A stretch of DNA of 64,000 nucleotides. Source: Streptacidiphilus sp. P02-A3a. Lineage in GTDB: Bacteria > Actinomycetota > Actinomycetes > Streptomycetales > Streptomycetaceae. A program made the position numbers and the translations under genes. Of this stretch, positions 1 through 64,000 are shown one piece after another. The notes below the pieces were generated by a model that worked only from the letters and a program-made list of their open reading frames with translations, was not told the DNA's origin and did no database searches. The stretch lies in assembly GCF_014084105.1 (NCBI RefSeq), contig NZ_CP048289.1, positions 815,922 to 879,921 on the forward strand, given 5' to 3'. Every line of letters begins with the position of its first letter. Positions within the stretch are counted from its first letter, which is position 1.

Positions 1-1918
1 CGTACTCCAGGCCCTTCGCCAGCGACGCCGGGACCAGCGTCAGCCGGGACTCGGCGGAGGTCTCGGTGCCCGGGTCCAGGTAGGGCAGACCCGCCGCCTC
101 CAGAGCCGCGCCCAGCGCCGGGATCCGGGCGTCGGCGGCGATCAGCGCGATCGAGCCCTCGTTGCCCAGCGCCTCGCGGCAGGCGTCCAGCACCGCCGCC
201 GTCGAGCCCTCGGCGTCCGGCAGCGGCAGCACCCGCAGCGCGCCCCGCGACTCACGGACCGACTCGGCCGGGGCCAGGTCGGGCGCGATCCCGGGGAGCA
301 GCCGGGAGGCGTACCGGATCACCTCGCTGGGCACCCGGAAGGTCTTGGTCAGCGCCTCGACCCTGGACTCCGGCTTGCCCAGGTGGTGCAGCGCCTCGGC
401 CCAGGTCGCGGTCGCCCACGGGGTGGTGCCCTGGGCGATGTCGCCGAGCACGGTGGTCGATCCGGTGGTGCAGCGGCGGCCCACCGCCCGGTACTGCATC
501 GGGGAGAGGTCCTGCGCCTCGTCGAGCACCACGTGCCCGAGCGAGGAGGTGCGTTCCACCAGGTCGCGGGTCTCGTCGATGAGCACGGCGTCGGCCAGGG
601 ACCAGGGCGCGCTCTTCGGGCCGCGCGGGGCCTTGGCCCAGAGCACCGCCCGCTGCTCCTCGGGGGTGAGCAGGTCCCGGGCGCAGTCGGCCAGGAACTC
701 GGCGTCGCTGAGCAGCCGGAACACCAGCTTCACCGGGTCGACCACCGGCCACACGGCCTTGACCGCCGCCCGGACGGCGGGGTTGCGGGCCACCGCGTCC
801 TGCACCCGGTCGTCCGGGGCCTCGCCCGCCTGCTCCATCTTCACCAGCACCAGGTGCGCGATCCGCTGCGGCAGCGCGGCCAGCGCCGCGCCGTAGCGGA
901 TGTCGCGGTCCAGCAGCTCCTGGACGAGCTGCTCCAGCTCGTACGCCGGGATCCGCCAGCGGCGCGAGCCGCGGACCACCAGGCAGGGCTCGGTGGGCAT
1001 CCGGATGCCGGAGCGGACCGCCCGGTGGAGCACCTGGGCCATCCTGGCGTCGCCCTTGACCACGGCGGTCGGTGCCGGGTCCGCGCCGGTGACCGGGACG
1101 TGCGCGACCAGCTCCTCCACCGTGGCCTGGGCGACGTCCAGCTCGCCCAGGGCGGGCAGCACCTGCTCGATGTACTGGAGGAAGGAGCGGTTCGGGCCGA
1201 TCACCAGGGTCCCGGTCCGGGCCAGCCGCTCCCGGTGCGCGTACAGCAGGTACGCGACGCGGTGCAGGCCGACGGCGGTCTTCCCGGTGCCGGGCGCGCC
1301 CTGGACGCAGACGCTGCCGTGGATGTCGGCGCGGACGATCTCGTCCTGCTCGGGCTGGATGGTGGCGACGATGTCGCGCATCGGGCCGACGCGGGGGCGT
1401 TCGATCTCGGCGGCGAGCAGCGCGCTGGTGGTCTCCAGCTCGGCCGGGTCGGTCAGGTGCTCGTCCTCGTAGGCGGTGAGGTCGCCGCCGGTGTAGCCGA
1501 AGCGGCGGCGCAGCGCGACGTCCAGCGGGTCCTTGCGGCTGGCGCGGTAGAACGGCTGGGAGACCGGCGCGCGCCAGTCGATGACCATCGGGTCGCCCTG
1601 GGCGTCGTGGACGTGCCGCCGCCCGATGTAGAACTGCTCGCCCTCCGCCAGGTCGAGTCCGGGGGCGTGCAGGTAGTCGAGGCGGCCGAAGAACAGCGGG
1701 GTGTGCGCCAGGTCGGCCAGGGCCTTGATGCGGTCGGAGATCTCGCGTTGCAGGATCGCCGCGTTCACCCAGTTCCCGGTGACGTCGGAGAGGTCCAGCG
1801 ACTCCACGTCCGCGCGCATGGCGCGGAGGGCGGCGCGGGAGGAGGCGAGGTGGGCGCGCTCGCGGTCCAGCGGGTTGTCGTCGGCGCCGGTGGCCGCGGC
1901 GGTGTGCGTGGAGGACAA
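1..1918 (-). CDS. HelD-family RNA polymerase-associated ATPase (partial, C-terminus off window)
   Basis: UvrD/Rep-like superfamily-1 ATPase of the HelD/HelR class, which in actinobacteria removes stalled or rifampicin-blocked RNA polymerase from DNA; that role is family knowledge. The frame reads a coiled-coil-type N-terminus, then the family segment FFGRLDYLH, Walker A GAPGTGKTAVGLHR, and DEAQDLSP for motif II, running off the left edge, so motifs V-VI are not visible. I start at TTG 1918 because GGGAAGG lies just upstream; an in-frame ATG at 1975 (19 codons longer) is the alternative. The only other genes near it belong to unrelated units. No rifampicin-associated inverted repeat was seen upstream. 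Family assignment is secure; HelD versus HelR subtype is not. Confidence 0.85.
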   Translation of the reverse strand, partial: MSSTHTAAATGADDNPLDRERAHLASSRAALRAMRADVESLDLSDVTGNWVNAAILQREISDRIKALADLAHTPLFFGRLDYLHAPGLDLAEGEQFYIGRRHVHDAQGDPMVIDWRAPVSQPFYRASRKDPLDVALRRRFGYTGGDLTAYEDEHLTDPAELETTSALLAAEIERPRVGPMRDIVATIQPEQDEIVRADIHGSVCVQGAPGTGKTAVGLHRVAYLLYAHRERLARTGTLVIGPNRSFLQYIEQVLPALGELDVAQATVEELVAHVPVTGADPAPTAVVKGDARMAQVLHRAVRSGIRMPTEPCLVVRGSRRWRIPAYELEQLVQELLDRDIRYGAALAALPQRIAHLVLVKMEQAGEAPDDRVQDAVARNPAVRAAVKAVWPVVDPVKLVFRLLSDAEFLADCARDLLTPEEQRAVLWAKAPRGPKSAPWSLADAVLIDETRDLVERTSSLGHVVLDEAQDLSPMQYRAVGRRCTTGSTTVLGDIAQGTTPWATATWAEALHHLGKPESRVEALTKTFRVPSEVIRYASRLLPGIAPDLAPAESVRESRGALRVLPLPDAEGSTAAVLDACREALGNEGSIALIAADARIPALGAALEAAGLPYLDPGTETSAESRLTLVPASLAKGLEY

Positions 1919-2274
1919 GGGGGAGCCTTCCCGGCTGCGCGGTTGCCGGGGGGTACCCGGCGCGCAGCGGTCCATGAGTCTTCTTCGATGGAGTTGGAGA
2001 GCCGACCGGTTCCGACCGGGCGGCGCACTCCCCGGCTCCGGCGGGCCCGTGTGTGGGCGGGCCGTGCGGAGGGGAAGGCGGCAGACCGGACATGCTAGAC
2101 CGGGCGCGGCGCGGACGCGAACCGTTTTCCGGCCGCCCCGGCCCCGAGCCGGTTCCGGGGGCGGCACCGCCTCGCGGTGGAGCGGCGCTACGCCCTGCGG
2201 AGGAGGGACGGTACGACCGCGTATCGGCCTGCGGGGCGACGCCGTTCCGGCGCGCCGGAACCTACCGTGGAGGT

Positions 2275-2454
2275 ATGGCTACTTCGCAGATCAACCCCAC
2301 GGTCCGGGCCCAGGGGGGAGCCGGGAGCGGCAGCACCAGGCAGCCCCACGAGGGCCACCGGCACCCCGTCCGCACCGCGCTGCGCGGCGCCGGGGTCTTC
2401 CTCGACACCGCGTGGCGGGTCGTCCTCCTCGGCGGCGACACCATCAGGGACTGA
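2275..2454 (+). CDS. Small conserved-type hypothetical protein (59 aa)
   Basis: Short basic protein beginning MATSQINPTV and ending with the hydrophobic helix-like stretch GVFLDTAWRVVLLGG. I do not recognise a domain. Start choice: TACCGT at 2263-2268 lies 6 nt before ATG 2275, the spacing expected for a leaderless mRNA; GGAGG is also present but is only 1 nt from the ATG, too close to be a normal ribosome site. High G/C at third positions supports coding. It is divergent from the HelD gene across about 350 nt. A 16-bp tandem repeat begins in its stop codon. Confidence 0.55.
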   Translation: MATSQINPTVRAQGGAGSGSTRQPHEGHRHPVRTALRGAGVFLDTAWRVVLLGGDTIRD

Positions 2455-2484
2455 CACCACCGGGGACCGACACCACCGGGGACC
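2453..2484. repeat. 16-bp tandem duplication at a stop codon
   Basis: Two exact adjacent copies of GACACCACCGGGGACC, at 2453-2468 and 2469-2484. The first copy begins inside the TGA (2452-2454) of the 59-aa gene. It is one of a series of similar stop-proximal duplications in this window. Confidence 0.9.
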
Positions 2485-2627
2485 GAACCGCCCGCTCCGG
2501 GACAACTTCACGGACTTGTCACAGCCACGTCACCGCCGAAACCGCAGCTCGGCTCGGGGCGTGAGCACAGATGAGAGTGATCGGGAGCCCACGGTACCGA
2601 CCGTGGCCGGAGTGTCCAGGGGATCTG

Positions 2628-3362
2628 ATGCGAGTTCAGCGAGTGGCGATTGCGGCGACGGCGGCCCTTCTCGGCAGCCTGGCGCTGAGCGCGTGCGGCG
2701 GCGGCACCGGCTCGGTGGCGGCGGGCGGACAGGTCTCGGTCGCGGCCTCCGGTGCGGCCTCCGGCCCGTCGGCTTCGGGCCCGGCCTCGGGCCCGGCCTC
2801 CGGCTCGACCGGCTCGACCGGCTCCTCCGGCAGCGGGGGCGCCGGAGCGTCCGGCGGCTCGTCCCCGGCTCCGGGCACCGCCGCCCCGGTCGCCTCCACC
2901 GGCGGCAGCGGCACCGGCGGCAGCACCGGTGGCAGCCCGGCCGCGGCCAGGTGCACCACCGCGCACCTGGGCTTCGCCATCGGTCCGGACAGCGGCCCGC
3001 AGGCCGTCGGCGACACCAGCGCCGCCGAGGTGGTCAAGCTCACCAACAACGGCGGCAGCAGCTGCGTCATGCACGGCTTCCCCGGCGTCGACCTGAAGAC
3101 CAACTACGGGACGGTCGCGGTGGCGCGCGCCGAGCAGACCCCGCGGACGATCACCGTGGCGCCCGGGGCCAGCGCCCTGTTCAGCATCGACTACCCGGTG
3201 AACAACACCGGCGGCAGCGGCGTCCGGGTCGACTCGATGGTGATCACCCCGCCCAACGAGACCCACTCGTACACCCTGGCCTGGAACCAGGGCACGCTCC
3301 CGGCCACCGACGGCTCCGGCCCCTCGCTCGACGTCACCCCGGTCGTGCTGATGGCCGACTGA
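2628..3362 (+). CDS. DUF4232 domain lipoprotein
   Basis: Secreted lipoprotein of 244 aa. The N-terminus has basic residues, a hydrophobic core and the lipobox LSAC, with lipidated Cys at 23. A Ser/Gly/Pro/Thr-rich linker (about residues 30-105) follows, then a DUF4232-type domain starting at CTTAHLGFAIG and ending VVLMAD. DUF4232 proteins are common streptomycete exported proteins of unknown function. ATG 2628 is chosen because it begins the signal peptide and has AGGGGA just upstream; an earlier in-frame start at 2571 would put 19 non-signal residues first. It stops 6 nt before the convergent helicase gene. Confidence 0.85.
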   Translation: MRVQRVAIAATAALLGSLALSACGGGTGSVAAGGQVSVAASGAASGPSASGPASGPASGSTGSTGSSGSGGAGASGGSSPAPGTAAPVASTGGSGTGGSTGGSPAAARCTTAHLGFAIGPDSGPQAVGDTSAAEVVKLTNNGGSSCVMHGFPGVDLKTNYGTVAVARAEQTPRTITVAPGASALFSIDYPVNNTGGSGVRVDSMVITPPNETHSYTLAWNQGTLPATDGSGPSLDVTPVVLMAD

Positions 3363-3368
3363 GCCCGC

Positions 3369-5012
3369 TCAGTCGGCCTGGAGCACGTCGTCCGCGTCGA
3401 CGATCCGGTAGGCGTACCCCTGCTCGGCCAGGAACCGCTGCCGGTGCGCGGCGAAGTCCTGGTCGACGGTGTCGCGGGCGACGACCGAGTAGAAGTGCGC
3501 GGTGTGCCCGTCCGCCTTGGGCCGCAGCACCCGGCCCAGGCGCTGCGCCTCCTCCTGCCGGGAGCCGAAGGTGCCGGACACCTGGATGGCCACGGTGGCC
3601 TCGGGCAGGTCGATGGAGAAGTTGGCGACCTTGGACACCACCAGCACGGTGATCTCGCCGTTCCGGAACGCGTCGAACAGCTTCTCCCGTTGCGGGTTGC
3701 TGGTCTCGCCCTTGATCACCGGGGCGTTCAGCGCCTCGCCGAGCTCGTCCAGCTGGTCGATGTACTGGCCGATGACCAGCGTCGGCACACCCCGGTGCTT
3801 CTCCACCAGGGCCTGGGTGACCCGGCGCTTGGTCGCCGTGGTCGCGCAGAAGCGGTAGCGCTCCTCCGGCTCGGCGGTGGCGTACGCCAGCCGCTCGTGG
3901 TCGGTCAGGGTGACCCGGACCTCGCAGCAGTCGGCGGGCGCGATGTAGCCCTGGGCCTCGATCTCCTTCCACGGCGCGTCGAAGCGCTTGGGACCGATCA
4001 GCGAGAAGACGTCGCCCTCGCGGCCGTCCTCGCGGACCAGGGTCGCGGTCAGGCCCAGCCGCCGCCGCGCCTGGAGGTCGGCGGTGAACCGGAAGATCGG
4101 CGCGGGCAGCAGGTGCACCTCGTCGTAGACGACCAGGCCCCAGTCACGGGAGTCGAACAGCTCCAGGTGCGCGTAGACGCCCTTCCGCTTGGTCGTCATC
4201 ACCTGGTAGGTGGCGATGGTGACCGGGCGGATCTCCTTGCGGGTGCCGCTGTACTCGCCGATCTCGTCCTCGGTCAGCGAGGTCCGCTTGACCAGCTCGT
4301 GCTTCCACTGCCGGGCCGAGACGGTGTTGGTCACCAGGATCAGCGTGGTGGCCTTGGCGGTGGCCATCGCGGCGGCCCCGACCAGGGTCTTCCCGGCCCC
4401 GCAGGGGAGCACCACGACGCCGGAGCCGCCGTGCCAGAAGCCCTCGACCGCCTGCTGCTGGTAGGGGCGCAGCTCCCAGCCGTCCTGCTCCAGCTCGATC
4501 GGGTGCGCCTCGCCGTCGACGTACCCGGCCAGGTCCTCGGCGGGCCAGCCGAGCTTCAGCAGCACCTGCTTGATCTGGCCGCGCTCGGAGGGGTGCACGG
4601 CGACGGTGTCGGGGTCGAGCCGCGCGCCGACCAGCGGGATGATCTTCTTCGACCGCAGCACCTCCTCCAGCACCGGCCGGTCGGTGGTGGTCAGCACCAG
4701 CCCGTGGACGGGGTGCTTGGACAGCGTCAGCCGCCCGTACCGGTCCATGGTGTCGGCGACGTCCACCAGCAGCGCGTGCGGCACCGGGTAGCGGGAGAAG
4801 CTGACCAGCGCGTCGACCACCTGCTCCGCGTCGTGCCCGGCGGCCCGGGCGTTCCACAGCCCGAGCGGGGTGACCCGGTAGGTGTGCACGTGCTCGGGGG
4901 CCCGCTCCAGCTCCGCGAACGGAGCGATCGCCCGGCGGCAGTCGCCGGCCCTGGGGTGGCTGGTCTCCAGCAACAGGGTCTTGTCTGATTGCACGATGAG
5001 TGGACCGTCCAC
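3369..5012 (-). CDS. XPB/ERCC3-type DNA repair helicase
   Basis: 547-aa superfamily-2 helicase of the bacterial XPB group, an ATP-dependent 3'-5' DNA translocase linked in eukaryotes and archaea to nucleotide excision repair. Visible parts: an N-terminal XPB-specific domain (about 20-130), Walker A LPCGAGKTL at about 202-210, the DEVH box at 297-300, motif III LGLTATLVR, and motif VI QRLGRVLRPK near the C-terminus. GTG 5012 is chosen because AGGGA lies 6 nt upstream and the protein matches the usual length. In other actinobacteria the XPB gene sits beside the helicase-associated gene seen here at 7383-9794; two unrelated genes separate them here. Confidence 0.95.
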   Translation of the reverse strand: MDGPLIVQSDKTLLLETSHPRAGDCRRAIAPFAELERAPEHVHTYRVTPLGLWNARAAGHDAEQVVDALVSFSRYPVPHALLVDVADTMDRYGRLTLSKHPVHGLVLTTTDRPVLEEVLRSKKIIPLVGARLDPDTVAVHPSERGQIKQVLLKLGWPAEDLAGYVDGEAHPIELEQDGWELRPYQQQAVEGFWHGGSGVVVLPCGAGKTLVGAAAMATAKATTLILVTNTVSARQWKHELVKRTSLTEDEIGEYSGTRKEIRPVTIATYQVMTTKRKGVYAHLELFDSRDWGLVVYDEVHLLPAPIFRFTADLQARRRLGLTATLVREDGREGDVFSLIGPKRFDAPWKEIEAQGYIAPADCCEVRVTLTDHERLAYATAEPEERYRFCATTATKRRVTQALVEKHRGVPTLVIGQYIDQLDELGEALNAPVIKGETSNPQREKLFDAFRNGEITVLVVSKVANFSIDLPEATVAIQVSGTFGSRQEEAQRLGRVLRPKADGHTAHFYSVVARDTVDQDFAAHRQRFLAEQGYAYRIVDADDVLQAD

Positions 5013-5131
5013 GTGCGTCCCTTTCCAGCAGGGGCGACTGGCCCGGGTGCGGGCAGCCAAACGTCCAGTCTGCCTTATCGCGGCGGTGACCGTGCGGGGC
5101 CGCCGACCCGGGGCCGGGACGGCCCGGCGGC

Positions 5132-6067
5132 TCAACCGGCGGCAGTGCCCCGTACCGCGTCCAGGATCTCGCCCGCGCCCTGGTCCAGCAGCTCGTAGGC
5201 GAGGGCGGCGCCCAGCTTCTCCGGCTCGTCCGCCCGGCCCGACCGGGTGCCGCTGACCCGTCGGCGCCCGTCCAGCGAGGTCACCTGCGCGAGGAGTTCG
5301 AGCTCGCCGCCGGGCAGGGTCACCGCGTACGCCCCGACCGGCACGCTGCAACCGCCGTGGAGTTCGGCGAGCAGCGCGCGCTCGGCGCGGATCCGCCGGT
5401 CGACCGAGTCGTCGCCGACGGTCGACAGCAGCTCGCGGACCGCCGCGTTGTCCTCCCGGACCTGGATCCCGAGCGCGCCCTGTCCCGGGGACGGCGGGAA
5501 CAGGTCGAGCGGCAGCGCCTCGCCGATCTCGTCCTGCAGGCCGAGCCGTCGCAGCCCGGCCACCGCCAGGACCACCGCGTCCAGGCCCATGGTCCTGATC
5601 TTCTGCAGCCGCGGCGGCACGTTCCCGCGGATCGGTACCAGCTCCAGGTCGGGGCGCACGGCGAGCAGTTGGGCGACCCGGCGCGGGGACCCGGTGCCCA
5701 CCCGGGCGCCCTTCCGCAGCCCGTCGAGGGTCGATCCGCAGAGGGCGTCCCGGACGTCCTCCCGGTCCGGCGGCGGCAGCAGGACCAGCCCGGCCGGACT
5801 CGCGGTGGGCAGGTCCTTGAGGCTGTGCACGACCACGTCCACCTCGCCGCGCAGCAGCGCCGCCTCCTGCTCGGTGCTGAACGCGCTCCCGCCGCTCACC
5901 GCCGACACGCTGGCCACCGTGGACTTCCGGTCCCGGTCCCCGCCCTCCAGGATCGCGCGGTGGGTGAACACGTGCTCGGGGAACCGCTCGCGCAGCGGCG
6001 CCAGGTACTCCCTGACCTGAGTGCGGGCGAGCGTGCTCGCCCGGCTGCCGACGAGGAACTGTGCCAC
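5132..6067 (-). CDS. hemC: Hydroxymethylbilane synthase homologue, divergent
   Basis: 311-aa porphobilinogen deaminase-family protein; family members join four porphobilinogens into hydroxymethylbilane for tetrapyrrole synthesis. Seen: GSRAS (7-11), HSLKD (81-85, holding the catalytic Asp), SPRR (127-130), RGNV (147-150), and the dipyrromethane-binding Cys240 in HGGCSVPVG. Unusual: the normally strict GGKGLF loop reads GGSAF (59-63), so the conserved Lys is gone. No hemA, hemB or hemD is adjacent; streptomycetes normally keep hemC with those genes, so this is probably an extra copy. GTG 6067 gives a normal N-terminus and follows GGGAG. It may be a paralogue with altered function; fold is certain, activity is not. 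Confidence 0.85.
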   Translation of the reverse strand: MAQFLVGSRASTLARTQVREYLAPLRERFPEHVFTHRAILEGGDRDRKSTVASVSAVSGGSAFSTEQEAALLRGEVDVVVHSLKDLPTASPAGLVLLPPPDREDVRDALCGSTLDGLRKGARVGTGSPRRVAQLLAVRPDLELVPIRGNVPPRLQKIRTMGLDAVVLAVAGLRRLGLQDEIGEALPLDLFPPSPGQGALGIQVREDNAAVRELLSTVGDDSVDRRIRAERALLAELHGGCSVPVGAYAVTLPGGELELLAQVTSLDGRRRVSGTRSGRADEPEKLGAALAYELLDQGAGEILDAVRGTAAG

Positions 6068-6158
6068 TGGACCACTCCCACCGCGTGATAAGCCGTCAGC
6101 AGGCGAGGCTACTCGTGATCCACCCACCCGGATTCCGACTCGGTGTCGGCACCGCCGC

Positions 6159-7208
6159 TCAGCCGGCGGTGGGCTTCGCCAGGTGCTGGCTGAGGTATTC
6201 CAGGGTCATCGGGATCAGCCGCTTGAAGTCCGAGGTGAGGTGGTCCGCGTGGGGGAGGACGTAGTACGTCAGGTGGACCGAGGGGGAGGTGCGGGCGGCC
6301 TTGACGAAGGCCTGCACCACGGACTGCTCGTAGGGCTCCGCGCCGCCCGCGGTGACCAGCATCGAGACGTTCGCGGTGGACCTGGCGACCATCAGCTGCG
6401 GGTTGTTGGCCCTCCAGGCGGCGTCGTGGCCCTGCCAGTACAGCGAGTCCGGGATGAAGTAGCCGTCGATCGGGACCGCGGTGCTGAAGGTCCGCGGGAA
6501 CTGGAGGGCGAGCTTGGCGCTGCACAGGCCGCCGGTGGAGGCGCCCATCACGCCCCAGCCGTCGCGGCTGGTGAGGGTGCGGAAGTTGGCGCGGGCGAAG
6601 TCGGGGACGTCCTCGCCCATCCAGGTGGCCATCCGCTGGTGGCCGGGTATGTCGCTGCAGTCCAGCAGGCGGTCGTCGTCGTCGTGGAAGTTCTGGATCG
6701 GCATGATCATGATGAACGGGCTGGCCTTGCCCTGCGCGGCCAGCGCCACGTCCTCGGCCTGGATCGGCAGTTGCTGCTGGTCGGTCCAGGTGTTGTAGCC
6801 GGCGCTGGCGCCGCCGGAGTACATGGTCACCACCGGGAAGCCGTAGTGCGCGTACTTCGGGTCGTGGTACTGCGGCGGCAGCCACACCCAGACCTTGCCG
6901 GAGACCCCGGACTTCGCACCGTGCAGGGTGGTCACGTAGATCGGTCCGACGGAGGTGTTCTCGGCGAGCTCCAGCGCGGCCGGGGGACCGGTCGGCAGCG
7001 ACACCGCGGTCTGCGTGGGGGACGGCGGCGCCGAGGGCCTGGCGGCGTGGCTCGGGGTGGCCAGCGGCGTACCGGTCGGCGCGGGGGCGGCGGCCGGGTG
7101 GGCGGCGGAGCCGCAGCCCGACAGGGTCAGCGCGAGGGCCAGGGCCGTGAGCGCGGCCGCCGCCGGGGGCAGGGCCGCGGCGCGGCGGAGGGCACGGGGC
7201 AGGCGCAT
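6159..7208 (-). CDS. Secreted esterase-family lipoprotein (alpha/beta hydrolase)
   Basis: 349-aa exported protein. The signal peptide ends in lipobox LSGC (Cys32), followed by an Ala/Pro-rich linker. The hydrolase domain has the segment KVWVWLPPQY, an oxyanion-loop region around FPVVTMYSGG, nucleophile elbow GASTGG and a late His in LPHADHLTSDF. This is the putative-esterase family that includes antigen 85 and trehalose-mycolate transferases; substrate unknown. It is a paralogue of the gene at 47465-48580, sharing the WLPPQY and YAH..FPVV blocks and the G-x-S-x-GG elbow. It lies between hemC and the helicase-associated gene, on the same strand, but more than 170 nt from the latter. Confidence 0.88.
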   Translation of the reverse strand: MRLPRALRRAAALPPAAAALTALALALTLSGCGSAAHPAAAPAPTGTPLATPSHAARPSAPPSPTQTAVSLPTGPPAALELAENTSVGPIYVTTLHGAKSGVSGKVWVWLPPQYHDPKYAHYGFPVVTMYSGGASAGYNTWTDQQQLPIQAEDVALAAQGKASPFIMIMPIQNFHDDDDRLLDCSDIPGHQRMATWMGEDVPDFARANFRTLTSRDGWGVMGASTGGLCSAKLALQFPRTFSTAVPIDGYFIPDSLYWQGHDAAWRANNPQLMVARSTANVSMLVTAGGAEPYEQSVVQAFVKAARTSPSVHLTYYVLPHADHLTSDFKRLIPMTLEYLSQHLAKPTAG

Positions 7209-7382
7209 GGCGGGGGACTCCAGGAAGGGTGAACAGGCGCACTCCGGCAGCAGTGGTGCGAGTCGCTGCCGGTACGAGTCGGACGGGTATGAGCGGTGAC
7301 GTCCGAATCATGCCGAATGGTTGCGCCGACTCACAGGGACATCATAGGAAGTCCCGGTGAACCCTCGGCCCCGGGTCACGCC

Positions 7383-9794
7383 CTAGGACTCCTCGGCCAG
7401 CTCCGCCACGCCGGTGATCCGGTGCAGGCTGAACGTCCGCATCTCCTCGCGCGCCTGGTCGTACGCGGTGACGAAGCCGCCCGCGACCCGGACCGGCTCC
7501 ACCACGCGCTGGCTGGCGGAGCCCTCCGCGTTCACGTAGCCGATCCACACCCGCTCGCCGGTCAGCACCGCCGTCTGCAGCGCCGCCAGCGTCTCCGCCG
7601 CCGCCGTGCGCGGCAGCGCGGACGGGGGAGCCTCCGGCTCGCGGCGGACCGCCGTCGCCGCCCGGTCGCCCGCCCGGACCGCCTTCACCGCCGCGCCGAG
7701 CAGCCCGTCGACCACCGGCGGCGGCCCGTCCGGCACCGGCACCGGCGCGGTCCGCGGACCGGTCCGCCGGGCGTCCGGACGCGAGATCAGCACGTCGCCG
7801 TCGGCCGACTCCGCCGCCGGGGCGTAGCCCATCGTCCGCAGCTGGGTCAGCACCGTGGCCGGGTCCGCCTGCGCCGCCAGCACCGTCGGCGCCAGCCGCC
7901 GCAGCCGCAGCGCGCCCGCCCGGCGGTCCGCCAGCAGCTCGCCCAGCAGCGCGTCGTCGTCGCAGCGCAGGTAGGCCGAGGCCGCGCCGACCCGCAGCCG
8001 CCCGTGCCGCCGGGCCACGTCGTCGACCAGGTAGCTCAGCGGCTGCGGCACCGGCGTCCGCGAGTGCCGGGCCAGGAACGCGTGCAGCTCGTCGGCGCTG
8101 CGCCCGGCGTCCAGCGCGCGCCGCACCGACTCCGGGGTGAACCGGTAGACCGTCGCGCCGCCCTTGGACTCGATGTCGGCGGCCACCGCCAGGGTCTGCG
8201 CCAGCGGGGTGTGCAGCGGTCCGGGCGCGATCGCGGTCAGGTCGGGCTGCAGGATGACGTGGTCCAGCGGCTCCGGCAGCAGCGGCGCGAGGGCCGCCGC
8301 CAGCCGCGCCGCCGCGTCCGGGTCGAGCAGCAGCGGGGCGTACGAGGCCGCCGCGCCGCGCCCGGTCAGGCCCAGCTGCTCGGCCTCGGTCAGGGTCCAG
8401 CCGACCAGGCGGTCGCGGGTCGCGCCGCCGCGCAGCGGGACCTGCCACTGCACCCGGGCCAGCAACGAGGCCCGGTCGGCGGCCGAGCCGGGCGGGAGCT
8501 CCGCCAGCCGCTCCAGCACCAGCCGCCGGACCTCGGGCGCGATCGCCCGGTCCAGGCCCTCGCCGAGCGCGGACAGCACCTTGTCCTTGGCGTCCTTGGT
8601 GCCGACCAGCGCGGCGACCCGGGTGCCCGCCAGCCAGGTCCCGGCCAGCAGCAGCCAGCGCTCGGGGACCGGCTGCCGCAGCCAGTCGTCGTACAGCGGG
8701 GTGGGCATCCACCGCTCCGCCTCGTCCCCGTCGGCGGCCAGCAGCCCCGCGCCGTAGGCGAGTTCCAGCCAGAACGCGGTCTCCGGCTCGGGCAGGTCGA
8801 GCGCGGTCGCGGAGCGCCGCAGCTCACGGACGCCCAGGCCGCCGGTGCGCAGCACCGCGGGCGGCTCGGTGCTCCACAGGTCCAGCGCCTCCTCCACCGT
8901 GCGGACGGCGGTGAAGGCCCGCGCCGCCGCCGCGCGGTCGGTCTGCTCCGGGTCGTGCGCGGCGGCCGTCTCCACGGTCGGCGGCCGGGCCTCGACGTGC
9001 TGGTGCGCCCGCCCGCCGCGCAGGTGCAGCGCGACCTCGCGGGGCAGCACCACGTTCTCCGGGCCCGCCGGGAGCAGCACCCCGCGCGCCTGGAGCCACT
9101 CCACCGGCGTCCGGGCGTCGGCGGCGCGCACCGCCCTGGGCTGCGCACCGCCGAACGGCGGGCCCCACATCAGTCGGCGCAGCACGTCCTTGACCCCCGG
9201 CACCGCCGTGGCCAGCAGCTCCTCGGCCCGCGCGTGGTCGGCCCAGAGGGCGGCCAACGCGGCGACGGCGCTGACCGGGTCGTGCGTGGCGGGCAGTCCG
9301 GCGTCGGCGAGGACGTCCTGCAGGCGGCCGGGGGAGAGCCCGGCGGCGGCCTCGGCGAAGGTCGGCCCGAGGCCGGTCGGCCCGGGGTTGCCGGTGGTCG
9401 GCGCGAGCACGTCGCGGGCGGTGCGGACCAGCCGCAGCCGGTCGTCCGGACCCCAGATCAGCGCCTGGGTGCGCAGCTCGGCCAGCGCGGCGTCGGGCCG
9501 GGCGCCGTCCAGCAGGCCGGTCACCGCGGCCGCGGTGCAGTCGTCGGGGGCGACCGCGAGCGCCTCGGCGGTCTGCAGGGTGAACCGGTCGAGCCGTTCC
9601 AGGGCGCGCACCACCGAGGCCCGGGTGGACAGCCGGGTGGACAGCTGGGTGAGGTCGCTGGGCACCGGGTGCAGCAGGTCGGGACGGGACCGGAGCAGCG
9701 CGGCCAACGCCTCGTCCGGCCGGGCGCGCAGCTCCTCGGCGAGGGTGCGCGGGGCGGCGGCGCGGTCGGCCTTACCGTTTCTTCGGCTGCTCAT
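7383..9794 (-). CDS. XPB-associated protein with helicase C-terminal-like domain
   Basis: 803-aa protein of the actinobacterial family annotated 'helicase-associated' or 'helicase C-terminal domain-containing'. The N-terminal half (LAEELRARPDEALAALL...) is a series of winged-helix-like segments. The middle block PLDHVILQPDLTAIAPGP begins the XPB-like domain, and the C-terminus (VWIGYVNAEGSASQRVVEP) is a WYL-like beta module that may sense a ligand or nucleic acid. No Walker A is seen, so it is unlikely to be an ATPase by itself. In mycobacteria the homologue is next to the XPB gene, suggesting a joint DNA-repair role. Start ATG 9794 is the first Met of the conserved region. Confidence 0.85.
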   Translation of the reverse strand: MSSRRNGKADRAAAPRTLAEELRARPDEALAALLRSRPDLLHPVPSDLTQLSTRLSTRASVVRALERLDRFTLQTAEALAVAPDDCTAAAVTGLLDGARPDAALAELRTQALIWGPDDRLRLVRTARDVLAPTTGNPGPTGLGPTFAEAAAGLSPGRLQDVLADAGLPATHDPVSAVAALAALWADHARAEELLATAVPGVKDVLRRLMWGPPFGGAQPRAVRAADARTPVEWLQARGVLLPAGPENVVLPREVALHLRGGRAHQHVEARPPTVETAAAHDPEQTDRAAAARAFTAVRTVEEALDLWSTEPPAVLRTGGLGVRELRRSATALDLPEPETAFWLELAYGAGLLAADGDEAERWMPTPLYDDWLRQPVPERWLLLAGTWLAGTRVAALVGTKDAKDKVLSALGEGLDRAIAPEVRRLVLERLAELPPGSAADRASLLARVQWQVPLRGGATRDRLVGWTLTEAEQLGLTGRGAAASYAPLLLDPDAAARLAAALAPLLPEPLDHVILQPDLTAIAPGPLHTPLAQTLAVAADIESKGGATVYRFTPESVRRALDAGRSADELHAFLARHSRTPVPQPLSYLVDDVARRHGRLRVGAASAYLRCDDDALLGELLADRRAGALRLRRLAPTVLAAQADPATVLTQLRTMGYAPAAESADGDVLISRPDARRTGPRTAPVPVPDGPPPVVDGLLGAAVKAVRAGDRAATAVRREPEAPPSALPRTAAAETLAALQTAVLTGERVWIGYVNAEGSASQRVVEPVRVAGGFVTAYDQAREEMRTFSLHRITGVAELAEES

Positions 9795-10053
9795 CCGACC
9801 CAGGCTAGTCGCTCGGGCCCGCGAGGGGCAGCGGCCGACGCCCGGACGGGCGGGCGGCGGCGCGGACGGAGGGTGGCGGGCGGGCGCGGGGCGGGGCACC
9901 GCGACCGGTTTCCGGCGGCCGCGCCCGGCGCGCGTGACGGCCCGGACCCTCGGGTAGCAGGGGGGCAGACCACGGGTCACCGCCACCGGCGGAGCCTCTA
10001 AGCTCGGACCGTTCGCCGCGCCGGGGCGTCAGAAGGGGAGGGTGGGCGTCGTC

Positions 10054-11097
10054 ATGGGCATCGAGAGCGACCAACTCGTCTACGACTACCTGAGCCGGGT
10101 CGGTGACCTGGCCCAGGCCACCACGCTGACCGCGGCCGAACGCGCGCGGCTGGTCATCGGGCTGCGGCAGACCATCGACGACCGGCGCGGCGGGGCGTCG
10201 GCCGGGTCGCGGCGGACCGAGAAGGCCGCGGTGGAGAAGATCCTCTCCGGCATCGGCGAGCCCGCCGACGTGGTCAGGCAGGCCGTGCACCACGGGGTGC
10301 CGGAGGCGGCGCCCGCGCCGGTGCGGGCGCCGGGCGGCGGGGAGGGACCCTCGGTGCCGGTGCAGCGCCCGCCCGGCTCCCGCCCGGGCGCCGACCGGGA
10401 CCGGGGTCCCGACGAGGCCGGGTCCGGCCCCGACGACTGGTGGCGGTCGCAGGAGGACGCCGACGGCGGGAGGTCGCCGCTGGTCGGCGAGTCGATCGGG
10501 GAACTCCCCGGCTGGCGGGCGGTCTACGAGGCGGACTTCCTCGATCCGGAGGCCGCCGCCCGGGCCCGGATCCCGGAGCAGCGGCCGCCGCTGACGGACG
10601 ACCGGTCCGCGGAGGAGGCCGAGGAGGCCGAGGCGGCCGAGGTGCCGGGCGGCGACGGCGGCGCGGTCCCGGGCCCGACGCTGGGGCGGCTGCTGCGCCG
10701 CCGCCTCGGCCGGGCCACGCCGCCGCCCGCCGCCGAGCCGGAGCTGCCGCGTCCGCCGCGTCGCCCGCTGCCGCTGGTGGAGACACTGGCGGCGCTGGTG
10801 CTGGTGGCGGCGGCGGTGCTGGGGCTGTGGTACGTCGCCGTCCTCGGCTGGTTCTTCGCGTACTCCTCCCGGCGGCTGGGCCAACGGGTGGCGCACACCG
10901 CCGGGTTGTGGCTGCCGCTGTGGCTGGCGGTGGCCGCCGGGCTGCTGCTGTACTCGCGGGCGCACGGCCACCCCGGGCAGCAGGAGACCAGCGCGGCCTT
11001 CCAGTCCGCGCTGCACGCCGTCGTGGTGCTGTGGCTGCGGGTGGCGCCCGCCACCTCGGCGGCCTTCCTGGCCTGGCGGATCGGCCGTCGGCCCTGA
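10054..11097 (+). CDS. Membrane protein with cytosolic N-terminal domain
   Basis: 347-aa protein. Residues 1-85 (GIESDQLVYDYLSRVGDLA...GEPADVVRQAV) form a helical domain like those preceding permease or HAAS-type membrane proteins. An acidic, Pro/Gly-rich linker follows. Near the C-terminus are two clear membrane segments (LVETLAALVLVAAAVLGLWY and LWLPLWLAVAAGLLL) and a weaker third. I do not recognise a named family. ATG 10054 is preferred to GTG 10042 because AAGGGGAGG at 10033-10041 is then correctly spaced. It stands alone between a divergent gene and a HAD gene with its own promoter. Confidence 0.75.
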   Translation: MGIESDQLVYDYLSRVGDLAQATTLTAAERARLVIGLRQTIDDRRGGASAGSRRTEKAAVEKILSGIGEPADVVRQAVHHGVPEAAPAPVRAPGGGEGPSVPVQRPPGSRPGADRDRGPDEAGSGPDDWWRSQEDADGGRSPLVGESIGELPGWRAVYEADFLDPEAAARARIPEQRPPLTDDRSAEEAEEAEAAEVPGGDGGAVPGPTLGRLLRRRLGRATPPPAAEPELPRPPRRPLPLVETLAALVLVAAAVLGLWYVAVLGWFFAYSSRRLGQRVAHTAGLWLPLWLAVAAGLLLYSRAHGHPGQQETSAAFQSALHAVVVLWLRVAPATSAAFLAWRIGRRP

Positions 11098-11156
11098 GGG
11101 CCGGTCTTTCGGATCACGCCGGGCCCTCGGCGCCGGGGGCCCGGTCGGCCGCACCG

Positions 11157-11162
11157 TAGGGT
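11157..11162 (+). promoter_or_regulatory. -10 hexamer TAGGGT (leaderless start)
   Basis: TAGGGT is followed after 7 nt by ATG 11170. That spacing puts the transcription start at about the A of the ATG, so the HAD mRNA is probably leaderless. This also decides the start against GTG 11161, which lies inside the hexamer. Confidence 0.55.
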
Positions 11163-11169
11163 GATCGAC

Positions 11170-11799
11170 ATGAACGAAAGCGCGCAGCTCACCGTTGGCT
11201 TCGACCTCGACATGACGCTGATCGACTCCCGACCGGGGATCAAGGCGGTCTACGACCTGCTCGCCGCGGAGACCGGGGTGGAGATCGACTCCGAGCTGGT
11301 GGTCAGCCGGCTCGGGCCGCCGGTGGAGCTGGAGATCGCCAACTGGTACCCGGCCGAGGCGGTCACCGAGATGTCCGACCGCTACCGCGCGCTCTACGCC
11401 CAGTACGGCGTCGCCGACTGCCTGGCGCTGCCCGGCGCGCATGCCGCGCTCGACTCGATCCGGGCGCTTGGCGGGCGGAGCGTGGTGGTCACCGGCAAGC
11501 ACGGGCCGAACGCCCGGCTCAACCTGGACGCGCTCGACCTGCGGGTGGACGCGCTGCACGGCACCGTCTTCGGGCCGCTGAAGGGCGCCAAGCTGCGTGC
11601 GGAGGGCGCCCGGATCTACGTCGGCGACCACCTCGGCGACATCGAGGGCGCCCGCGCCGCCGAGGCGCTCGCGGTCGGCGTGGCCACCGGTCCCTACGAC
11701 GCGGCGGCCCTGCGCGCGGCCGGGGCGGACGTGGTGCTGCCGGACCTGACCGGGTTCCCCGACTGGCTGGGCGACTACCTGTCCGGTCAGCCGGCCTGA
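11170..11799 (+). CDS. HAD-superfamily hydrolase
   Basis: 209-aa phosphatase-like protein of the haloacid dehalogenase superfamily. Motif I is FDLDMTLIDS (nucleophile and acid/base Asp near residues 11 and 13), motif II VVVTGKHG, and the metal-binding motif IV YVGDHLGDIEGA. A helical cap lies between motifs I and II (about 20-85), as in phosphoglycolate-phosphatase-like enzymes. No substrate can be read from the sequence. The Asp-x-Asp is followed by M-T-L rather than the usual G-T-L. It is a single-gene unit with a leaderless-type promoter, convergent with a small membrane protein. Confidence 0.85.
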   Translation: MNESAQLTVGFDLDMTLIDSRPGIKAVYDLLAAETGVEIDSELVVSRLGPPVELEIANWYPAEAVTEMSDRYRALYAQYGVADCLALPGAHAALDSIRALGGRSVVVTGKHGPNARLNLDALDLRVDALHGTVFGPLKGAKLRAEGARIYVGDHLGDIEGARAAEALAVGVATGPYDAAALRAAGADVVLPDLTGFPDWLGDYLSGQPA

Positions 11800-11825
11800 G
11801 CCGGGCTGAGTCGGGCTGAGCCGCT
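11796..11825. repeat. 10-bp unit repeated three times between convergent stops
   Basis: CTGAGCCGGG (11796), CTGAGTCGGG (11806) and CTGAGCCGCT (11816) are adjacent. The first copy contains the stop of the HAD gene and the last touches the stop of the convergent membrane-protein gene at 11824. Confidence 0.85.
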
Positions 11826-12078
11826 AGGAGCTGCGGACCGGGCTCCGCCGCTGGCCGCGGGCCGACTTGAGCAGCCCGAGCAGCGCCACCGCGAAGCCCA
11901 GCGGCATCACCATGCAGACGAAGTAGGCCGCGGTCGGCAGTCGGCTCAGGTGCAGGAAGAGCGGGGCCACGGTGACGACGGTGGCGACGGCGCCGATCAG
12001 GAACAGGATCGCGCCGACCCGCACCAGGGAGTCGCCGGACTGGGGGGTTTCGGTAGTCCGGGGGGTTTCGGTAGTCAC
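11824..12078 (-). CDS. Small two-helix membrane protein
   Basis: 84 aa. A short Thr/Pro/Glu-rich cytosolic start is followed by two hydrophobic segments (VGAILFLIGAVATVVTVAPL and YFVCMVMPLGFAVALLGLL) and a basic tail KSARGQRRSPVR. It looks like a conserved actinobacterial helical-hairpin membrane protein; function unknown. GTG 12078 is chosen because TATCGT on the minus strand (12085-12090) lies 6 nt before it and there is no ribosome site. The frame is open further upstream, but that part overlaps the control region of the cold-shock gene and looks non-coding. Confidence 0.7.
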   Translation of the reverse strand: MTTETPRTTETPQSGDSLVRVGAILFLIGAVATVVTVAPLFLHLSRLPTAAYFVCMVMPLGFAVALLGLLKSARGQRRSPVRSS

Positions 12079-12084
12079 GGCACC

Positions 12085-12090
12085 ACGATA
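12085..12090 (-). promoter_or_regulatory. -10 hexamer TATCGT (leaderless start)
   Basis: On the minus strand TATCGT is followed after 6 nt (GGTGCC) by GTG 12078, fitting a leaderless transcript of the small membrane-protein gene. Confidence 0.5.
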
Positions 12091-12504
12091 CGTCCAGTGG
12101 CGCCCGGGGGGTCGCACCGCCGGATCGACCGGCAACGCCCTGTGGCGGGATCGTCCCGTTCCGTTGCCGTCCGAGGGGTTACGGCGTGATGTGGCACGGG
12201 TATGCACGTCACGCACGGGGACTGCGCCACAGCGTGTCGGCGGCTGCCCCGAAGACCGAACGAGCGGGGGGTGCGGCATGGCGGCGACGGCGAGACGGTT
12301 CCGGCGCGCCGGGCACCCCGGCGGGCCGTGGGGCCGTTGGCTCCCTCCGGGGGAATTCGCTCGATCACCGCGCCGCCTCCCTGGGACAATGGCGCGGCCC
12401 TGATCCGTCCGGCAGCCCGTTCGCGGCCGTCCGGCGGTCGGCACCCCCGAAAACGCAGTTCCTTCCTTTCCGTTCTCTCCGACTCACCAGCGACGAGGTC
12501 ACCG
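12091..12504. other. Intergenic control region before the cold-shock gene
   Basis: About 410 nt between divergent genes with no credible gene. Its right end (12448-12490) is pyrimidine-rich (TTCCTTCCTTTCCGTTCTC), a composition like the long 5' leaders of cspA-type genes that respond to temperature. Whether it acts as a thermosensor cannot be judged by eye. Confidence 0.4.
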
Positions 12505-12888
12505 ATGCCCACGGGCAAGGTCAAGTGGTTCAACGCCGAGAAGGGCTTCGGCTTCCTTTCCCGCGACGACGGCGGTGACGTCTTCGTGCACTCCAAGGCG
12601 CTGCCGAGCGGCGTCGAAGCGCTCAAGCCCGGCCAGCGGGTCGAGTTCGGCGTGGTCGCGGGGCACCGGGGTGACCAGGCGCTGTCGGTCACCCTGCTGG
12701 AGGACGCGCCCTCGCTGGCCGCCGCCAACCGCCGCAAGCCGGACGACCTGGCGCCGATCGTGCAGGACCTGACCACGCTGCTGGAGCGGATGCTGCCGGG
12801 GCTCCAGCGCGGCCGGTACCCGGAGAAGCAGGCCGGGCACCAGGTCGCCACGCTGCTGCGGGCGGTCGCGGACCAGCTGGACGTCTGA
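12505..12888 (+). CDS. Cold-shock domain protein with C-terminal extension
   Basis: 127 aa. Residues 1-66 form a CspA-type OB fold with RNP1-like KGFGFLSRD and RNP2-like DVFVHSKAL, binding single-stranded RNA or DNA. Unlike the usual 67-aa proteins, it carries about 60 more residues (PIVQDLTTLLERML, ATLLRAVADQLDV) predicted as two amphipathic helices, perhaps for dimerisation. ATG 12505 has GAGG 6 nt upstream. This longer type is found next to mqnD in other streptomycetes, as here. A hairpin terminator follows its stop codon. Confidence 0.92.
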   Translation: MPTGKVKWFNAEKGFGFLSRDDGGDVFVHSKALPSGVEALKPGQRVEFGVVAGHRGDQALSVTLLEDAPSLAAANRRKPDDLAPIVQDLTTLLERMLPGLQRGRYPEKQAGHQVATLLRAVADQLDV

Positions 12889-12930
12889 CCCGCGGCGCCC
12901 GGCGTCCGCTCCGCCCTTCCGGCCTCAGGT

Positions 12931-12954
12931 CCGGCCCGGTGTCCGCCGGGCCGG
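12931..12954. terminator. GC-rich hairpin between convergent genes
   Basis: Perfect 9-bp inverted repeat CCGGCCCGG / CCGGGCCGG around the loop TGTCCG. It lies between the cold-shock gene and the convergent mqnD, so it probably stops transcription from both sides. There is no T tract, as is usual in this group. Confidence 0.65.
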
Positions 12955-12967
12955 GCCCGAGTCGGCG

Positions 12968-13876
12968 TCAGGACCCGGCCGGGGCTCCCGGGAAGTCCAG
13001 CGCACCCGGCGCGAGCTCCGGGAGCAGACCGGCCGCCGCCGCGCGGTCGAGCAGGCCGTGGACGGCCGCGTACCCCTCGGCGCCGAGGTCGGCGGTGAAC
13101 TCGTTCACGTACAGCGCGATGTGCTGGTCCGCCACCGCCGGGTCCATCTCCTGGGCGTTCGCCAGCACGTAGTCGCGGCTGTCCTGCGGCCGGGCCCAGG
13201 CGTGCTCGACGCTGGCCCGGATCGCCGCCGCCAGCTCGCGCAGCCGCTCCGTGCCGAGCGAGCGGCGGGCGATGATCGCCCCCAGCGGGATCGGCAGGCC
13301 GGTCGCCGCCTCCCACGCCTCGCCCATGTCGGCCAGCGAGTGCAGCCCGTACCGCTGGTAGGTGAACCGGGCCTCGTGGATCACCAGTCCGGCGTCCACC
13401 CTGCCGTCCCGGACGGCGGGCATGATCTCGTGGAACGGCAGCACCACGATCTCGCCGAGGCCGCCGGGCACCGCCCGCTCCGCCCAGAGCCGGAACAGCA
13501 GGTAGGCGGTGCTGCGCTCGCTGGGCACGGCCACCGTCCGCCCGGCCAGGTCGGCCGGGTCGGCCGGGTGGGACGGGTCGGCTGAGCCGAAGCCGGGGCG
13601 GGTGAGCACCAGCGGGCCGCAGCCGCGGCCCAGCGCCCCGCCGCAGGGCAGCAGCGCGTACTCGTCCAGGACGTACGGCAGCGCCGCGTACGAGATCTTC
13701 AGCACGTCCAGCTCGCCGCGCTCGGCCAGGCCGTTGGTGACGTCGATGTCGGCGAAGGTGACGTCCGGCAGCAGCCCGTTCGGGACCAGGCCGTGCGCCC
13801 AGGCGTGGAAGACGAAGGTGTCGTTCGGGCAGGGCGAGTAGGCGGTGGTCAGTGTGGTGGTCAGGGTCGTGGTCAT
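12968..13876 (-). CDS. mqnD: 1,4-dihydroxy-6-naphthoate synthase MqnD
   Basis: 302-aa periplasmic-binding-protein-fold enzyme of the futalosine route to menaquinone; it converts cyclic dehypoxanthinyl futalosine into 1,4-dihydroxy-6-naphthoate in the cytosol. Family hallmarks are the N-terminal YSPCPNDTFVFHAW, KISYAALPYVL, the segment VPSERSTAYLLFRLW and VIHEARFTYQ. Length is normal. ATG 13876 overlaps the stop of mqnB by 4 nt (ATGA), so the two are translationally coupled. It is the last gene of MFS-DUF2771-mqnB-mqnD. The N-terminus carries a repeated TTT-L run before the conserved block. Confidence 0.96.
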   Translation of the reverse strand: MTTTLTTTLTTAYSPCPNDTFVFHAWAHGLVPNGLLPDVTFADIDVTNGLAERGELDVLKISYAALPYVLDEYALLPCGGALGRGCGPLVLTRPGFGSADPSHPADPADLAGRTVAVPSERSTAYLLFRLWAERAVPGGLGEIVVLPFHEIMPAVRDGRVDAGLVIHEARFTYQRYGLHSLADMGEAWEAATGLPIPLGAIIARRSLGTERLRELAAAIRASVEHAWARPQDSRDYVLANAQEMDPAVADQHIALYVNEFTADLGAEGYAAVHGLLDRAAAAGLLPELAPGALDFPGAPAGS

Positions 13877-14619
13877 GGCGTGGTGCCTCCCAGGGGTCGG
13901 GACAGCACTGTCGGGTAGGGCAGTGCGGCGAAGATGCGTTCCAGCGTGGCGAAGGCGTCGCCGATGCGCCAGGCCGCCCGGTCGCGCGGACCGACCGCGT
14001 TGGAGACGGCGCGCAGCTCCAGTACCGGCAGCCGGTGCCCGGCGGCGGCCTCGGCGACGCCGAAGCCCTCCATCGCCTCGCCGACCGCGCCGGGGTGACG
14101 GGCGGTCAGCTCGGCGGCGCGCTCGGCGCTGCCGGTGACGGTGGACACGGTGAGGACCGGGCCGAGGGCGGTGGGCACCCCGGCCGCGCGCAGCGTCCGG
14201 GCGACCGCCTCGGCGTGCGCGGTCAGGTGCCGGACCCGGCCGAAGCCCAGCTCGGTGACGGTGGCGAAGCCGTCCGGGGTCTGCGCGCCGAGGTCGGCCG
14301 CGACGATCGCGTCGGCGACCACGGCGCAGCCCAGCGGCGCGGCCGGGGCGAAGCCCCCGGCGATCCCGGCGGAGACGGCGAGCGCGTACGGGTGCGCGGC
14401 CAGGGCCAGCGCGGTCGCGGTCCCGGCCGCCGCCGCCGCTGGTCCCACCCCGGCGGCGAGGACGTCCACCGGACCGCGGCGGTGCAGCAGGAAGCCCCCG
14501 GGCAGCGCCACCTCCACCGGCCCGGCGTGCGGGATCGCGGCGGAGACGCCACGCAGCACCGCCGCCGCTTCGGGAGCGACGGCGGTGACGACGAGCAGCC
14601 GGGACGGAGCCGCGGTCAT
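13873..14619 (-). CDS. mqnB: Futalosine hydrolase MqnB
   Basis: 248-aa nucleosidase of the PNP/MTA fold that splits futalosine into dehypoxanthinyl futalosine and hypoxanthine. Signs are LLVVTAVAPEAAAV at the N-terminus, the glycine-rich AVSAGIAGGF, and EAMEGFGVAEAA with the ribose-binding Met-Glu. It ends by overlapping mqnD by 4 nt. Upstream, the DUF2771 gene stops 13 nt away on the same strand. An MqnB implies the route through futalosine by deamination of aminofutalosine, and mqnE for the first product is present at 28316. Start ATG 14619 fits the family N-terminus. Confidence 0.95.
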   Translation of the reverse strand: MTAAPSRLLVVTAVAPEAAAVLRGVSAAIPHAGPVEVALPGGFLLHRRGPVDVLAAGVGPAAAAAGTATALALAAHPYALAVSAGIAGGFAPAAPLGCAVVADAIVAADLGAQTPDGFATVTELGFGRVRHLTAHAEAVARTLRAAGVPTALGPVLTVSTVTGSAERAAELTARHPGAVGEAMEGFGVAEAAAGHRLPVLELRAVSNAVGPRDRAAWRIGDAFATLERIFAALPYPTVLSRPLGGTTP

Positions 14620-14632
14620 CGGGTCAGCGGCC

Positions 14633-15178
14633 TCAGGAGCCCTTGACCTTCAGCTGGAACAGCCATTCGCCGTAGACCGGCGAGGTGTTGCTGGTGCCGT
14701 CGCCCATGAGTACCAGGACCGGGCCGGTGCTGTTCAGCGTGGTGCCGCCGGTCGTCTGCGAGGTCGACTGGAGGATCGAGGTCGCCTGGAGGTTGCCCGC
14801 GTAGGCGTTCTTGGTCGGGGCGACCAGGGAGCCGTTCTCGCCACCGGCGTACCAGCCCTTGTCGGCGACGATCTGGTCCACGTTGATCGAGAAGGTGCTG
14901 TTCGAGGACGGGATGGTCACCGTCCGCAGCTTGCCGCCGGACAGCAGCTTCTGCACGGCCGCCGAGCAGGCGGTCTTCTGCGCGGTGGTCAGCGCCTTGC
15001 CGCCGTTGTAGCAGCTCTTGTCCGCCGGTGCGATCTGGGTCCAGGTGGGCCCGACGGTGACGGCGATGTTGGGCACAGGCTTGCCTTGGTGCACGGCGAA
15101 GGGGATGGAGAAGCCGAGCGTGGCGACGCCCACGACGGCGACGGCTCCGAGGGCGACGACAGCGCGGTTGATACTCAT
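14633..15178 (-). CDS. DUF2771 family exported protein
   Basis: 181 aa. An N-terminal hydrophobic stretch (AVVALGAVAVVGVATLGFSI) is an uncleaved anchor or signal peptide; the rest is a secreted domain with two Cys (CYNGGK, TACSAAV) able to form a disulfide. DUF2771 proteins occur in actinobacteria next to mqnB/mqnD; function unknown. It is 27 nt from the MFS gene and 13 nt from mqnB, so it is probably in one operon. Codon use is as in its neighbours. ATG 15178 directly begins the anchor. Confidence 0.88.
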   Translation of the reverse strand: MSINRAVVALGAVAVVGVATLGFSIPFAVHQGKPVPNIAVTVGPTWTQIAPADKSCYNGGKALTTAQKTACSAAVQKLLSGGKLRTVTIPSSNSTFSINVDQIVADKGWYAGGENGSLVAPTKNAYAGNLQATSILQSTSQTTGGTTLNSTGPVLVLMGDGTSNTSPVYGEWLFQLKVKGS

Positions 15179-15205
15179 GGTGCTGAGGCTACCTGTCCAC
15201 GGCGA

Positions 15206-16870
15206 TCAAGCCACGTCGGGGGCGGTCGCGACCCGCCGCGACCGGCGGGGCAGCCGGGTCAGGTTCCGCACCGTCAGTGCCAGCGACAGCGCCAGGAAGC
15301 CGGTCGCGGTGGCCGCGCCGATCTGGCCGACCAGCGGCAGCACGATCCCGATGCCGCCGCCGACCACCCAGGTGAGCTGCATCAACGTCTCGGAGCGGGC
15401 GAACGCCGAGGTCCGCACCCGTTCCGGTACGTCCCGTTGGATCAGCGCGTCCAGGGCGACCTTGCCCAGCGACTGGGTCACGCCGGTGACCCCGGCGAGC
15501 AGGGTGATGGTGAGCAGGCCGTAGGCCAGGGTCGCGGCCAGCGCCGAGACGGTGGCCACGGCCAGCAGGAATGTGATCAGCGTCTCAGGTCCGCGGGCGC
15601 GCAGCCAGGAGCCGAGCGCCGTCCCGAGGGTGTTGCCCAGGCCGAGCGCGCCCACCACGATGCCCAGCGCGAAGGTCGACCGCAGCCCGCCGACCGGGTG
15701 CTCGCGGAGCAGGAACGCGAGGAAGAAGGTGAGGAAGCCGGACAGGCCGCGCAGCGTGCCCTCGGCGGTCAGCGCCAGCACCACCGACGGGCCGACCGAG
15801 CGCAGCCGCAGCCGGGGCTCCGCGAGCTGCCCGTCCGCGCCGGTCGGCGCCCCGGCGCCCGGGGGCGCCCACCCGTCGTCCGCCCACCCGCCGTCCGCCC
15901 GGCCGTCGTCCGCCCACCCGTCGTCCGCCCGGCCGTCGTCGTCCACCTCGACGCCCCCGGTCCGCTCCCGCCGGGCCGCGCGCTCGGCCGCCGCCGCCCG
16001 CTCGGCGTGCAGCACGGCCCGCTGCTCGTCCTTGGCCAGGTCCACCTGGTGCGGCAGGTGGAACGCCAGCACCGCTCCGACCAGGTACACCAGGAACGCC
16101 CCGCGCAGCGGCCACTGGGGGCCGACCAGGTGCAGCAGTCCGCCGAGGCCGCCCGCGATCGCGGTCGCGATCAGCCCGGCCAGGGTCACCCGCGAGTTGG
16201 CCTTCACCAGCGTCACCCGCTTGGGCAGCAGCCGGGGCACCACCACGCTGCGGACCACCCCGTACGCCTTGGACGCCACCAGCACGCCCAGGGCCTCCGG
16301 GTAGATGGTGAGGCTGCCGCTGATCGAGCTGGTCATCATCCAGGCGATGGCGGCGCGGGCCAGCATCGACAGCGCCATGGCGCTGCGCCGACCGCTCGGC
16401 AGCCGGTCCAGCAGCGGGCCGATGACCGGGGCCAGCAGCACGAACGGCGCCATGGTGATCAGCAGGTAGAGGGCGACCCGGCCACGGGCCTCGCCGGTCG
16501 GCACCGAGAAGAAGATGGTGGACGCCAGGGCGACGGTCACCAGCATGTCCCCGGCCGAGTTCACCGCGTGCAGCTCGATCAGCTTCGCCAGCCCCGACTC
16601 GCCCGCGCCCTCGGCGGAGGTGGCCCTGCGGATCCGCCGCCCGGCGGCGCCGACGGCGTGGCCGGTCCCGGCGGCGGTCGCCGAGGCGCCCCGGTGCAGG
16701 CCGTCCAACAGCCGACCGGTGCGCGAGCGGGGGTGACCCTGCGGGGGGAAACCGGGCGAGCCGGAGCGGGACGGGCCGTCGGATGCCGGCCCCTCGCCCC
16801 CCGCCTGCCCGGACGGGGAGGGGCTGTCACTGCCGCCGGTCGGGAACCGTGGCGGCGGATCCTCGGCCAC
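15206..16870 (-). CDS. MFS transporter with acidic repeat loop
   Basis: 554-aa major-facilitator-type membrane protein. A cytosolic Ser/Pro/Gly-rich N-terminus of about 100 residues precedes roughly 12 hydrophobic segments, e.g. MLVTVALASTIFFSV and ALYLLITMAPFVLLAPVIG. The central loop is long and contains five 5-residue repeats of type DDGWA/DDGRA. GTG 16870 begins the frame VAEDPPPRF after AGGA; the open frame upstream is not credible. The head position in the operon with DUF2771, mqnB and mqnD is conserved in streptomycetes, but no link to menaquinone transport is shown. Substrate unknown. Confidence 0.85.
   Translation of the reverse strand: MAEDPPPRFPTGGSDSPSPSGQAGGEGPASDGPSRSGSPGFPPQGHPRSRTGRLLDGLHRGASATAAGTGHAVGAAGRRIRRATSAEGAGESGLAKLIELHAVNSAGDMLVTVALASTIFFSVPTGEARGRVALYLLITMAPFVLLAPVIGPLLDRLPSGRRSAMALSMLARAAIAWMMTSSISGSLTIYPEALGVLVASKAYGVVRSVVVPRLLPKRVTLVKANSRVTLAGLIATAIAGGLGGLLHLVGPQWPLRGAFLVYLVGAVLAFHLPHQVDLAKDEQRAVLHAERAAAAERAARRERTGGVEVDDDGRADDGWADDGRADGGWADDGWAPPGAGAPTGADGQLAEPRLRLRSVGPSVVLALTAEGTLRGLSGFLTFFLAFLLREHPVGGLRSTFALGIVVGALGLGNTLGTALGSWLRARGPETLITFLLAVATVSALAATLAYGLLTITLLAGVTGVTQSLGKVALDALIQRDVPERVRTSAFARSETLMQLTWVVGGGIGIVLPLVGQIGAATATGFLALSLALTVRNLTRLPRRSRRVATAPDVA
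15870..15944. repeat. 15-bp repeat, five copies, inside the MFS gene
   Basis: Five tandem units related to CACCCGTCGTCCGCC (starts 15870, 15885, 15900, 15915, 15930) encode D-D-G-W/R-A repeats in the central cytosolic loop. The unit keeps the frame, so copy number may vary without harm. Confidence 0.9.
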
Positions 16871-17140
16871 ACCACCATCCTGCCTGATCGGATGCCCCGT
16901 CACGCCTGATTTCGGGACCCGGGTCCGATCATCGCCGGTCCGGCGGCCACGCGCCACGGGAAAGGGGTACTGTCCGGCGTGGCGGGCCAACCGGTAGCGT
17001 TCCCTGGTGTCTGCTGGTCGGTCGCGTTCCGTTCGTGCCGCAGAATGGACGTTTGCCACCCTCCGGCAGGCAGCGCGCGCCATGTCATCGGGAGCCGGTG
17101 GCACCATAGGGACAAGTCTTGGGAGAGAATCGATCCTGTG

Positions 17141-18055
17141 ATGAGTGCTGCGACGACGCGAAGCCGTACCCCCGACCGGCTCTGTGCCGAGGCCGTCGAC
17201 TTTGCCCGGGCTGCCGCCGTAGAGGCCGCCGGTGCGGCAGCCGTCGGCGAGCACCTGGGCGTGGATGCCGAGGGTGAGCGCGTCGTCACGCACTACTTCG
17301 CCACCAAGGAGTGGGCCTACCGGGGCTGGCGCTGGGCCGTGACCGTGACCCGCGCCTCGCGCGGCAAGCAGGTCACCCTCGACGAGACCGTACTGCTGCC
17401 GGGCCAGGACGCGCTGGTCGCGCCGCAGTGGGTGCCGTGGAGCGAGCGGCTGCGCCCCGGCGACATGGGCCCCGGCGACCTGCTGCCGACCGACGAGGAC
17501 GACCTGCGGCTGGAGCCGGGCTGGAGCGGCGCGGACGAGCCCGCCCCCAACTCGGCGCTGGTCGCCGCCGCCGAGGCGCTGGTGGAGGACGTCACCGCGG
17601 CCGAGGCCGAGTCCGGGGAGCTGGCCACGCCGACCGCGCGCGGAGCCATCGCCGCGGTCGCCGAGGAGCTGGGCCTCGGCCGGGCCCGGGTGCTCTCCCG
17701 GCTCGGGCTGCACCTGGCGGCGGACCGCTGGGAGAAGGACTACGGCGCGCAGACCCCGATGGCGCAGGCCGCCCCGGCCTCCTGCGCCACCTGCGGCTTC
17801 CTGGTGCCGGTCGCCGGGAGCCTGAGCCAGACCTTCGGCATCTGCGCCAACGAGTTCGGCCCCGCCGACGGGCGGGTGGTGGCACTCGACTACGGCTGCG
17901 GCGGCCACTCCGAGGCCGCGGTGGTGCCCACCCCGCAGCCGCCCGCCCCGCCGGTGCTGGACGAGTTCACCGTCGAGCCGATGCCGCTGCACCCGGACCC
18001 GGACAGCGGGTCGGTCACCGAGACCGACCCGGCCGAGGAGCTGGGCTACACCTGA
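17141..18055 (+). CDS. DUF3027 domain protein
   Basis: 304 aa. The central block HYFATKEWAYRGWRWAVTVT and VLLPGQDALVAPQWVPW define DUF3027, an actinobacterial family of unknown function. Near the C-terminus are four Cys in CATCGF...ICANE...YGCGGHSE, a likely zinc ribbon, followed by a Pro-rich tail. ATG 17141 has GGGAGAG about 13 nt upstream; GTG 17138 directly before it is an equally good start (one residue longer). It is divergent from the MFS gene across about 270 nt. The strong Trp and zinc-ribbon conservation suggests nucleic-acid or protein binding, but this is a guess. Confidence 0.88.
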   Translation: MSAATTRSRTPDRLCAEAVDFARAAAVEAAGAAAVGEHLGVDAEGERVVTHYFATKEWAYRGWRWAVTVTRASRGKQVTLDETVLLPGQDALVAPQWVPWSERLRPGDMGPGDLLPTDEDDLRLEPGWSGADEPAPNSALVAAAEALVEDVTAAEAESGELATPTARGAIAAVAEELGLGRARVLSRLGLHLAADRWEKDYGAQTPMAQAAPASCATCGFLVPVAGSLSQTFGICANEFGPADGRVVALDYGCGGHSEAAVVPTPQPPAPPVLDEFTVEPMPLHPDPDSGSVTETDPAEELGYT

Positions 18056-18067
18056 CGGTCCGTCGGG

Positions 18068-18096
18068 CCGTGAAGTGACGAGTCGTCACTTCACGG
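18068..18096. terminator. Bidirectional hairpin terminator
   Basis: Perfect 14-bp inverted repeat CCGTGAAGTGACGA / TCGTCACTTCACGG around a single G (effective loop a few nt). It separates the DUF3027 gene from the convergent oxygenase and includes the last codons of the latter. Confidence 0.8.
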
Positions 18097-19066
18097 TGAT
18101 GGCATCGAGCTTGGCCCGCAGGTAGGCGGACGAGTCCACCGTCCGGTAGGCCGTCGGACCGCCCGTCGGACCGCCCACCGGGGTGACCTGGGTGTGCGGG
18201 TCGCACTCGTAGAAGTAGACCAGCGACATCAGGTCCTCCTCCGGCGCGTCCGGCGAGGGCGGAAGTACCCGGTGGCGGCCGGACTTCCACCGGCCGCCGG
18301 TCCAACGCGCCATCAGGTCACCGATGTTGACCGTCAGCGCGTCCGGCTCCCAGGGCGCGTCCTGCCAGCCGTCGCCGCCGTCCTCGGGCGCGACGTACAC
18401 CTGCAGGCCGCCCTTGCCCTGCTGCCGGTCCAGCAGCGTCACCGTGCCGAAGTCCGTGTGCGGGCCGATCCGGAACTGCCCCGGCACCGGCTCGCCGACG
18501 ACTCCGGTGCCCGGGTACCAGTTGATGTTCAGCGTGTACGTCGGGTGCCCGGTGTGGTCGGTGAAGAAACCGGGGTCCTGGCCCAGTGCCGCCGCGAGCA
18601 GCCGCAGCACCTCGTCGGCGACCGTCCGCATCCGGCCCAGGTAGTCCTCCGCCTCGGTCCGCAGCTGCGGCACCTCCGCCTGCGGCCAGTGGTTCGGCTG
18701 GAACCAGAACGCGTCGATCTCGGCGTCCCCGGTCGGCTGGTCGGCGCCGACCGTCCAGGACTCCTTCAGGTCGGGCGGGGTCGGCGTGCCCTCCGAATAG
18801 CCGTTCGCCTCCGCGCCCTTCGCCAGCCAGCCCCGGCCGCCGACACCCACCGAGTAGCGCTGCTTGGCCTCGGTCGGCAGCGCGAAGAACGCCCGCGCCG
18901 CCGCGCGCACCCGCTCCCGCTCCGCCGCGCCGACCCCGTGCCCGGTGATCAGCAGGAACCCGGCCCGGCTCAGCGCCGCGTCCACGGCCGCCGCCGTGCG
19001 GGCCCGCGCGTCCGGGTCACCGGACAGCCACGGCCCGAGGTCGATCACCGGGATGCTCGCGGACAT
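18086..19066 (-). CDS. 2-oxoglutarate/Fe(II) oxygenase, isopenicillin-N-synthase family
   Basis: 326 aa. The N-terminal IPVIDLGPWL is the DIOX_N domain. The iron ligands are visible as IGPHTDFGT (His-x-Asp) and SGRHRVLPPS, with the second His and the Arg-x-Ser co-substrate clamp. Members hydroxylate or desaturate small molecules using O2. It follows the deaminase gene by 20 nt on the same strand, so the two are co-transcribed, beside a PucR regulator and near an NCS1 permease. Thymine-7-hydroxylase belongs to this family, so a nucleobase substrate is plausible; that is inference. ATG 19066 has GAGGAG upstream. Confidence 0.9.
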   Translation of the reverse strand: MSASIPVIDLGPWLSGDPDARARTAAAVDAALSRAGFLLITGHGVGAAERERVRAAARAFFALPTEAKQRYSVGVGGRGWLAKGAEANGYSEGTPTPPDLKESWTVGADQPTGDAEIDAFWFQPNHWPQAEVPQLRTEAEDYLGRMRTVADEVLRLLAAALGQDPGFFTDHTGHPTYTLNINWYPGTGVVGEPVPGQFRIGPHTDFGTVTLLDRQQGKGGLQVYVAPEDGGDGWQDAPWEPDALTVNIGDLMARWTGGRWKSGRHRVLPPSPDAPEEDLMSLVYFYECDPHTQVTPVGGPTGGPTAYRTVDSSAYLRAKLDAITVK

Positions 19067-19086
19067 GTCGCTCCTCGTCCTGTCGT

Positions 19087-19530
19087 TCACTCGCCGATGT
19101 CCTCGAACCACAGCTGCGGGCGGTCGGCGATGAACGCGCGCATCAGCTCGACGCAGCGCGGGTCGTCCAGGACGACCACCTCCACCCCGTGCTCGGCCAG
19201 CCAGTCGTGACCGCCGTGGAAGGTCCGCGCCTCGCCGACGACCACCCGGCCGATGCCGAACTGGCGTACCAGGCCCGAGCAGTACCAGCACGGTGACAGG
19301 GTGGTCACCATGGTCGTCCGCCGGTAGCCGCGCAGCCGCCCGGCGGCGCGGAAGGCCGCCGTCTCGGCGTGTGTGGACGGGTCGCCGTCCTGGACCCGGC
19401 GGTTGTGGCCGCTGCCGAGGAGTTCGCCGTCGGCGCCGAACAGCGCCGCGCCGATCGGGATCCCGCCCTCGGCGAGCCCGAGCCTGGCCTCCTCGACGGC
19501 CACCTCAAGGAGCTCCGCAATGTCTGTCAT
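19087..19530 (-). CDS. Cytosine/nucleoside deaminase-family enzyme
   Basis: 147 aa, normal length for the family. The zinc site is complete: HAETAA (His and catalytic Glu) and SPCWYCSG (two Cys). The rest, GRVVVGEARTFHGG and LRGYRRTTMVTTLSP, resembles yeast-type cytosine deaminase more than tRNA adenosine deaminase TadA. It would release ammonia from an aminated base such as cytosine. It is the first gene of a two-gene unit with the 2OG oxygenase, divergent from pucR; that setting supports nucleobase use. Start ATG 19530 is preceded by a weak GGTGA. Exact substrate unproven. Confidence 0.88.
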   Translation of the reverse strand: MTDIAELLEVAVEEARLGLAEGGIPIGAALFGADGELLGSGHNRRVQDGDPSTHAETAAFRAAGRLRGYRRTTMVTTLSPCWYCSGLVRQFGIGRVVVGEARTFHGGHDWLAEHGVEVVVLDDPRCVELMRAFIADRPQLWFEDIGE

Positions 19531-19672
19531 GTCACCACTGTCCCCGGCCGGAAACACCGGGGCAACGTGCGGAAAGTACGCTCCAGCCCACTCGGCGGCC
19601 GACAGGTTGTCGGCACTCGCCGGTGATTTGTCCTCGCCCCCACCCCGGCGCACGCCGTAGCCTCACCGCGCA

Positions 19673-19747
19673 CACCGCCGCTCGCAGCACCAGCCGCTCG
19701 CCCACCGCCGCTCGCAGCACCAGCCGCTCGCCCACCGCCGCTCGCCC
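19673..19747. repeat. 30-bp tandem duplication in the pucR/deaminase intergenic region
   Basis: The 30-bp unit at 19681-19710 is repeated exactly at 19711-19740. Partial copies lie on both sides (CACCGCCG at 19673; CTCGCCC at 19741). Each unit contains CCGCTCGC, twice. It is between the divergent start codons of the deaminase (19530) and pucR (19775) and may hold operator sites. Confidence 0.85.
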
Positions 19748-19774
19748 ACCGTCCTCGCCCCGGGAGAAACCCCC

Positions 19775-21010
19775 ATGGCCGCACTGACCCTCCGCGAGAT
19801 CCTCTCCTTCGACGTCCTCGGCGACGCCGCCCCGGAGGTGCTGTGCGGGGAGCAGGAGCTGGACCGGCCGGTGCGCTGGGTGCACTCCAGCGAGATCTAC
19901 GAGATAGGCCCGCTGCTCTCCGGCGGCGAACTGCTGCTGACCACCGGGCTCGGCCTGGCCGGCGCGGACGCCGGGGCGCGGCGGCACTACGTGCGGGAGC
20001 TGGCCGAGCGCGGCGTGGCCGGGGTCGCCGTGGAACTCGGCCGCTCGCTCCCGGAGATGCCGTACGAGCTGCTGGACGAGAGCCGCCGCCGGGGGCTGCC
20101 GCTGGTGGCACTGCGGGCCGTGGTCCCGTTCATCCGCATCGCCGAGGCCGCCAACACCGCCATCGTCACCCAGTCGCTGGTCGACCGCCCCTACCCGGCC
20201 GCCGACCGGGACGGCCGCGCCGCCGCACTGCTCGCCGACCTCGCCGAGGGCACCGCCCGCAGCCAGCCCGACGTCCTGGCCCGGGCCCGGGCGCTGGACT
20301 TCCGGCCGGAGCGCGGCCACCGGCTGCTCGGCGTCGCCGCCACCGGCGCCGGAGCGCTGGCCGCGCTGGACCGGGCCGCGCGGCAGCTGGACGCCGAGCT
20401 GCTGCGGGCGCCGGTCGCCGACGGGGTGACCGGGCTGCTCGCGGTCCCGGCCGGGGCCGGGGAGCCGGTCCGGGCCGCCCAGGCCGCCGTCTCCGGCCGC
20501 CACCCGGACCGCTTCACCCTGGCGCTGGGCTCCGCCTGTCCGGCCGAAGCCACCTGGAGCCGCTGGGGCGAGTCGCTGCGCGAGGCCCGGACCACCCTCG
20601 GCCTGGCGCTGACCGTCCCGAACGCCGAACCCGCCGCCCGCCCCGCCAACGCCGGCGGCGCGCTGGTCACCTCCGCCCGCGCGCTGGCCCTGGAACGCCA
20701 GCTGACCGGCGACGGCCTCACCCCGGCCACCCGCGACCGGCTCGCCCAACTCGTCGGCCGGGCCCTCGGCCCGCTGCTGGAGTGGGAGGCCGCCCACCCC
20801 AGCGACCTGGTCCGCACCCTGGAGGTCCACCTGCGCAACGGCTGCAGCCCCACCCGCACCGCCGCCCTGCTGCACGTCGGCCGCCAGTCCCTCTACCAGC
20901 GCCTGGAACGCATCGAATCCCTCCTCGGCCTGCCGGTCTGCGACCCGGACAGCCACGCCGAGCTCCTCCTCGCCTGCTGCGCCCACCGAGTCCTCCGCGC
21001 GGCGGCCTGA
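19775..21010 (+). CDS. PucR-family transcriptional regulator
   Basis: 411 aa. The N-terminal PucR ligand domain begins LTLREILSFDVLG and contains VRWVHSSEIYEI and GGELLLTTG. A middle GGDEF-like linker follows, and the C-terminal helix-turn-helix is TRTAALLHVGRQSLYQRLER. PucR proteins activate purine or related nitrogen-compound use after sensing a metabolite. It diverges from the deaminase-oxygenase pair over a 30-bp tandem duplication. ATG 19775 has GGGAGA upstream. Control of the adjoining deaminase, oxygenase and the nearby permease is the natural inference. Confidence 0.93.
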   Translation: MAALTLREILSFDVLGDAAPEVLCGEQELDRPVRWVHSSEIYEIGPLLSGGELLLTTGLGLAGADAGARRHYVRELAERGVAGVAVELGRSLPEMPYELLDESRRRGLPLVALRAVVPFIRIAEAANTAIVTQSLVDRPYPAADRDGRAAALLADLAEGTARSQPDVLARARALDFRPERGHRLLGVAATGAGALAALDRAARQLDAELLRAPVADGVTGLLAVPAGAGEPVRAAQAAVSGRHPDRFTLALGSACPAEATWSRWGESLREARTTLGLALTVPNAEPAARPANAGGALVTSARALALERQLTGDGLTPATRDRLAQLVGRALGPLLEWEAAHPSDLVRTLEVHLRNGCSPTRTAALLHVGRQSLYQRLERIESLLGLPVCDPDSHAELLLACCAHRVLRAAA

Positions 21011-21030
21011 ACCAGCGGCCCCGACCAGGG

Positions 21031-21175
21031 TCAGGGCTGGGCCGGAGCCGGCGCGGGCGGCGCCGGAACCGCGTGGGTCCCCCCGTCGAACGCCTGCCGG
21101 AACTGCCGGAACCGCACGGCCTCGGGATCCAGCAGTCGCCAGCGGACCGGGCACGCTGCCAGCCCACGCAGCCGG
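21031..21175 (-). pseudogene. Coding-like fragment without start
   Basis: A minus-strand frame ending at 21031 reads RWRLLDPEAVRFRQFRQAFD then a Pro/Ala tail, with about 87% G/C at third positions, as real genes here have. It begins in a different frame from the phosphatase gene that ends at 21176, and I see no start codon or ribosome site. It could be the remaining 3' end of a lost gene or a frameshifted tail of the phosphatase. No family recognised. Confidence 0.3.
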
Positions 21176-21604
21176 CTAGCGGAAGCGGGCGACGAAGCGG
21201 TGTTGCGGGGGCGTCTCCACGGCGTGGGGGCTGTAGTGCTCACGGACGTACGCCACCGCCTCACCGCTGGGCACCCCGTCCAGCACGGCGAGGCAGGCCA
21301 GCGCGGTCCCGGTCCGTCCGCGCCCTCCGAGGCAGGCGACCTCGACGCGCTCGGCCCCGGCCCGCGCCAGCGCCTCGCACAGTGCCTCCCGGGCGGCCGC
21401 GGGGTCGGACGGCAGCCGGAAGTCCGGCCAGCGGACCCACCGCGCCTCCCAGGCAACCGGAGGCGGCTGATGCCCCAGCAGATACAGCGCGAACCCGGGC
21501 ACCGGCCCCTCCGGCAAGGGGAACCCCAACCCCCGCCCCCGCACCATCCGCCCCGACGGCAGCCGCAACACCCCCGCCGCCCCGGGCTCCCACGCAGCGT
21601 TCAC
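21176..21604 (-). CDS. Protein-tyrosine/dual-specificity phosphatase-like protein
   Basis: 142 aa. The P-loop is CLGGRGRTGTAL, matching C-x5-R-T/S of Cys-based phosphatases, and WVRWPDFRLPSD upstream supplies the usual Trp-Pro-Asp general acid. Small streptomycete proteins of this kind are annotated protein phosphatases; the true substrate (phosphotyrosine, phosphoinositide or nucleotide) is unknown. ATG 21604 begins a short variable N-terminus. It sits between pucR and the permease with no tight coupling to either; the frame just downstream holds a coding-like remnant. Confidence 0.78.
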   Translation of the reverse strand: MNAAWEPGAAGVLRLPSGRMVRGRGLGFPLPEGPVPGFALYLLGHQPPPVAWEARWVRWPDFRLPSDPAAAREALCEALARAGAERVEVACLGGRGRTGTALACLAVLDGVPSGEAVAYVREHYSPHAVETPPQHRFVARFR

Positions 21605-21743
21605 CCAGCAAGCGTAGCCCGCTTGCTGCGGCCCCGCACCGGTCCCGGCCAGAGCCCCCGCCGTCAGCGCGCGAAGGCCGCCACCCGCTCCCGCAGCCGC
21701 GCGTCGCCGATCGTCCCGACACCGCGCGACTGGTCACGTCGGC

Positions 21744-21990
21744 ACCCTCATCCAACAGAGCAAGCGGAGCGGCGAGTTGGCTCCGCTCCTCAGGGTGCTG
21801 GTCGAGATCGTGAGTGCGGGGACGGTGCCCGCGACTTTCGAGGTGGCTGCGCCGCTCCAGGTCGAGGAGGGGGTGCCGGTGGTCCAGCGGCGGCGCCGGT
21901 ACCTGGACGACGGGGGGGTGATCGCGGTCTCCACCTCGGGGCTGCCCGGGGGGCTCGGGGCGGGAGCTTGTTGCCGAGTACGGGGTCGGG
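21744..21990 (+). pseudogene. Remnant of a GntR/UTRA-type regulator
   Basis: The plus frame reads LRVLVEIVSAGTVPATFEVA, then GVPVVQRRRRYLDDGGVIAV and STSGLP, which matches the start of a UTRA ligand domain (E-E-G-x-P-V-V-x-R-R-R-R-Y-L). No N-terminal winged helix precedes it in frame and the domain breaks off after about 70 residues. In the next frame ELVAEYGVG ends in a stop, either a frameshifted continuation or a scrap of a winged helix. It lies beside the NCS1 permease, which may once have been its target. Confidence 0.6.
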
Positions 21991-22051
21991 TAGGGGCTCG
22001 CGCGGCGGCGGTCCGGCCTGGGGGGTGGCGGGCGGCCGCCGCGCGGGGTGG

Positions 22052-23473
22052 TCAGTTGGTGGCCGGTCGCGGGGTGGGGGACTTCAGGGCGGGGAGGGGG
22101 CGGAGGGCGAGGTAGAGGACGGCGGTGATGAGGAAGCCGGCCTCGAAGGCGCTGTCGCCGATGGCGGGGAGCTGCTTGGCGACCAGGCCGACGTACTCGG
22201 TCTGGTTGGAGAAGAGCCAGACGCCGAGGGTGGTGCCGAGGGCCATGGCGATCGGGGCGGCCCAGTTGCGGTGGGTGGTGTCCTCCAGCAGGGCGGCGAT
22301 CTCGGCGTCCGGCGTGTCGCGGCGCAGGTAGCGGTCGATGAAGGTGATCGCCAGCCAGGGGCCGATCCAGTAGGTGATCACCAGCAGGAAGTTCTCGTAC
22401 TTGGTGCCGGAGTCGCTGAGGCCGGACCAGGCCAGCAGTGTCCCGGCGACGCCGAACACCACCGAGACGCCCGCCCGGCGCAGCATCGGGGGCAGCTTGA
22501 TGCCGGTGGCCAGGAAGGACAGCGATCCGGAGTAGATGTTCAGCGCGTTCGCGGCGATGCCGCCGATGGTGATCGCCAGCAGCGTGAGCTTGGCCAGCCA
22601 GCTGGGCAGGGCGTAGGTGAAGGCGGCGGTGGGGTTGGCGGAGAGCGAGGTGAACAGCTTCGGGGAGATCGCGGTGACCGAGGCCGCGCCGACGATCTCC
22701 AGCGCCACGCAGGACAGGAACACGCCGAGCGCGGGCCACAGCGCCACCGCCCACCTGGGCGTGGCCTTCGGCAGGTAGCGGGTGTAGTCGGAGCCGTACG
22801 GGGTCCAGCCGGCGGCGTAGCCGAAGGAGGCGCCGACGGTCAGCAGGAACGCGCCGGGGGCGGCGGCGGAGCCGTTGGCCGCGCCGATGTGCGCCTTGCC
22901 CAGCAGCACCACGGCGGTGATCAGGAAGATCACCGTGAGCACCGGGAAGGCGTACTTCTCGGCGGTGTGGATGAAGTTGTGCCCGAAGTAGGCGAGCACG
23001 CACTGGAGCACCACCACGATGAACAGGCAGGGCAGCGGGTGCCAGCCGAGCAGCGTGCTCAGCGCGTAGGTGGCGCTGACGCTGTTCACGGCGAACCAGC
23101 CGATGCCCGCCGTCAGCGCGTTCAGCCCGGCGGGCAGCGCGTTGCCGAGGTAGCCGAAGGCGGAGCGCCCGGCGGCCATCTGCGGGACGCCGAAGCGCGG
23201 CCCGCTGAGGCCGAGGAAGCCGTGGGCCACCGCGCCCAGACCGGTGCCCAGCAGGATGGCGAGGACGGCGGGCCAGAAGCCGAGACCGAACACGCCGACG
23301 GCGAGCACGCCCACGAAGACCGTGGCGAACTCCATGTTGGGTGACGTCCAGGTCCACAGCAGCCCGATCGGCCGACCGTGCCGGGCCTGCTCGGGGACGG
23401 GCTCGGCGCCGGTGGGCTCGACGGCGACGACGTGGTCGCCATAGGCGGAGATCTCGGTGGGGGCGGCGGTCAT
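22052..23473 (-). CDS. NCS1-family cytosine/purine permease
   Basis: 473 aa with about 12 hydrophobic segments. NCS1 signs are the N-terminal TWTSPNMEFATVFVGVLAVG, GLSGPRFGVPQMAAGRSAFG, and TPYGSDYTRYLP. The family imports cytosine, purines, allantoin or hydantoins with H+ or Na+. ATG 23473 is the first Met of the family N-terminus; the open frame further upstream overlaps ubiD antisense and is not coding. Its closeness to pucR, the deaminase and the oxygenase suggests it feeds that pathway. It is divergent from the ubiD operon over about 160 nt. Confidence 0.92.
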   Translation of the reverse strand: MTAAPTEISAYGDHVVAVEPTGAEPVPEQARHGRPIGLLWTWTSPNMEFATVFVGVLAVGVFGLGFWPAVLAILLGTGLGAVAHGFLGLSGPRFGVPQMAAGRSAFGYLGNALPAGLNALTAGIGWFAVNSVSATYALSTLLGWHPLPCLFIVVVLQCVLAYFGHNFIHTAEKYAFPVLTVIFLITAVVLLGKAHIGAANGSAAAPGAFLLTVGASFGYAAGWTPYGSDYTRYLPKATPRWAVALWPALGVFLSCVALEIVGAASVTAISPKLFTSLSANPTAAFTYALPSWLAKLTLLAITIGGIAANALNIYSGSLSFLATGIKLPPMLRRAGVSVVFGVAGTLLAWSGLSDSGTKYENFLLVITYWIGPWLAITFIDRYLRRDTPDAEIAALLEDTTHRNWAAPIAMALGTTLGVWLFSNQTEYVGLVAKQLPAIGDSAFEAGFLITAVLYLALRPLPALKSPTPRPATN

Positions 23474-23636
23474 ACGGTCAGTGTCGGGGCCGGGTCCGGT
23501 CCCGTAAACGCCCAGAGTGCCTGGTCCGGGCGGCTGTCCGGCGTACATTCCGTACGCTTCGGGGGGTGGGGCGGCCCGGCTCGTCCCGGGGGAGCCTGTT
23601 AACAGCCAGCCTAGCGAGTGGCGGATACTGACGGAC

Positions 23637-25094
23637 ATGGCATACGACGATCTTCGGTCCTTTCTCCGGGCGCTGGAACGCGAGGGCGACCTCAAGCGGA
23701 TCAAGGTGGAGGTGGACCCGTACCTGGAGGTCGGGGAGATCGTCGACCGGGTGCAGAAGGACAAGGGCCCCGCGCTGCTCTTCGAGAACGTCAAGGGCTC
23801 GTCGATGCCGCTGGCGATGAACGTCTTCGGCACCGAGCGGCGGCTGGCCAAGGCGCTCGGGCTCAAGGGCGCGCAGGACATCTCCGAGAAGATCGCCGGG
23901 CTGCTGAAGCCGGAGCTCCCGCACGGCTTCACCGGCGTCCGCGAGGCCTTCGGCAAGCTGGCCGGGATGGCCCACGTCCCGCCGCGAAAGGTGAAGCCGG
24001 GCGACGCGCCGGTGCAGGAGCTGGTGCTGACCGGGGACCAGGTGGACCTGGACGCCCTGCCCGCGCTGTTCACCTGGCCCAAGGACGGCGGCTCCTTCTT
24101 CAACCTCGGGCTGACCCACACCAAGGACCCGGACAGCGGCATCCGCAACCTCGGCCTGTACCGGTTGCAGCGGCACGACAAGCGCACCATCGGCATGCAC
24201 TGGCAGATCCACAAGGACAGCCGCAACCACTACGCGGTGGCCGCGAGGCGCGGCGAGCGGCTGCCGGTCGCGATCGCCTTCGGCTGCCCGCCGGCGGTGA
24301 CCTACGCGGCCACCGCGCCGCTGCCGGGCGGCATCGACGAGTACCTGTTCGCCGGGTTCGTCGCCGGTGAGCGGGTGCGGATGGTCGATTGCAGGACGGT
24401 TCCGCTCCAGGTCCCGGCGGACGCCGAGGTGGTGCTGGAGGGCTGGCTGGAGCCCGGGCAGATGCTGCCGGAGGGGCCGTTCGGCGACCACACCGGCTTC
24501 TACACCCCGCAGGAGCCGTTCCCGGCGCTGACCATCGACTGCGTCACCATGCGCCGCCGCCCGCTGCTCCAGTCCATCGTGGTCGGCCGCCCGCCGACCG
24601 AGGACGGGCCGCTGGGCAAGTTCACCGAGCGGTTCTTCCTGCCGCTGCTGAAGATCATCGTCCCGGACATCGTCGACTACGACCTGCCCGAGGCCGGGGG
24701 CTTCCACAACTGCGTGATCGTCTCCATCGACAAGAAGTACCCGAAGCACGCGCAGAAGGTCATGCACGCGATCTGGGGCGCCCACATGATGTCGCTGACC
24801 AAGCTGATCGTGGTGGTGGACGCGGACTGCGACGTCCACGACTACCAGCAGGTCGCCTGGCGGGCGCTGGGCAACGTCGACTACAGCCGCGACCTGTCGG
24901 TGGTGGAGGGGCCGGTGGACCACCTCGACCACGCCTCCTACCAGCAGTTCTGGGGCGGCAAGGCGGGGATCGACGCCACCCGCAAACTGCCCGAGGAGGG
25001 CTACACCAGGGACGGCGGCTGGCCGGAGATGGTCTCCTCGGACCCGGAGACGGCCGCCACGGTGACCCGACGCTGGAAGGAGTACGGCCTGTGA
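23637..25094 (+). CDS. UbiD-family decarboxylase for menaquinone (MqnL-type)
   Basis: 485-aa prenyl-FMN-dependent decarboxylase. Signs: MAYDDLRSFLRALEREGDLK at the start, IGMHWQIHKDSRNHYAV and PEGPFGDHTGFYTP. In the futalosine route it removes the carboxylate from prenylated 6-naphthoate. Here it is the first gene of ubiD-mqnP-ubiX: its stop overlaps the GTG of the prenyltransferase, and UbiX, which makes its prenyl-FMN cofactor, follows. GATACT at 23624-23629 lies 7 nt before ATG 23637, a leaderless-type arrangement. The gene order matches other streptomycetes. Confidence 0.93.
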   Translation: MAYDDLRSFLRALEREGDLKRIKVEVDPYLEVGEIVDRVQKDKGPALLFENVKGSSMPLAMNVFGTERRLAKALGLKGAQDISEKIAGLLKPELPHGFTGVREAFGKLAGMAHVPPRKVKPGDAPVQELVLTGDQVDLDALPALFTWPKDGGSFFNLGLTHTKDPDSGIRNLGLYRLQRHDKRTIGMHWQIHKDSRNHYAVAARRGERLPVAIAFGCPPAVTYAATAPLPGGIDEYLFAGFVAGERVRMVDCRTVPLQVPADAEVVLEGWLEPGQMLPEGPFGDHTGFYTPQEPFPALTIDCVTMRRRPLLQSIVVGRPPTEDGPLGKFTERFFLPLLKIIVPDIVDYDLPEAGGFHNCVIVSIDKKYPKHAQKVMHAIWGAHMMSLTKLIVVVDADCDVHDYQQVAWRALGNVDYSRDLSVVEGPVDHLDHASYQQFWGGKAGIDATRKLPEEGYTRDGGWPEMVSSDPETAATVTRRWKEYGL

Positions 25095-26005
25095 GCGCCG
25101 TCGCCTACGCCCCCTCGCCCGGCCGCACCAAGGCGTTCCTGCGGCTGGTGATGATCGAGCACTCGATCTTCGCGCTGCCGTTCGCCTACATCGCCGCGCT
25201 GACCGCGATGTTCCTGACCGGGCCGAACGGGTCCGGCGGCCATGTCCACTGGCTGGAACTGCTGCTGGTCACCCTGGCCATGGTCGGCCTGCGGACCTTC
25301 GCCATGGCCGCGAACCGGATCATCGACCGCGAGATCGACGCCCGCAACCCGCGTACCGCCGGGCGCGAGCTGGTCACCGGCGCGGTGTCGCTGCGCACCG
25401 CCTACACCGGCGCGGGCGTGGCGCTGGTGGTCTTCCTCGGCGCGGCGGCGCTGCTGAACCCGCTGTGCCTGGCGCTGGCGCCGATCGCGGTGATCCCGAT
25501 GGTGGTCTACCCCTACGGCAAGCGGTTCACCGACTTCCCGCACGCCATCCTCGGCCTGGCGCAGGCCATGGGCCCGATCGGGGCCTGGCTGGCGGTCACC
25601 GGGCACTGGTCCTGGGACGCGCTGGTGCTCGGTCTCGCGGTGGGCGTCTGGATCGGCGGCTTCGACCTGATCTTCGGCTGCCAGGACGTCGCCGCCGACC
25701 GCGCCGACGGCGTCCGCTCGGTCCCGGCCCGCTTCGGCGTCGACGCGGCGCTGCGCGGCGCCCGCGCGGCGCACCTGGTGACCGTGCTGCTGCTCGGCTG
25801 GTACGCGGTGCTGACCAGCGCGGGCTGGGCCTTCTGGATGGGCCTGGCGGTGGTCGGCGTGGCCTTCGTCTACGAGCACTCGATCGTCAAGCCCGGCGAC
25901 CTGTCCCGGCTCAACCGGGCCTTCTTCCAGGTCAACGGCTTCGTCGGGATCTCCCTCTTCGCCTTCGCGCTGCTCGACCTGGTCCTGCGGGGCCTGGGTG
26001 GCTGA
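25091..26005 (+). CDS. mqnP: UbiA-family prenyltransferase MqnP
   Basis: 304-aa integral-membrane prenyltransferase that attaches the polyprenyl chain to the naphthoate ring. The two Asp-rich motifs are NRIIDREIDARNPRT and DLIFGCQDVAADRADG, and there are about nine hydrophobic helices. GTG 25091 overlaps the ubiD stop by 4 nt (GTGA), so translation is coupled; its own stop overlaps the ubiX start by 8 nt. An N-terminus at GTG 25091 gives the normal MIEHSIFALPFAY context. Context with ubiD, ubiX and mqnE separates it from haem or ubiquinone UbiA proteins. Confidence 0.95.
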   Translation: MSAVAYAPSPGRTKAFLRLVMIEHSIFALPFAYIAALTAMFLTGPNGSGGHVHWLELLLVTLAMVGLRTFAMAANRIIDREIDARNPRTAGRELVTGAVSLRTAYTGAGVALVVFLGAAALLNPLCLALAPIAVIPMVVYPYGKRFTDFPHAILGLAQAMGPIGAWLAVTGHWSWDALVLGLAVGVWIGGFDLIFGCQDVAADRADGVRSVPARFGVDAALRGARAAHLVTVLLLGWYAVLTSAGWAFWMGLAVVGVAFVYEHSIVKPGDLSRLNRAFFQVNGFVGISLFAFALLDLVLRGLGG

Positions 26006-26660
26006 GGCGGGCCGGCGGCCGTGGGTGGTGGGGGTTTCCGGGGCTTCGGGGACGCCCTACGCGGCGGCGGTGGTGCGGGGGTTGCTGGCTGCGGGGGAGG
26101 CGGTGGACCTGGTGGTGAGCCGGGCGGCGCGGCTGACCGTGCTGGACGAGACCGGGATCTCCTTCCGGGACGGGCACTGGCGCGAGGACCTGCGGGACTG
26201 GCTGGAGCGCCCGGTGGACGCGGGCCCACCGGAGCCGGTGGAGCTGGACGCGGTGCGCTACTGGGCGGCCGGGGACCTGGCGGCCGGTCCGTCCAGCGGC
26301 TCCTACCCGGCCAAGGGGATGCTGGTGGTGCCGTGCAGCACCGCCTCGGTCGCCGGGATCGCGCTGGGGCTCTCCAAGGACCTGCTGCAACGGGCCGCGA
26401 GCGTCACCCTGAAGGAGCGCCGGACGCTGGTGGTCTGCGTCCGGGAGACCCCCCTGAGCGGGCAGACGCTGCGCCAGCTGGTGGCCCTGGACGAGGCCGG
26501 AGCGGTGGTGCTGCCCGCCGCCCCGGGGTTCTACGCGGGTACCCGCAGCGCCCAGCAGCTGGTGGACTTCGTGGCCGGGCGGGTGCTGGACGCGGCGGGT
26601 GTGCCGCACCGGCTGTACCGGCGCTGGGCCGGTGAGCTGGGCAACGGCCGGGTGGAGTGA
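25998..26660 (+). CDS. UbiX-family flavin prenyltransferase (MqnM-type)
   Basis: 220-aa flavoprotein that prenylates FMN to give the cofactor for UbiD. The N-terminal GVSGASGTPYAAAV is the FMN site and VVPCSTASVAGIALG the conserved Pro-Cys-Ser loop; SYPAKGMLV also fits the family. GTG 25998 overlaps the end of mqnP by 8 nt. An acidic insert (about residues 60-95, EDLRDWLERPVDAGP) is longer than in E. coli UbiX but is usual in actinobacterial copies. Third gene of the menaquinone tail unit; the next gene has its own promoter signal. Confidence 0.94.
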   Translation: MAEAGRRPWVVGVSGASGTPYAAAVVRGLLAAGEAVDLVVSRAARLTVLDETGISFRDGHWREDLRDWLERPVDAGPPEPVELDAVRYWAAGDLAAGPSSGSYPAKGMLVVPCSTASVAGIALGLSKDLLQRAASVTLKERRTLVVCVRETPLSGQTLRQLVALDEAGAVVLPAAPGFYAGTRSAQQLVDFVAGRVLDAAGVPHRLYRRWAGELGNGRVE

Positions 26661-26681
26661 GGCAGGTCACGCCGGGGCAGG

Positions 26682-26687
26682 TATCGT
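26682..26687 (+). promoter_or_regulatory. -10 hexamer TATCGT before the Lrp gene
   Basis: TATCGT is followed after 7 nt by ATG 26695, in frame with the Lrp-family gene. If used as a leaderless start it would add 28 residues to that protein; otherwise it starts an mRNA with an about 85-nt leader. Confidence 0.45.
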
Positions 26688-26778
26688 CATTGGGATGGCA
26701 GGGCCGACAGCTCGGGAGTCTTCGATTCCGGATAATGTCGGTGGGTTCCCCAACGATCGGAAGGCCCGGGTTTTTCAC

Positions 26779-27255
26779 ATGGACGCCGTGGACAGGCAGC
26801 TCATCCAGGCACTGCGCGAGAACGGCCGCGCCTCCTACGCGGAGCTGGGGCGGCTGGTCGGGCTGTCCGGACCCAGCGTCACCGACCGGATCAACCGGCT
26901 GGAGCAGGCCGGGATCATCACCGGCTACCGGGCGACGGTCAACCCGGCCTCGCTCGGCCTCGGGGTGACCGCGCTGATCGGCATCCAGCTCTCCGACGCC
27001 GCCGACCACGACGACGTCGCGCACCGGCTGCACGACCTGAGCGAGGTCGAGGACTGCTGGTTCATCGCGGGCGACGACTCGTACATGCTGAAGGTCCGGA
27101 TGCCGGACGTGGACGGCCTCGAATCGATCGTCAAGCGGCTCTCCGGCACCAAGGGCGTGGCCCGGACCAGGACCACCGTGGTGCTCTCCACCAAGTGGGA
27201 GAACCGGGCGACCGAGCTCCCCGACACCGATGTGCTGACCGACCGGAAGGCGTAG
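26779..27255 (+). CDS. Lrp/AsnC-family regulator
   Basis: 158 aa. The helix-turn-helix is SYAELGRLVGLSGPSVTDRI after DRQLIQALRENGR, and the C-terminal RAM/ACT-like ligand domain ends RTRTTVVLSTKWENR. Such regulators bind amino acids. Immediately downstream (5 nt) is a threonine dehydratase, so amino-acid control of that gene is likely; mqnE follows. I use ATG 26779 since the conserved domain begins there; an in-frame ATG at 26695 beside a -10 hexamer is the alternative, though codon use is weaker between them. In other streptomycetes an Lrp-type gene also separates ubiX and mqnE. Confidence 0.88.
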   Translation: MDAVDRQLIQALRENGRASYAELGRLVGLSGPSVTDRINRLEQAGIITGYRATVNPASLGLGVTALIGIQLSDAADHDDVAHRLHDLSEVEDCWFIAGDDSYMLKVRMPDVDGLESIVKRLSGTKGVARTRTTVVLSTKWENRATELPDTDVLTDRKA

Positions 27256-27260
27256 CCGCC

Positions 27261-28235
27261 GTGGCCCTGGTGACCCTGGACGACCTGCGCGACGCGCAGA
27301 AGCGGATCGCGGGCGTCGCGGTGCGCACCCCCCTGCTGCCCTGCCCCTGGGCGACGACCGACGGCCGGACGCTGCACCTGAAGCCGGAGAACCTGCAACC
27401 GACCGGGGCGTTCAAGATCCGCGGCGCCTACAACCGGCTCTCGGTGCTCACCGGGGCCGAGCGGGCGCGCGGCGTGGTGGCCCAGTCCAGCGGCAACCAC
27501 GCCCAGGCGGTGGCTTACGCGGCACGGGAGTTGGGCATCCGCGCGGTGATCGTGATGCCGGACACCTCGCCCGCGGTGAAGGTGGAGAACACCCGCTCCT
27601 TCGGCGCCGAGGTGCTGCTGGTGCCGATGGAGGAGCGGGACACCACGCCCGCCCGGCTCGCCGCCGAGCACGGCTACCTGTGGGTGCCGCCCTACGACGA
27701 CCCGTGGATCATCGCCGGGCAGGGCACCACCGGTCTGGAGATCGCCGAGGACGCCACCGCGCTGGACCTGGACCTGCGCACGGTGCTGGTGCCGGTCAGT
27801 GGCGGCGGGCTGATCAGCGGGGTCGCCGCGGCGCTGAAGCTGACCATGCCCGGGGTGCGGGTGATCGGCGTCGAGCCGGAGCTCGCCGGTGACGCGGCGG
27901 CCAGCCTGCGCAGCGGCGAGCGGCAGGTGTGGCCGTTCGCCGACACCCACCGCACCATCGCCGACGGGCTGCGCACCAACGCGCTCGGGCTGCTGCCCTG
28001 GGAGCACGTGCGGGCGTACGTGGACGACATCGTCACCGTCACCGAGGACGAGATCCGGGCGGCGGTCGCGGTGCTGGCCCGGCGCGGCCGGATCGTCGCC
28101 GAGCCCTCCGGCGCGGTGACCACCGCCGCCTACCTCTACCGCGCCGACCTGCTGCCGCCCGGCCGCAGCGTGGCGGCGGTGGTCAGCGGGGGCAATGTGG
28201 AACCGTCGTTGCTGGCCGAGCTGCTGGCGGTGTGA
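27261..28235 (+). CDS. Threonine/serine dehydratase-family PLP enzyme
   Basis: 324-aa fold-type II PLP enzyme that deaminates threonine to 2-oxobutyrate or serine to pyruvate. The PLP lysine is in GAFKIRGAYNR, with SSGNHAQAVAYA and the phosphate loop SGGGLISGV. There is no C-terminal ACT regulatory domain, so it is of the short catabolic type rather than isoleucine-regulated IlvA. GTG 27261 has GGAAGG 10 nt upstream and lies 5 nt past the Lrp stop. Serine racemase or 3-hydroxy-aspartate lyase activity is possible within this family. Its place in the menaquinone region looks incidental. Confidence 0.9.
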   Translation: MALVTLDDLRDAQKRIAGVAVRTPLLPCPWATTDGRTLHLKPENLQPTGAFKIRGAYNRLSVLTGAERARGVVAQSSGNHAQAVAYAARELGIRAVIVMPDTSPAVKVENTRSFGAEVLLVPMEERDTTPARLAAEHGYLWVPPYDDPWIIAGQGTTGLEIAEDATALDLDLRTVLVPVSGGGLISGVAAALKLTMPGVRVIGVEPELAGDAAASLRSGERQVWPFADTHRTIADGLRTNALGLLPWEHVRAYVDDIVTVTEDEIRAAVAVLARRGRIVAEPSGAVTTAAYLYRADLLPPGRSVAAVVSGGNVEPSLLAELLAV

Positions 28236-28272
28236 CCGCCGGTCGGGTGCGGTCCGGCCCGACCGGGGGGCG

Positions 28273-28278
28273 TAGGCT
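28273..28278 (+). promoter_or_regulatory. -10 hexamer TAGGCT before mqnE
   Basis: TAGGCT about 38 nt upstream of ATG 28316, in the short gap after the dehydratase gene. With AAAGGG further on as ribosome site this gives mqnE an ordinary leadered promoter. No clear -35 element. Confidence 0.4.
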
Positions 28279-28315
28279 CAGGAACGTTGTGGCAGGCAGG
28301 GAAAGGGTTGAGGGC

Positions 28316-29479
28316 ATGGACGCAGGGCTCAAGCGGGAGCTGGAGGCGAAGGTCTACGCCGGGGAGCGGCTGTCCCGCGAGGACGGTGTCGCCCTCTACG
28401 AGACGGACGACCTGGCCTGGCTCGGCGGGCTGGCGCACCACGTGCGGACGAAGAAGAACGGCGACGTCGTCCACTTCAACGTCAACCGCCACCTCAACAT
28501 GACCAACGTCTGCAGCGCGTCCTGCGCGTACTGCTCGTTCCAGCGCAAGCCGGGCGAGAAGGACGCGTACACGATGCGGATCGAGGAGGCCGTGCGGCTG
28601 GCCAAGGCGATGGAGAACGACCAGCTGACCGAGCTGCACATCGTCAACGGCCTGCACCCGACCCTCCCCTGGCGCTACTACCCGCGCAGCCTGCGGGAGT
28701 TGAAGAAGGCGCTGCCGGACGTGGCGCTGAAGTGCTTCACCGCCACCGAGATCCACTGGTTCGAGAAGATCTCCGGCCTGTCCGCGAGCGAGATCCTGGA
28801 CGAGCTGATCGACGCCGGTCTGGAGTCGCTGACCGGCGGTGGCGCGGAGATCTTCGACTGGGAGGTCCGGCAGCACATCGTCGACCACGACACCCACTGG
28901 GAGGACTGGTCGCGGATCCACCGGCTGGCCCACAGCAAGGGCCTGAAGACCCCCGCGACCATGCTCTACGGGCACATCGAGGAGCCCCGGCACCGGGTCG
29001 ACCACGTGCTGCGGCTGCGCGAGCTCCAGGACGAGACCGGCGGCTTCCAGGTCTTCATCCCGCTGCGCTACCAGCACGACTTCCACGACTCCAAGGACGG
29101 GATCATCCGCAACCGGCTCCAGGCCAGGACCACCATGGCCACCGGCGCGGACATGATCAAGACCTTCGCGGTCTCCCGGCTGCTGTTCGACAACGTCCCG
29201 CACGTCAAGGTGTTCTGGGTGATGCACGGCCTGGACGGCGCGCAGCTGATGCTGAACCACGGCGCGGACGACATGGACGGCTCGGTGGTCGAGTACAAGA
29301 TCACCCACGACGCGGACGGCTTCGGCACCCCGAACAAGCTGAGCCGCGAGGACCTGCTGGAGCTGATCCGCGACGCCGGGTTCCGCCCGGTGGAGCGCAA
29401 CACCCGGTACGAGACCATCCGCGAGTACGACGGCCCGGTCGCCGACCGGCGGGAGAGCCCGCAGCTGATGCGGTTCTGA
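28316..29479 (+). CDS. mqnE: Aminofutalosine synthase MqnE
   Basis: 387-aa radical SAM enzyme that joins 3-[(1-carboxyvinyl)oxy]benzoate and S-adenosylmethionine to give aminofutalosine. The [4Fe-4S] motif is CSASCAYCSF (Cys-x3-Cys-x2-Cys) after HFNVNRHLNMTNV. TGGGAEIFDWEVR and GHIEEPRHRVDH are typical MqnE/MqnC blocks; the length and N-terminus match MqnE rather than MqnC. ATG 28316 follows AAAGGG. It is separate from mqnB/mqnD by 14 kb; mqnA and mqnC are not in the window. A 16-bp tandem repeat lies just past the stop. Confidence 0.95.
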   Translation: MDAGLKRELEAKVYAGERLSREDGVALYETDDLAWLGGLAHHVRTKKNGDVVHFNVNRHLNMTNVCSASCAYCSFQRKPGEKDAYTMRIEEAVRLAKAMENDQLTELHIVNGLHPTLPWRYYPRSLRELKKALPDVALKCFTATEIHWFEKISGLSASEILDELIDAGLESLTGGGAEIFDWEVRQHIVDHDTHWEDWSRIHRLAHSKGLKTPATMLYGHIEEPRHRVDHVLRLRELQDETGGFQVFIPLRYQHDFHDSKDGIIRNRLQARTTMATGADMIKTFAVSRLLFDNVPHVKVFWVMHGLDGAQLMLNHGADDMDGSVVEYKITHDADGFGTPNKLSREDLLELIRDAGFRPVERNTRYETIREYDGPVADRRESPQLMRF

Positions 29480-29494
29480 GGACCCGCGCCCGGG

Positions 29495-29526
29495 TTGTCG
29501 GCGGCAGGGTTTGTCGGCGGCAGGGT
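29495..29526. repeat. 16-bp tandem duplication after mqnE
   Basis: Two exact copies of TTGTCGGCGGCAGGGT at 29495-29510 and 29511-29526, beginning 15 nt after the mqnE stop and ending just before the -10-like TAGTGT (29528-29533) of the next gene. Confidence 0.9.
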
Positions 29527-29540
29527 TTAGTGTCGGCTCC

Positions 29541-30065
29541 ATGCCCCTGGACTTCACTGTGGACCCGGAGCTCACCGCTGAGCTCCGGGCCGAGATCATC
29601 GACCTCTGGACGGACGTCTCCAACGCCGGCGGCGCGGTCGGTTTCGTCCCGCCGGTGACCGCCGAACTGGTGCGGCCGACGGCCGAGAAGCAGTTCGCGG
29701 GCGTCGCCGAGGGCCTGGACGTGCTGCTCGTCGGCCGCGAGCGGCCCGGCGGCCGACTCGCCGCCGTGCTGTTCTTCGAGGACCAGCGGTTCAACCTGAT
29801 GACCCACTGGCGGATGCTGAAACGGGTGATGGTCGCCACCGACGCCCAGGGCCGCGGGTACGGTCGGGAACTGCTGGCGGAGGCCGAGCGGCTGGCCCGG
29901 GGCTGGGGCCTGAGCGGGCTGCGGCTGACCCTGCGCGGCGGCAACGGGCTGGAGGACTTCTACGGCCGCAGCGGCTACAAGGAGGTCGGCCGGGTGCCCG
30001 GCGCGATCCGGACCGCCCCGGGTGTGGAGCACGACGACGTCACCATGTGGCTCGAACTCCGCTGA
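29541..30065 (+). CDS. GNAT-family acetyltransferase
   Basis: 174 aa. The acetyl-CoA pyrophosphate loop is ATDAQGRGYGRELL (Q-x-x-G-x-G/A pattern), preceded by the beta strand MLKRVMVA and followed by GLSGLRLTLRGGNGLEDFY, with FYGRSGYKEVGR closing the fold. It would transfer an acetyl group to an unknown amine. TAGTGT (29528-29533) lies 7 nt before ATG 29541, so the mRNA is probably leaderless; no ribosome site is present. It is the first of several small genes between mqnE and serC. Substrate cannot be inferred. Confidence 0.88.
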   Translation: MPLDFTVDPELTAELRAEIIDLWTDVSNAGGAVGFVPPVTAELVRPTAEKQFAGVAEGLDVLLVGRERPGGRLAAVLFFEDQRFNLMTHWRMLKRVMVATDAQGRGYGRELLAEAERLARGWGLSGLRLTLRGGNGLEDFYGRSGYKEVGRVPGAIRTAPGVEHDDVTMWLELR

Positions 30066-30162
30066 CCTGCCCGACTCGGCCGCCGGGCACCCTCGGTGAA
30101 GATCTCCGGGCCCGGCGTGCTGTACTGGACGAGTCGGAACTCGGGAAAGAGAAGATCGCGCC

Positions 30163-30495
30163 GTGAGCAAGTCACACGCCACCCTCCGCTACACCTCCAT
30201 GCGGACCAGCATCTTCGGTGCCTGCTTTGTCATCGCGCTGGTGCTCGCCCACTTCCGGATCCTGCCGGTGACCGCCGGGGCGTCCGGGGTCTTCCTGCTG
30301 CTGCTGCTCGCCGGGATCGTCTCCGCGCCGCTCAGCTACGTGGTGCTCAGCAGGCAGCGCGACGCCATGTCGGCGCAGATCACCACCGGGATCGAGCAGC
30401 GCCAGGCGCGGCCCCGGAGCATGAAGTCCCGCTTCGCGGCGCAGGCCGCCGAGGAGGACGCCATAGACGACGCGGTCCGCTCGCAGCAGGCCTGA
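30163..30495 (+). CDS. DUF4229 membrane protein
   Basis: 110 aa with two hydrophobic segments (IFGACFVIALVLAHF and GVFLLLLLAGIVSAPLSYVVL) followed by a basic, then acidic cytosolic tail QRQARPRSMKSRFAAQ. This arrangement matches DUF4229, an actinobacterial family of unknown function usually found near the menaquinone genes. GTG 30163 has GAAAGAGAAG upstream. Its stop is followed after 9 nt by a 12-bp sequence repeated three times. Confidence 0.82.
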   Translation: MSKSHATLRYTSMRTSIFGACFVIALVLAHFRILPVTAGASGVFLLLLLAGIVSAPLSYVVLSRQRDAMSAQITTGIEQRQARPRSMKSRFAAQAAEEDAIDDAVRSQQA

Positions 30496-30504
30496 GCGCC
30501 CGCC

Positions 30505-30540
30505 GGGCCGACGTCCGGGCCGACGCCCGGGCCGACGTCC
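30505..30540. repeat. 12-bp unit repeated three times after the DUF4229 gene
   Basis: GGGCCGACGTCC, GGGCCGACGCCC and GGGCCGACGTCC are adjacent, starting 9 nt after TGA 30493-30495. A partial fourth copy follows. Confidence 0.88.
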
Positions 30541-30616
30541 GGGCTGCCCCGGGACGCTCCCGGGCCCGACCCCGGCCCGGCGTCGGGCCCGGAGGAGCGG
30601 CGGGTACGCTCGGGGT

Positions 30617-30703
30617 GTGAACCCGAAGACCCGCACCAGGATCGTCAGCGGCGCGCTCGTGCTGCTGCTGCTTGCCGTGGTGGTCAGCGCCATCGCCCAC
30701 TGA
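30617..30703 (+). CDS. 28-residue leaderless membrane peptide
   Basis: GTG 30617 opens a 28-codon frame: a basic N-terminus (MNPKTRTR) and one hydrophobic helix (IVSGALVLLLLAVVVSAIAH), ending at TGA 30701. TACGCT at 30605-30610 is 6 nt before the GTG, the spacing of a leaderless mRNA, and a strong hairpin terminator follows 17 nt after the stop. Small single-helix proteins like this occur in streptomycetes, often missed by annotation. Promoter, short frame and terminator together form a complete transcription unit. Function unknown. Confidence 0.65.
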   Translation: MNPKTRTRIVSGALVLLLLAVVVSAIAH

Positions 30704-30719
30704 CCGCCCCCGATCGACC

Positions 30720-30763
30720 GAGGGCCCCGCCGGTACTGGTCTCCCAGTACCGGCGGGGCCCTC
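30720..30763. terminator. Perfect 20-bp hairpin terminator
   Basis: Left arm GAGGGCCCCGCCGGTACTGG (30720-30739) pairs fully with 30744-30763 around loop TCTC. It lies between the small peptide gene and the convergent serC, so it should terminate both. It is the strongest hairpin seen in the window. Confidence 0.88.
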
Positions 30764-30805
30764 GACTGTTCGCGGAGCCGTCGGCCCTCGGCGGAGCCGT
30801 TCGGC

Positions 30806-31936
<1,131 letters not shown>

Positions 31937-32120
31937 GTCGCTGCCGCGAGGCCGGATGAGCCGGGTCCGGCGATTGAGACACCTTCGAGTGAGGGCGCCC
32001 CGGGTCGGTGGCGCACACGGGTGAAGCGGTGACCGCCCGGGTCACGGGGAACCGCGCGACCGGTCGGCCACGCGGGTGCGTGGCCGGTGGTGCGGGTTCC
32101 CCTGCCCCGGGGCAGTCCTC

Positions 32121-32172
32121 GTTCCCGAAGGGCGTTCCCGAAGGGCGTCCTCGAAGGGCGTTCCCGAAGGGG
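32121..32172. repeat. 13-bp unit repeated four times at the citrate synthase stop
   Basis: GTTCCCGAAGGGC (32121, 32134), GTCCTCGAAGGGC (32147) and GTTCCCGAAGGGG (32160) are adjacent. The array ends one base before the minus-strand stop codon (32174-32176) of the citrate synthase gene. The rest of the 250-nt serC-citrate synthase interval holds no gene. Confidence 0.92.
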
Positions 32173-32173
32173 T

Positions 32174-33274
32174 TCAGCGGGCGATGTCGTCGAAGCCGTC
32201 GACGTCGCGCGGGCTGCGCGAGGCGGGGCCGATGTAGCGGGCGGCCGGGCGGACCAGGCGGCCGGTGCGCTTCTGCTCCAGGATGTGCGCGCTCCACCCG
32301 GCGGTGCGGGCGCAGGTGAACATCGAGGTGAACATGTGCGCCGGGACCTGGGCGAAGTCCAGCATGATCGCGGCCCAGAACTCCACGTTGGTGGCCAGCA
32401 CCCGGTCGGGGCGGCGGGCGTGCAGCTCCTCCAGGGCGGCCTTCTCCAGGGCGGCGGCGACCTCGTAGCGGGGGGCGCCCAGCTCCTGCGCGGTCCGGCG
32501 CAGCACGCGGGCGCGCGGGTCCTCGGCACGGTAGACGCGGTGGCCGAAGCCCATCAGCCGCTCGCCGCTGTCCAGCGTCTTGCGGACGTAGGCGCCGGCG
32601 TCGCCGGTGCGCTCGATCTCCTCGATCATGCCGAGCACGCGCGAGGGCGCGCCGCCGTGCAGCGGGCCGGACATCGCGCCGACCGCGCCGGAGAGCGCGG
32701 CGGCGACGTCGGCGCCGGTGGAGGCGATCACCCGGGCGGTGAAGGTGGAGGCGTTCATGCCGTGCTCGGCGGCGGAGGTCCAGTAGGCGTCGATGGCCTG
32801 GACGTGCTTGGGGTCGGGCTCGCCGCGCCAGCGGATCATGAACCGCTCGACGATGGTCTCGGCCTTGTCGATCTCGCTCTGCGGGACCATCGGCAGACCC
32901 TGGCCGCGCGCGGACTGCGCCACGTAGGACAGCGCCATCACGGCCGCCCGGGCGAGGTCGTCGCGGGCCTGCTCGGGGCTGATGTCCAGCAGCGGCTTCA
33001 GGCCCCAGGCCGGTGCCAGCATGGCCAGCGCGGACTGCACGTCGACCCGGATGTCGCCGGAGTGGATCGGCAGCGGGAAGGGCTCGGCGGCGGGCAGACC
33101 GGGGTTGAACTTGCCGTCGACCAGCAGGCCCCAGACGTTCCCGAAGGACACGTGGCCGACCAGTTCCTCGATGTCGACGCCACGGTACCGGAGCGAGCCG
33201 CCGTCCTTGTCGGGCTCGGCGATCTCACTCTCGAACGCTACGACTCCTTCGAGTCCGGGGACAAAGTCGGACAT
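32174..33274 (-). CDS. Citrate synthase-family protein (citrate synthase 2 type)
   Basis: 366 aa. Catalytic His residues are seen in SGPLHGGAPSRV and LMGFGHRVYR. The usual Asp of the N-V-D-F motif reads Glu here (ATNVEFWAAIML), as in the actinobacterial 'citrate synthase 2' group. The family condenses acetyl- or propionyl-CoA with oxaloacetate; with Glu in place of Asp the true reaction is uncertain. ATG 33274 has GAGGAG upstream; a start 15 codons earlier is less likely. It is divergent from pdxH over about 365 nt, an arrangement kept in streptomycetes. A 13-bp repeat array abuts the stop. Confidence 0.88.
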   Translation of the reverse strand: MSDFVPGLEGVVAFESEIAEPDKDGGSLRYRGVDIEELVGHVSFGNVWGLLVDGKFNPGLPAAEPFPLPIHSGDIRVDVQSALAMLAPAWGLKPLLDISPEQARDDLARAAVMALSYVAQSARGQGLPMVPQSEIDKAETIVERFMIRWRGEPDPKHVQAIDAYWTSAAEHGMNASTFTARVIASTGADVAAALSGAVGAMSGPLHGGAPSRVLGMIEEIERTGDAGAYVRKTLDSGERLMGFGHRVYRAEDPRARVLRRTAQELGAPRYEVAAALEKAALEELHARRPDRVLATNVEFWAAIMLDFAQVPAHMFTSMFTCARTAGWSAHILEQKRTGRLVRPAARYIGPASRSPRDVDGFDDIAR

Positions 33275-33494
33275 AAAGGCGGCTCCTCTGGTCGACGTCG
33301 GTGACTGGGGTGTGGCCAAGTCGTCGGTCGTGGCTGCAAGCTCCGCGCGGTCGCGCGGCGCACGGTGGCGCGGATGGTGGTGCGGTCAGCGTGTGGCACG
33401 CAGTGTCAGGGTGGCAGGCACTGGGTGCATTGCGCCAGAGCCCGAGACGGTGATCCGCCGCACGACCTCGTCCCGGCGCGAGGGCCACCTTATC

Positions 33495-33508
33495 TCTTGA
33501 TGTCGAGA
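33495..33508. promoter_or_regulatory. Imperfect palindrome TCTTGATGTCGAGA
   Basis: A 14-bp imperfect palindrome of form TCTyGAyrTCrAGA, within ATCTC...GAGAT arms, in an AT-richer part of the citrate synthase/pdxH divergent intergenic region. It is about 220 nt upstream of the citrate synthase start. The shape suggests a dimeric regulator site; which one is unknown. Confidence 0.4.
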
Positions 33509-33638
33509 TTTCATCAGGCGGAAGCCGGGTGGATGCGGATCGGCCGAGGTCGGGGCCGTTATGCGGGCGATTTCGGACAAAGCGCCGCGCTCCGCCAGGT
33601 GTCACCGAGCGGCCCGTCCGGCAGTGGATGATGGGGGT

Positions 33639-34355
33639 GTGCACTCACCGGAACACGCCCCTGCCGCGCTTTCCGCGCCCGCGACCCGTCCCGAACTGGC
33701 CGCGCCCCCGATCGACGTGGCGGGTATGCGCCGCCACTACACCGCCGCCGGACTGGCCGAGGCCGACCTCGCCGAGGACCCGATGGACCAGTTCGGCCAC
33801 TGGATGGCCGAGGCGGCCGGGGCCGGGGTGGACGAGGCGAACGCGATGGTGGTCTCCACCGTCGACCAGCGGGGCCAGCCGAGCGCCAGGACCGTCCTGC
33901 TCAAGGGCTACGACCGGCGCGGCTTCGTCTTCTACAGCAACTACGGCTCGCGCAAGGGCGCCGAGCTGGCGGCGAACCCGAAGGTGTCGCTGCTGTTCCT
34001 GTGGCACCCGCTGGCCCGCCAGGTGATCGTCACCGGCGTGGCCGAACGGGTCCCGGCGGCGGAGACCGAGGCGTACTTCCGCAGCCGCCCGCACGGCTCG
34101 CAGCTGGGGGCCTGGGCCAGCGAGCAGTCCCGGCCGGTGGACGACCGGGGCGAGCTGGAGCAGCGCTACGCCGAGCTGGAGCGCCGCTACCCGCCGGGGG
34201 AGCCGGTGCCGGTGCCGCCGTTCTGGGGCGGCTACCGGGTCACCCCGACCACGGTGGAGTTCTGGCAGGGCCGGGCGAACCGGCTGCACGACCGGCTGCG
34301 CTACCGGCGCACGGCGCCGGGCGCCGGGTGGCAGACGGTCCGGCTCCAACCCTGA
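33639..34355 (+). CDS. pdxH: Pyridoxine/pyridoxamine 5'-phosphate oxidase PdxH
   Basis: 238-aa FMN enzyme that oxidises pyridoxamine or pyridoxine phosphate to pyridoxal phosphate. The blocks [38 protein letters not shown] and the C-terminal [13 protein letters not shown] are diagnostic. GTG 33639 gives a 40-residue variable lead typical of actinobacteria; GATGAT 6 nt before it resembles the leaderless pattern seen elsewhere here. It neighbours serC, a PLP enzyme, and the divergent citrate synthase gene. Confidence 0.95.
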
Positions 34356-34527
34356 CCCGGAGCCGGTGGTCGCACCGGATGCCCACCGGGCCGAGAAGGC
34401 CGAGAAAGGGGACAGCCCCCGGGCTGCTTCCCGTCCGCGTGGGACGGGCGCCGGAGGACGGCCGGCGAGCCCGGGGGCCGGGTGGCTGCTGTTGGATTAC
34501 CACACAGTCCAAGGTTCTGCTGGGCTG

Positions 34528-34566
34528 CTAGGAAGCAGCCACCTCACTGGTCCCAGAGAAACTCAT
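34528..34566 (-). CDS. Putative 12-residue peptide with near-perfect ribosome site
   Basis: Minus-strand ATG 34566 opens MSFSGTSEVAAS, stop at 34528. Upstream is GAAAGGAGGTGATCC, complementary to the last 15 nt of 16S rRNA, ending 5 nt before the ATG. The stop lies in the inverted repeat GGCTGC-N6-GCAGCC. No gene follows in the same direction before pdxH (antisense), so it would not be a normal leader peptide. The same bases on the plus strand copy the 16S tail, so this may be a non-coding element instead. Confidence 0.3.
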   Translation of the reverse strand: MSFSGTSEVAAS

Positions 34567-34571
34567 ACTCC

Positions 34572-34586
34572 GGATCACCTCCTTTC
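34572..34586 (+). other. Copy of the 16S rRNA 3' tail (anti-Shine-Dalgarno)
   Basis: GGATCACCTCCTTTC on the plus strand equals the universal end of 16S rRNA. It lies in a 400-nt stretch without an ordinary gene (34356-34758), flanked by small inverted repeats: TTGGA-N11-TCCAA at 34492-34512, GGCTGC-N6-GCAGCC at 34523-34540 and GTGCGG-N12-CCGCAC at about 34591-34614. An intrinsic terminator follows on the same strand at 34645. Together these look like a small RNA unit. Confidence 0.45.
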
Positions 34587-34644
34587 GAGTGTGCGGCAAC
34601 TGTAAGCACCGCACACCCCGAGGGGCAACGGTATTTATTCGGCC

Positions 34645-34664
34645 TCCCCCTACGGGGGATTTTT
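34645..34664 (+). terminator. Intrinsic terminator with T tract
   Basis: TCCCCC-TAC-GGGGGA followed by TTTTT. A hairpin with a T run is rare in this GC-rich DNA. It faces the plus strand, so it would end a transcript coming from pdxH or from the interval with the 16S-tail sequence. Confidence 0.65.
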
Positions 34665-34758
34665 GGTGGAAAGGGGTGTATCCACCGGGGCGGGCGAGTT
34701 GAATGTCCCATGGTTCGAAGCCCACCCGGTTCGTAGACCGCCAGGGGAGGTGCGCGGA

Positions 34759-36123
34759 GTGGACGCCCAAGGACCGGTACTGCGTGTCGACGCGGACGCC
34801 AGGCTGCTCGCCGCCCTGCTGGACGGCATGGAGGTCGGGTTCGCCGCGATGGACGGCGACGGCGTGCTCACCCACTGGAACCGCGAGGCGACCCGGCTGC
34901 TCGGCTGGAGCGCGGCCGAGGCCGTGGGCCGCAGCGGGCTGGACGGCTGGGCGCTGCGCCCCGGCGACGCCGACGACGTCCGGATCCGGCTGCTGGCCGG
35001 ACAGGCGGACGTGCCCGCCGCACCCGGCGCGGCCCCGGTCGGCCGGGTGCACGAGTTCGCGCTGCTGACCAGGGACGGCCGCCGGGTGCTGGTGCGCGCC
35101 CAGGCGCACCCGGTGGCGGCCGTCGACGGCCGCCCGCTCGGCCTCTACTTCGCCTTCTCCGAGGCCGGGGCGCAGGTCGAGCTGGAGCGCTCACTGGGCC
35201 TGGCCGAGGCCATGCTGGACGAGGCCCCGACCGGTGTGGTGCTGGTCGACGCGGACCTGCGCCCGGCCGCCGTCGGCGAGTCCGCCGCGCGCTGGCTGGA
35301 CTGCGACCGCGGCGCCCTGCTCGGACACCCGCTGGGGGAGGTCCTGGGTGACGGCGTGCAGGAGCTGGAGGCCGCGCTGCAACACGTGCTGGCCACCGGG
35401 AAGCCGCTCAGCGGGGTCAAGCTGTGGGCCGCGCTGCGGGCCGATCCGGGCCGCCGCCGCTGCTGGCGCAGCGAGTTCGTCCGGCTCGGCTCGCCGCTGG
35501 GGGAGGAGCCGGTGCCGCTCGGGGTGGCCTGGTTCTTCGAGGACGTCACCCTGCACGAGCAGGCCGAGCAGGAGGGCACGGTGCTGCGCTTCCGCGCCTC
35601 GCAGCTGCGCCGCGCCGGGCAGGCGGCGGCGGAGTGCGAGGACCCGATGGACGGCGCGGTCGGCTACCTGGACTTCGTCCTCGCCGGGTTCGCCGACCAC
35701 GCGCTGCTGGACCTGGCCGAGCCGACCGCCGCGGGCGCCCCGGACGGCCCCGGGTCCGGCCTGATCCGGGCGGCGGTGTCGCCGGTCGGCGGCCTCGGCC
35801 AGGATCCGGCGCTGGAGCCCACCGGCATACCGGCCCGCTACGGCGAGGTGCACCCGGCGCGGCGGGCGCTGGAGCAGGCCGGGACGGTCGTGCTGTCCGA
35901 CACCGGGCTCCCGCCGCAGCCGGAGTGGGCGGCGCTGCGCCGCTGGCCGACCGGGACGGTGCACGGCCTGTGCACGGCGCTGCGCAGCCGGGGCCGGACG
36001 GTCGGCGTGCTGACCTTCCTGCGCGGCCCGGGCCGCCAGCGCTTCGACCGGGCCGACACCGCCTACGCCGAGGACATCGCCGCCCGGGTGGCCGCCGCGG
36101 TCGACCTGGCTCAGCGGGCGTAG
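34759..36123 (+). CDS. PAS-PAS-GAF sensory protein
   Basis: 454 aa. PAS 1 (about 15-130) contains MDGDGVLTHWNREATRLLGW; PAS 2 (about 145-270) contains VLVDADLRPAAVGESAARWL; a GAF-like domain fills the C-terminus (GIPARYGEVHPARRAL... VAAAVDLAQ). Streptomycetes often attach such sensors to a SpoIIE-type phosphatase or kinase domain; neither is present, so it may work through a partner or be a truncated relative. GTG 34759 is chosen because GGGGAGG lies 8 nt upstream; the frame is open earlier. Signal unknown. Confidence 0.8.
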   Translation: MDAQGPVLRVDADARLLAALLDGMEVGFAAMDGDGVLTHWNREATRLLGWSAAEAVGRSGLDGWALRPGDADDVRIRLLAGQADVPAAPGAAPVGRVHEFALLTRDGRRVLVRAQAHPVAAVDGRPLGLYFAFSEAGAQVELERSLGLAEAMLDEAPTGVVLVDADLRPAAVGESAARWLDCDRGALLGHPLGEVLGDGVQELEAALQHVLATGKPLSGVKLWAALRADPGRRRCWRSEFVRLGSPLGEEPVPLGVAWFFEDVTLHEQAEQEGTVLRFRASQLRRAGQAAAECEDPMDGAVGYLDFVLAGFADHALLDLAEPTAAGAPDGPGSGLIRAAVSPVGGLGQDPALEPTGIPARYGEVHPARRALEQAGTVVLSDTGLPPQPEWAALRRWPTGTVHGLCTALRSRGRTVGVLTFLRGPGRQRFDRADTAYAEDIAARVAAAVDLAQRA

Positions 36124-36138
36124 TCCGGCGGGTGCGGC

Positions 36139-36888
36139 TCAGAAGGTGTAGAAGACCCGCTCCCTGTGGTCGGACATCAGCTTGGCGTTCCAGGCCAGGC
36201 CGCCGTCGACGTTGCCGGAGCGGAACAGCGGCGGGGCCAGGCCCTCCCCGGCCAGCTTGCCGACGGCGGCGGCCACCACCGACTGCATCAGCGCGACGGT
36301 GGTGATCGTGGACACCGGGCCGAAGGTGGTGTCCGCGCCGGGCGCGGTCAGCTCGCCGTCGCCGACCGCGATCTTGTTGTCCAGCACGATGTCGCAGTGG
36401 TCCTTGAGGAAGGTCCCCGAGGGGTGGCCCGAGGTCACCGCCGAGGGGTACGCCAGCGAGGTCACCCCGACCACGGTCAGGCCGCGCTGCCGGGCGTGCA
36501 CGGCCAGCTCCACCGGCATCACCTGGCGTCCGGAGAGCGAGATCAGGAACAGCAGGTCGCCGCTGCGGGCCGGGCTGGCGTCCAGCACGGTCGGGGCCAG
36601 GCCGCTCACCCGCTCCAGGGCGCTGCCCAGGTGCACCGGGACCAGGTCCACGCCGGTGACGCCGGGGACGGCCAGCAGGTTCATCAGCACCAGCCCGCCG
36701 GCGCGGTAGACGACGTCCTGGGCGGCGAGCGAGGAGTGCCCGGCCCCGAAGGCGAAGATCCGGCCGCCCTCGGTCACCGTCCGGGCCAGTGCCTCGGCCG
36801 CGAGCTCGATGTTCTCGGCCTCCTCGTCGCGGACCCGCGCCAGCAGGGAGATCGCCGCGTCGATGTACTGCCCGGCCAGATCGCTCAT
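36139..36888 (-). CDS. SIS-domain protein (UPF0309 type)
   Basis: 249 aa with one SIS sugar-isomerase fold: FGAGHSSLAAQDVVYRAGG, DLLFLISLSGRQVMPVELAV and FGPVSTITTVALMQS. SIS domains bind phospho-sugars, and UPF0309 proteins are presumed sugar-phosphate isomerases or sensors. It is convergent with the PAS gene (15 nt between stops) and divergent from dmdR1 over about 210 nt, an order also known in other streptomycetes. ATG 36888 starts the family N-terminus; no strong ribosome site. Confidence 0.88.
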   Translation of the reverse strand: MSDLAGQYIDAAISLLARVRDEEAENIELAAEALARTVTEGGRIFAFGAGHSSLAAQDVVYRAGGLVLMNLLAVPGVTGVDLVPVHLGSALERVSGLAPTVLDASPARSGDLLFLISLSGRQVMPVELAVHARQRGLTVVGVTSLAYPSAVTSGHPSGTFLKDHCDIVLDNKIAVGDGELTAPGADTTFGPVSTITTVALMQSVVAAAVGKLAGEGLAPPLFRSGNVDGGLAWNAKLMSDHRERVFYTF

Positions 36889-37099
36889 CGGTGGGTGCGC
36901 TCGCTTTCGGAGTCGTACGGCTGTGGGATGGTTGGTACGGAGCCGGTGAACGGCCTTCGGCGCCGTCCACCGGAGGCACGGTCCCTGCCTGGACGGCCGC
37001 TGTCAACAGTGCCTCGGGCCACAACAGCCGGATTGTCAGTGCGATGCGTCAGACTGGCAGGGCGACGACGCAGGACGACGAGGAACGGAGCCCGCGGCG

Positions 37100-37789
37100 A
37101 TGTCAGGTCACCTGATCGATACAACTGAGATGTACCTGCGCACCATCTTCGAGCTGGAGGAGGAGGGCGTGATGCCCATGCGCGCCCGCATCGCGGAGCG
37201 CCTGGAGCAGAGCGGCCCCACCGTGAGCCAGACGGTGGCGCGGATGGAGCGCGACGGCCTGCTCCAGGTCGCCGACGACCGCCACCTGGAGCTCACCGAG
37301 GCCGGGCGGCAGCTGGCCACCAGGGTCATGCGCAAACACCGCATCGCCGAGTGCCTGCTGGTCGACGTCATCGGCCTGGAGTGGGAGCAGGTCCACGCCG
37401 AGGCCTGCCGCTGGGAGCACGTGATGAGCGAGGCGGTGGAGCGCCGGGTACTGGAGCTGCTGCGGCATCCGACCGAGTCCCCGTACGGCAACCCGATCCC
37501 CGGTCTGGAGGAGCTCGGGGACGTCCCCGGCGCCGGTGGCGACGAGGTCGTGGTCAGCCTGGACGGGCTGGCGCCCGGCCTTGAGGGGCGGAACGTGGTG
37601 GTGCGGCGGATCGGCGAGCCGATCCAGACCGACGCGCAGACCATGTACACGCTGCGCCGGGCCGGGGTGCAGCCGGGCGCGGTGGTCAACGTCACGGCGG
37701 CGCCGGGCGGCGTGCTGGTGAGCAGCGGTGGCGAGGCCGCCGAGCTGGACAGCGAGATCGCGGCACACGTCTTCGTCGCGACCACCTGA
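37100..37789 (+). CDS. dmdR1: DtxR/IdeR-family iron-dependent regulator (DmdR1-like)
   Basis: 229-aa Fe(II)-dependent repressor of iron-uptake and siderophore genes. The N-terminal winged helix starts LIDTTEMYLRTIFELEEEGV with recognition helix SGPTVSQTVARMERDGL; the metal and dimer domain contains HRIAECLLVDVIGLEWEQVH and CRWEHVMSEAVERRVL (Cys, His and Glu ligands). The C-terminal SH3-like domain ends AAHVFVATT. Sequence and length match S. coelicolor DmdR1. It faces a 221-codon antisense open frame. No iron box was recognised close to the start. Confidence 0.94.
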   Translation: MSGHLIDTTEMYLRTIFELEEEGVMPMRARIAERLEQSGPTVSQTVARMERDGLLQVADDRHLELTEAGRQLATRVMRKHRIAECLLVDVIGLEWEQVHAEACRWEHVMSEAVERRVLELLRHPTESPYGNPIPGLEELGDVPGAGGDEVVVSLDGLAPGLEGRNVVVRRIGEPIQTDAQTMYTLRRAGVQPGAVVNVTAAPGGVLVSSGGEAAELDSEIAAHVFVATT

Positions 37790-38209
37790 CCGACCCGCAC
37801 CGCCCGACTCGCGCGCCGCGTCCGTCCGGTCGTCGAGATGGCGGCCGGGTGTGGACCGGCTCTTTTCCCCGAGCGCCGATCCACATCCGTCCCCCGTCCG
37901 CTGCCTGCCTCCCGGCGGGCGTCTTCCCCTCGAACCCCTCCGAGCCCCCTCGAACCCCCCCCGACCCCCCGGTCCCCCCGATCGGTCCCCCCGGTCCCCC
38001 GGCTTCCCCTCCGGGGGTTCGACGCGCTGCTCTCCCTTCGTGCCGTGCCGTGGACGCTTACGTCCGGATTTCTCCCCTCGGCAGCGGCGGGCAATCCTTG
38101 AGCGCTGTCACTCGAACGTGGGGCTTTTCCACTCGTCCGCGCGGGTAGCGATGATCTTCCGGGCTCCGGTCGGAAGTCGGGGCGGGCCGCGGGGGACTGC
38201 CGGGCGGTC
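37790..38209. other. Intergenic, pyrimidine-rich
   Basis: About 420 nt between the convergent dmdR1 and primase-like genes. 37928-38015 is a C-rich run (CCCCC blocks spaced by GAA, GA and GGT), strongly strand-biased. No open frame has normal codon use and no strong hairpin was found. Confidence 0.5.
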
Positions 38210-38923
38210 CTACTGCGCGGAGGCAGACAGGGGAGCCTCACGGCCGCAGGCGTAGGCGATGGGGTTGATCAACTCGGTGGCCTCCGGCAGCCAGCGGTTC
38301 ATGCTGTTGGGCTCCCGCGCCCACTGGGCGTAGCCGAGGGTGCCGACCCGGGTCGGTGGCGCGATCAGCCAGTCCCCCTCGCCGTGGCCGACCAGGTCCA
38401 GCCGACCGGGGCCCCAGCCGAGCCGGCGCAGGATGTCCGGCAGCTTCGGCAGTGAGCCGGGCAGCACCAGGAACACCAGCCGCCGACCGCGCCCCGCCCC
38501 GCCGGCGGAGTCCCCGGGGACGGCCAGCACCGGGCCGAGCTCCAGGCCCATCCGCTCCATCCGGGCCAGCGCCAGGCAGCCCGCGATCTCCGGTACGTCG
38601 ATGGCGTCGAAGGTGCGGCCGGTCGGCAGCAGCACCGAGGCGAGCGGGTTCTCCGTCCACCAGCGGCGGACCACGCCGGGACCGGCGCTGGCCTTGCGGG
38701 ACCAGTCGCCGGAGGTCGGGTGCGCGCCGGGGGCGGGGCAGGCGTGGTCGCCGCAGGAGCAGCGTACGAAGCCGTCCTCCTCGATCAGCCAGGCGCCCGG
38801 CGCGACCTCCCAGTGCCGTTCCTCGGCGTACCGCACAGCGGCGTCGACAAGCAGGTCACGAGCGGCTTGCTGCGCCGGTCCAGCCGACCGGGGGGCTCCC
38901 AGGGTGTCTTCCACGCCGTGCAC
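38210..38923 (-). CDS. Primase/polymerase (Prim-Pol)-like protein, probably inactive
   Basis: 237-aa protein of the 'bifunctional DNA primase/polymerase' N-terminal family. Seen: CSCGDHACPAPGAHP (a Cys/His metal-binding knuckle), the core VLLPTGRTFDAIDVPEIAG and RLVFLVLPGS. In active enzymes motif I is Asp-x-Asp; here it is D-V-P, so polymerase activity is doubtful. Streptomycetes carry several such stand-alone proteins with no known role. GTG 38923 is the first start of the family-like region. It is convergent with dmdR1 and divergent from the regulator at 39159. Confidence 0.75.
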   Translation of the reverse strand: MHGVEDTLGAPRSAGPAQQAARDLLVDAAVRYAEERHWEVAPGAWLIEEDGFVRCSCGDHACPAPGAHPTSGDWSRKASAGPGVVRRWWTENPLASVLLPTGRTFDAIDVPEIAGCLALARMERMGLELGPVLAVPGDSAGGAGRGRRLVFLVLPGSLPKLPDILRRLGWGPGRLDLVGHGEGDWLIAPPTRVGTLGYAQWAREPNSMNRWLPEATELINPIAYACGREAPLSASAQ

Positions 38924-39158
38924 AACTGGCAGCGGCGTGGCGGGTTACGGGTGATCGGCAAGAATCGGCCACGGGGGGCGCGTCGATGCACGTACGGGGG
39001 CGCACATGGGGTGGCGGACCGTGGCGCGGGTATCTCTTCCCAGGGGCGGATCGCTACCCTGAACAGATTGTCTCAATTGCCATGACATTAAGAGAGATTC
39101 ACGTATCGGTGACCTGCTCTCCACTGACGTCGGGCACGTTCAAGGGGGAGGCATCCTC

Positions 39159-40538
39159 ATGGCCGCCAGACCGCTGGTCGCACGACAGCCCAACGAACGG
39201 CTCCAATCGCTGATCCAAGAGGCCGGGTGCTCCAATGCGGGGTTGGCCCGCAGGGTCAACCTCTGCGGGGGTGAGCACGGTCTCGACCTGCGCTACGACA
39301 AGACCTCGGTGGCCCGCTGGCTGCGCGGCCAGCAACCCCGGGGCCAGGCACCGGCGGTGATCGCCGAGGCCATCGGACGGAAACTGGGGCGCTCGGTCAG
39401 CGTCGACGAGATCGGCATGGCCGACGGGAAGAACACCTCGTCCAGCATCGGCCTGCACTTCTCGCCGAGCCTGGCCGGGGCGGTCGAGCAGGTGTGCGAA
39501 CTATGGCGCAGCGACGTCGGTCGCCGCGATTTCCTCAACGGCGCGTCCGTGGCCGCCTCCGCGCTGGTGGAACCCAGCCGGGACTGGCTGATCACCGGCA
39601 CCGACCCGCTGGTGGCCCGCAGCGGCGGCCCCAGGGTCGGCCCGGCCGACGTCGAGGCGGTGCACGCGACCACGCAGATGCTGGTGGAGCTGGACCACCG
39701 CTTCGGCAGCGGCCATGTGCGCCCGGTGGTGGTGCACTACCTGAACAGCGTGGTGTCCGGACTGCTGGCCGGTTCCTACCGGGAGGACACCGGACGCCGG
39801 TTGTTCGCGGCGGTGGCCCGACTCACCGAGCTGGCCGGGTACATGGCGATCGACACCGGCCAACCGGGCCTGGCCCAGCGCTACTACATCCAGGCGCTGC
39901 GGCTGGCCCAGGCGGCGGGGGACCGGGCCTACGGGGCCTATGTGCTGGCGGCCTCGATGAGCCACCTGGCGGCGAACCTGGGGAACCCCCGGGAGATCGC
40001 CCAACTCGCCCGTGCCGCACAGGAGGGCGCCCGGGGCGCGGCCACCCCCACGGCCATGTCGCTGTTCTACGTGGCCGAGGCGCGCGGACACGCGCTGCTG
40101 GGCGACGTCCGCTCCTGCGAGACGGTGGCCGGGCGGGCGGCCGAGGCGATGGAGCACAGCCGCCCGGAGGAGGACCCGGACTGGATCGGGCACTTCGACC
40201 GGGCCTACCTGGCCGACGAACTCGCGCACTGCCACCGGGACCTGGAGCAGCCGATGCAGTCCGCCCGCTACGCCGAGGAGGCGTTGAAGACGCATCCGGA
40301 GACGCGGGTGCGGCGGCGTGCGGTGGACCTGGTGCTGCTGGCGACCGCCCAGTTGCAGCTGCACGACCTCGACCAGGCCTGCGATACCGGGGCGCGCGCG
40401 GTCGAGTTGATGTCGGGTCTGCGGTCGGCGCGCGGCGCGGAGTACCTGGACGACTTCCGGCGGCGGCTTGAGCCCTACCGCGAGCAGCGGGCGGTAAGAG
40501 AGTTCCAGGCAAGGACGTTGGCGGAGGCGGCGGCCTGA
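39159..40538 (+). CDS. NsdA-like transcriptional regulator with TPR-like repeats
   Basis: 459 aa. The N-terminus (NERLQSLIQEAGCSNAGLAR, YDKTSVARWLRGQQPR) is a helix-turn-helix; the rest is a chain of helical repeats, e.g. YYIQALRLAQAAGDRAYGAY and CHRDLEQPMQSARYAEEAL. The layout is that of NsdA and related streptomycete proteins that restrain sporulation and antibiotic production. ATG 39159 has GGGGGAGG 7 nt upstream. It stands alone; the 235 nt upstream include an AT-richer segment (39059-39110) likely to hold the promoter. Confidence 0.8.
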   Translation: MAARPLVARQPNERLQSLIQEAGCSNAGLARRVNLCGGEHGLDLRYDKTSVARWLRGQQPRGQAPAVIAEAIGRKLGRSVSVDEIGMADGKNTSSSIGLHFSPSLAGAVEQVCELWRSDVGRRDFLNGASVAASALVEPSRDWLITGTDPLVARSGGPRVGPADVEAVHATTQMLVELDHRFGSGHVRPVVVHYLNSVVSGLLAGSYREDTGRRLFAAVARLTELAGYMAIDTGQPGLAQRYYIQALRLAQAAGDRAYGAYVLAASMSHLAANLGNPREIAQLARAAQEGARGAATPTAMSLFYVAEARGHALLGDVRSCETVAGRAAEAMEHSRPEEDPDWIGHFDRAYLADELAHCHRDLEQPMQSARYAEEALKTHPETRVRRRAVDLVLLATAQLQLHDLDQACDTGARAVELMSGLRSARGAEYLDDFRRRLEPYREQRAVREFQARTLAEAAA

Positions 40539-40715
40539 AGCTGTGACCGGCCCGGTCGTTGACACGGGCCGGTGCACATGACGAGCGGAGGACAACAATC
40601 CGGTAGGTTCGTGGTCACCCTTAAGGATGAACCGGTAGCGTGGGATGCTGTTCTGACCAGTGGTCCCGCGTCCGCGGGGGCAGTGCGCCCATGCCGGGCG
40701 AAGTGAGGAATCGCG

Positions 40716-42062
40716 TTGAACCACCGCCGCCCCAACTTCGACGAGTTGACCCCGGACGACCTGTTCCGCCCTGAGCCCATGGACGGCAGCCGCACCGGTG
40801 GGACGATCGCGGGCGAGGTGCTCTACTCCTCCCGCGAGCCGATCCCGCCGAACCGGCCGGAGATCAGCCCGGCGCAGCAGACGCAGATGCTGCCGCAGCC
40901 CTGGGACGGGCAGCAGCCGCCACAGCAGCCGAGCGGCCAACCGGAGTACTTCGGCGACGCCACCGGCGTCGGCCCGGCGCCCGGCGCGATGGGCCCCGGT
41001 CCGATGGGCCCCGGCGCGATGGGCGGCGGGACGCGGCCGGACGGCGGGGAGGCCTCCACCCAGTTCCTGCCGCCGTTCCCGGCCGCGCCGGTCGACCGGT
41101 CCGGCCCGACCACGGTCGGCCAGTGGCAGCCGCAACCCCAGCCCGGCTACGGCGGCGGCTACCAGCAGCAGCCCGGCTACGACGGCGGGTACCAGGAGCA
41201 GCCCGGCTACGAGCAGGGCTATGACCAGGGCTACCAGCCCGGCTACGCCGAACCGCAGCCGTACCCGCAGCCGGCGCAGCCCTCCTACGGCCAGCAGGTT
41301 CCGTACGGGCAGCCGACGCAGTCCGGCTACGACCGGCAGCCGCCGTACGGGCAGCAGGCCGGGGCCGGCTACCCGGGCGGCGGCTACTCCGGCGGCGGGA
41401 CCGGCGCGGGCGGGCCCGGTGGCGCGGGCGGCGGTCGCGGCGGGCGGCGGTTCTCCAACCGGGCGATCGCGATAGCCGCGATCGCGGTCTGCGCGGTGCT
41501 CGGGGTCGGCGCGGCGGCCCTGGCCGCCGGTGGCGGCAGCGGGTCCGGCACCGCCGCCGCGGCCGCGTCCAGCAGCAGCACGCCCTCGGCCTCGGCCGGG
41601 GCCGTCGGCGAGAGCACGGTGCAGGCGCAGGCGCTCTCCGACCTGCTGGCGACCGCGGCCAACGGCCGCTCCGCGGTGATCGCGGCGGTCGGCAACGTCG
41701 ACGGCTGCCGGAGCCTCAGCCAGTCGCAGAAGGACCTGACCACGGCGGCCGGGCTGCGCCAGCAGCTGATCCAGCAGCTGGCGCTGCTCCAGACCGACCA
41801 GCTCAGCCACGGCACCGAGCTGGTCGCCGAGCTGCGCCGGGGCTGGCAGGCCTCGGCCGACGCGGACACCCACTACGCGGCCTGGGCCGGGCAGTCCGCC
41901 GCCAGCTGCGCGCACACCCACAAGCCGGTCTCCGGCGGCGAGCTCGCCCAGGGCGACGCGGCCAGTGGTACGGCGAGCGAGGCGAAGGCCAAGGCGTCCA
42001 AGCTGTGGGACGCGATCGCGGCGGCGACCGGGATGCCCAAGCGGTCCGGCAGCCAGCTGTGA
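40716..42062 (+). CDS. Membrane-anchored protein with long Gln/Gly/Tyr/Pro-rich cytosolic region
   Basis: 448 aa. Residues 1-235 are disordered, with repeats such as QQPGYDGGYQEQPGYEQGY and MGPGPMGPGAMGGG; one membrane helix (AIAIAAIAVCAVLGVGAAAL) follows, then a Ser/Ala linker and an outside helical domain with two Cys (VDGCRSLSQ, ASCAHTHK). I do not recognise the domain; a cell-envelope role is likely from topology. TTG 40716 is taken as start, with GTGAGGA 7 nt upstream. It precedes another conserved unknown. Confidence 0.75.
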   Translation: MNHRRPNFDELTPDDLFRPEPMDGSRTGGTIAGEVLYSSREPIPPNRPEISPAQQTQMLPQPWDGQQPPQQPSGQPEYFGDATGVGPAPGAMGPGPMGPGAMGGGTRPDGGEASTQFLPPFPAAPVDRSGPTTVGQWQPQPQPGYGGGYQQQPGYDGGYQEQPGYEQGYDQGYQPGYAEPQPYPQPAQPSYGQQVPYGQPTQSGYDRQPPYGQQAGAGYPGGGYSGGGTGAGGPGGAGGGRGGRRFSNRAIAIAAIAVCAVLGVGAAALAAGGGSGSGTAAAAASSSSTPSASAGAVGESTVQAQALSDLLATAANGRSAVIAAVGNVDGCRSLSQSQKDLTTAAGLRQQLIQQLALLQTDQLSHGTELVAELRRGWQASADADTHYAAWAGQSAASCAHTHKPVSGGELAQGDAASGTASEAKAKASKLWDAIAAATGMPKRSGSQL

Positions 42063-42104
42063 CCCGGCGGCGGGAGCGGCGCTCAGCCGGTTCGGTGGCG
42101 AACG

Positions 42105-42110
42105 TATGAT
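42105..42110 (+). promoter_or_regulatory. -10 hexamer TATGAT
   Basis: TATGAT followed after 8 nt by GTG 42119. The gene has no ribosome site at any candidate start, so a leaderless transcript from this hexamer best explains its start. Confidence 0.5.
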
Positions 42111-42118
42111 CGACCACC

Positions 42119-42640
42119 GTGCAGGATTCACGGAGCGGTTCGCAGCAGGGTTCCTCCAGGACTTCTCGAACGGGCACCCGTTCCGTCAGCATGGGCGCTA
42201 TGCCGCTCACTGACATTCCCTGGTGGCGCTGGCGGGCCCGGGTCCGCTCAGCCCTGCACATGCTCGGCGACCCCGCGTTCCAGCAGGAGTGCTGGGTCCT
42301 CGGCCGCGACGGGTACGGCGACGTCACCGACGCCGTGTACCGCCTGGTCGAGGACACCTGGCTGGACCGCTGGTCCGCCGAGAAGTACGTCGGCTCGATA
42401 TTCCGGGACGCCGCCGAGGCCGCGCTGGTGGACACGGCGGTGCTGCGGGTGCTGCGGATCCTGCACCAGGTCGGCCCGGACGCGCCGATCAGCGCCTACC
42501 TCCAGCACCACGCCTGGCCGGAGGCCGTCCGGGCCTGCCGGGACGCGCACGCGCTGCTCTCGGCCAACGACGGCGAGGACCCGGACCTGCCGCCGCGCTC
42601 GCTCGCGGTGCTGGGAATCCTGCTGCGCACCAGCGCGTGA
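42119..42640 (+). CDS. Conserved streptomycete hypothetical protein
   Basis: 173 aa. A Ser/Arg/Thr/Gly-rich lead of 25 residues is followed by the conserved MPLTDIPWWRWRARVRSALH, then WLDRWSAEKYVGSIFRDAAE and APISAYLQHHAWPEAVRACR. I know homologues in this group only as proteins of unknown function. Helical, soluble, Trp-rich. Start GTG 42119 follows TATGAT by 8 nt; ATG 42191 and 42200 are closer to the conserved part but lack ribosome sites. Confidence 0.72.
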   Translation: MQDSRSGSQQGSSRTSRTGTRSVSMGAMPLTDIPWWRWRARVRSALHMLGDPAFQQECWVLGRDGYGDVTDAVYRLVEDTWLDRWSAEKYVGSIFRDAAEAALVDTAVLRVLRILHQVGPDAPISAYLQHHAWPEAVRACRDAHALLSANDGEDPDLPPRSLAVLGILLRTSA

Positions 42641-42717
42641 GACGGCCCGGCCGGTGCCGCCGTCCTGTGGCACCCTGGACCCTCTGACGAGCGAGAACCG
42701 CGCGAGAGGACATCCCG

Positions 42718-43587
42718 GTGGCAGAGCAGCAGCCCGGCACGGACCAGTACGTATTGACTCTCTCCTGCCCCGACAAGCAGGGCATCGTGCACGCGGTGTC
42801 CAGCTACCTGTTCCGTACCGGCTGCAACATCGTCGACAGCCAGCAGTTCGGCGACCGCGACTCGGGCCTGTTCTTCATGCGGGTGCACTTCTCGGCGGAG
42901 GCGCCGGTCACCCAGGAGAAGCTGCACGCGAGCTTCGCGGCGACCGGTGACGCCTTCCGGATGGACTGGCAGATCCACCCCAGCGCGCACCGCACCCGGG
43001 TGCTGCTGCTGGTCAGCAAGTTCGGCCACTGCCTGAACGACCTGCTGTTCCGGGCGGGCAGCGGGGCGCTGCCGGTGGAGGTCGTCGGCGTGGTCTCCAA
43101 CCACACCGACTTCCAGGAGCTGGCCGCCTCGTACCACGTGCCGTTCCACCACATCCCGGTGACCGCCGACACCAAGCCCGAGGCCGAGGCGGCGCTGCTG
43201 GAGCTGGTCGACCAGGAGCGGGTGGACCTGGTGGTGCTGGCCCGCTACATGCAGGTGCTCTCGGACGACCTGTGCAAGGCGCTCACCGGCCGGGCGATCA
43301 ACATCCACCACTCGTTCCTGCCGAGCTTCAAGGGCGCCAAGCCGTACCACCAGGCGCACGCCCGGGGCGTGAAGCTGATCGGCGCGACCGCGCACTACGT
43401 GACGGCGGCGCTGGACGAGGGCCCGATCATCGAGCAGGAGGTGGTCCGGGTCAGCCACGACGTCTCGCCGCAGCAGCTGGTGGCGCTCGGCCGGGACGCC
43501 GAGTGCCAGGCGCTGGCGCGCGCGGTGAAGTGGCACGCGGAGCACCGGGTGCTGCTCAACGGCAGCCGGACGGTGGTCTTCGGCTGA
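42718..43587 (+). CDS. purU: Formyltetrahydrofolate deformylase PurU
   Basis: 289-aa enzyme hydrolysing 10-formyl-tetrahydrofolate to formate and tetrahydrofolate, balancing one-carbon units and purine synthesis. The N-terminal ACT domain (about 10-85) starts YVLTLSCPDKQGIVHAVSSY. The formyltransferase fold has VLARYMQVLS, the catalytic His in INIHHSFLPSFKGAKPY and the Asp in AHYVTAALDEGPII. GTG 42718 follows GAGAGGA. It lies between unrelated genes; the ACT domain suggests control by glycine and methionine, as in E. coli. Confidence 0.96.
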   Translation: MAEQQPGTDQYVLTLSCPDKQGIVHAVSSYLFRTGCNIVDSQQFGDRDSGLFFMRVHFSAEAPVTQEKLHASFAATGDAFRMDWQIHPSAHRTRVLLLVSKFGHCLNDLLFRAGSGALPVEVVGVVSNHTDFQELAASYHVPFHHIPVTADTKPEAEAALLELVDQERVDLVVLARYMQVLSDDLCKALTGRAINIHHSFLPSFKGAKPYHQAHARGVKLIGATAHYVTAALDEGPIIEQEVVRVSHDVSPQQLVALGRDAECQALARAVKWHAEHRVLLNGSRTVVFG

Positions 43588-43773
43588 CCCGGGGGCCATG
43601 GGCCCCGGACCGGATGGCCGGAGAGGTTGTGCCGGGGTTGTGAAACTGTCGCCCGCTCAGGCGGGGGCGCGGCTGTTTGTCCGAACTGCCCCGGTAACCT
43701 GATCACCTGTCACGGCTGATCGTGACTGATTCCGACCGGTCCTGTCCCAACGAGCTGAGAATTGCGGCGCAGC

Positions 43774-44187
43774 GTGACGACACTGACGGTGAGTTCCGAG
43801 GGGTACCAGGGCTGGACGGTGCTCCGGGTCGCGGGTGAGATCGACCTGGTGACCGGCGGGCAGATCAGGACCGAACTGCACCGGCTGGTGGCCGAGGGCC
43901 GCCGCCAGGTGGTGCTGGACCTCGGCGCGGTGCGGTTCTGCGACTCCAGCGGGGTCGGGGTGCTGATCGGCGCCCGGCGGCTGCTCCGGTCCTGCTCCGG
44001 CGACCTGCGGCTGGTGCTGCCCGACGCCGACCCGGGCTCGGACCGTCCGGGCGGCGCGGCCGGTGGCGGCCATGTGGACCGGGTGTTCACCGCGCTCGGG
44101 CTGCGGCGGCTGTTCGACATCTACCCGGACGTGGCCTCCGCCGCCGCGCCGCCCGCGCCCCCGGCCCCGCTCGCCCGCCCGGCCTGA
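43774..44187 (+). CDS. STAS-domain anti-sigma-factor antagonist
   Basis: 137 aa. The STAS fold runs from VSSEGYQGWTVLRVAGEIDL to the phosphorylatable Ser motif FCDSSGVGVLIGA, and ends with an Ala/Pro-rich tail. Such proteins free sigma factors by binding RsbW-type kinases when unphosphorylated. A Gly/Asp insert (PDADPGSDRPGGAAGGG) interrupts the last part. No kinase or sigma factor is adjacent; the RsbW-like protein at 55408 is 11 kb away. GTG 43774 is used; TTG 43762 is four codons upstream in the same frame. Confidence 0.88.
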   Translation: MTTLTVSSEGYQGWTVLRVAGEIDLVTGGQIRTELHRLVAEGRRQVVLDLGAVRFCDSSGVGVLIGARRLLRSCSGDLRLVLPDADPGSDRPGGAAGGGHVDRVFTALGLRRLFDIYPDVASAAAPPAPPAPLARPA

Positions 44188-44220
44188 GCCCGGGGACGGC
44201 GGGCCCGCGGCCGGGACCAG

Positions 44221-44226
44221 TAGGCT
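44221..44226 (+). promoter_or_regulatory. -10 hexamer TAGGCT
   Basis: TAGGCT followed after 8 nt by GTG 44235 of the glycosyltransferase fusion; no ribosome site between, so probably leaderless. Confidence 0.5.
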
Positions 44227-44234
44227 CGGGGACC

Positions 44235-46397
44235 GTGAACGCAGTGAGCCTCAGCATCGTCCTGCCCGTGTACGGCGTCGCCGACTACCTGCCGCGCTGC
44301 CTGGACTCGATCCTGGACGACGTCCCCGAGCAGCTGCGGTTGCAGGTCGTCGCCGTGGACGACTGCTCGCCCGACGGCAGCGGGGCGATCCTGGACGCCC
44401 GCGCCGCCGCCGACCCCCGGCTCACCGTGCTGCACCTGGACCGCAACCGGGGCCTCGGCGGCGCCCGCGAGGCCGGTCTGGCCGAGGCCACCGGCGACTA
44501 CGTCTGGTTCGTCGACAGCGACGACTGGCTGGCCGAGGGCGCGCTCGCGGCCGTCGCCGAGCGGCTCTCCGCCGTCCGCCCGGACGTGCTGGTCACCGGC
44601 TTCGCCCGGGTCTACCCCGACGGCAGCACCGAGCCGGACACCTGGCGGCGGCTGCTCGACGGCGTGCCGGAGACGTTCACCCTGGCCGAGTGGCCCGCGC
44701 TGCTTCAGATGATCCTCTCGGCCTGGAACAAGGTGGTCCGCCGCGACTTCCTGCTCGGGCTCGGCGTCCGCTTCGGCGACGGCTACTACGAGGACATCTC
44801 GGTCACCTATCCGCTGCTGCTGGCCGCCGAGCGGATCAGCTACCTGGACCGGGACTGCTACTTCTACCGGCGGCAGCGCGAGGGCGCGATCACCAACACC
44901 GCCTCGCCGAAGCACGCCGACGCCTTCGCCCAGTACGACGCGATCTTCGACTTCCTGGACCGCCGCCCGGACACCCCGGCGCGGCTGCGCCGCCTGGTCT
45001 TCGACCGGACGGTCAAGCAGGCGGTGACCATCCTGGACGCCCCGGGACTGGTGCCGGACGGCCTGCGCCGGGAGTTCTTCAGCCGCACGTCCGCGCACTT
45101 CCGCCGGCACCGCCCGGCCGGGTACGCCCACCCGGGCGGCCTGCGCGGGGTCCAGTACCGGCTGGTGGAGCGCGACGCCTGGGGCGCGTACCAGCAGCTG
45201 CGCCCGCTTCAGGCGCTGCCGCGGACGCTGCGGCGGGGCGGCCGCACGCTGAGCCGGGGCGCCCGCAGGGCGGCCCGGGGCGCGGCCCGGCGCGGGCTCT
45301 ACGAGGCGTACCGGCGGCTGCCGCTGGACCAGGGGCTGGCCGTCTACGCCGCCTACTGGTACCGGGGCTACGCCTGCAACCCGGCCGCGATCTACGAGAA
45401 GGCGCGGGAGCTGGCCCCGGCGGTGCGCGGGGTGTGGGTGGTGGAGACCAGGGCCCAGGCCGCCGCGCTGCCGCCCGGCGTCCCGTACGTGCTGGCCAAC
45501 ACCCCCGGCTACTACAAGGCCATGGCCACCGCCAAGTACCTGGTGAACAACGTCAACTTCCCGCACACGATGACCAAGCGGCCCGGTTCGGTGCATCTGC
45601 AGACGCAGCACGGGACGCCGCTGAAGCTGCTCGGCCTGGACCTGCGGGACCGTCCGGAGGCGGGCGGCGACATGGATTTCGAGCGGATGCTGGAGCACGT
45701 GGCCCGCTGGGACTACCTGGTGTCGCCCAACCCGCACTCCAGCACCGCCTTCGGCAGCGCCTACCCCGGCCGGTACCGGGTGCTGGAGACCGGCTACCCG
45801 CGCAACGACCGCCTGTCGCACGGTACTTCGGCCCAGACGGCGGCGATCCGGGAGCGGCTGGGGATCCCCGCCGGGAGCACCGCCGTGCTCTACGCGCCCA
45901 CCCACCGGGAGCAGCACCCGGGCTACGTCCCGGCGCTGGACCTGGCGGCGCTGGCGGCGGCGCTCGGCCCGGACTTCACGCTGCTGGTCCGCACCCACTA
46001 CTTCTACGCGGACGCGGAGCGGGACCTGGGCGCGGGCACCGTGCTCGACGTCTCCGGCCACCCCTCGGTGGAGGACCTCTACCTCGCGGCCGACATCCTG
46101 GTCACCGACTACTCCTCGGTCATGTTCGACTACGCGGTGCTGGACCGGCCGATCGTGGTGTTCGCCCCCGACTGGGCCGAGTACCAGCGGATCCGGGGCG
46201 TCTACTTCGACCTCAGGGCCGAGCCGCCGGGCCTGTTCACCACCACCCAGGCCGAGTTGGAGCAGGCGCTGACGGACGGCAGTGCCGCCGGACCGGAGGC
46301 GGCCAAGGCCCGCGCCGCGTTCCGGGCCCGGTTCTGCCCCTGGGACGACGGCGGTGCGGCGGAGCGGGTGGTGCGCGAGGTGTTCACGCCGCGGTGA
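44235..46397 (+). CDS. Glycosyltransferase 2 / CDP-glycerol glycerophosphotransferase fusion
   Basis: 720 aa in two parts. Residues 1-about 270: GT-A glycosyltransferase with LSIVLPVYGVADYLPRCLDS, VDDCSPDGS and the metal-binding VDSDDWLAEG. Residues about 370-720: a TagF/TagB-like glycerophosphotransferase with QTQHGTPLKLLGLDL, TGYPRNDRL, YAPTHREQ and VTDYSSVMFDYAVLDRP. The middle is a basic, helical linker (LRRGGRTLSRGARRAARG). The protein would add sugars and polyol phosphates to a cell-wall teichoic-acid-like polymer. galU, giving UDP-glucose, follows by 125 nt. Confidence 0.9.
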   Translation: MNAVSLSIVLPVYGVADYLPRCLDSILDDVPEQLRLQVVAVDDCSPDGSGAILDARAAADPRLTVLHLDRNRGLGGAREAGLAEATGDYVWFVDSDDWLAEGALAAVAERLSAVRPDVLVTGFARVYPDGSTEPDTWRRLLDGVPETFTLAEWPALLQMILSAWNKVVRRDFLLGLGVRFGDGYYEDISVTYPLLLAAERISYLDRDCYFYRRQREGAITNTASPKHADAFAQYDAIFDFLDRRPDTPARLRRLVFDRTVKQAVTILDAPGLVPDGLRREFFSRTSAHFRRHRPAGYAHPGGLRGVQYRLVERDAWGAYQQLRPLQALPRTLRRGGRTLSRGARRAARGAARRGLYEAYRRLPLDQGLAVYAAYWYRGYACNPAAIYEKARELAPAVRGVWVVETRAQAAALPPGVPYVLANTPGYYKAMATAKYLVNNVNFPHTMTKRPGSVHLQTQHGTPLKLLGLDLRDRPEAGGDMDFERMLEHVARWDYLVSPNPHSSTAFGSAYPGRYRVLETGYPRNDRLSHGTSAQTAAIRERLGIPAGSTAVLYAPTHREQHPGYVPALDLAALAAALGPDFTLLVRTHYFYADAERDLGAGTVLDVSGHPSVEDLYLAADILVTDYSSVMFDYAVLDRPIVVFAPDWAEYQRIRGVYFDLRAEPPGLFTTTQAELEQALTDGSAAGPEAAKARAAFRARFCPWDDGGAAERVVREVFTPR

Positions 46398-46522
46398 CCC
46401 CGCCGCCCCCGGGCGCCGCCGTCGCGTTCACCGCGCCGCCGCCGGGCCCGGCGGCGGGTTGGTAGCGTCGGGGGAGTGCCGTACCGGCCGGTGCGGCGCC
46501 TTGAACGACCGAGAAGGAACTC

Positions 46523-47431
46523 ATGCCCACGACGATCCGCAGGGCGGTGATCCCCGCCGCCGGACTGGGGTCGCGTCTGCTGCCGCTGACCAAGGCCACC
46601 CCGAAGGAGATGCTACCGGTCGGTGACAAGCCGGTGATCGAGCACACCGTGCGCGAGCTGGTGGCGTCCGGCATCACCGACATCACCATCGTCGTCTCGG
46701 GCGGGAAGTCGCTGATCCAGGAGCACTTCCGGCCGAACCCGGCGCTGGTCGACCAGCTGCGCGCGGACGGCAAGACCGCCTACGCGGACGCGGTGGAGGA
46801 GGTGGCCGAGCTGTCCCGGCGCGGCCACATCACCTACCTCGACCAGCACGGCCCGTACGGCAACGGCACCCCGGTGCTGAACGCGGCCCGGAACTTCGGC
46901 GACGAGCCGATACTGGTGCTCTGGCCGGACGACGTGTTCGTGGCCGAGGTGCCGCGCGCGCAGCAGCTGATCCGCGCGTACGAGGCGACCAGCTGCCCGG
47001 TGCTGGCGCTGCTGCCGATGGCGCCGGCCGACTCCCAGCGGTACGGCGTGCCGGTGGTGAAGGAGGACCTGGACGACGGGCTGCTGCGGATCACCGGCCT
47101 GGTGGAGAAGCCCAAGCCGGCCGACGCCCCGTCCGCGTTCGCGGCCATCGGCGGCTACGTGGTCACCCCGGGCATCATCGACGAACTGCGCGAGCAGACC
47201 AAGCGCTGGTACGAGCACCGCACCGGCGAGGTCTACCTGACCGACGCGATCAACGCCTACGCGACCAGCCGCGCGGTGTACGGGCAGGTGATCCAGGGCC
47301 GCTGGTACGACACCGGCAACCCGGCGGACTACCTGGTCGCCCAGTTCGCCTCGGCGCTGGCGCACCCCGAGTACGGTCCGCTGCTGCGCGAGCTGGCCGC
47401 CCGGGAGCTGGACGGACCGGCGACCGGCTGA
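46523..47431 (+). CDS. galU: UTP-glucose-1-phosphate uridylyltransferase GalU
   Basis: 302 aa; makes UDP-glucose from UTP and glucose-1-phosphate. Nucleotide motif PAAGLGSRLLPLTKATPKEM, then GDKPVIEHTVRELVASGI, LWPDDVF and VEKPKPADAPS with the catalytic Lys. ATG 46523 has GAGAAGGA upstream, and TAGCGT at 46463-46468 is a possible -10. UDP-glucose would serve the wall glycosyltransferase next door and exopolysaccharide synthesis. Confidence 0.95.
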   Translation: MPTTIRRAVIPAAGLGSRLLPLTKATPKEMLPVGDKPVIEHTVRELVASGITDITIVVSGGKSLIQEHFRPNPALVDQLRADGKTAYADAVEEVAELSRRGHITYLDQHGPYGNGTPVLNAARNFGDEPILVLWPDDVFVAEVPRAQQLIRAYEATSCPVLALLPMAPADSQRYGVPVVKEDLDDGLLRITGLVEKPKPADAPSAFAAIGGYVVTPGIIDELREQTKRWYEHRTGEVYLTDAINAYATSRAVYGQVIQGRWYDTGNPADYLVAQFASALAHPEYGPLLRELAARELDGPATG

Positions 47432-47449
47432 CGCCGCTCCGGTGCTCCC

Positions 47450-47476
47450 GGCGCTTGCGGCGCTTCAGGCGCTTCC
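47450..47476. repeat. 9-bp unit repeated three times across the esterase stop
   Basis: GGCGCTTGC, GGCGCTTCA, GGCGCTTCC are adjacent; the second copy contains the minus-strand stop (47465-47467) of the esterase gene. Confidence 0.85.
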
Positions 47477-48580
47477 GGCGGTGATCTGCTGGGAGAGCCA
47501 GACCAGCGACTGCGGCAGCATGGTCTGGAACACGGCGGTGGTGTGGTCGCCCTTGTCCAGGACCATCACCCGGCTCGATCCCGGGTGCCGCAGCACGCCT
47601 ATCAGCGCCCGGGCGTCCGGAACGGTGCCCGGGTCCTGTAGCGACCCGGCCGCCAGCAGCACGATGTCGGGCTGCTGGCGCTCGGCCTTCAGCACCAGGT
47701 ACGGGTTGTTGGCGGCGGTCAGCCGCGGGTCCCTGGTGACTATCGAGGCGTCCGGGGCGTTGTAGCCGGACATGCTGACCGCGGCGTGGAAGCTGGCCGG
47801 GTACTGCACGGTGAGGTTGGCCGCGCAGTAGCCGCCCGCCGAGTAGCCCATGATCGCCCAGTTCGCGGAGGTGGGCGCGGCCCGGAAGTTCTTCTTGACC
47901 AGGTTCGGCACGTCCTTGGCCAGCCAGGTCGCGGTCTGGTAGCTGCCGGGCAGGTTGGCGCAGCCGGAGTCGTTGCCGCCGCCGAACATGTTGAGCGTGG
48001 CCGAGACCAGGATCATCGGCTTGGCCTTGCCCTCGCCCATCAGCTTCTGCAGCTCGGCGTTGGCCTTCATGGTGCCGAACCAGGCCTGCGGGGTGCCGGG
48101 GGTGCCCGGCAGCAGCTCGACCACCGGGAAGGCGGTGTGCGCGTACTGCGGCTGGTTGTACTGCGGCGGCAGCCAGACGTACAGGCTGCCCTTGATCCGC
48201 GACTCGGGGCCGACCGCCTTGGTCTTCAGCACGCCGGTGGTGTAGGTGGTGAAGGTGAGCTTCTCGGCCTGGGCGGCGGCGCTGGGGCTGCTGCTCGGGC
48301 CGGTCGAGCTGGTGCCGGTGGCACCGCCGGTGAGCTGGACGGTGGCGTTGTCGCCGAAGAGGTCGCCCCAGCTGTCGTAGAACGGGCCCATGCTGTTGTT
48401 CACGTACACCAGCACCATGAGCACCGCCGCGGCCTGGCTGAACAGGGTGAGCCCGACCCGGGCGGAGACCCTGGCCAGGGTCGGTCCGGGTATCCGGTTC
48501 CAGAGCACGGCCATGCCGACGACCGCCAGCACCACCAGCGCGATGGTGACGGCGAAGAACGGCGTTCCTGTAAGACTCAT
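47465..48580 (-). CDS. Membrane-anchored esterase-family protein
   Basis: 371-aa paralogue of the lipoprotein esterase at 6159-7208. Two N-terminal membrane helices (FFAVTIALVVLAVVGMAVLW; LFSQAAAVLMVLVYV) replace the lipobox. The hydrolase part has LYVWLPPQYNQPQYAHTAFP, nucleophile elbow MGYSAGGYC and LDKGDHTTAVF with the catalytic His. Substrate unknown; the antigen-85-like family suggests acyl transfer or hydrolysis at the envelope. ATG 48580 has GGAAGGG upstream. Two TTACC-type direct repeats lie 150 nt upstream. Confidence 0.88.
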   Translation of the reverse strand: MSLTGTPFFAVTIALVVLAVVGMAVLWNRIPGPTLARVSARVGLTLFSQAAAVLMVLVYVNNSMGPFYDSWGDLFGDNATVQLTGGATGTSSTGPSSSPSAAAQAEKLTFTTYTTGVLKTKAVGPESRIKGSLYVWLPPQYNQPQYAHTAFPVVELLPGTPGTPQAWFGTMKANAELQKLMGEGKAKPMILVSATLNMFGGGNDSGCANLPGSYQTATWLAKDVPNLVKKNFRAAPTSANWAIMGYSAGGYCAANLTVQYPASFHAAVSMSGYNAPDASIVTRDPRLTAANNPYLVLKAERQQPDIVLLAAGSLQDPGTVPDARALIGVLRHPGSSRVMVLDKGDHTTAVFQTMLPQSLVWLSQQITAGSA

Positions 48581-48729
48581 CGGTAACCCTTCCGGATCCT
48601 CCCGCCGTCGACCGCTGCCGTCAGGTGGAGGGCAGCTGGACGGAATCCGCAAGTTGTGACGCAGCCGGTGGGCGCCCCGTTGCGACCAGCGGCATTTTCA
48701 CAGCCGCAGGGGCGGCTCCGGGAGGCGAG

Positions 48730-48745
48730 TTTACCTTGAGGTTAC
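48730..48745 (-). promoter_or_regulatory. AfsQ1-like direct repeat (one mismatch)
   Basis: Minus-strand GTAAC-CTCAAG-GTAAA, compared with the AfsQ1 box GTnAC-n6-GTnAC; the last base differs. It is 150 nt upstream of the esterase start in a non-coding 300-nt gap. Moderately AT-rich bases around it (GATTTTCATACCAATGG) suit a promoter. Confidence 0.35.
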
Positions 48746-48840
48746 CTTGGAGATCGTGAAGATTTTCATACCAATGGATGACGCCGCTATGGCCGGGTGG
48801 CGGGGAGCGACCGGCCCTGGTCGGCGGCTCGGAAGCGGCT

Positions 48841-48885
48841 CGCGCGCCGGTTCGCGCGCCGGTTCGGCGCTCAGTTCGGCGCTCA
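48841..48885. repeat. Two 12-bp tandem duplications at the ligase stop
   Basis: CGCGCGCCGGTT is repeated at 48841 and 48853, then (overlap phase) GTTCGGCGCTCA at 48862 and 48874, with a partial third copy. The last copy contains the stop codon (48883-48885) of the minus-strand acyl-CoA ligase. Confidence 0.85.
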
Positions 48886-50610
48886 GTTCGGCGGCGGGGC
48901 GGGATCGGTCCACGGGAGGGCCGCGAACAGGTCCCTGAGCTCGTGCTTCAGCACCTTGCGCAGGGTCTCGTTGCGTGGCAGCGCGTCCACCACCTCCAGC
49001 TGCTCGGGGATCTTCTGCGCCATCAGCCCGGCCGCGCGCAGCCGGGCCGCGATCTCGGCCAGCGTCGGCGGCTCCAGCCCCGGGCGCCGCTCGACCACCG
49101 CGCACACCCGTTCCCCGCGTACCGGGTCCGGCAGGCCGACCACGGCCACGCCACCGACCCGCGGGTCCTGGTAGATCAGGTCCTCGATCTCCTGCGGGGC
49201 GATGTTCTCGCCCTTGCGGATGATCAGGTCCTTCAGCCGCCCGGTGAGCACCACATGGCCGTCCGGACGCAGGTAGCCGAGGTCGCCGGTGCGGAACCAG
49301 CCCCCGGCGGCGAACGCCCCGGCGGTCAGCTCGGGGTCGGTGTAGCCCCGGCAGACCATCGGCCCGCGGAGCCAGACCTCACCGGTCTCGCCGAGGCCCG
49401 CGTCGCCGATGCCCGCCTCACCGATGCCCGCGTCGCCGATGCCCGCCTCACCGATGCCCGCGTCGCCGGGATCCGCCTTCCCGGTGGTCGGGCCCGGGCG
49501 GACGATCCGGACCTCCGCGTCGGCCACCGGGCGGCCCTCGGTGTGGGCCAGCTGGTCGGGGGTGTCCACCGGGGAGCCCATGCAGATGGCCGGGGCCTCG
49601 GTCATGCCGTAGCCGTGCGCCAGCACGCAGCCGAGCTCGGCGGCCACCTCGCGGTACATCTCCGGCGGGCGCGGCGCGCCGCCGCCGGAGATCAGCCGCA
49701 GGCTGGGCAGCAGCCGCTCGCCCGGCGGCAGCTTCCGCTGCTCGGCGAGGAAGGCCGCGTAGAAGGCGGTGCTCCCGCCCGCCACGGTGACCGCGTTGCG
49801 GCGGTACGCGGGCAGCGCGTCCGGCAGCGCGAAGACCTCGGTCAGCAGCGCCGGGAAGCCCTGCACCAGCATGGTGACCAGGTAGTCCGGGCCGCCGATG
49901 TGCGCGTACGGGAAGGCGATCGACCCCACGTCCGCCGGGCCCGTCCGCAGTGCCCCGGCCAGGCCGACGCCCCCGGCGATCAGCGTCCGGTCGGTGTGCC
50001 GGGCGCCCTTGGGCACGCCGGTGCTGCCGGAGGTGTAGTAGACCCAGCGGATCGGCGCGCGCTCGTCGCTGAGATCGGTGCGCGGCGCCGGGGGCAGCGC
50101 CGCCGGATCGCCCTCGGGCAGGTCGGCCGCCGCGTAGGCGACCCGGACCTCCGGCGGCTCGGGCCAGTCCGCGCACAGCTCCCGGGCGAGCCGGCAGTAG
50201 TCGAAGCCGCGCCACACCCCGGGCACCAGGAACAGCCGGGCCCCGGAGTCGCGCAGGATCCGGCCGACCTCGGCCCCCCGGTAGATGGCGATGACGGGGG
50301 TCTGCACCGCGCCCAGCCGCGACAGCGCCAGCGAGACCAGCACCGTCTCCACCCGGGTCGGCAGCTGCCAGGCGACCGGAGTGCCCTCGCCGACCCGGTG
50401 CCGCTCGCGCAGCCCGGCGGCGATCCGTTCGGCCCGGTCGCGCACCTCGCGGAAGGTCAGCACCCGGTCCGCCGGTCCGGTCAGCGGCCGCGGCAGCTCC
50501 TGGATCAGCATCGGCGCGTCCGGAGTCAGCGCCACCCGGCTCTCCAGCAGCTGCCAGAGCGTCCGGGCGTCGGCGGGATCGGCGGGCGGGCGGCTGCCGC
50601 TGCTGCTCAT
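48883..50610 (-). CDS. Acyl-CoA ligase (AMP-forming synthetase)
   Basis: 575-aa ANL-superfamily enzyme that activates a carboxylic acid through acyl-AMP to its CoA ester. P-loop: YYTSGSTGVPKGARHTD; A5-type motif HGYGMTEAPAI; GWFRTGDLGYLRPDGHVVLT; and the catalytic Lys in LPRNETLRKVLKHELR. Between A5 and GETGEVWLRG a run of GIGEA/GIGDA repeats is inserted. ATG 50610 follows GAGAGGACC. An imperfect copy of the shared 17-bp palindrome lies 20 nt upstream. It is the likely entry step of the catabolic region. Confidence 0.92.
   Translation of the reverse strand: MSSSGSRPPADPADARTLWQLLESRVALTPDAPMLIQELPRPLTGPADRVLTFREVRDRAERIAAGLRERHRVGEGTPVAWQLPTRVETVLVSLALSRLGAVQTPVIAIYRGAEVGRILRDSGARLFLVPGVWRGFDYCRLARELCADWPEPPEVRVAYAAADLPEGDPAALPPAPRTDLSDERAPIRWVYYTSGSTGVPKGARHTDRTLIAGGVGLAGALRTGPADVGSIAFPYAHIGGPDYLVTMLVQGFPALLTEVFALPDALPAYRRNAVTVAGGSTAFYAAFLAEQRKLPPGERLLPSLRLISGGGAPRPPEMYREVAAELGCVLAHGYGMTEAPAICMGSPVDTPDQLAHTEGRPVADAEVRIVRPGPTTGKADPGDAGIGEAGIGDAGIGEAGIGDAGLGETGEVWLRGPMVCRGYTDPELTAGAFAAGGWFRTGDLGYLRPDGHVVLTGRLKDLIIRKGENIAPQEIEDLIYQDPRVGGVAVVGLPDPVRGERVCAVVERRPGLEPPTLAEIAARLRAAGLMAQKIPEQLEVVDALPRNETLRKVLKHELRDLFAALPWTDPAPPPN
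49396..49470. repeat. 15-bp repeat, five copies, inside the ligase gene
   Basis: Alternating GCCCGCGTCGCCGAT and GCCCGCCTCACCGAT units start at 49396, 49411, 49426, 49441 and 49456. They encode five-residue GIGDA/GIGEA repeats at a surface loop before the GETGEVW motif. They keep the frame. Confidence 0.92.
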
Positions 50611-50629
50611 CGTGGTCCTCTCAAAGGAG

Positions 50630-50646
50630 TCTGACTGACCATCAGG
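50630..50646. promoter_or_regulatory. Shared operator, copy A (imperfect)
   Basis: TCTGACTGACCATCAGG, 20 nt upstream of the ligase start. It matches copies B (51412) and C (57759) at most positions, keeping the CTGA/TCAG outer arms and G-C core. Confidence 0.5.
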
Positions 50647-50681
50647 CGGGACTGCACAGTACCGAGCGCACCGCGCGCGGC

Positions 50682-51344
50682 TCAAGTGTCCTGTGTCGGG
50701 CGGGCGGTGGCCAGCCAGTGTCCGGCGACGGCGGCGGTGTCGGTGACCGTGGCCACCAGGGCCAGGGTGTGCCGGAGTACCGCGCGGCCGTACTCCGGCG
50801 GTGTCCCGGCCACCGCGTCGCGCGGCAGCACCACCTGGAAGCCCGCGCCGACCAGGCCCAGCACCAGTTCCAGCAGCGCCACGTTCAGCGACACCCCGAC
50901 GCAGACCGCGGTGTCCGCGCCGAGGTTGCGCAGGGCCGGGGCCAGTCCGGTGTCCTGGAACGGGCCGAGGCCGTGCAGTCGGGACAGCACCAGGTCGCGT
51001 TCGGGGTCGGCGCCGATCCCGGGGTGCGGCGCGGCCGCCGCCGAGCCCGGGGCCAGCGGTACCGGCGACCTGGCTGCCGCCGCGAACAGCCGGGCGTTGC
51101 CGCTCGCGCCCAGGCCGTCCGCCCGGCGCAGCGCGGTGCAGTGCAGCACCGGTACGGCGGCCGTCCGCGCGGCGGCGACCAGTCGGCCGACCTGGGCCAC
51201 CAGTTCCACCGCGGCGGCGGCCTCGGCCAGTGCCGGGAACACCGCGTCCGGGCCGAGGACGCCGTACTGGCACTCGCAGGTGACCAGCGCCGACCGCGCC
51301 GGGTCGAGCAGCCCGCCCGGCAGTGCGTCGAGCCGTGGGGACAT
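50682..51344 (-). CDS. Isochorismatase-fold cysteine hydrolase
   Basis: 220 aa. Family blocks: ALVTCECQYGVLGPDAVFP at the N-terminus, LVLSRLHGLGPFQDTGL and AVCVGVSLNVALLELVLGL with the nucleophile Cys. The usual triad Asp-Lys-Cys reads Glu-Arg-Cys here: the Asp of V-x-D-x-Q is Glu and the Lys is probably Arg. So the Cys is kept but the reaction may differ from nicotinamidase or isochorismatase. ATG 51344 has GGGAGGA 7 nt upstream; GTG 51347 is adjacent. It diverges from the amidohydrolase with operator B between. Confidence 0.82.
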   Translation of the reverse strand: MSPRLDALPGGLLDPARSALVTCECQYGVLGPDAVFPALAEAAAAVELVAQVGRLVAAARTAAVPVLHCTALRRADGLGASGNARLFAAAARSPVPLAPGSAAAAPHPGIGADPERDLVLSRLHGLGPFQDTGLAPALRNLGADTAVCVGVSLNVALLELVLGLVGAGFQVVLPRDAVAGTPPEYGRAVLRHTLALVATVTDTAAVAGHWLATARPTQDT

Positions 51345-51411
51345 CACCGTTCCTCCCGCCGTCTCACCCCTCCGGGCGCTTGCCGCCCGCAGTCCGGCTC
51401 ACTAGTCTGAA

Positions 51412-51428
51412 TCTGACGGAGCGTCAGG
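51412..51428. promoter_or_regulatory. Shared operator, copy B
   Basis: TCTGACGGAGCGTCAGG: perfect arms CTGACG / CGTCAG around GAG. It lies between the divergent isochorismatase-like and amidohydrolase genes, about 40 nt before the latter. The size and symmetry are typical of TetR-family sites. Confidence 0.7.
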
Positions 51429-51466
51429 TAAAGGGTCCGCGCAGCCGGACCTCGGAGGGAGCGCGC

Positions 51467-52723
51467 ATGGACCACGCCGGAGTACCTGACGCGACGTCAA
51501 CCGACGACCTGCCGCTGGTGGTCAGCGTCGATGACCACGTGATCGAACCGGCGCACCTGTTCGACACCTGGCTACCCGTCAGATACCGGGACCGGGGCCC
51601 GAAGCCGCTGCGGGCGGGGATCGGCGAGCTGGCCTACGTCGGCGGCAGGTACCGGATCACCATGGACCCGGCGGGGCCGCCTACCGACTGGTGGATCTAC
51701 GAGGACCTGCGGTTCCCGTACAAGCGCAACATCGCCGCCGTCGGCTTCGACCGCGACGAGATGACGCTGGAGGGGATCACCCGCGAGGAGATGCGCCGGG
51801 GCTGCTGGGATCCCAAGGCCCGGATCGAGGACATGCGGGACAACCACGTCGAGGCCTCGCTCTGCTTCCCCACCTTCCCCCGGTTCTGCGGCCAGACCTT
51901 CGCCGAGGCCCACGACAAGGAGGTGGCGCTGGCCTGCGTCCGGGCCTACAACGACTGGATGGTGGAGGAGTGGTGCGGGGACAGCGGCGGGCGGCTGATC
52001 CCGCTCTGCCTGATCCCGCTGTGGGACGTCGGCCTGGCCGTCGCCGAGGTCAGCCGCAACGCCGCGCGCGGCGTGCGCGCGGTCTGCTTCAGCGAGATCC
52101 CCACCTACCTGGGCCTGCCCAGCATCCACAGCGGCTACTGGGACCCGTTCTTCGCCGAGTGCCAGGCCACCGGCACCGTCGTCTGCATGCACATCGGCTC
52201 GTCCTCGCAGATGCCCGCCGCCTCGCCGGACGCGCCCCCGGCCGTCCAGGCCACGCTCAGCTTCAACAACGCCATGGCCTCGCTCGCCGACTACCTCTTC
52301 TCCGGCGTCCTGGTGCGCTTCCCTCGGCTCAGACTCGCCTACAGCGAAGGGCAGATGGGCTGGATCCCGTACGCCCTGGAACGCGCCGACGACGTCTGGC
52401 GGGAGCACCGGGCCTGGGGCGGCGTGCGGGACACCGTGCCGGAGCCGCCGTCCAGCTACTACTACCGGCAGGTCTTCGCCTGCTTCTTCCGGGACAAGCA
52501 CGGCATCGCCTCGCTGGACGCGGTCGGGGTGGACAACGTCACCTTCGAGACCGACTACCCGCACGTCGACTCCACCTGGCCGGACACCAGGGCGGTCGCC
52601 CTGGACCACGTCGCCGGACTGCCGCCGGAGGTGGTCTACAAGATCATGCGCGGCAACGCCATCCGGATGCTCGGGCTCGACCTGGACCGGCACCTCGACC
52701 TCGGCGGCAGGCCGCTACGTTGA
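51467..52723 (+). CDS. Metal-dependent amidohydrolase (ACMSD-like)
   Basis: 418-aa TIM-barrel enzyme of the amidohydrolase-2 group. Metal ligands are suggested by VVSVDDHVIEPAHLF (Asp-x-His), VVCMHIGSSSQMP (His) and FETDYPHVDSTWP (Asp); LAYSEGQMGWIPYALERADD is also typical. Relatives decarboxylate or hydrolyse ring-derived acids. ATG 51467 has GGAGGGAG upstream and operator B about 40 nt upstream. Two acyl-CoA dehydrogenase genes follow on the same strand, 46 nt then a 1-nt overlap. Substrate not inferable. Confidence 0.9.
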   Translation: MDHAGVPDATSTDDLPLVVSVDDHVIEPAHLFDTWLPVRYRDRGPKPLRAGIGELAYVGGRYRITMDPAGPPTDWWIYEDLRFPYKRNIAAVGFDRDEMTLEGITREEMRRGCWDPKARIEDMRDNHVEASLCFPTFPRFCGQTFAEAHDKEVALACVRAYNDWMVEEWCGDSGGRLIPLCLIPLWDVGLAVAEVSRNAARGVRAVCFSEIPTYLGLPSIHSGYWDPFFAECQATGTVVCMHIGSSSQMPAASPDAPPAVQATLSFNNAMASLADYLFSGVLVRFPRLRLAYSEGQMGWIPYALERADDVWREHRAWGGVRDTVPEPPSSYYYRQVFACFFRDKHGIASLDAVGVDNVTFETDYPHVDSTWPDTRAVALDHVAGLPPEVVYKIMRGNAIRMLGLDLDRHLDLGGRPLR

Positions 52724-52769
52724 CCCGGGTGCCCGTGTCGACCGCGGGTCCGGTGGGGAGGAGACCGGT

Positions 52770-53981
52770 GTGGACCTGAGCGACACCGCCGCCGAGGCGG
52801 CCTTCCGGCGCGGGCTGCGCGACTGGCTGGGGAAGACCCTGCCGGAGCTGCCGCCGCCGCCCGACCCGGACGACTGGCCCGGACGCCGCGCCTACGACAC
52901 GTCCTGGCAGCGACGGCTGTACGACGCCGGGTACGCCGGGGTGCACTGGCCGGTCGAGGCGGGCGGCAGCGGCGCGACCCCGGCCGAGCACCTGATCTAC
53001 CTGGAGGAGACCGAGCGGGCCGGGGCCCCCTATGTCGGGGCCAACTTCGTCGGCCTGCTGCACGCCGGGCCGACCATCGCCGCCGAGGGCAGCGCCGAGC
53101 AGCGGCGCCGCTACCTGCCGCCGATCCTCAGCGGCCGGGAGGTCTGGTGCCAGGGCTTCAGCGAACCGGGCGCGGGCTCCGACCTGGCGGCGCTGCGCAC
53201 CCGCGCGGTCCGCGACGGTGACGCGTACGTGGTCAGCGGCAGCAAGATCTGGACCTCCCACGCCGAAGTCGCCGACTGGTGCGAGCTGCTGGTCCGCACC
53301 GACCCGGAGGCGCCCCGGCACCGGGGCATCAGCTGGCTGATCCTGCCGATGGACGCCCCCGGGGTGACCGTCCGCCCGTTGCGGACGCTGGCCGGGACCG
53401 CCGAGTTCGCCGAACTGTTCCTGGACGAGGTGCGGATCCCGGTCGGCAACCGGGTGGGCGCGGAGAACGACGGCTGGCGGGTGACCATGGTGACCCTCTC
53501 CTTCGAGCGCGGCACCGCCTTCGCGAGCGAGGTGCTGGCCGGACGCCGGGCGCTCGGCGCCCTGGCCGCGCGAGCGGCCCGCGACGGGGCCTGGAACGAC
53601 GGCGAGTTGCGGCGCCGGATCGGGCTGCTGGCGGCGGAGTTCACCGCGCTGTGGCGGCTGGTGCAGTGGAACGTCTCCGAGGCGGGCGCGGGCGGCGTCC
53701 CCGGGGCCGGTGCCTCGGTCTTCAAGCTGCGCTTCTCGGAGGCCCGGCAGCGGCTCTACGACCTGGCGGCGGAGGTCCTGGGCAGCGGCGCGCTGCTGCT
53801 GCCCGACCAGGCCGACCAGGCCGACCGGTCCGACCCGGCCGAACCGGCGTGGACGGCGCAGCGGTTGCAGGGCCTGTCGTACACCATCGCGGCGGGCACC
53901 TCGCAGATCCAGCGGAACATCGTGGCGCAGCGGGTGCTCGGCCTGCCGCGCCCGGGGCGCAGCGGAGCGGGGGGCGGCTGA
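52770..53981 (+). CDS. Acyl-CoA dehydrogenase (first of a pair)
   Basis: 403-aa FAD enzyme for alpha,beta-desaturation of an acyl-CoA. Substrate and flavin motifs: WCQGFSEPGAGSDLAALRT and SGSKIWTSHAEVADWC; C-terminal GTSQIQRNIVAQRVLGLPR. The usual catalytic Glu before G-T reads Ala (IAAGTSQIQ), so the base must lie elsewhere or in a partner. A short D-Q-A repeat (DQADQADRSDP) is inserted before the last helix. GTG 52770 follows GGGGAGGAG. Its TGA overlaps the ATG of the next dehydrogenase by 1 nt. Confidence 0.92.
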   Translation: MDLSDTAAEAAFRRGLRDWLGKTLPELPPPPDPDDWPGRRAYDTSWQRRLYDAGYAGVHWPVEAGGSGATPAEHLIYLEETERAGAPYVGANFVGLLHAGPTIAAEGSAEQRRRYLPPILSGREVWCQGFSEPGAGSDLAALRTRAVRDGDAYVVSGSKIWTSHAEVADWCELLVRTDPEAPRHRGISWLILPMDAPGVTVRPLRTLAGTAEFAELFLDEVRIPVGNRVGAENDGWRVTMVTLSFERGTAFASEVLAGRRALGALAARAARDGAWNDGELRRRIGLLAAEFTALWRLVQWNVSEAGAGGVPGAGASVFKLRFSEARQRLYDLAAEVLGSGALLLPDQADQADRSDPAEPAWTAQRLQGLSYTIAAGTSQIQRNIVAQRVLGLPRPGRSGAGGG

Positions 53982-54982
53982 TGGACTTCCGACTGACCGA
54001 GGACCAGCGGCAGTTGCGGTCCGGGATCCGCGCGCTGCTGGCGGCCAGGTACGACCGGGAGCGGCTGCGGGCCGCGGTGGACGCGGGCGGCCCGCTGGAC
54101 CGCGCGCTCTGGGCGGAGCTGCGCGCGGCCGGGCTGTTCTCGCTGCGCGCGACCGGTCCGACCGGCCTGGGCCTGGGCCCGGCCGAGGCGGCGCTGGTGT
54201 TCGAGGAGGTGGGCGGCTCGCTGCTGCCGGGCCCGCTGGTGGCCAGCGAACTCGCGGCGGCGCACGGGGTGCTGGGGCCGGGCTCGGCGCCGGTGGCGGC
54301 GCTGCTGCGGCTGCCGCCGGGGCGCGGACCGCTGCTGGTCGAGCAGTTGCCGGAGCTGGAGGCGCTGCTGGTGCTGGACTCGGCAGCGGGGGAGCTGCGG
54401 CTGCTGGACCCGGCCGAGGTGCTGCCGCTGGCCCGGCCGGTGCGCGGGGTGGATCCGCTGACGCCGCTGTGGGAGGTCACCGGGACGCTCCCGGCCGGGA
54501 CGCGGATCGACGGCGCGGACCCGGCCCGGATCTGGGCGGAGGGGACGCTGCTGACGGCCGCGTCGCAGGTGGGCCTGGCCGCGCGGGCGGTGCGCTCGGC
54601 GGTGGAGTACGCCCGGCAGCGGGAGCAGTTCGGGCAGCCGATCGGAGCCTTCCAGGCGGTGCAGCACCTGTGCGCGGACATGCTCGGGCGGCTGGAGCCG
54701 GCCCGGGTCGCGGTCCGGGCGGCGGCGGTCCTGCTGTCCGCGGGGCCCGAACTGACGCCGCGGGCCCGGGCCGAGGTGGCGGGCGCGAAGCTGCTCGCGG
54801 ACGAGGCGGCGGCGCGCGGCGCGCGCGACTGCCTGCAGGTGCACGGCGGCATGGGGTTCACCTGGGAGGCCGACGTCCAGCTGCTGCTGAAACGCGCCTG
54901 GGTGTGGCAGCGGTCGTTCGCCGGGGCCCGGGAGTGTGCCGAGGAGCTGGCCGGGCAGGTGCTCGCGGACGGGTCGCGGTGA
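53981..54982 (+). CDS. Acyl-CoA dehydrogenase (second of the pair)
   Basis: 333 aa, shorter than usual (380-400). Keeps the N-terminal helical domain (MDFRLTEDQRQLRSGIRALL) and the C-terminal RQREQFGQPIGAFQAVQHLC and QVHGGMGFTWEADVQLLLKR, but the middle beta domain is degraded: no S-E-P-x-x-G-S-D motif is seen. This matches the small subunit of heterotetrameric actinobacterial dehydrogenases (as in cholesterol side-chain breakdown). The TGATG overlap with the first gene supports a complex. Confidence 0.9.
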   Translation: MDFRLTEDQRQLRSGIRALLAARYDRERLRAAVDAGGPLDRALWAELRAAGLFSLRATGPTGLGLGPAEAALVFEEVGGSLLPGPLVASELAAAHGVLGPGSAPVAALLRLPPGRGPLLVEQLPELEALLVLDSAAGELRLLDPAEVLPLARPVRGVDPLTPLWEVTGTLPAGTRIDGADPARIWAEGTLLTAASQVGLAARAVRSAVEYARQREQFGQPIGAFQAVQHLCADMLGRLEPARVAVRAAAVLLSAGPELTPRARAEVAGAKLLADEAAARGARDCLQVHGGMGFTWEADVQLLLKRAWVWQRSFAGARECAEELAGQVLADGSR

Positions 54983-55407
54983 CCGGCCCGCGGACGCTCG
55001 GCTGTGGACACTTGTAGGAAGGGTGGTTTTGCCGGGACGCAAGCAGGTTGCCGCTGTTCCGGGAACGGTTCGGTTACGCTCCACAGATGCGAACGGATCA
55101 GGGGCCGGGTGAGCGGCAGCGGGCACACGGGCGGTTCGCCACAAGGGCTCTCACCTGGTGCGCTGTGACATCCACCGGCACTCCGCCGGGGTCCGTGACC
55201 ACGGCGCGGGGGCCTGCGGGGGCAGTATGCACCTCGCGACGGCCGCTGCGGTGGAATATGCCCGAAGCGCTTGCCGTGATTGGCGCGGGCGAATCATCCT
55301 GGGTCAGTTCCGTTGCGGGGCATGGCCGGTGGCACCCAGGACGCCGCCGCTCGGGCCCCTCATCTTCCAAGGCACGACTGATCCCGCAAGTACGGGTGGT
55401 GTGAGCG
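54983..55407. other. Intergenic upstream of the RsbW-like gene
   Basis: 425 nt without a convincing gene. A frame at 55048-55404 is open but has poor codon use. CTGTTCCGGGAACGG (55055-55069) is an inverted repeat, and GGTTACGCT beyond it resembles a promoter -10 region. Confidence 0.45.
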
Positions 55408-55881
55408 GTGCAGGTGCTTCAGGTGCAGATCGCGGTAGCGGCCGATCCGGCCGAGGTCGGGCGGGCCCGCCGGTGGGCCCGGTCCCGGCTGCACGGGTGC
55501 GGGGTCGACCCGGACGCGCCGCTGGCCGAGACGCTGATACTGGTGATCTCCGAACTGGTCACCAACGCGGTGGTGCACACCGGGTGTCCGGCGGTGCTGC
55601 GGCTGGTCTTCCCGGTCGGCGCGGACGCCGGGCGGCGGCCGGTGCGGATCGAGGTCGCCGACAGCAGCGCGCAGCCGCCGCAGCGGCGCTGCGCCAGGGG
55701 CGAGTCGACCAGCGGGCGCGGCCTGGAGATGGTGGACTGCCTCTCCGACCGCTGGGGCTGGCACCCGGACGGCGCGGGCAAGCGGGTCTGGTGCGAGATC
55801 GAGCAGTTCGAGCGGACCACGCCGGTCCCGGCTCTCGGCGACGTCGCGGCGCTCGGCCTGCAACGGCTGCTGGTGGGCTGA
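55408..55881 (+). CDS. RsbW-like ATP-binding regulator
   Basis: 157-aa HATPase_c protein of the anti-sigma-factor kinase type. N-box: ETLILVISELVTNAVVHTGC; G1-box-like RIEVADSS; GRGLEMVDCLSDRWGW for the G2 region. Streptomycetes carry many such proteins, mostly of unknown target. GTG 55408 starts VQVLQVQIAV. It sits alone between two long non-coding stretches inside the catabolic region, and without any STAS or sigma gene nearby. Kinase activity is not proven. Confidence 0.88.
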   Translation: MQVLQVQIAVAADPAEVGRARRWARSRLHGCGVDPDAPLAETLILVISELVTNAVVHTGCPAVLRLVFPVGADAGRRPVRIEVADSSAQPPQRRCARGESTSGRGLEMVDCLSDRWGWHPDGAGKRVWCEIEQFERTTPVPALGDVAALGLQRLLVG

Positions 55882-56753
55882 CCGGCCGACCGGCCCCGGT
55901 GCGCTATCGGCACGAATGATCGCGGACGGACCGATTGCGCCCATCATCCGGGAAATTGGCATAAATGCGCTGCTGCGGCGGTCTTTCGGGGCCGCCCCGA
56001 TCCGCTGCCGGGCGCGGCGATTGACGGCCACAATTCGGTCTCGCCGAGAAAACGCCCAGATAACCGTGATCGCCGCGCGGCCCGCCGGTCCGGGCCCGGC
56101 GCCGGGCGACCGGGTTCCGCGCCGGGTCGCGGCGACGGCGTCCGCCGGTGCGGACCACCCCGGCGGCGCGGCGCCGCCGGGGACCTCCGTGGACGTCCGA
56201 GGGGCCGCCCTGGGCCCTGATCCGGCCTGGTGACCCCGCGTTGACCAGCGACGACGCTCAGCGTCCGGGCGCGGCCCGGGTCGCGCGCGGTGGTCGCGGG
56301 CCCGGGGCGGGGTCGGTTCGCGGGCCCGGTCGCACAGTCCTGGGCGGGGGATTGACGGGCCGCGGTGAGTAGTTCGTACGGAGGGGCGAATTCCAGTCAG
56401 CCGGCCCCCGGGGCCGCGACCGAAAGCGTACGCAACCAATCCGAATCCCGGGCTGGCCATTGACGTGGCGTGTCCGGCTGATCACGCTTGAACCCGGACT
56501 CGTGGTGAGGGGACGTTGAGGGCGCGAGCGGCCGTCGGCCGTAGGGGCGCGTCCTTGGCGAGAGCGGGTCCGATCGGCGCGGGGACAGGGCAGGGGCGGC
56601 CACTTCGGTGGGACCCCCGGCGTCGAGACCGGGTGGCGGGATTCCGAGCGGCCAGTGCGGGGGGCCGCGCGGCGCCTCGCCACCCGTTCTGTTCCGGCCG
56701 CCGGGCGCGGGGCGCGATCGCCGCCGGTCGCCGCCGGTGGGGGCCGGTGGGGG
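55882..56753. other. Long gene-free stretch
   Basis: About 870 nt. Part of it (55920-56060) is less GC-rich (e.g. GGAAATTGGCATAAATGCG). Open frames on both strands have codon use unlike genes nearby, and no domain or start signal was recognised. TTGAC-type hexamers occur at 56231, 56352 and 56459 with no clear -10 partner. An 8-bp duplication GACCGGCC x2 spans the stop of the RsbW-like gene (55880-55895). Confidence 0.5.
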
Positions 56754-57692
56754 CTACTTCACCGCGACCGGGACCACCGGCGAGCCGACGCCGCCGGTGA
56801 ACGGCTCCGGTGGCGCGGACAGCAGGAAGGCGTACCGGCCGTCCTGCGCGCAGTCCTCGGCCAGCTCCTCCAGGTTCCAGTTCTGCCCCTGCATCATCCC
56901 CATCTCCACCAGGTCCAGGGCGTGCACCGGCAGGTAGAGGCCGTCGATCTCGGGCGGGAAGATCTCGAAGGTGAGCGTGTCGTTGGCCACCGCCGCCACG
57001 TCGTGGGCGTGGAACCACTCCGGGGTGCGCAGCGAGAGGCCGGGGGAGGGGTAGCCGTAGCCGTCCCGGTCGCCGCCCAGGTAGAGCTGGACCTGGCCGG
57101 TGCGGACCAGCACGATGTCCCCGGCGCGGACCTCGGTGCGGGCCAACTCCTGCGCCGCGTCCAGGTCCTGGGTGGTGACCAGGTGGCCGGGCGGCAGTCG
57201 GCGCAGGCCGCGGGCGCGGGCCACGTCCAGCAGGACGCCCCGGCCGAGCACCGGCCCGGCCTTCTCGACACCGCTGTGCAGCGCGCCCTCGTGCGCGGTG
57301 ACGGCGGTGTTCGCGGGCCGGTTGTTGTAGATCCGGTTGCCGTGGCTGACATGGCCGAGGCCGTCCCAGTGGGTGGCCGCCTGTAGGCCCAGGGTGACCA
57401 CGTCGTCGCTGGTGGCGATGGCGCCGGGGCCGAACATCTCCCAGTTCAGCGCGACCATGGTGTGCAGCGGGTTGACCCGCCCGGGGATCATTCCGGTCTG
57501 CACGCCCTGCTGCTGGAGCGGCAGCGCCAGCGAGAACCGGCGGCCGGTGCGGACCGTGGCGACCGCGTCCCGCACGGCCTGACGGGTAATCAGGTTGAGG
57601 GTGCCGAGCTCGTCGTCGGCGCCCCAGCGGCCCCAGTTGTTGACCTTTTTGGCGATGTCGCGGAACGCCTCGAAGTCGGTGAGTGCGGGCAC
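56754..57692 (-). CDS. Cyclase-family metal hydrolase (kynurenine-formamidase-like)
   Basis: 312 aa. The metal motif H-x-G-T-H-x-D is represented by QAATHWDGLGHVSHGNRIYN; also VLVRTGQVQLYLGG and FEIFPPEIDGLYLPVHALD, and NNWGRWGADDELGTLNLI at the start. Such hydrolases open lactam, amide or cyclic ketone rings. GTG 57692 has AGGAGG upstream; operator C lies 67 nt upstream, shared with the divergent SDR. It would act on a ring or amide in the catabolic pathway, but this is inference. Confidence 0.9.
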   Translation of the reverse strand: MPALTDFEAFRDIAKKVNNWGRWGADDELGTLNLITRQAVRDAVATVRTGRRFSLALPLQQQGVQTGMIPGRVNPLHTMVALNWEMFGPGAIATSDDVVTLGLQAATHWDGLGHVSHGNRIYNNRPANTAVTAHEGALHSGVEKAGPVLGRGVLLDVARARGLRRLPPGHLVTTQDLDAAQELARTEVRAGDIVLVRTGQVQLYLGGDRDGYGYPSPGLSLRTPEWFHAHDVAAVANDTLTFEIFPPEIDGLYLPVHALDLVEMGMMQGQNWNLEELAEDCAQDGRYAFLLSAPPEPFTGGVGSPVVPVAVK

Positions 57693-57758
57693 GGCGGCCT
57701 CCTGCTCGAATCTGACGATGCCTCAGCTATGGTCTCTGCGGCTGCTTCGCTCCTAGAA

Positions 57759-57775
57759 TCTAACGGTCCGTCAGA
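57759..57775. promoter_or_regulatory. Shared operator, copy C
   Basis: TCTAACGGTCCGTCAGA: arms TCTAACGG / CCGTCAGA around T, one mismatch. It lies between the divergent cyclase and SDR genes, 20 nt before the SDR start. Confidence 0.7.
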
Positions 57776-57795
57776 TACTTGAGGAGGGCTGCGGC

Positions 57796-58704
57796 GTGGG
57801 TGAGTTCCTGCGGGGCAAGGTGATCGCGGTGACCGGCGCCGGCCGGGGCATCGGCCGTGCGGTCGCGCTCGGCTGCGCCGCCCAGGGGGCCAGGGTCGTG
57901 GTCAATGACTACGGCGTCGCGGTCGACGGGGCCGGTCCCAGCAGCGAGGTCGCCGCCGCCGTGGTCAAGGAGATCGAGGCGGCCGGGGGCGAGGCGGTGG
58001 CGGTGGCCGACGACGTGTCGACCATGGCCGGTGGCGAGCGCGTGGTGCGCACCGCCGTGGACACCTGGGGGCGCCTGGACGGCGTGGTCTGCGTGGCCGG
58101 AATCCTGCGCGAGCGGATGCTGTTCAACATGTCCGAGCAGGAGTGGGACGGCGTGGTCGACACCCATCTCAAGGGCACCTTCACCGTCTTCCGGGCCGCC
58201 GCCGCGCGGCTGCGCGCCCAGGGCGGCGGCACACTGATCGGCTTCACCAGCGGCAACCACACCGGCAGCGTCAGCCAGGCCAACTACAGCGCGGCCAAGG
58301 GCGGTGTCATCTCGCTGGTCCGCAGCGCCGCGCTGGGCCTGCACAAGTACGGCGTCACCGCGAACTGCGTGGCGCCGGTCGCCCGCACCCGGATGTCGGC
58401 GGGCGTCCCGATCGAACTCACCGAGATCGGCGAGCCGGAGGACGTGGCCGCACTCGTCGTCTACCTGCTCTCCGAGCGGGCCGCCGGGATCACCGGGCAG
58501 GTCTACACCGTCGCCGGGCCCAAGATCGCGGTCTGGGCCCAGCCCCGGGAACTGCGCGCGATGTACGCCGAGGGCGGCTCCTGGACGCCGGAACGCATCG
58601 CCGAGGCGCTGCCCGGCACGGTCGGCAGCGACCCGATGCCGATGCTCGACCGGCTGGCGGAGCTGGCCCGGGCCGCCGCCGCCGAACAGCGCCCCAACGC
58701 CTGA
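57796..58704 (+). CDS. Short-chain dehydrogenase/reductase
   Basis: 302-aa NAD(P)-dependent enzyme. Cofactor loop TGAGRGIGRAVALG, VVNDYGV after beta-2, DDVSTM, and YSAAKGG with the catalytic Tyr and Lys. The N-D-Y-G segment and the loop after it resemble the 3-hydroxyacyl-CoA dehydrogenase part of multifunctional peroxisomal enzymes, suitable for beta-oxidation. GTG 57796 begins just downstream of operator C. Start of the run SDR-acyl-CoA dehydrogenase-ALDH-ADH. An 18-bp tandem duplication starts right after its stop. Confidence 0.93.
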   Translation: MGEFLRGKVIAVTGAGRGIGRAVALGCAAQGARVVVNDYGVAVDGAGPSSEVAAAVVKEIEAAGGEAVAVADDVSTMAGGERVVRTAVDTWGRLDGVVCVAGILRERMLFNMSEQEWDGVVDTHLKGTFTVFRAAAARLRAQGGGTLIGFTSGNHTGSVSQANYSAAKGGVISLVRSAALGLHKYGVTANCVAPVARTRMSAGVPIELTEIGEPEDVAALVVYLLSERAAGITGQVYTVAGPKIAVWAQPRELRAMYAEGGSWTPERIAEALPGTVGSDPMPMLDRLAELARAAAAEQRPNA

Positions 58705-58740
58705 CGCCGTACCCGCCCGAGGCGCCGTACCCGCCCGGGG
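58705..58740. repeat. 18-bp tandem duplication directly after the SDR stop
   Basis: CGCCGTACCCGCCCGAGG (58705-58722) and CGCCGTACCCGCCCGGGG (58723-58740) differ at one base. The first copy begins immediately after TGA 58702-58704. Confidence 0.92.
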
Positions 58741-58777
58741 CAACGCACATCGGAGCACGTCGGAGGGGAGCAACGGC

Positions 58778-59950
58778 ATGGACTTCGCCTTCAGCGCCGC
58801 GGACGAGGTGTTCCGCGCCCGCGCCCGCGACTGGCTCGCCCAGCGGCTGGAAGGCCCCGACGCGCCCTTCGCCGACCTGCGCCGCACCGCCCGGGCCGCT
58901 CTCGCCGTCGAGCGACGCCGGGACTGGGAACGCGAGTTGGGCTCCGGCGGCTGGATCGGCATCGGCTGGCAGCCGGGATCGCTGACCCGGCAGGTGGTCT
59001 GGGCCGAGGAGTACGCCCGGGCCCAGGCCCCCGCGCCGCTCGGGGTGATCGGCGAGCACCTGCTCGGGCCGACCCTGCTGCACCACGGCAGCCGGGCCCA
59101 GCGGGAGCGGTTCCTGCCCGGGATCGCCACCGGCGCCGAGATCTGGTGCCAGGGCTACAGCGAACCCGGCGCGGGCTCGGACCTGGCCGCCGTCCGCACC
59201 AGCGCCCGCAGGGACGGCGACGGCTGGCTGGTCAGCGGGCAGAAGACGTGGACCTCGCTGTCCAGGTGGGCCGACCGCTGCTTCGTGCTGGCCCGCACCG
59301 AACCGGGTTCGCACCGGCACCACGGCCTCAGCCTGCTGCTGCTGCCGATGGACCAGCCCGGACGGGTCGAGGTGCGGCCGATCCGACAGCTCGACGGCGA
59401 GGCGGAGTTCAGCGAGGTCTTCTTCGACGACGCCCGCGCCGACGACGTGCTCGGGCGGGTCGGGGACGGCTGGCGGGTCGCCATGACGCTGCTCGCCTTC
59501 GAACGCGGGGTCGGCATGCTCGGCCGACAGATCGGCTACGCCCGCGAGTTGGCGGTGGTGCTGGCCGAGGCGGCGCGCACCGGGGCCGCCGCCGACCCGG
59601 TGGTCCGCGAACAGCTCACCCGGCAGTGGGCCGACCTCCAGGTGATCCGCTGCAACGCGCTCCGCACCCTGGGCACCGCCGAACCGGGCACCGCCGCCGT
59701 GGCGAAGCTGCTCTGGGGCGGCTGGCACCAGCGGCTCGGCGAACTCGGGGTGCGTGTCCTGGGCCCGGCCGGGGCCCTCGCCCCGGGCCAGTTCGCCAGC
59801 GACACCTATGAACTGACGGAGGCTCAGCACGCGCTGCTGTTCTCCCGGGCCGACACCATCTACGGCGGCAGCGACCAGATCCAGCGCAACCTCATCGCCG
59901 AGCGGGTCCTCGGCCTGCCCCGCGAACCCCGCCCGGCCCGGACCGACTGA
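58778..59950 (+). CDS. Acyl-CoA dehydrogenase (third)
   Basis: 390-aa FAD enzyme. WCQGYSEPGAGSDLAAVRT and VSGQKTWTSLSRWADRC mark the substrate and flavin sites; DQIQRNLIAERVLGLPREP closes. In place of the usual Y-E-G-T the sequence is IYGGSDQIQ, so the canonical catalytic Glu is missing (Gly). ATG 58778 has GGAGGGGAG upstream. It follows the SDR and precedes the aldehyde dehydrogenase by 24 nt, all in one transcript from operator C. Confidence 0.92.
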   Translation: MDFAFSAADEVFRARARDWLAQRLEGPDAPFADLRRTARAALAVERRRDWERELGSGGWIGIGWQPGSLTRQVVWAEEYARAQAPAPLGVIGEHLLGPTLLHHGSRAQRERFLPGIATGAEIWCQGYSEPGAGSDLAAVRTSARRDGDGWLVSGQKTWTSLSRWADRCFVLARTEPGSHRHHGLSLLLLPMDQPGRVEVRPIRQLDGEAEFSEVFFDDARADDVLGRVGDGWRVAMTLLAFERGVGMLGRQIGYARELAVVLAEAARTGAAADPVVREQLTRQWADLQVIRCNALRTLGTAEPGTAAVAKLLWGGWHQRLGELGVRVLGPAGALAPGQFASDTYELTEAQHALLFSRADTIYGGSDQIQRNLIAERVLGLPREPRPARTD

Positions 59951-59974
59951 CACCCACCCCTGGAGGCCCCGGCC

Positions 59975-61465
59975 ATGCCCGGCACACCCGCAACCCACCA
60001 GCTCTTCGTCGACGGCACCTGGCGTGAGGGCGGCGACGGCAGCTACCCCGTGGTCAACCCGGCCACCGAACAGGTCGTCGGCCACGCGCCGGAGGCCTCC
60101 GCCACCGACGTCGCGGACGCCGTCGCCGCCGCCCGCCGGGCCCACCGGGACTGGTCGCGCACCAGCCCGGCGGAGCGCGCCGCGCTGCTCGACCGGATCG
60201 CCGACGCGGTGCTCGACCACGCCGCGGAGCTGGTGCCGCTGCTCCAGGCGGAGACCGGGGCGACCCTCCGGGTGGCCTCGTCCATGCAACTGCCGGTGGT
60301 CGCCGACCGGTTCCGCCGCTACGCCCGGGGCGCGCGGGAGCCGGGCACCGCCGCGCTGGCGCCGCAGCCGGTCGCCGCCTCGCCGCTGGCCCCGGGCGGG
60401 CTCACCAACGCCGTGGCGGTACGCCGACCGGTGGGCGTCGTCGGCTGCGTCACCTCGTACAACTTCCCGATCGTCAACCTCGCCGGGAAGCTCGCGCCCG
60501 CGCTGGCCACCGGCAACACCGTGGTCGCCAAGCCCGCCCCGCAGGACCCGCTGACCTGCCTGCGGCTGGGCGAGATCTTCCAGGAGGCCGGGGCCCCGCC
60601 CGGGATCTTCAACGTGGTGACCGGCTCCGGAGCCGCCCCCGGCGCCGCGCTGGTGGCGTCCCCGGACGTCGACATGATCAGCTTCACCGGCTCGACCGCC
60701 GTCGGCCGCCGGATCGCCGCCGACGGCGGCGCCACCATGAAGCGGCTGCTGCTGGAACTCGGCGGCAAGGGCGCCGCCGTGGTGCTGGCCGACGCCGACC
60801 TGCCCACCGCCGTCGCCGCCATCGGCTCCACCTGGGCGTTCCACTCCGGACAGATCTGCACCGCGCCCACCCGCGCCCTGGTCCACCGCTCCCGCTACCA
60901 GGAGCTGGTGGCGGCGCTGGCCCGGTACGCCGCCGCGCTGCCGGTCGGCGACCCGCTGCGGCCGGGCACCGTCGTCGGCCCGCTGATCAGCGCCGCGCAC
61001 CGGGACCGGGTCGAGGGGTACATCAGCGGCGCGCTGGCCGAGGGCGCGCGCCTGGTTGCCGGGGGCACCCGCAAGGAGCACGCGGCGGACGCGGCACCGC
61101 TCCCCGGTACCGGCTTCTACGTGCCGCCGACGCTGCTGACCGAGGTCACCCCGGGGATGGCGGTCGCCCGGGAGGAGGTCTTCGGCCCGGTGGTGGTGGT
61201 GCTGCCGTTCGACGACGAGGAGCAGGCGGTGGAACTGGCCAACTCCACCGAGTTCGGCCTCTACGACTACGTGTTCTCCGGCGACACCGCCCGGGCGTAC
61301 GCCCTGGCCGGGCGGCTGCGCAGCGGCAGCGTCGGGGTCAACACCGCGCAGCGGCACGCGGAGACGCCGTTCGGCGGCTTCAAGCAGAGCGGCCTGGGCC
61401 GCGACGGCGGCTCCTACGCACTGGACGCGTACACCGAACTCCAGGCCCTGGTCTGGCAGTCCTGA
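59975..61465 (+). CDS. Aldehyde dehydrogenase
   Basis: 496-aa NAD(P)+ enzyme oxidising an aldehyde to a carboxylate. Cofactor region SYNFPIVNLAGKLAPALATG, FTGSTAVGRRI, general base Glu in LLLELGGKG and nucleophile Cys in FHSGQICTAPTR. The end is GFKQSGLGRDGG. Most like benzaldehyde/betaine aldehyde dehydrogenases of aromatic clusters; substrate not determined. ATG 59975 follows CTGGAGG. With the zinc alcohol dehydrogenase next door it forms an alcohol-to-acid pair. Confidence 0.93.
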   Translation: MPGTPATHQLFVDGTWREGGDGSYPVVNPATEQVVGHAPEASATDVADAVAAARRAHRDWSRTSPAERAALLDRIADAVLDHAAELVPLLQAETGATLRVASSMQLPVVADRFRRYARGAREPGTAALAPQPVAASPLAPGGLTNAVAVRRPVGVVGCVTSYNFPIVNLAGKLAPALATGNTVVAKPAPQDPLTCLRLGEIFQEAGAPPGIFNVVTGSGAAPGAALVASPDVDMISFTGSTAVGRRIAADGGATMKRLLLELGGKGAAVVLADADLPTAVAAIGSTWAFHSGQICTAPTRALVHRSRYQELVAALARYAAALPVGDPLRPGTVVGPLISAAHRDRVEGYISGALAEGARLVAGGTRKEHAADAAPLPGTGFYVPPTLLTEVTPGMAVAREEVFGPVVVVLPFDDEEQAVELANSTEFGLYDYVFSGDTARAYALAGRLRSGSVGVNTAQRHAETPFGGFKQSGLGRDGGSYALDAYTELQALVWQS

Positions 61466-61483
61466 CCTGTCCGGCGGATCGCG

Positions 61484-61543
61484 GAACCCGCGGAGACAGA
61501 ACCCGCGGAGACAGAACCCACGGAGACGGAACCCACGGAGAGA
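61484..61543. repeat. 15-bp unit repeated four times, carrying Shine-Dalgarno-like GGAG
   Basis: GAACCCGCGGAGACA (61484, 61499), GAACCCACGGAGACG (61514), GAACCCACGGAGAGA (61529). The array starts 18 nt after the aldehyde dehydrogenase stop. Each unit holds CGGAGA; the last runs into the ribosome site GGAGAGAGG of the alcohol dehydrogenase at 61553. Confidence 0.92.
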
Positions 61544-61552
61544 GGTGCGCGC

Positions 61553-62638
61553 ATGAAAGGCGTGGTCTTCGACGGCAGGACGGCCGAGGTGGTGGACGAC
61601 CTCACGGTCCGCGACCCGGGCCCCGGTGAGGTGCTGGTGCGGATCGCGGCGGCCGGACTCTGCCACAGCGACCTCTCGGTGATCGACGGCACCATCCCCT
61701 TCCCGGTCCCGGTCGTGCTCGGCCACGAGGGCGCGGGCACCGTCGAGGCCGTCGGCGAGGGCGTGGTCCACGTGGCCCCCGGCGACCACGTCGCCGTGTC
61801 CACCATCGCCAACTGCGGCAGCTGCCCCGAATGCGGCCGGGGCCGCCCGACCATGTGCCGCAAGGCCATCGGCCGCCCGGGCACCCCGTTCACCCGCGAC
61901 AGCGCGCCGGGCACCCCCCTCCACAACTTCGCCTCCGCCTCGGTCTTCGCCGAACGCACCGTGGTCAAGGCCGTCCAGGCGGTGCGGATCGACCCGGAGA
62001 TCCCGTTCACCTCCGCCGCGCTGATCGGCTGCTCCGTGGTGACCGGCGTCGGCGCGGCGCTCAACCGGGCCCGGGTCGGCCTCGGCGACACCGTCGCCGT
62101 GATCGGCTGCGGCGGGATCGGCCTGAACGTCATCCAGGGCGCGCGGATCGCCGGGGCCGGGCGGATCGTGGCCGTCGACGCGGTCGCGGCCAAGGAGGGC
62201 ATCGCCCGGACCTTCGGCGCCACCGACTTCGTCGACGCCCGCGCGGTGGACTCCGTCGTCGAGGCCGTCCGCGCGCTGCTGCCGACCGGAGTCGACCACG
62301 CCTTCGAGTGCGTCGGCAGCACCGCGCTGATCCGCCAGGCCGTCGACCTGCTGGACCGGCACGGGCAGGCGGTGCTGCTCGGGATGACGCCGGTCACCGC
62401 CGAGGCCTCGTTCCGGCCCGCCGAGCTCTTCCTGGACAAGGCGGTGCTGGGCTGCCGCTACGGCTCCTCCCGGCCGCAGACCGACATCCCCCGCTACGCC
62501 GCGCTCTACCGCTCCGGCCGCCTGCTGCTGGACGAACTCGTCACCGCCGTCTACCCGGTGGACGAGTTCGAGCGCGCCGCCGACGACACCCAGCACGCCC
62601 GGGTGGCCCGCGCCGTCCTCAGCTTCGGGAGCCACTGA
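61553..62638 (+). CDS. Zinc-dependent alcohol dehydrogenase (MDR)
   Basis: 361 aa. Catalytic zinc: GLCHSDLSV and LGHEGAGTVEAVG; structural zinc Cys set NCGSCPECGRGRPTMC; Rossmann loop GCGGIGLNVIQGARIAGAG. It is of the aryl/benzyl-alcohol or mycothiol/NDMA-linked type. ATG 61553 has GGAGAGAGG upstream, the last of four repeat units. Last gene of the SDR-ACAD-ALDH-ADH run; it would oxidise an alcohol to the aldehyde used by its neighbour. Confidence 0.93.
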   Translation: MKGVVFDGRTAEVVDDLTVRDPGPGEVLVRIAAAGLCHSDLSVIDGTIPFPVPVVLGHEGAGTVEAVGEGVVHVAPGDHVAVSTIANCGSCPECGRGRPTMCRKAIGRPGTPFTRDSAPGTPLHNFASASVFAERTVVKAVQAVRIDPEIPFTSAALIGCSVVTGVGAALNRARVGLGDTVAVIGCGGIGLNVIQGARIAGAGRIVAVDAVAAKEGIARTFGATDFVDARAVDSVVEAVRALLPTGVDHAFECVGSTALIRQAVDLLDRHGQAVLLGMTPVTAEASFRPAELFLDKAVLGCRYGSSRPQTDIPRYAALYRSGRLLLDELVTAVYPVDEFERAADDTQHARVARAVLSFGSH

Positions 62639-62767
62639 GGGGCCTCCGGAGCCGCCGACCCCGCTGGAACCACCGATGCTACCGAAGAGTAGGAACGATC
62701 ACCGGTGCCTTGTTAGGCTGCGGCCCGGGCAGAGCCGCCCGCCACCCCGGCCGATAGGAACCCACAC

Positions 62768-63235
62768 ATGACCGGCACCACGCCCGCCGACCAGCCGTCC
62801 TCCGTCGCCGAACTCCTGGCCGCCACCGTGCCCATGGTGCGGACGCTGAACCTGGAGTTCCTGGAGTGCACCGACCGGCGCGCGGTGCTGCGCCTGCCCG
62901 ACCAGCCCGAGTTCCACAACCACCTGGCCGGTCCGCACGCCGGGGCGATGTTCACCCTGGCCGAGTCCGCGAGCGGCGCGGTCGTCCTGGCCGCCTTCAG
63001 CGACCAGCTCGGACGCGCGGTGCCGCTGGCCGTCAGCGCCGAGATCGCCTACCGCAAGCTGGCCCGGGGCACGGTCACCGCCGCCGCCGAACTCGGCCGC
63101 CCGGCGGCGGAGGTGGTCGCCGAGCTCGACGCGGGCCGGCGCCCCGAGTTCCCGGTGGCGGTCACGCTCACCCGCGAGGACGGCGCGGTCTGCGGCGAGA
63201 TGACCGTGCTGTGGACGCTGCGCCCGCAGCAGTGA
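62768..63235 (+). CDS. Hot-dog thioesterase (PaaI/DUF4442 type)
   Basis: 155 aa. The segment FHNHLAGPHAGAMFTLAESA is the hot-dog helix with the catalytic-type His-Asn and Gly region, followed by AEIAYRKLARGTVTAAAEL. Members hydrolyse acyl-CoA thioesters. ATG 62768 has TAGGAA upstream, with TTAGGCT near 62712 as possible -10. It is separated from the alcohol dehydrogenase by 129 nt and has no copy of the 17-bp palindrome. Its last 68 nt overlap the convergent HAD gene. Confidence 0.85.
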   Translation: MTGTTPADQPSSVAELLAATVPMVRTLNLEFLECTDRRAVLRLPDQPEFHNHLAGPHAGAMFTLAESASGAVVLAAFSDQLGRAVPLAVSAEIAYRKLARGTVTAAAELGRPAAEVVAELDAGRRPEFPVAVTLTREDGAVCGEMTVLWTLRPQQ

Positions 63236-63965
63236 CCGGAGTGGCCCTCGGCCCTCGGGCGGCCGCCTCCGCCCCGGTGATCAGGGCCGGGAGCGTGCTG
63301 AGGTCGGCGAGGTGGTGCGGCACGCCCGGATCAGGGGTGCGCACCAGCACCGCGTCGATCCCGAGGGCGTGGGCCCCGGCGATGTCGGCGACGGGGTTGT
63401 CGCCGATCATCCAGACCCGCTCCGGGTCCCCGGCGGCGGCCAGCGCCAGCCGGAAGGCCTGCGGATGGGGCTTCTCGTAGCCGATCACCGCCGAGTTGAC
63501 GATCGCGTCGAAGCGCGGCGCGATGCCCAGGGCCGTGATCAGCGCCGTGAGTTCGGGTACGTGGTTGGACAGCACGGCGTGCCGCCAGCCCAGTTCGCTG
63601 AGCTCGGCCAGGGCCGGGACGGTGTCCGGGTAGAGCTGCCAGTGCACCGGGTCGGTGTACCGTGCCCGGGCCAGCCCGGCGACGTGGGCCGCCTGCGCTG
63701 ACCCGATCCCGATCCGGGTCAGTCCCTCGGCGATCACTCCGGTCATGTGCCGCCACCAGGCGTCCGGATCGGACAGCTGCGGGTGGGCGAGGTCCGGCTG
63801 GTCCCACAGGTATCTGGTCCTCAGCTCCGCCGATATCTGCTCCCGCCGGTAGCCGTGCCCCGGCGCCTCGGCGTCCAGCAGCTCCAGTACGGTGCCCGAC
63901 CACCGCCCGGGGCGCTGCCCCAGCGTCCCGTCGAAGTCCCACAGCAGCAAACGCCTTCCGGCCAC
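63168..63965 (-). CDS. HAD-superfamily hydrolase
   Basis: 265 aa. Motif I LLLWDFDGTLGQRPG, motif II HAVLSNHVPEL, motif III Lys in GYEKPHPQAFR and motif IV MIGDNPVADIAGAHALGI. A helical cap between I and II fits phosphoglycolate- or haloacid-type phosphatases. GTG 63965 starts directly before motif I. The basic C-terminal tail ([13 protein letters not shown]) lies in the 68-nt overlap with the convergent thioesterase, which suggests a lost earlier stop. Substrate unknown. Confidence 0.87.
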   Translation of the reverse strand: MAGRRLLLWDFDGTLGQRPGRWSGTVLELLDAEAPGHGYRREQISAELRTRYLWDQPDLAHPQLSDPDAWWRHMTGVIAEGLTRIGIGSAQAAHVAGLARARYTDPVHWQLYPDTVPALAELSELGWRHAVLSNHVPELTALITALGIAPRFDAIVNSAVIGYEKPHPQAFRLALAAAGDPERVWMIGDNPVADIAGAHALGIDAVLVRTPDPGVPHHLADLSTLPALITGAEAAARGPRATPVTAAGAASTARSSRRRPRRPRG

Positions 63966-64000
63966 GGATCCGCCCCCTCCCGGCCGCCGACTCGCCTGGT

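Follow-up and report, generated by a model that had tools for sequence, protein, structure and literature searches.

A conserved short reading frame within the pseudoknotted fold of the Ms_IGR-5 small RNA

The rnTrpL/peTrpL and VcdRP RNAs are dual-function or leader RNAs: small RNAs with a terminator that carry a short ORF and its Shine-Dalgarno (SD) sequence. In 5' stabilizers of the aprE leader type, a strong SD near the 5' end recruits ribosomes. The Ms_IGR-5 RNA that we describe here shares the layout of rnTrpL/peTrpL and VcdRP. It differs from both in that its peptide is not conserved, it has no downstream operon, and the codons of its ORF form core helices. Unlike in the aprE-type stabilizers, conservation here extends beyond the strong SD to an entire ORF and to a pseudoknotted fold that covaries.

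Ms_IGR-5 is a family of small RNAs without an assigned function, with members such as SLIV_16488 of S. lividans and ncMSMEG15794c of M. smegmatis, and it is expressed in S. lividans, S. avermitilis, and M. smegmatis (PMC8079986, PMC8780764, PMC10454040). The S. coelicolor homolog is possibly scr4389, to judge by gene number. These three papers do not mention a mini-ORF or members outside of the Actinobacteria, and the Rfam structure line for the family has no pseudoknot, whereas the RNA that we studied has a covarying one. Ms1 and the 6S-like scr3559 are likewise structured actinobacterial small RNAs that are found across the phylum, and both are abundant. Ms1 is a different gene: it adjoins HAD-hydrolase/oxidoreductase genes, it binds the core of RNA polymerase, and no mini-ORF like that of RF02471 is reported for it (PMC9130861).

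The RNA gene and its neighbors

We analyzed a 64,000-nt stretch of the genome of Streptacidiphilus sp. P02-A3a (the window). An earlier note, made from the letters of this DNA alone, had equated the 15-mer GGATCACCTCCTTTC with the 3' tail of the 16S rRNA. The match at 34572-34586(+) is indeed exact, and it is the only site in the window with two or fewer mismatches (the mean for the shuffled window was 0.08). The 15-mer has 10 copies in the 9.33-Mb genome. Nine of these are the 3' ends of 16S rRNA genes, as told by the upstream context GTCGTAACAAGG, and ours is the only non-rRNA copy; the reversed control pattern does not occur in the genome. On the minus strand, the 15-mer reads GAAAGGAGGTGATCC, a full-length SD (the "super-SD") that ends 5 nt upstream of the ATG of a 12-codon frame, MSFSGTSEVAAS.

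The earlier note was right that this interval encodes a small RNA and that it contains no protein gene. It is not free of genes, as the minus strand carries an RNA gene that Rfam recognizes (Table 1). Using cmscan, the locus scored 87.7 bits against RF02471 (the gathering cutoff is 45) and aligned to the full length of the model (1-184/184), which places it in the Ms_IGR-5 family. No other Rfam family reached its cutoff at this locus, and the RNA is present in a single copy in the genome. A candidate promoter lies just upstream. In 204 homologous upstream regions, the A-rich block, TTG, and TA...T are enriched at the promoter positions.

The earlier note preferred a transcript of the plus strand, in which the anti-SD would be exposed and could pair with the ribosome sites of mRNAs. 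The 15-mer exists, as does a plus-strand hairpin followed by T5 (3 terminator-like sites, versus 0.4 expected), but the Rfam match, the conserved promoter, the ORF, the 3' stem, and the helices that covary all belong to the minus strand. The hairpin with T5 lies upstream of the minus-strand promoter and has no counterpart in seven related loci. On the minus strand, 264 of 267 distinct homologs have the super-SD as GGAGGTGRTYY, which is fully complementary to 16S if G-U pairs are allowed. We consider a plus-strand RNA to be highly improbable. The hairpin probably ends read-through from pdxH.

Table 1. Features of the Ms_IGR-5 locus, in window coordinates
Feature	Position	Strand	Remarks
RNA gene, Ms_IGR-5 family (RF02471)	34407..34592	-	about 186 nt; cmscan
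Predicted +1 of the RNA	near 34592	-	
3' end of the RNA	near 34407-34400	-	predicted
Promoter	34599..34639	-	predicted, read from sequence
A/T-rich block AATAAAT	34639-34633	-	above the -35
-35 TTGCCC	34628-34623	-	18-nt spacer to the -10
-10 TACAGT	34604-34599	-	candidate promoter of the RNA
Super-SD GAAAGGAGGTGATCC	34572..34586	-	pairs over 15 nt with the organism's own 16S 3' tail
Mini-ORF	34528..34566	-	ATG AGT TTC TCT GGG ACC AGT GAG GTG GCT GCT TCC TAG; encodes MSFSGTSEVAAS
Second SD-like motif GAGGTG	34540..34545	-	9 nt before the stop codon
Helix P1a	34591-34588 / 34548-34545	-	RNA 5' end with codons 7-8; covariation
Pseudoknot PK	34554-34550 / 34459-34455	-	GGGAC, codons 5-6 / GUCCU, loop of hairpin P4
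Helix P2	34543-34535 / 34489-34481	-	GGUGGCUGC, codons 8-11 / GCAGCCACC; covariation
P5, 3' terminator-like stem	34480-34468 / 34425-34413	-	covariation, fold
Hairpin P4	34467-34449	-	carries the PK loop; enclosed by P5
Hairpin with T5	34645..34664	+	between the RNA promoter and the divergent PAS/GAF gene

The neighbors in the window are pdxH, which is convergent with the RNA (plus strand), citrate synthase (gltA) beyond pdxH, and a divergent PAS/GAF gene. A mini-ORF followed by a terminator-like stem could suggest a leader-peptide attenuator of a downstream gene. However, pdxH is antisense to the RNA, other genes lie downstream of the homologs elsewhere, and we did not find a constant co-directional gene or operon downstream. 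Given the varying neighbors, we rejected attenuation of gltA or pdxH in particular, and an attenuator of any gene seems very improbable. Because the neighboring genes vary, we conclude that the locus is a standalone small RNA gene of the Ms_IGR-5 family on the minus strand.

We also rejected two other identities. The locus is not Ms1/6S, as the synteny is different (pdxH, gltA, and the PAS gene) and there is no Rfam match beyond RF02471. Nor is it scr2736 (RF02831), which the citrate synthase neighbor might suggest: there is no Rfam match to that family, and S. lividans carries scr2736 and Ms_IGR-5 as separate loci, in two Rfam families (PMC8079986).

Conservation of the reading frame

As an alternative, the earlier note had offered a minus-strand ribosome site for the 12-residue frame, and this is backed by conservation across the phylum. 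The frame at 34566-34528(-) is real. Across homologs, 11-15 nt or more of the super-SD match the 16S tail. Nearly all of about 266 distinct homologs have a start codon whose frame leads to a stop at a fixed position, where UAG, UGA, and UAA interchange. Among 53 non-redundant homologs, 42 have AUG, GUG, or UUG in frame with the conserved stop, compared to a mean of 5.8 (maximum 14) if the loop is shuffled; the sequences are related, so these counts and those that follow do not represent independent events. In a set of 114 homologs, start codons 5-14 nt past GGAGG are in frame 0 in 95 cases and in the other frames in 7 and 5 cases. Fifteen nucleotides after GAG, 112 of the 114 have a stop codon (86 UAG, 20 UGA, and 6 UAA), and in the remaining two (L116 and L119), the start and the stop are shifted together. 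More broadly, 241 of 263 tallied homologs have the stop 15 nt from GAG, and most of the others have it 14 nt away.

We also built a model, R1, solely from the 5' domain of the 53 non-redundant homologs. All 90 of the distinct R1 matches that lie outside of the model-building set keep such an ORF. If AUG, GUG, or UUG is lacking, then CUG, AUU, AUC, or AUA is found in the same position, or ACG in L049, L282, and L311 (read directly from their sequences). These weak start codons (CUG, AUU, AUC, and ACG) may make translation inefficient in some lineages. Across homologs, the mini-ORF has 10-18 codons, and among 267 distinct sequences, only L293 breaks the frame rule. In-frame starts and stops beyond chance, with interchange of the stop codons, are what we would expect of a translated small ORF. 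Also, ribosome profiling found reads on MS_IGR-5 of M. abscessus and M. smegmatis, although in the same study many structured non-coding RNAs showed ribosome reads as well (PMC4974804).

The pseudoknotted fold and the encoded peptide

To identify helices, we aligned 101 RNAs with MAFFT, blind to structure, and scanned all 15,400 column pairs for covariation. The top ranks were pairs from P1a (7-61 and 6-62), P2 (73-220, 71-222, and 74-219), and P5 (237-353, 240-350, 238-352, and 243-342), followed by high-ranking pairs from the pseudoknot PK (59-258, 54-263, and 58-259); some non-pairing combinations that also ranked high are lineage effects among these same columns. P5 is also supported by pair 233-357. 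On alignment A1, the covariation of P1a was 0.345, versus 0.105 if shuffled and at most 0.097 if slid. In a separate count at the end position of PK, we found compensatory changes: GC 27, CG 21, TA 11, and AT 5. The fold of the window's RNA beat all 200 shuffles (z = -4.1). A simple hairpin beside the SD (P1b, GUCC/GGAC) can pair in most sequences, but it shows little two-sided change, and PK covaries better.

P1a, PK, and P2 all use bases of the mini-ORF, so a translating ribosome must open the core of the RNA. The GAGGTG motif within the ORF is invariant in A1. This may be due to the pairing of GAGGUG with CACC in P2 rather than to a second SD.

In some lineages (L046, L118, L218, L219, L246, L249, and L341), the RNA itself contains the 16S anti-SD sequence, as GGACCACCTCC or GGATCACCTCC, and this copy could pair with the super-SD of the same RNA. 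We rejected self-sequestration as a general feature: such copies are present in 27 of 283 RNAs, versus 9.4 expected (maximum 17), so it is lineage-specific at best.

Does the peptide matter? A 12-14-residue peptide could be the functional product, in which case the RNA would be its mRNA, or possibly a dual-function RNA. Most Actinomycetota copies do have a recognizable C-terminal pattern, (T)REV(A/T)A(G/S/R) before the stop, and those of Acidobacteriota have REVADC. However, the conserved residues fall on bases that are fixed by the helices P1a, PK, and P2, residues 2-5 vary freely, and the last residue is not conserved. Furthermore, several lineages read the invariant GGAGGUG in another frame and encode unrelated sequences (GGGSS or GSGGASG), such as LHSTSGGGSS, LSDHCGGGSS, and VSESGSTGSGGASG, each ending at the stop. 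In these lineages, the start and the stop moved together and the stop kept the same place, which implies that it is the open frame, rather than the peptide, that is conserved. We found no conservation of the peptide beyond the constraint on the RNA, and we consider a functional micropeptide to be unlikely. Instead, the sequence comparisons suggest that being translated matters, rather than the peptide product.

Similarly, the RNA could be a non-coding small RNA whose AGGAGGUG bulge and C-rich loops pair with other RNAs, with an incidental ORF. It belongs to a known small RNA family, its loops are exposed, and its fold is strong. But without translation we would not expect the in-frame start, the interchange of stop codons, or the coupled frame shifts, so we doubt this explanation as well.

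Distribution and proposed role

RF02471 is present in 97 of 101 genomes sampled from the family Streptomycetaceae; in the other four (G022, G034, G036, and G073), no copy was detectable. R1 matched 97 of 148 genomes of the class, 118 of 296 genomes of the phylum, and 30 of 42 genomes of one remote order. Since no copy was found in about a third of the genomes of the class, the RNA is not universally required.

In two genomes of the family (L094 and L097), the end of an integrated element takes the place of the RNA promoter and the super-SD. The junction coincides with the start of the mini-ORF, so it seems that the RNA gene is used as an attachment site. A gene for a large serine recombinase (Pfam Resolvase and Recombinase) starts at the junction (L390:429-2192(-) and L391:180-1958(+)).

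We also scanned named genomes with a DNA pattern that fixed only the super-SD and GAGGTG, which gave at least 119 stretches. The matches listed include non-actinobacterial records labeled Acidobacteria, Bryobacterales, Terriglobia, Sumerlaeota, Deltaproteobacteria, Rokuibacteriota, Eisenbacteria, and Planctomycetota. Most of these loci are from MAGs, whose labels can be wrong, and L286 and L335 resemble actinobacterial sequence types. The non-actinobacterial matches have features that the pattern did not ask for: an in-frame start, a stop at GAG+15, TTGACA-type promoters, and T-tailed terminators. The Acidobacteriota set is coherent, with an upstream gene that is common to three loci. Rfam detects just one non-actinobacterial copy (L345) among the pattern matches listed, and for L326 it gave nothing credible. 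A match in Rhodobacteraceae (L293) lacks a fitting ORF, and we take it to be due to chance. Judging from these sequence features, the same architecture occurs outside of the Actinomycetota, in Acidobacteriota and others, and is mostly unseen by Rfam.

Eight Acidobacteriota copies (L288, L294, L303, L308, L314, L326, L347, and L350) have the 5' end ATCACTGAG in common. Its complement is a downstream TCAGTG(A) loop and not the ORF as in Actinomycetota. This would be an alternative pairing of the 5' end.

We propose that this is a ribosome-gated or ribosome-binding structured RNA with a super-SD, an obligatory mini-ORF, and a pseudoknotted fold. We infer this function from comparative data and consider it reasonably probable. 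A ribosome would be recruited at the super-SD with very high affinity, would translate the 12 or so codons, and would thereby melt P1a, PK, and P2, which form the core of the RNA. It might then pause or linger at the stop: with the stop codon in the A site, its anti-SD could pair again, this time with GAGGUG, which is located 8 nt upstream of the last sense codon. The RNA would thus have two states: open and occupied by a ribosome, or folded and ribosome-free. The folded form might report the availability of ribosomes by acting on some partner, or the RNA might hold (titrate) ribosomes or 30S subunits.

Another idea is that the RNA is purely a sponge, whose super-SD captures ribosomes or 30S subunits and whose ORF only clears or recycles them. 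It would fit that 264 of 267 homologs are complementary to the 16S tail over 11-15 nt, and that the 15-mer has no other copy in the genome outside of the rRNA genes. However, a sponge would need the RNA to be highly abundant, and by itself it does not explain why the ORF threads through P1a, PK, and P2 or why the P4 loop is conserved. We view a pure sponge as rather unlikely.

The Ms_IGR-5 family and its expression were already known. The conserved frame, the frame-shifted lineages, the covarying pseudoknotted fold, and the copies outside of the Actinomycetota are new: we found no description of the mini-ORF, the pseudoknot, or the non-actinobacterial members in the literature, in a search that covered few subscription papers. 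Because the RNA is found beyond the Actinomycetota, where the Rfam model mostly fails, the age and range of the family are probably underestimated.

Thus, translation seems to be obligatory for a conserved RNA that is listed as non-coding, and selection seems to act on its open frame but not on the peptide, which makes engagement with the ribosome the likely function. More tentatively, Ms_IGR-5 could represent a widespread class of standalone RNAs, found in several phyla, that are translated without a conserved product. The ribosome would be the ligand that switches a pseudoknotted RNA, with the super-SD as its point of entry and a second SD to hold it at the stop.
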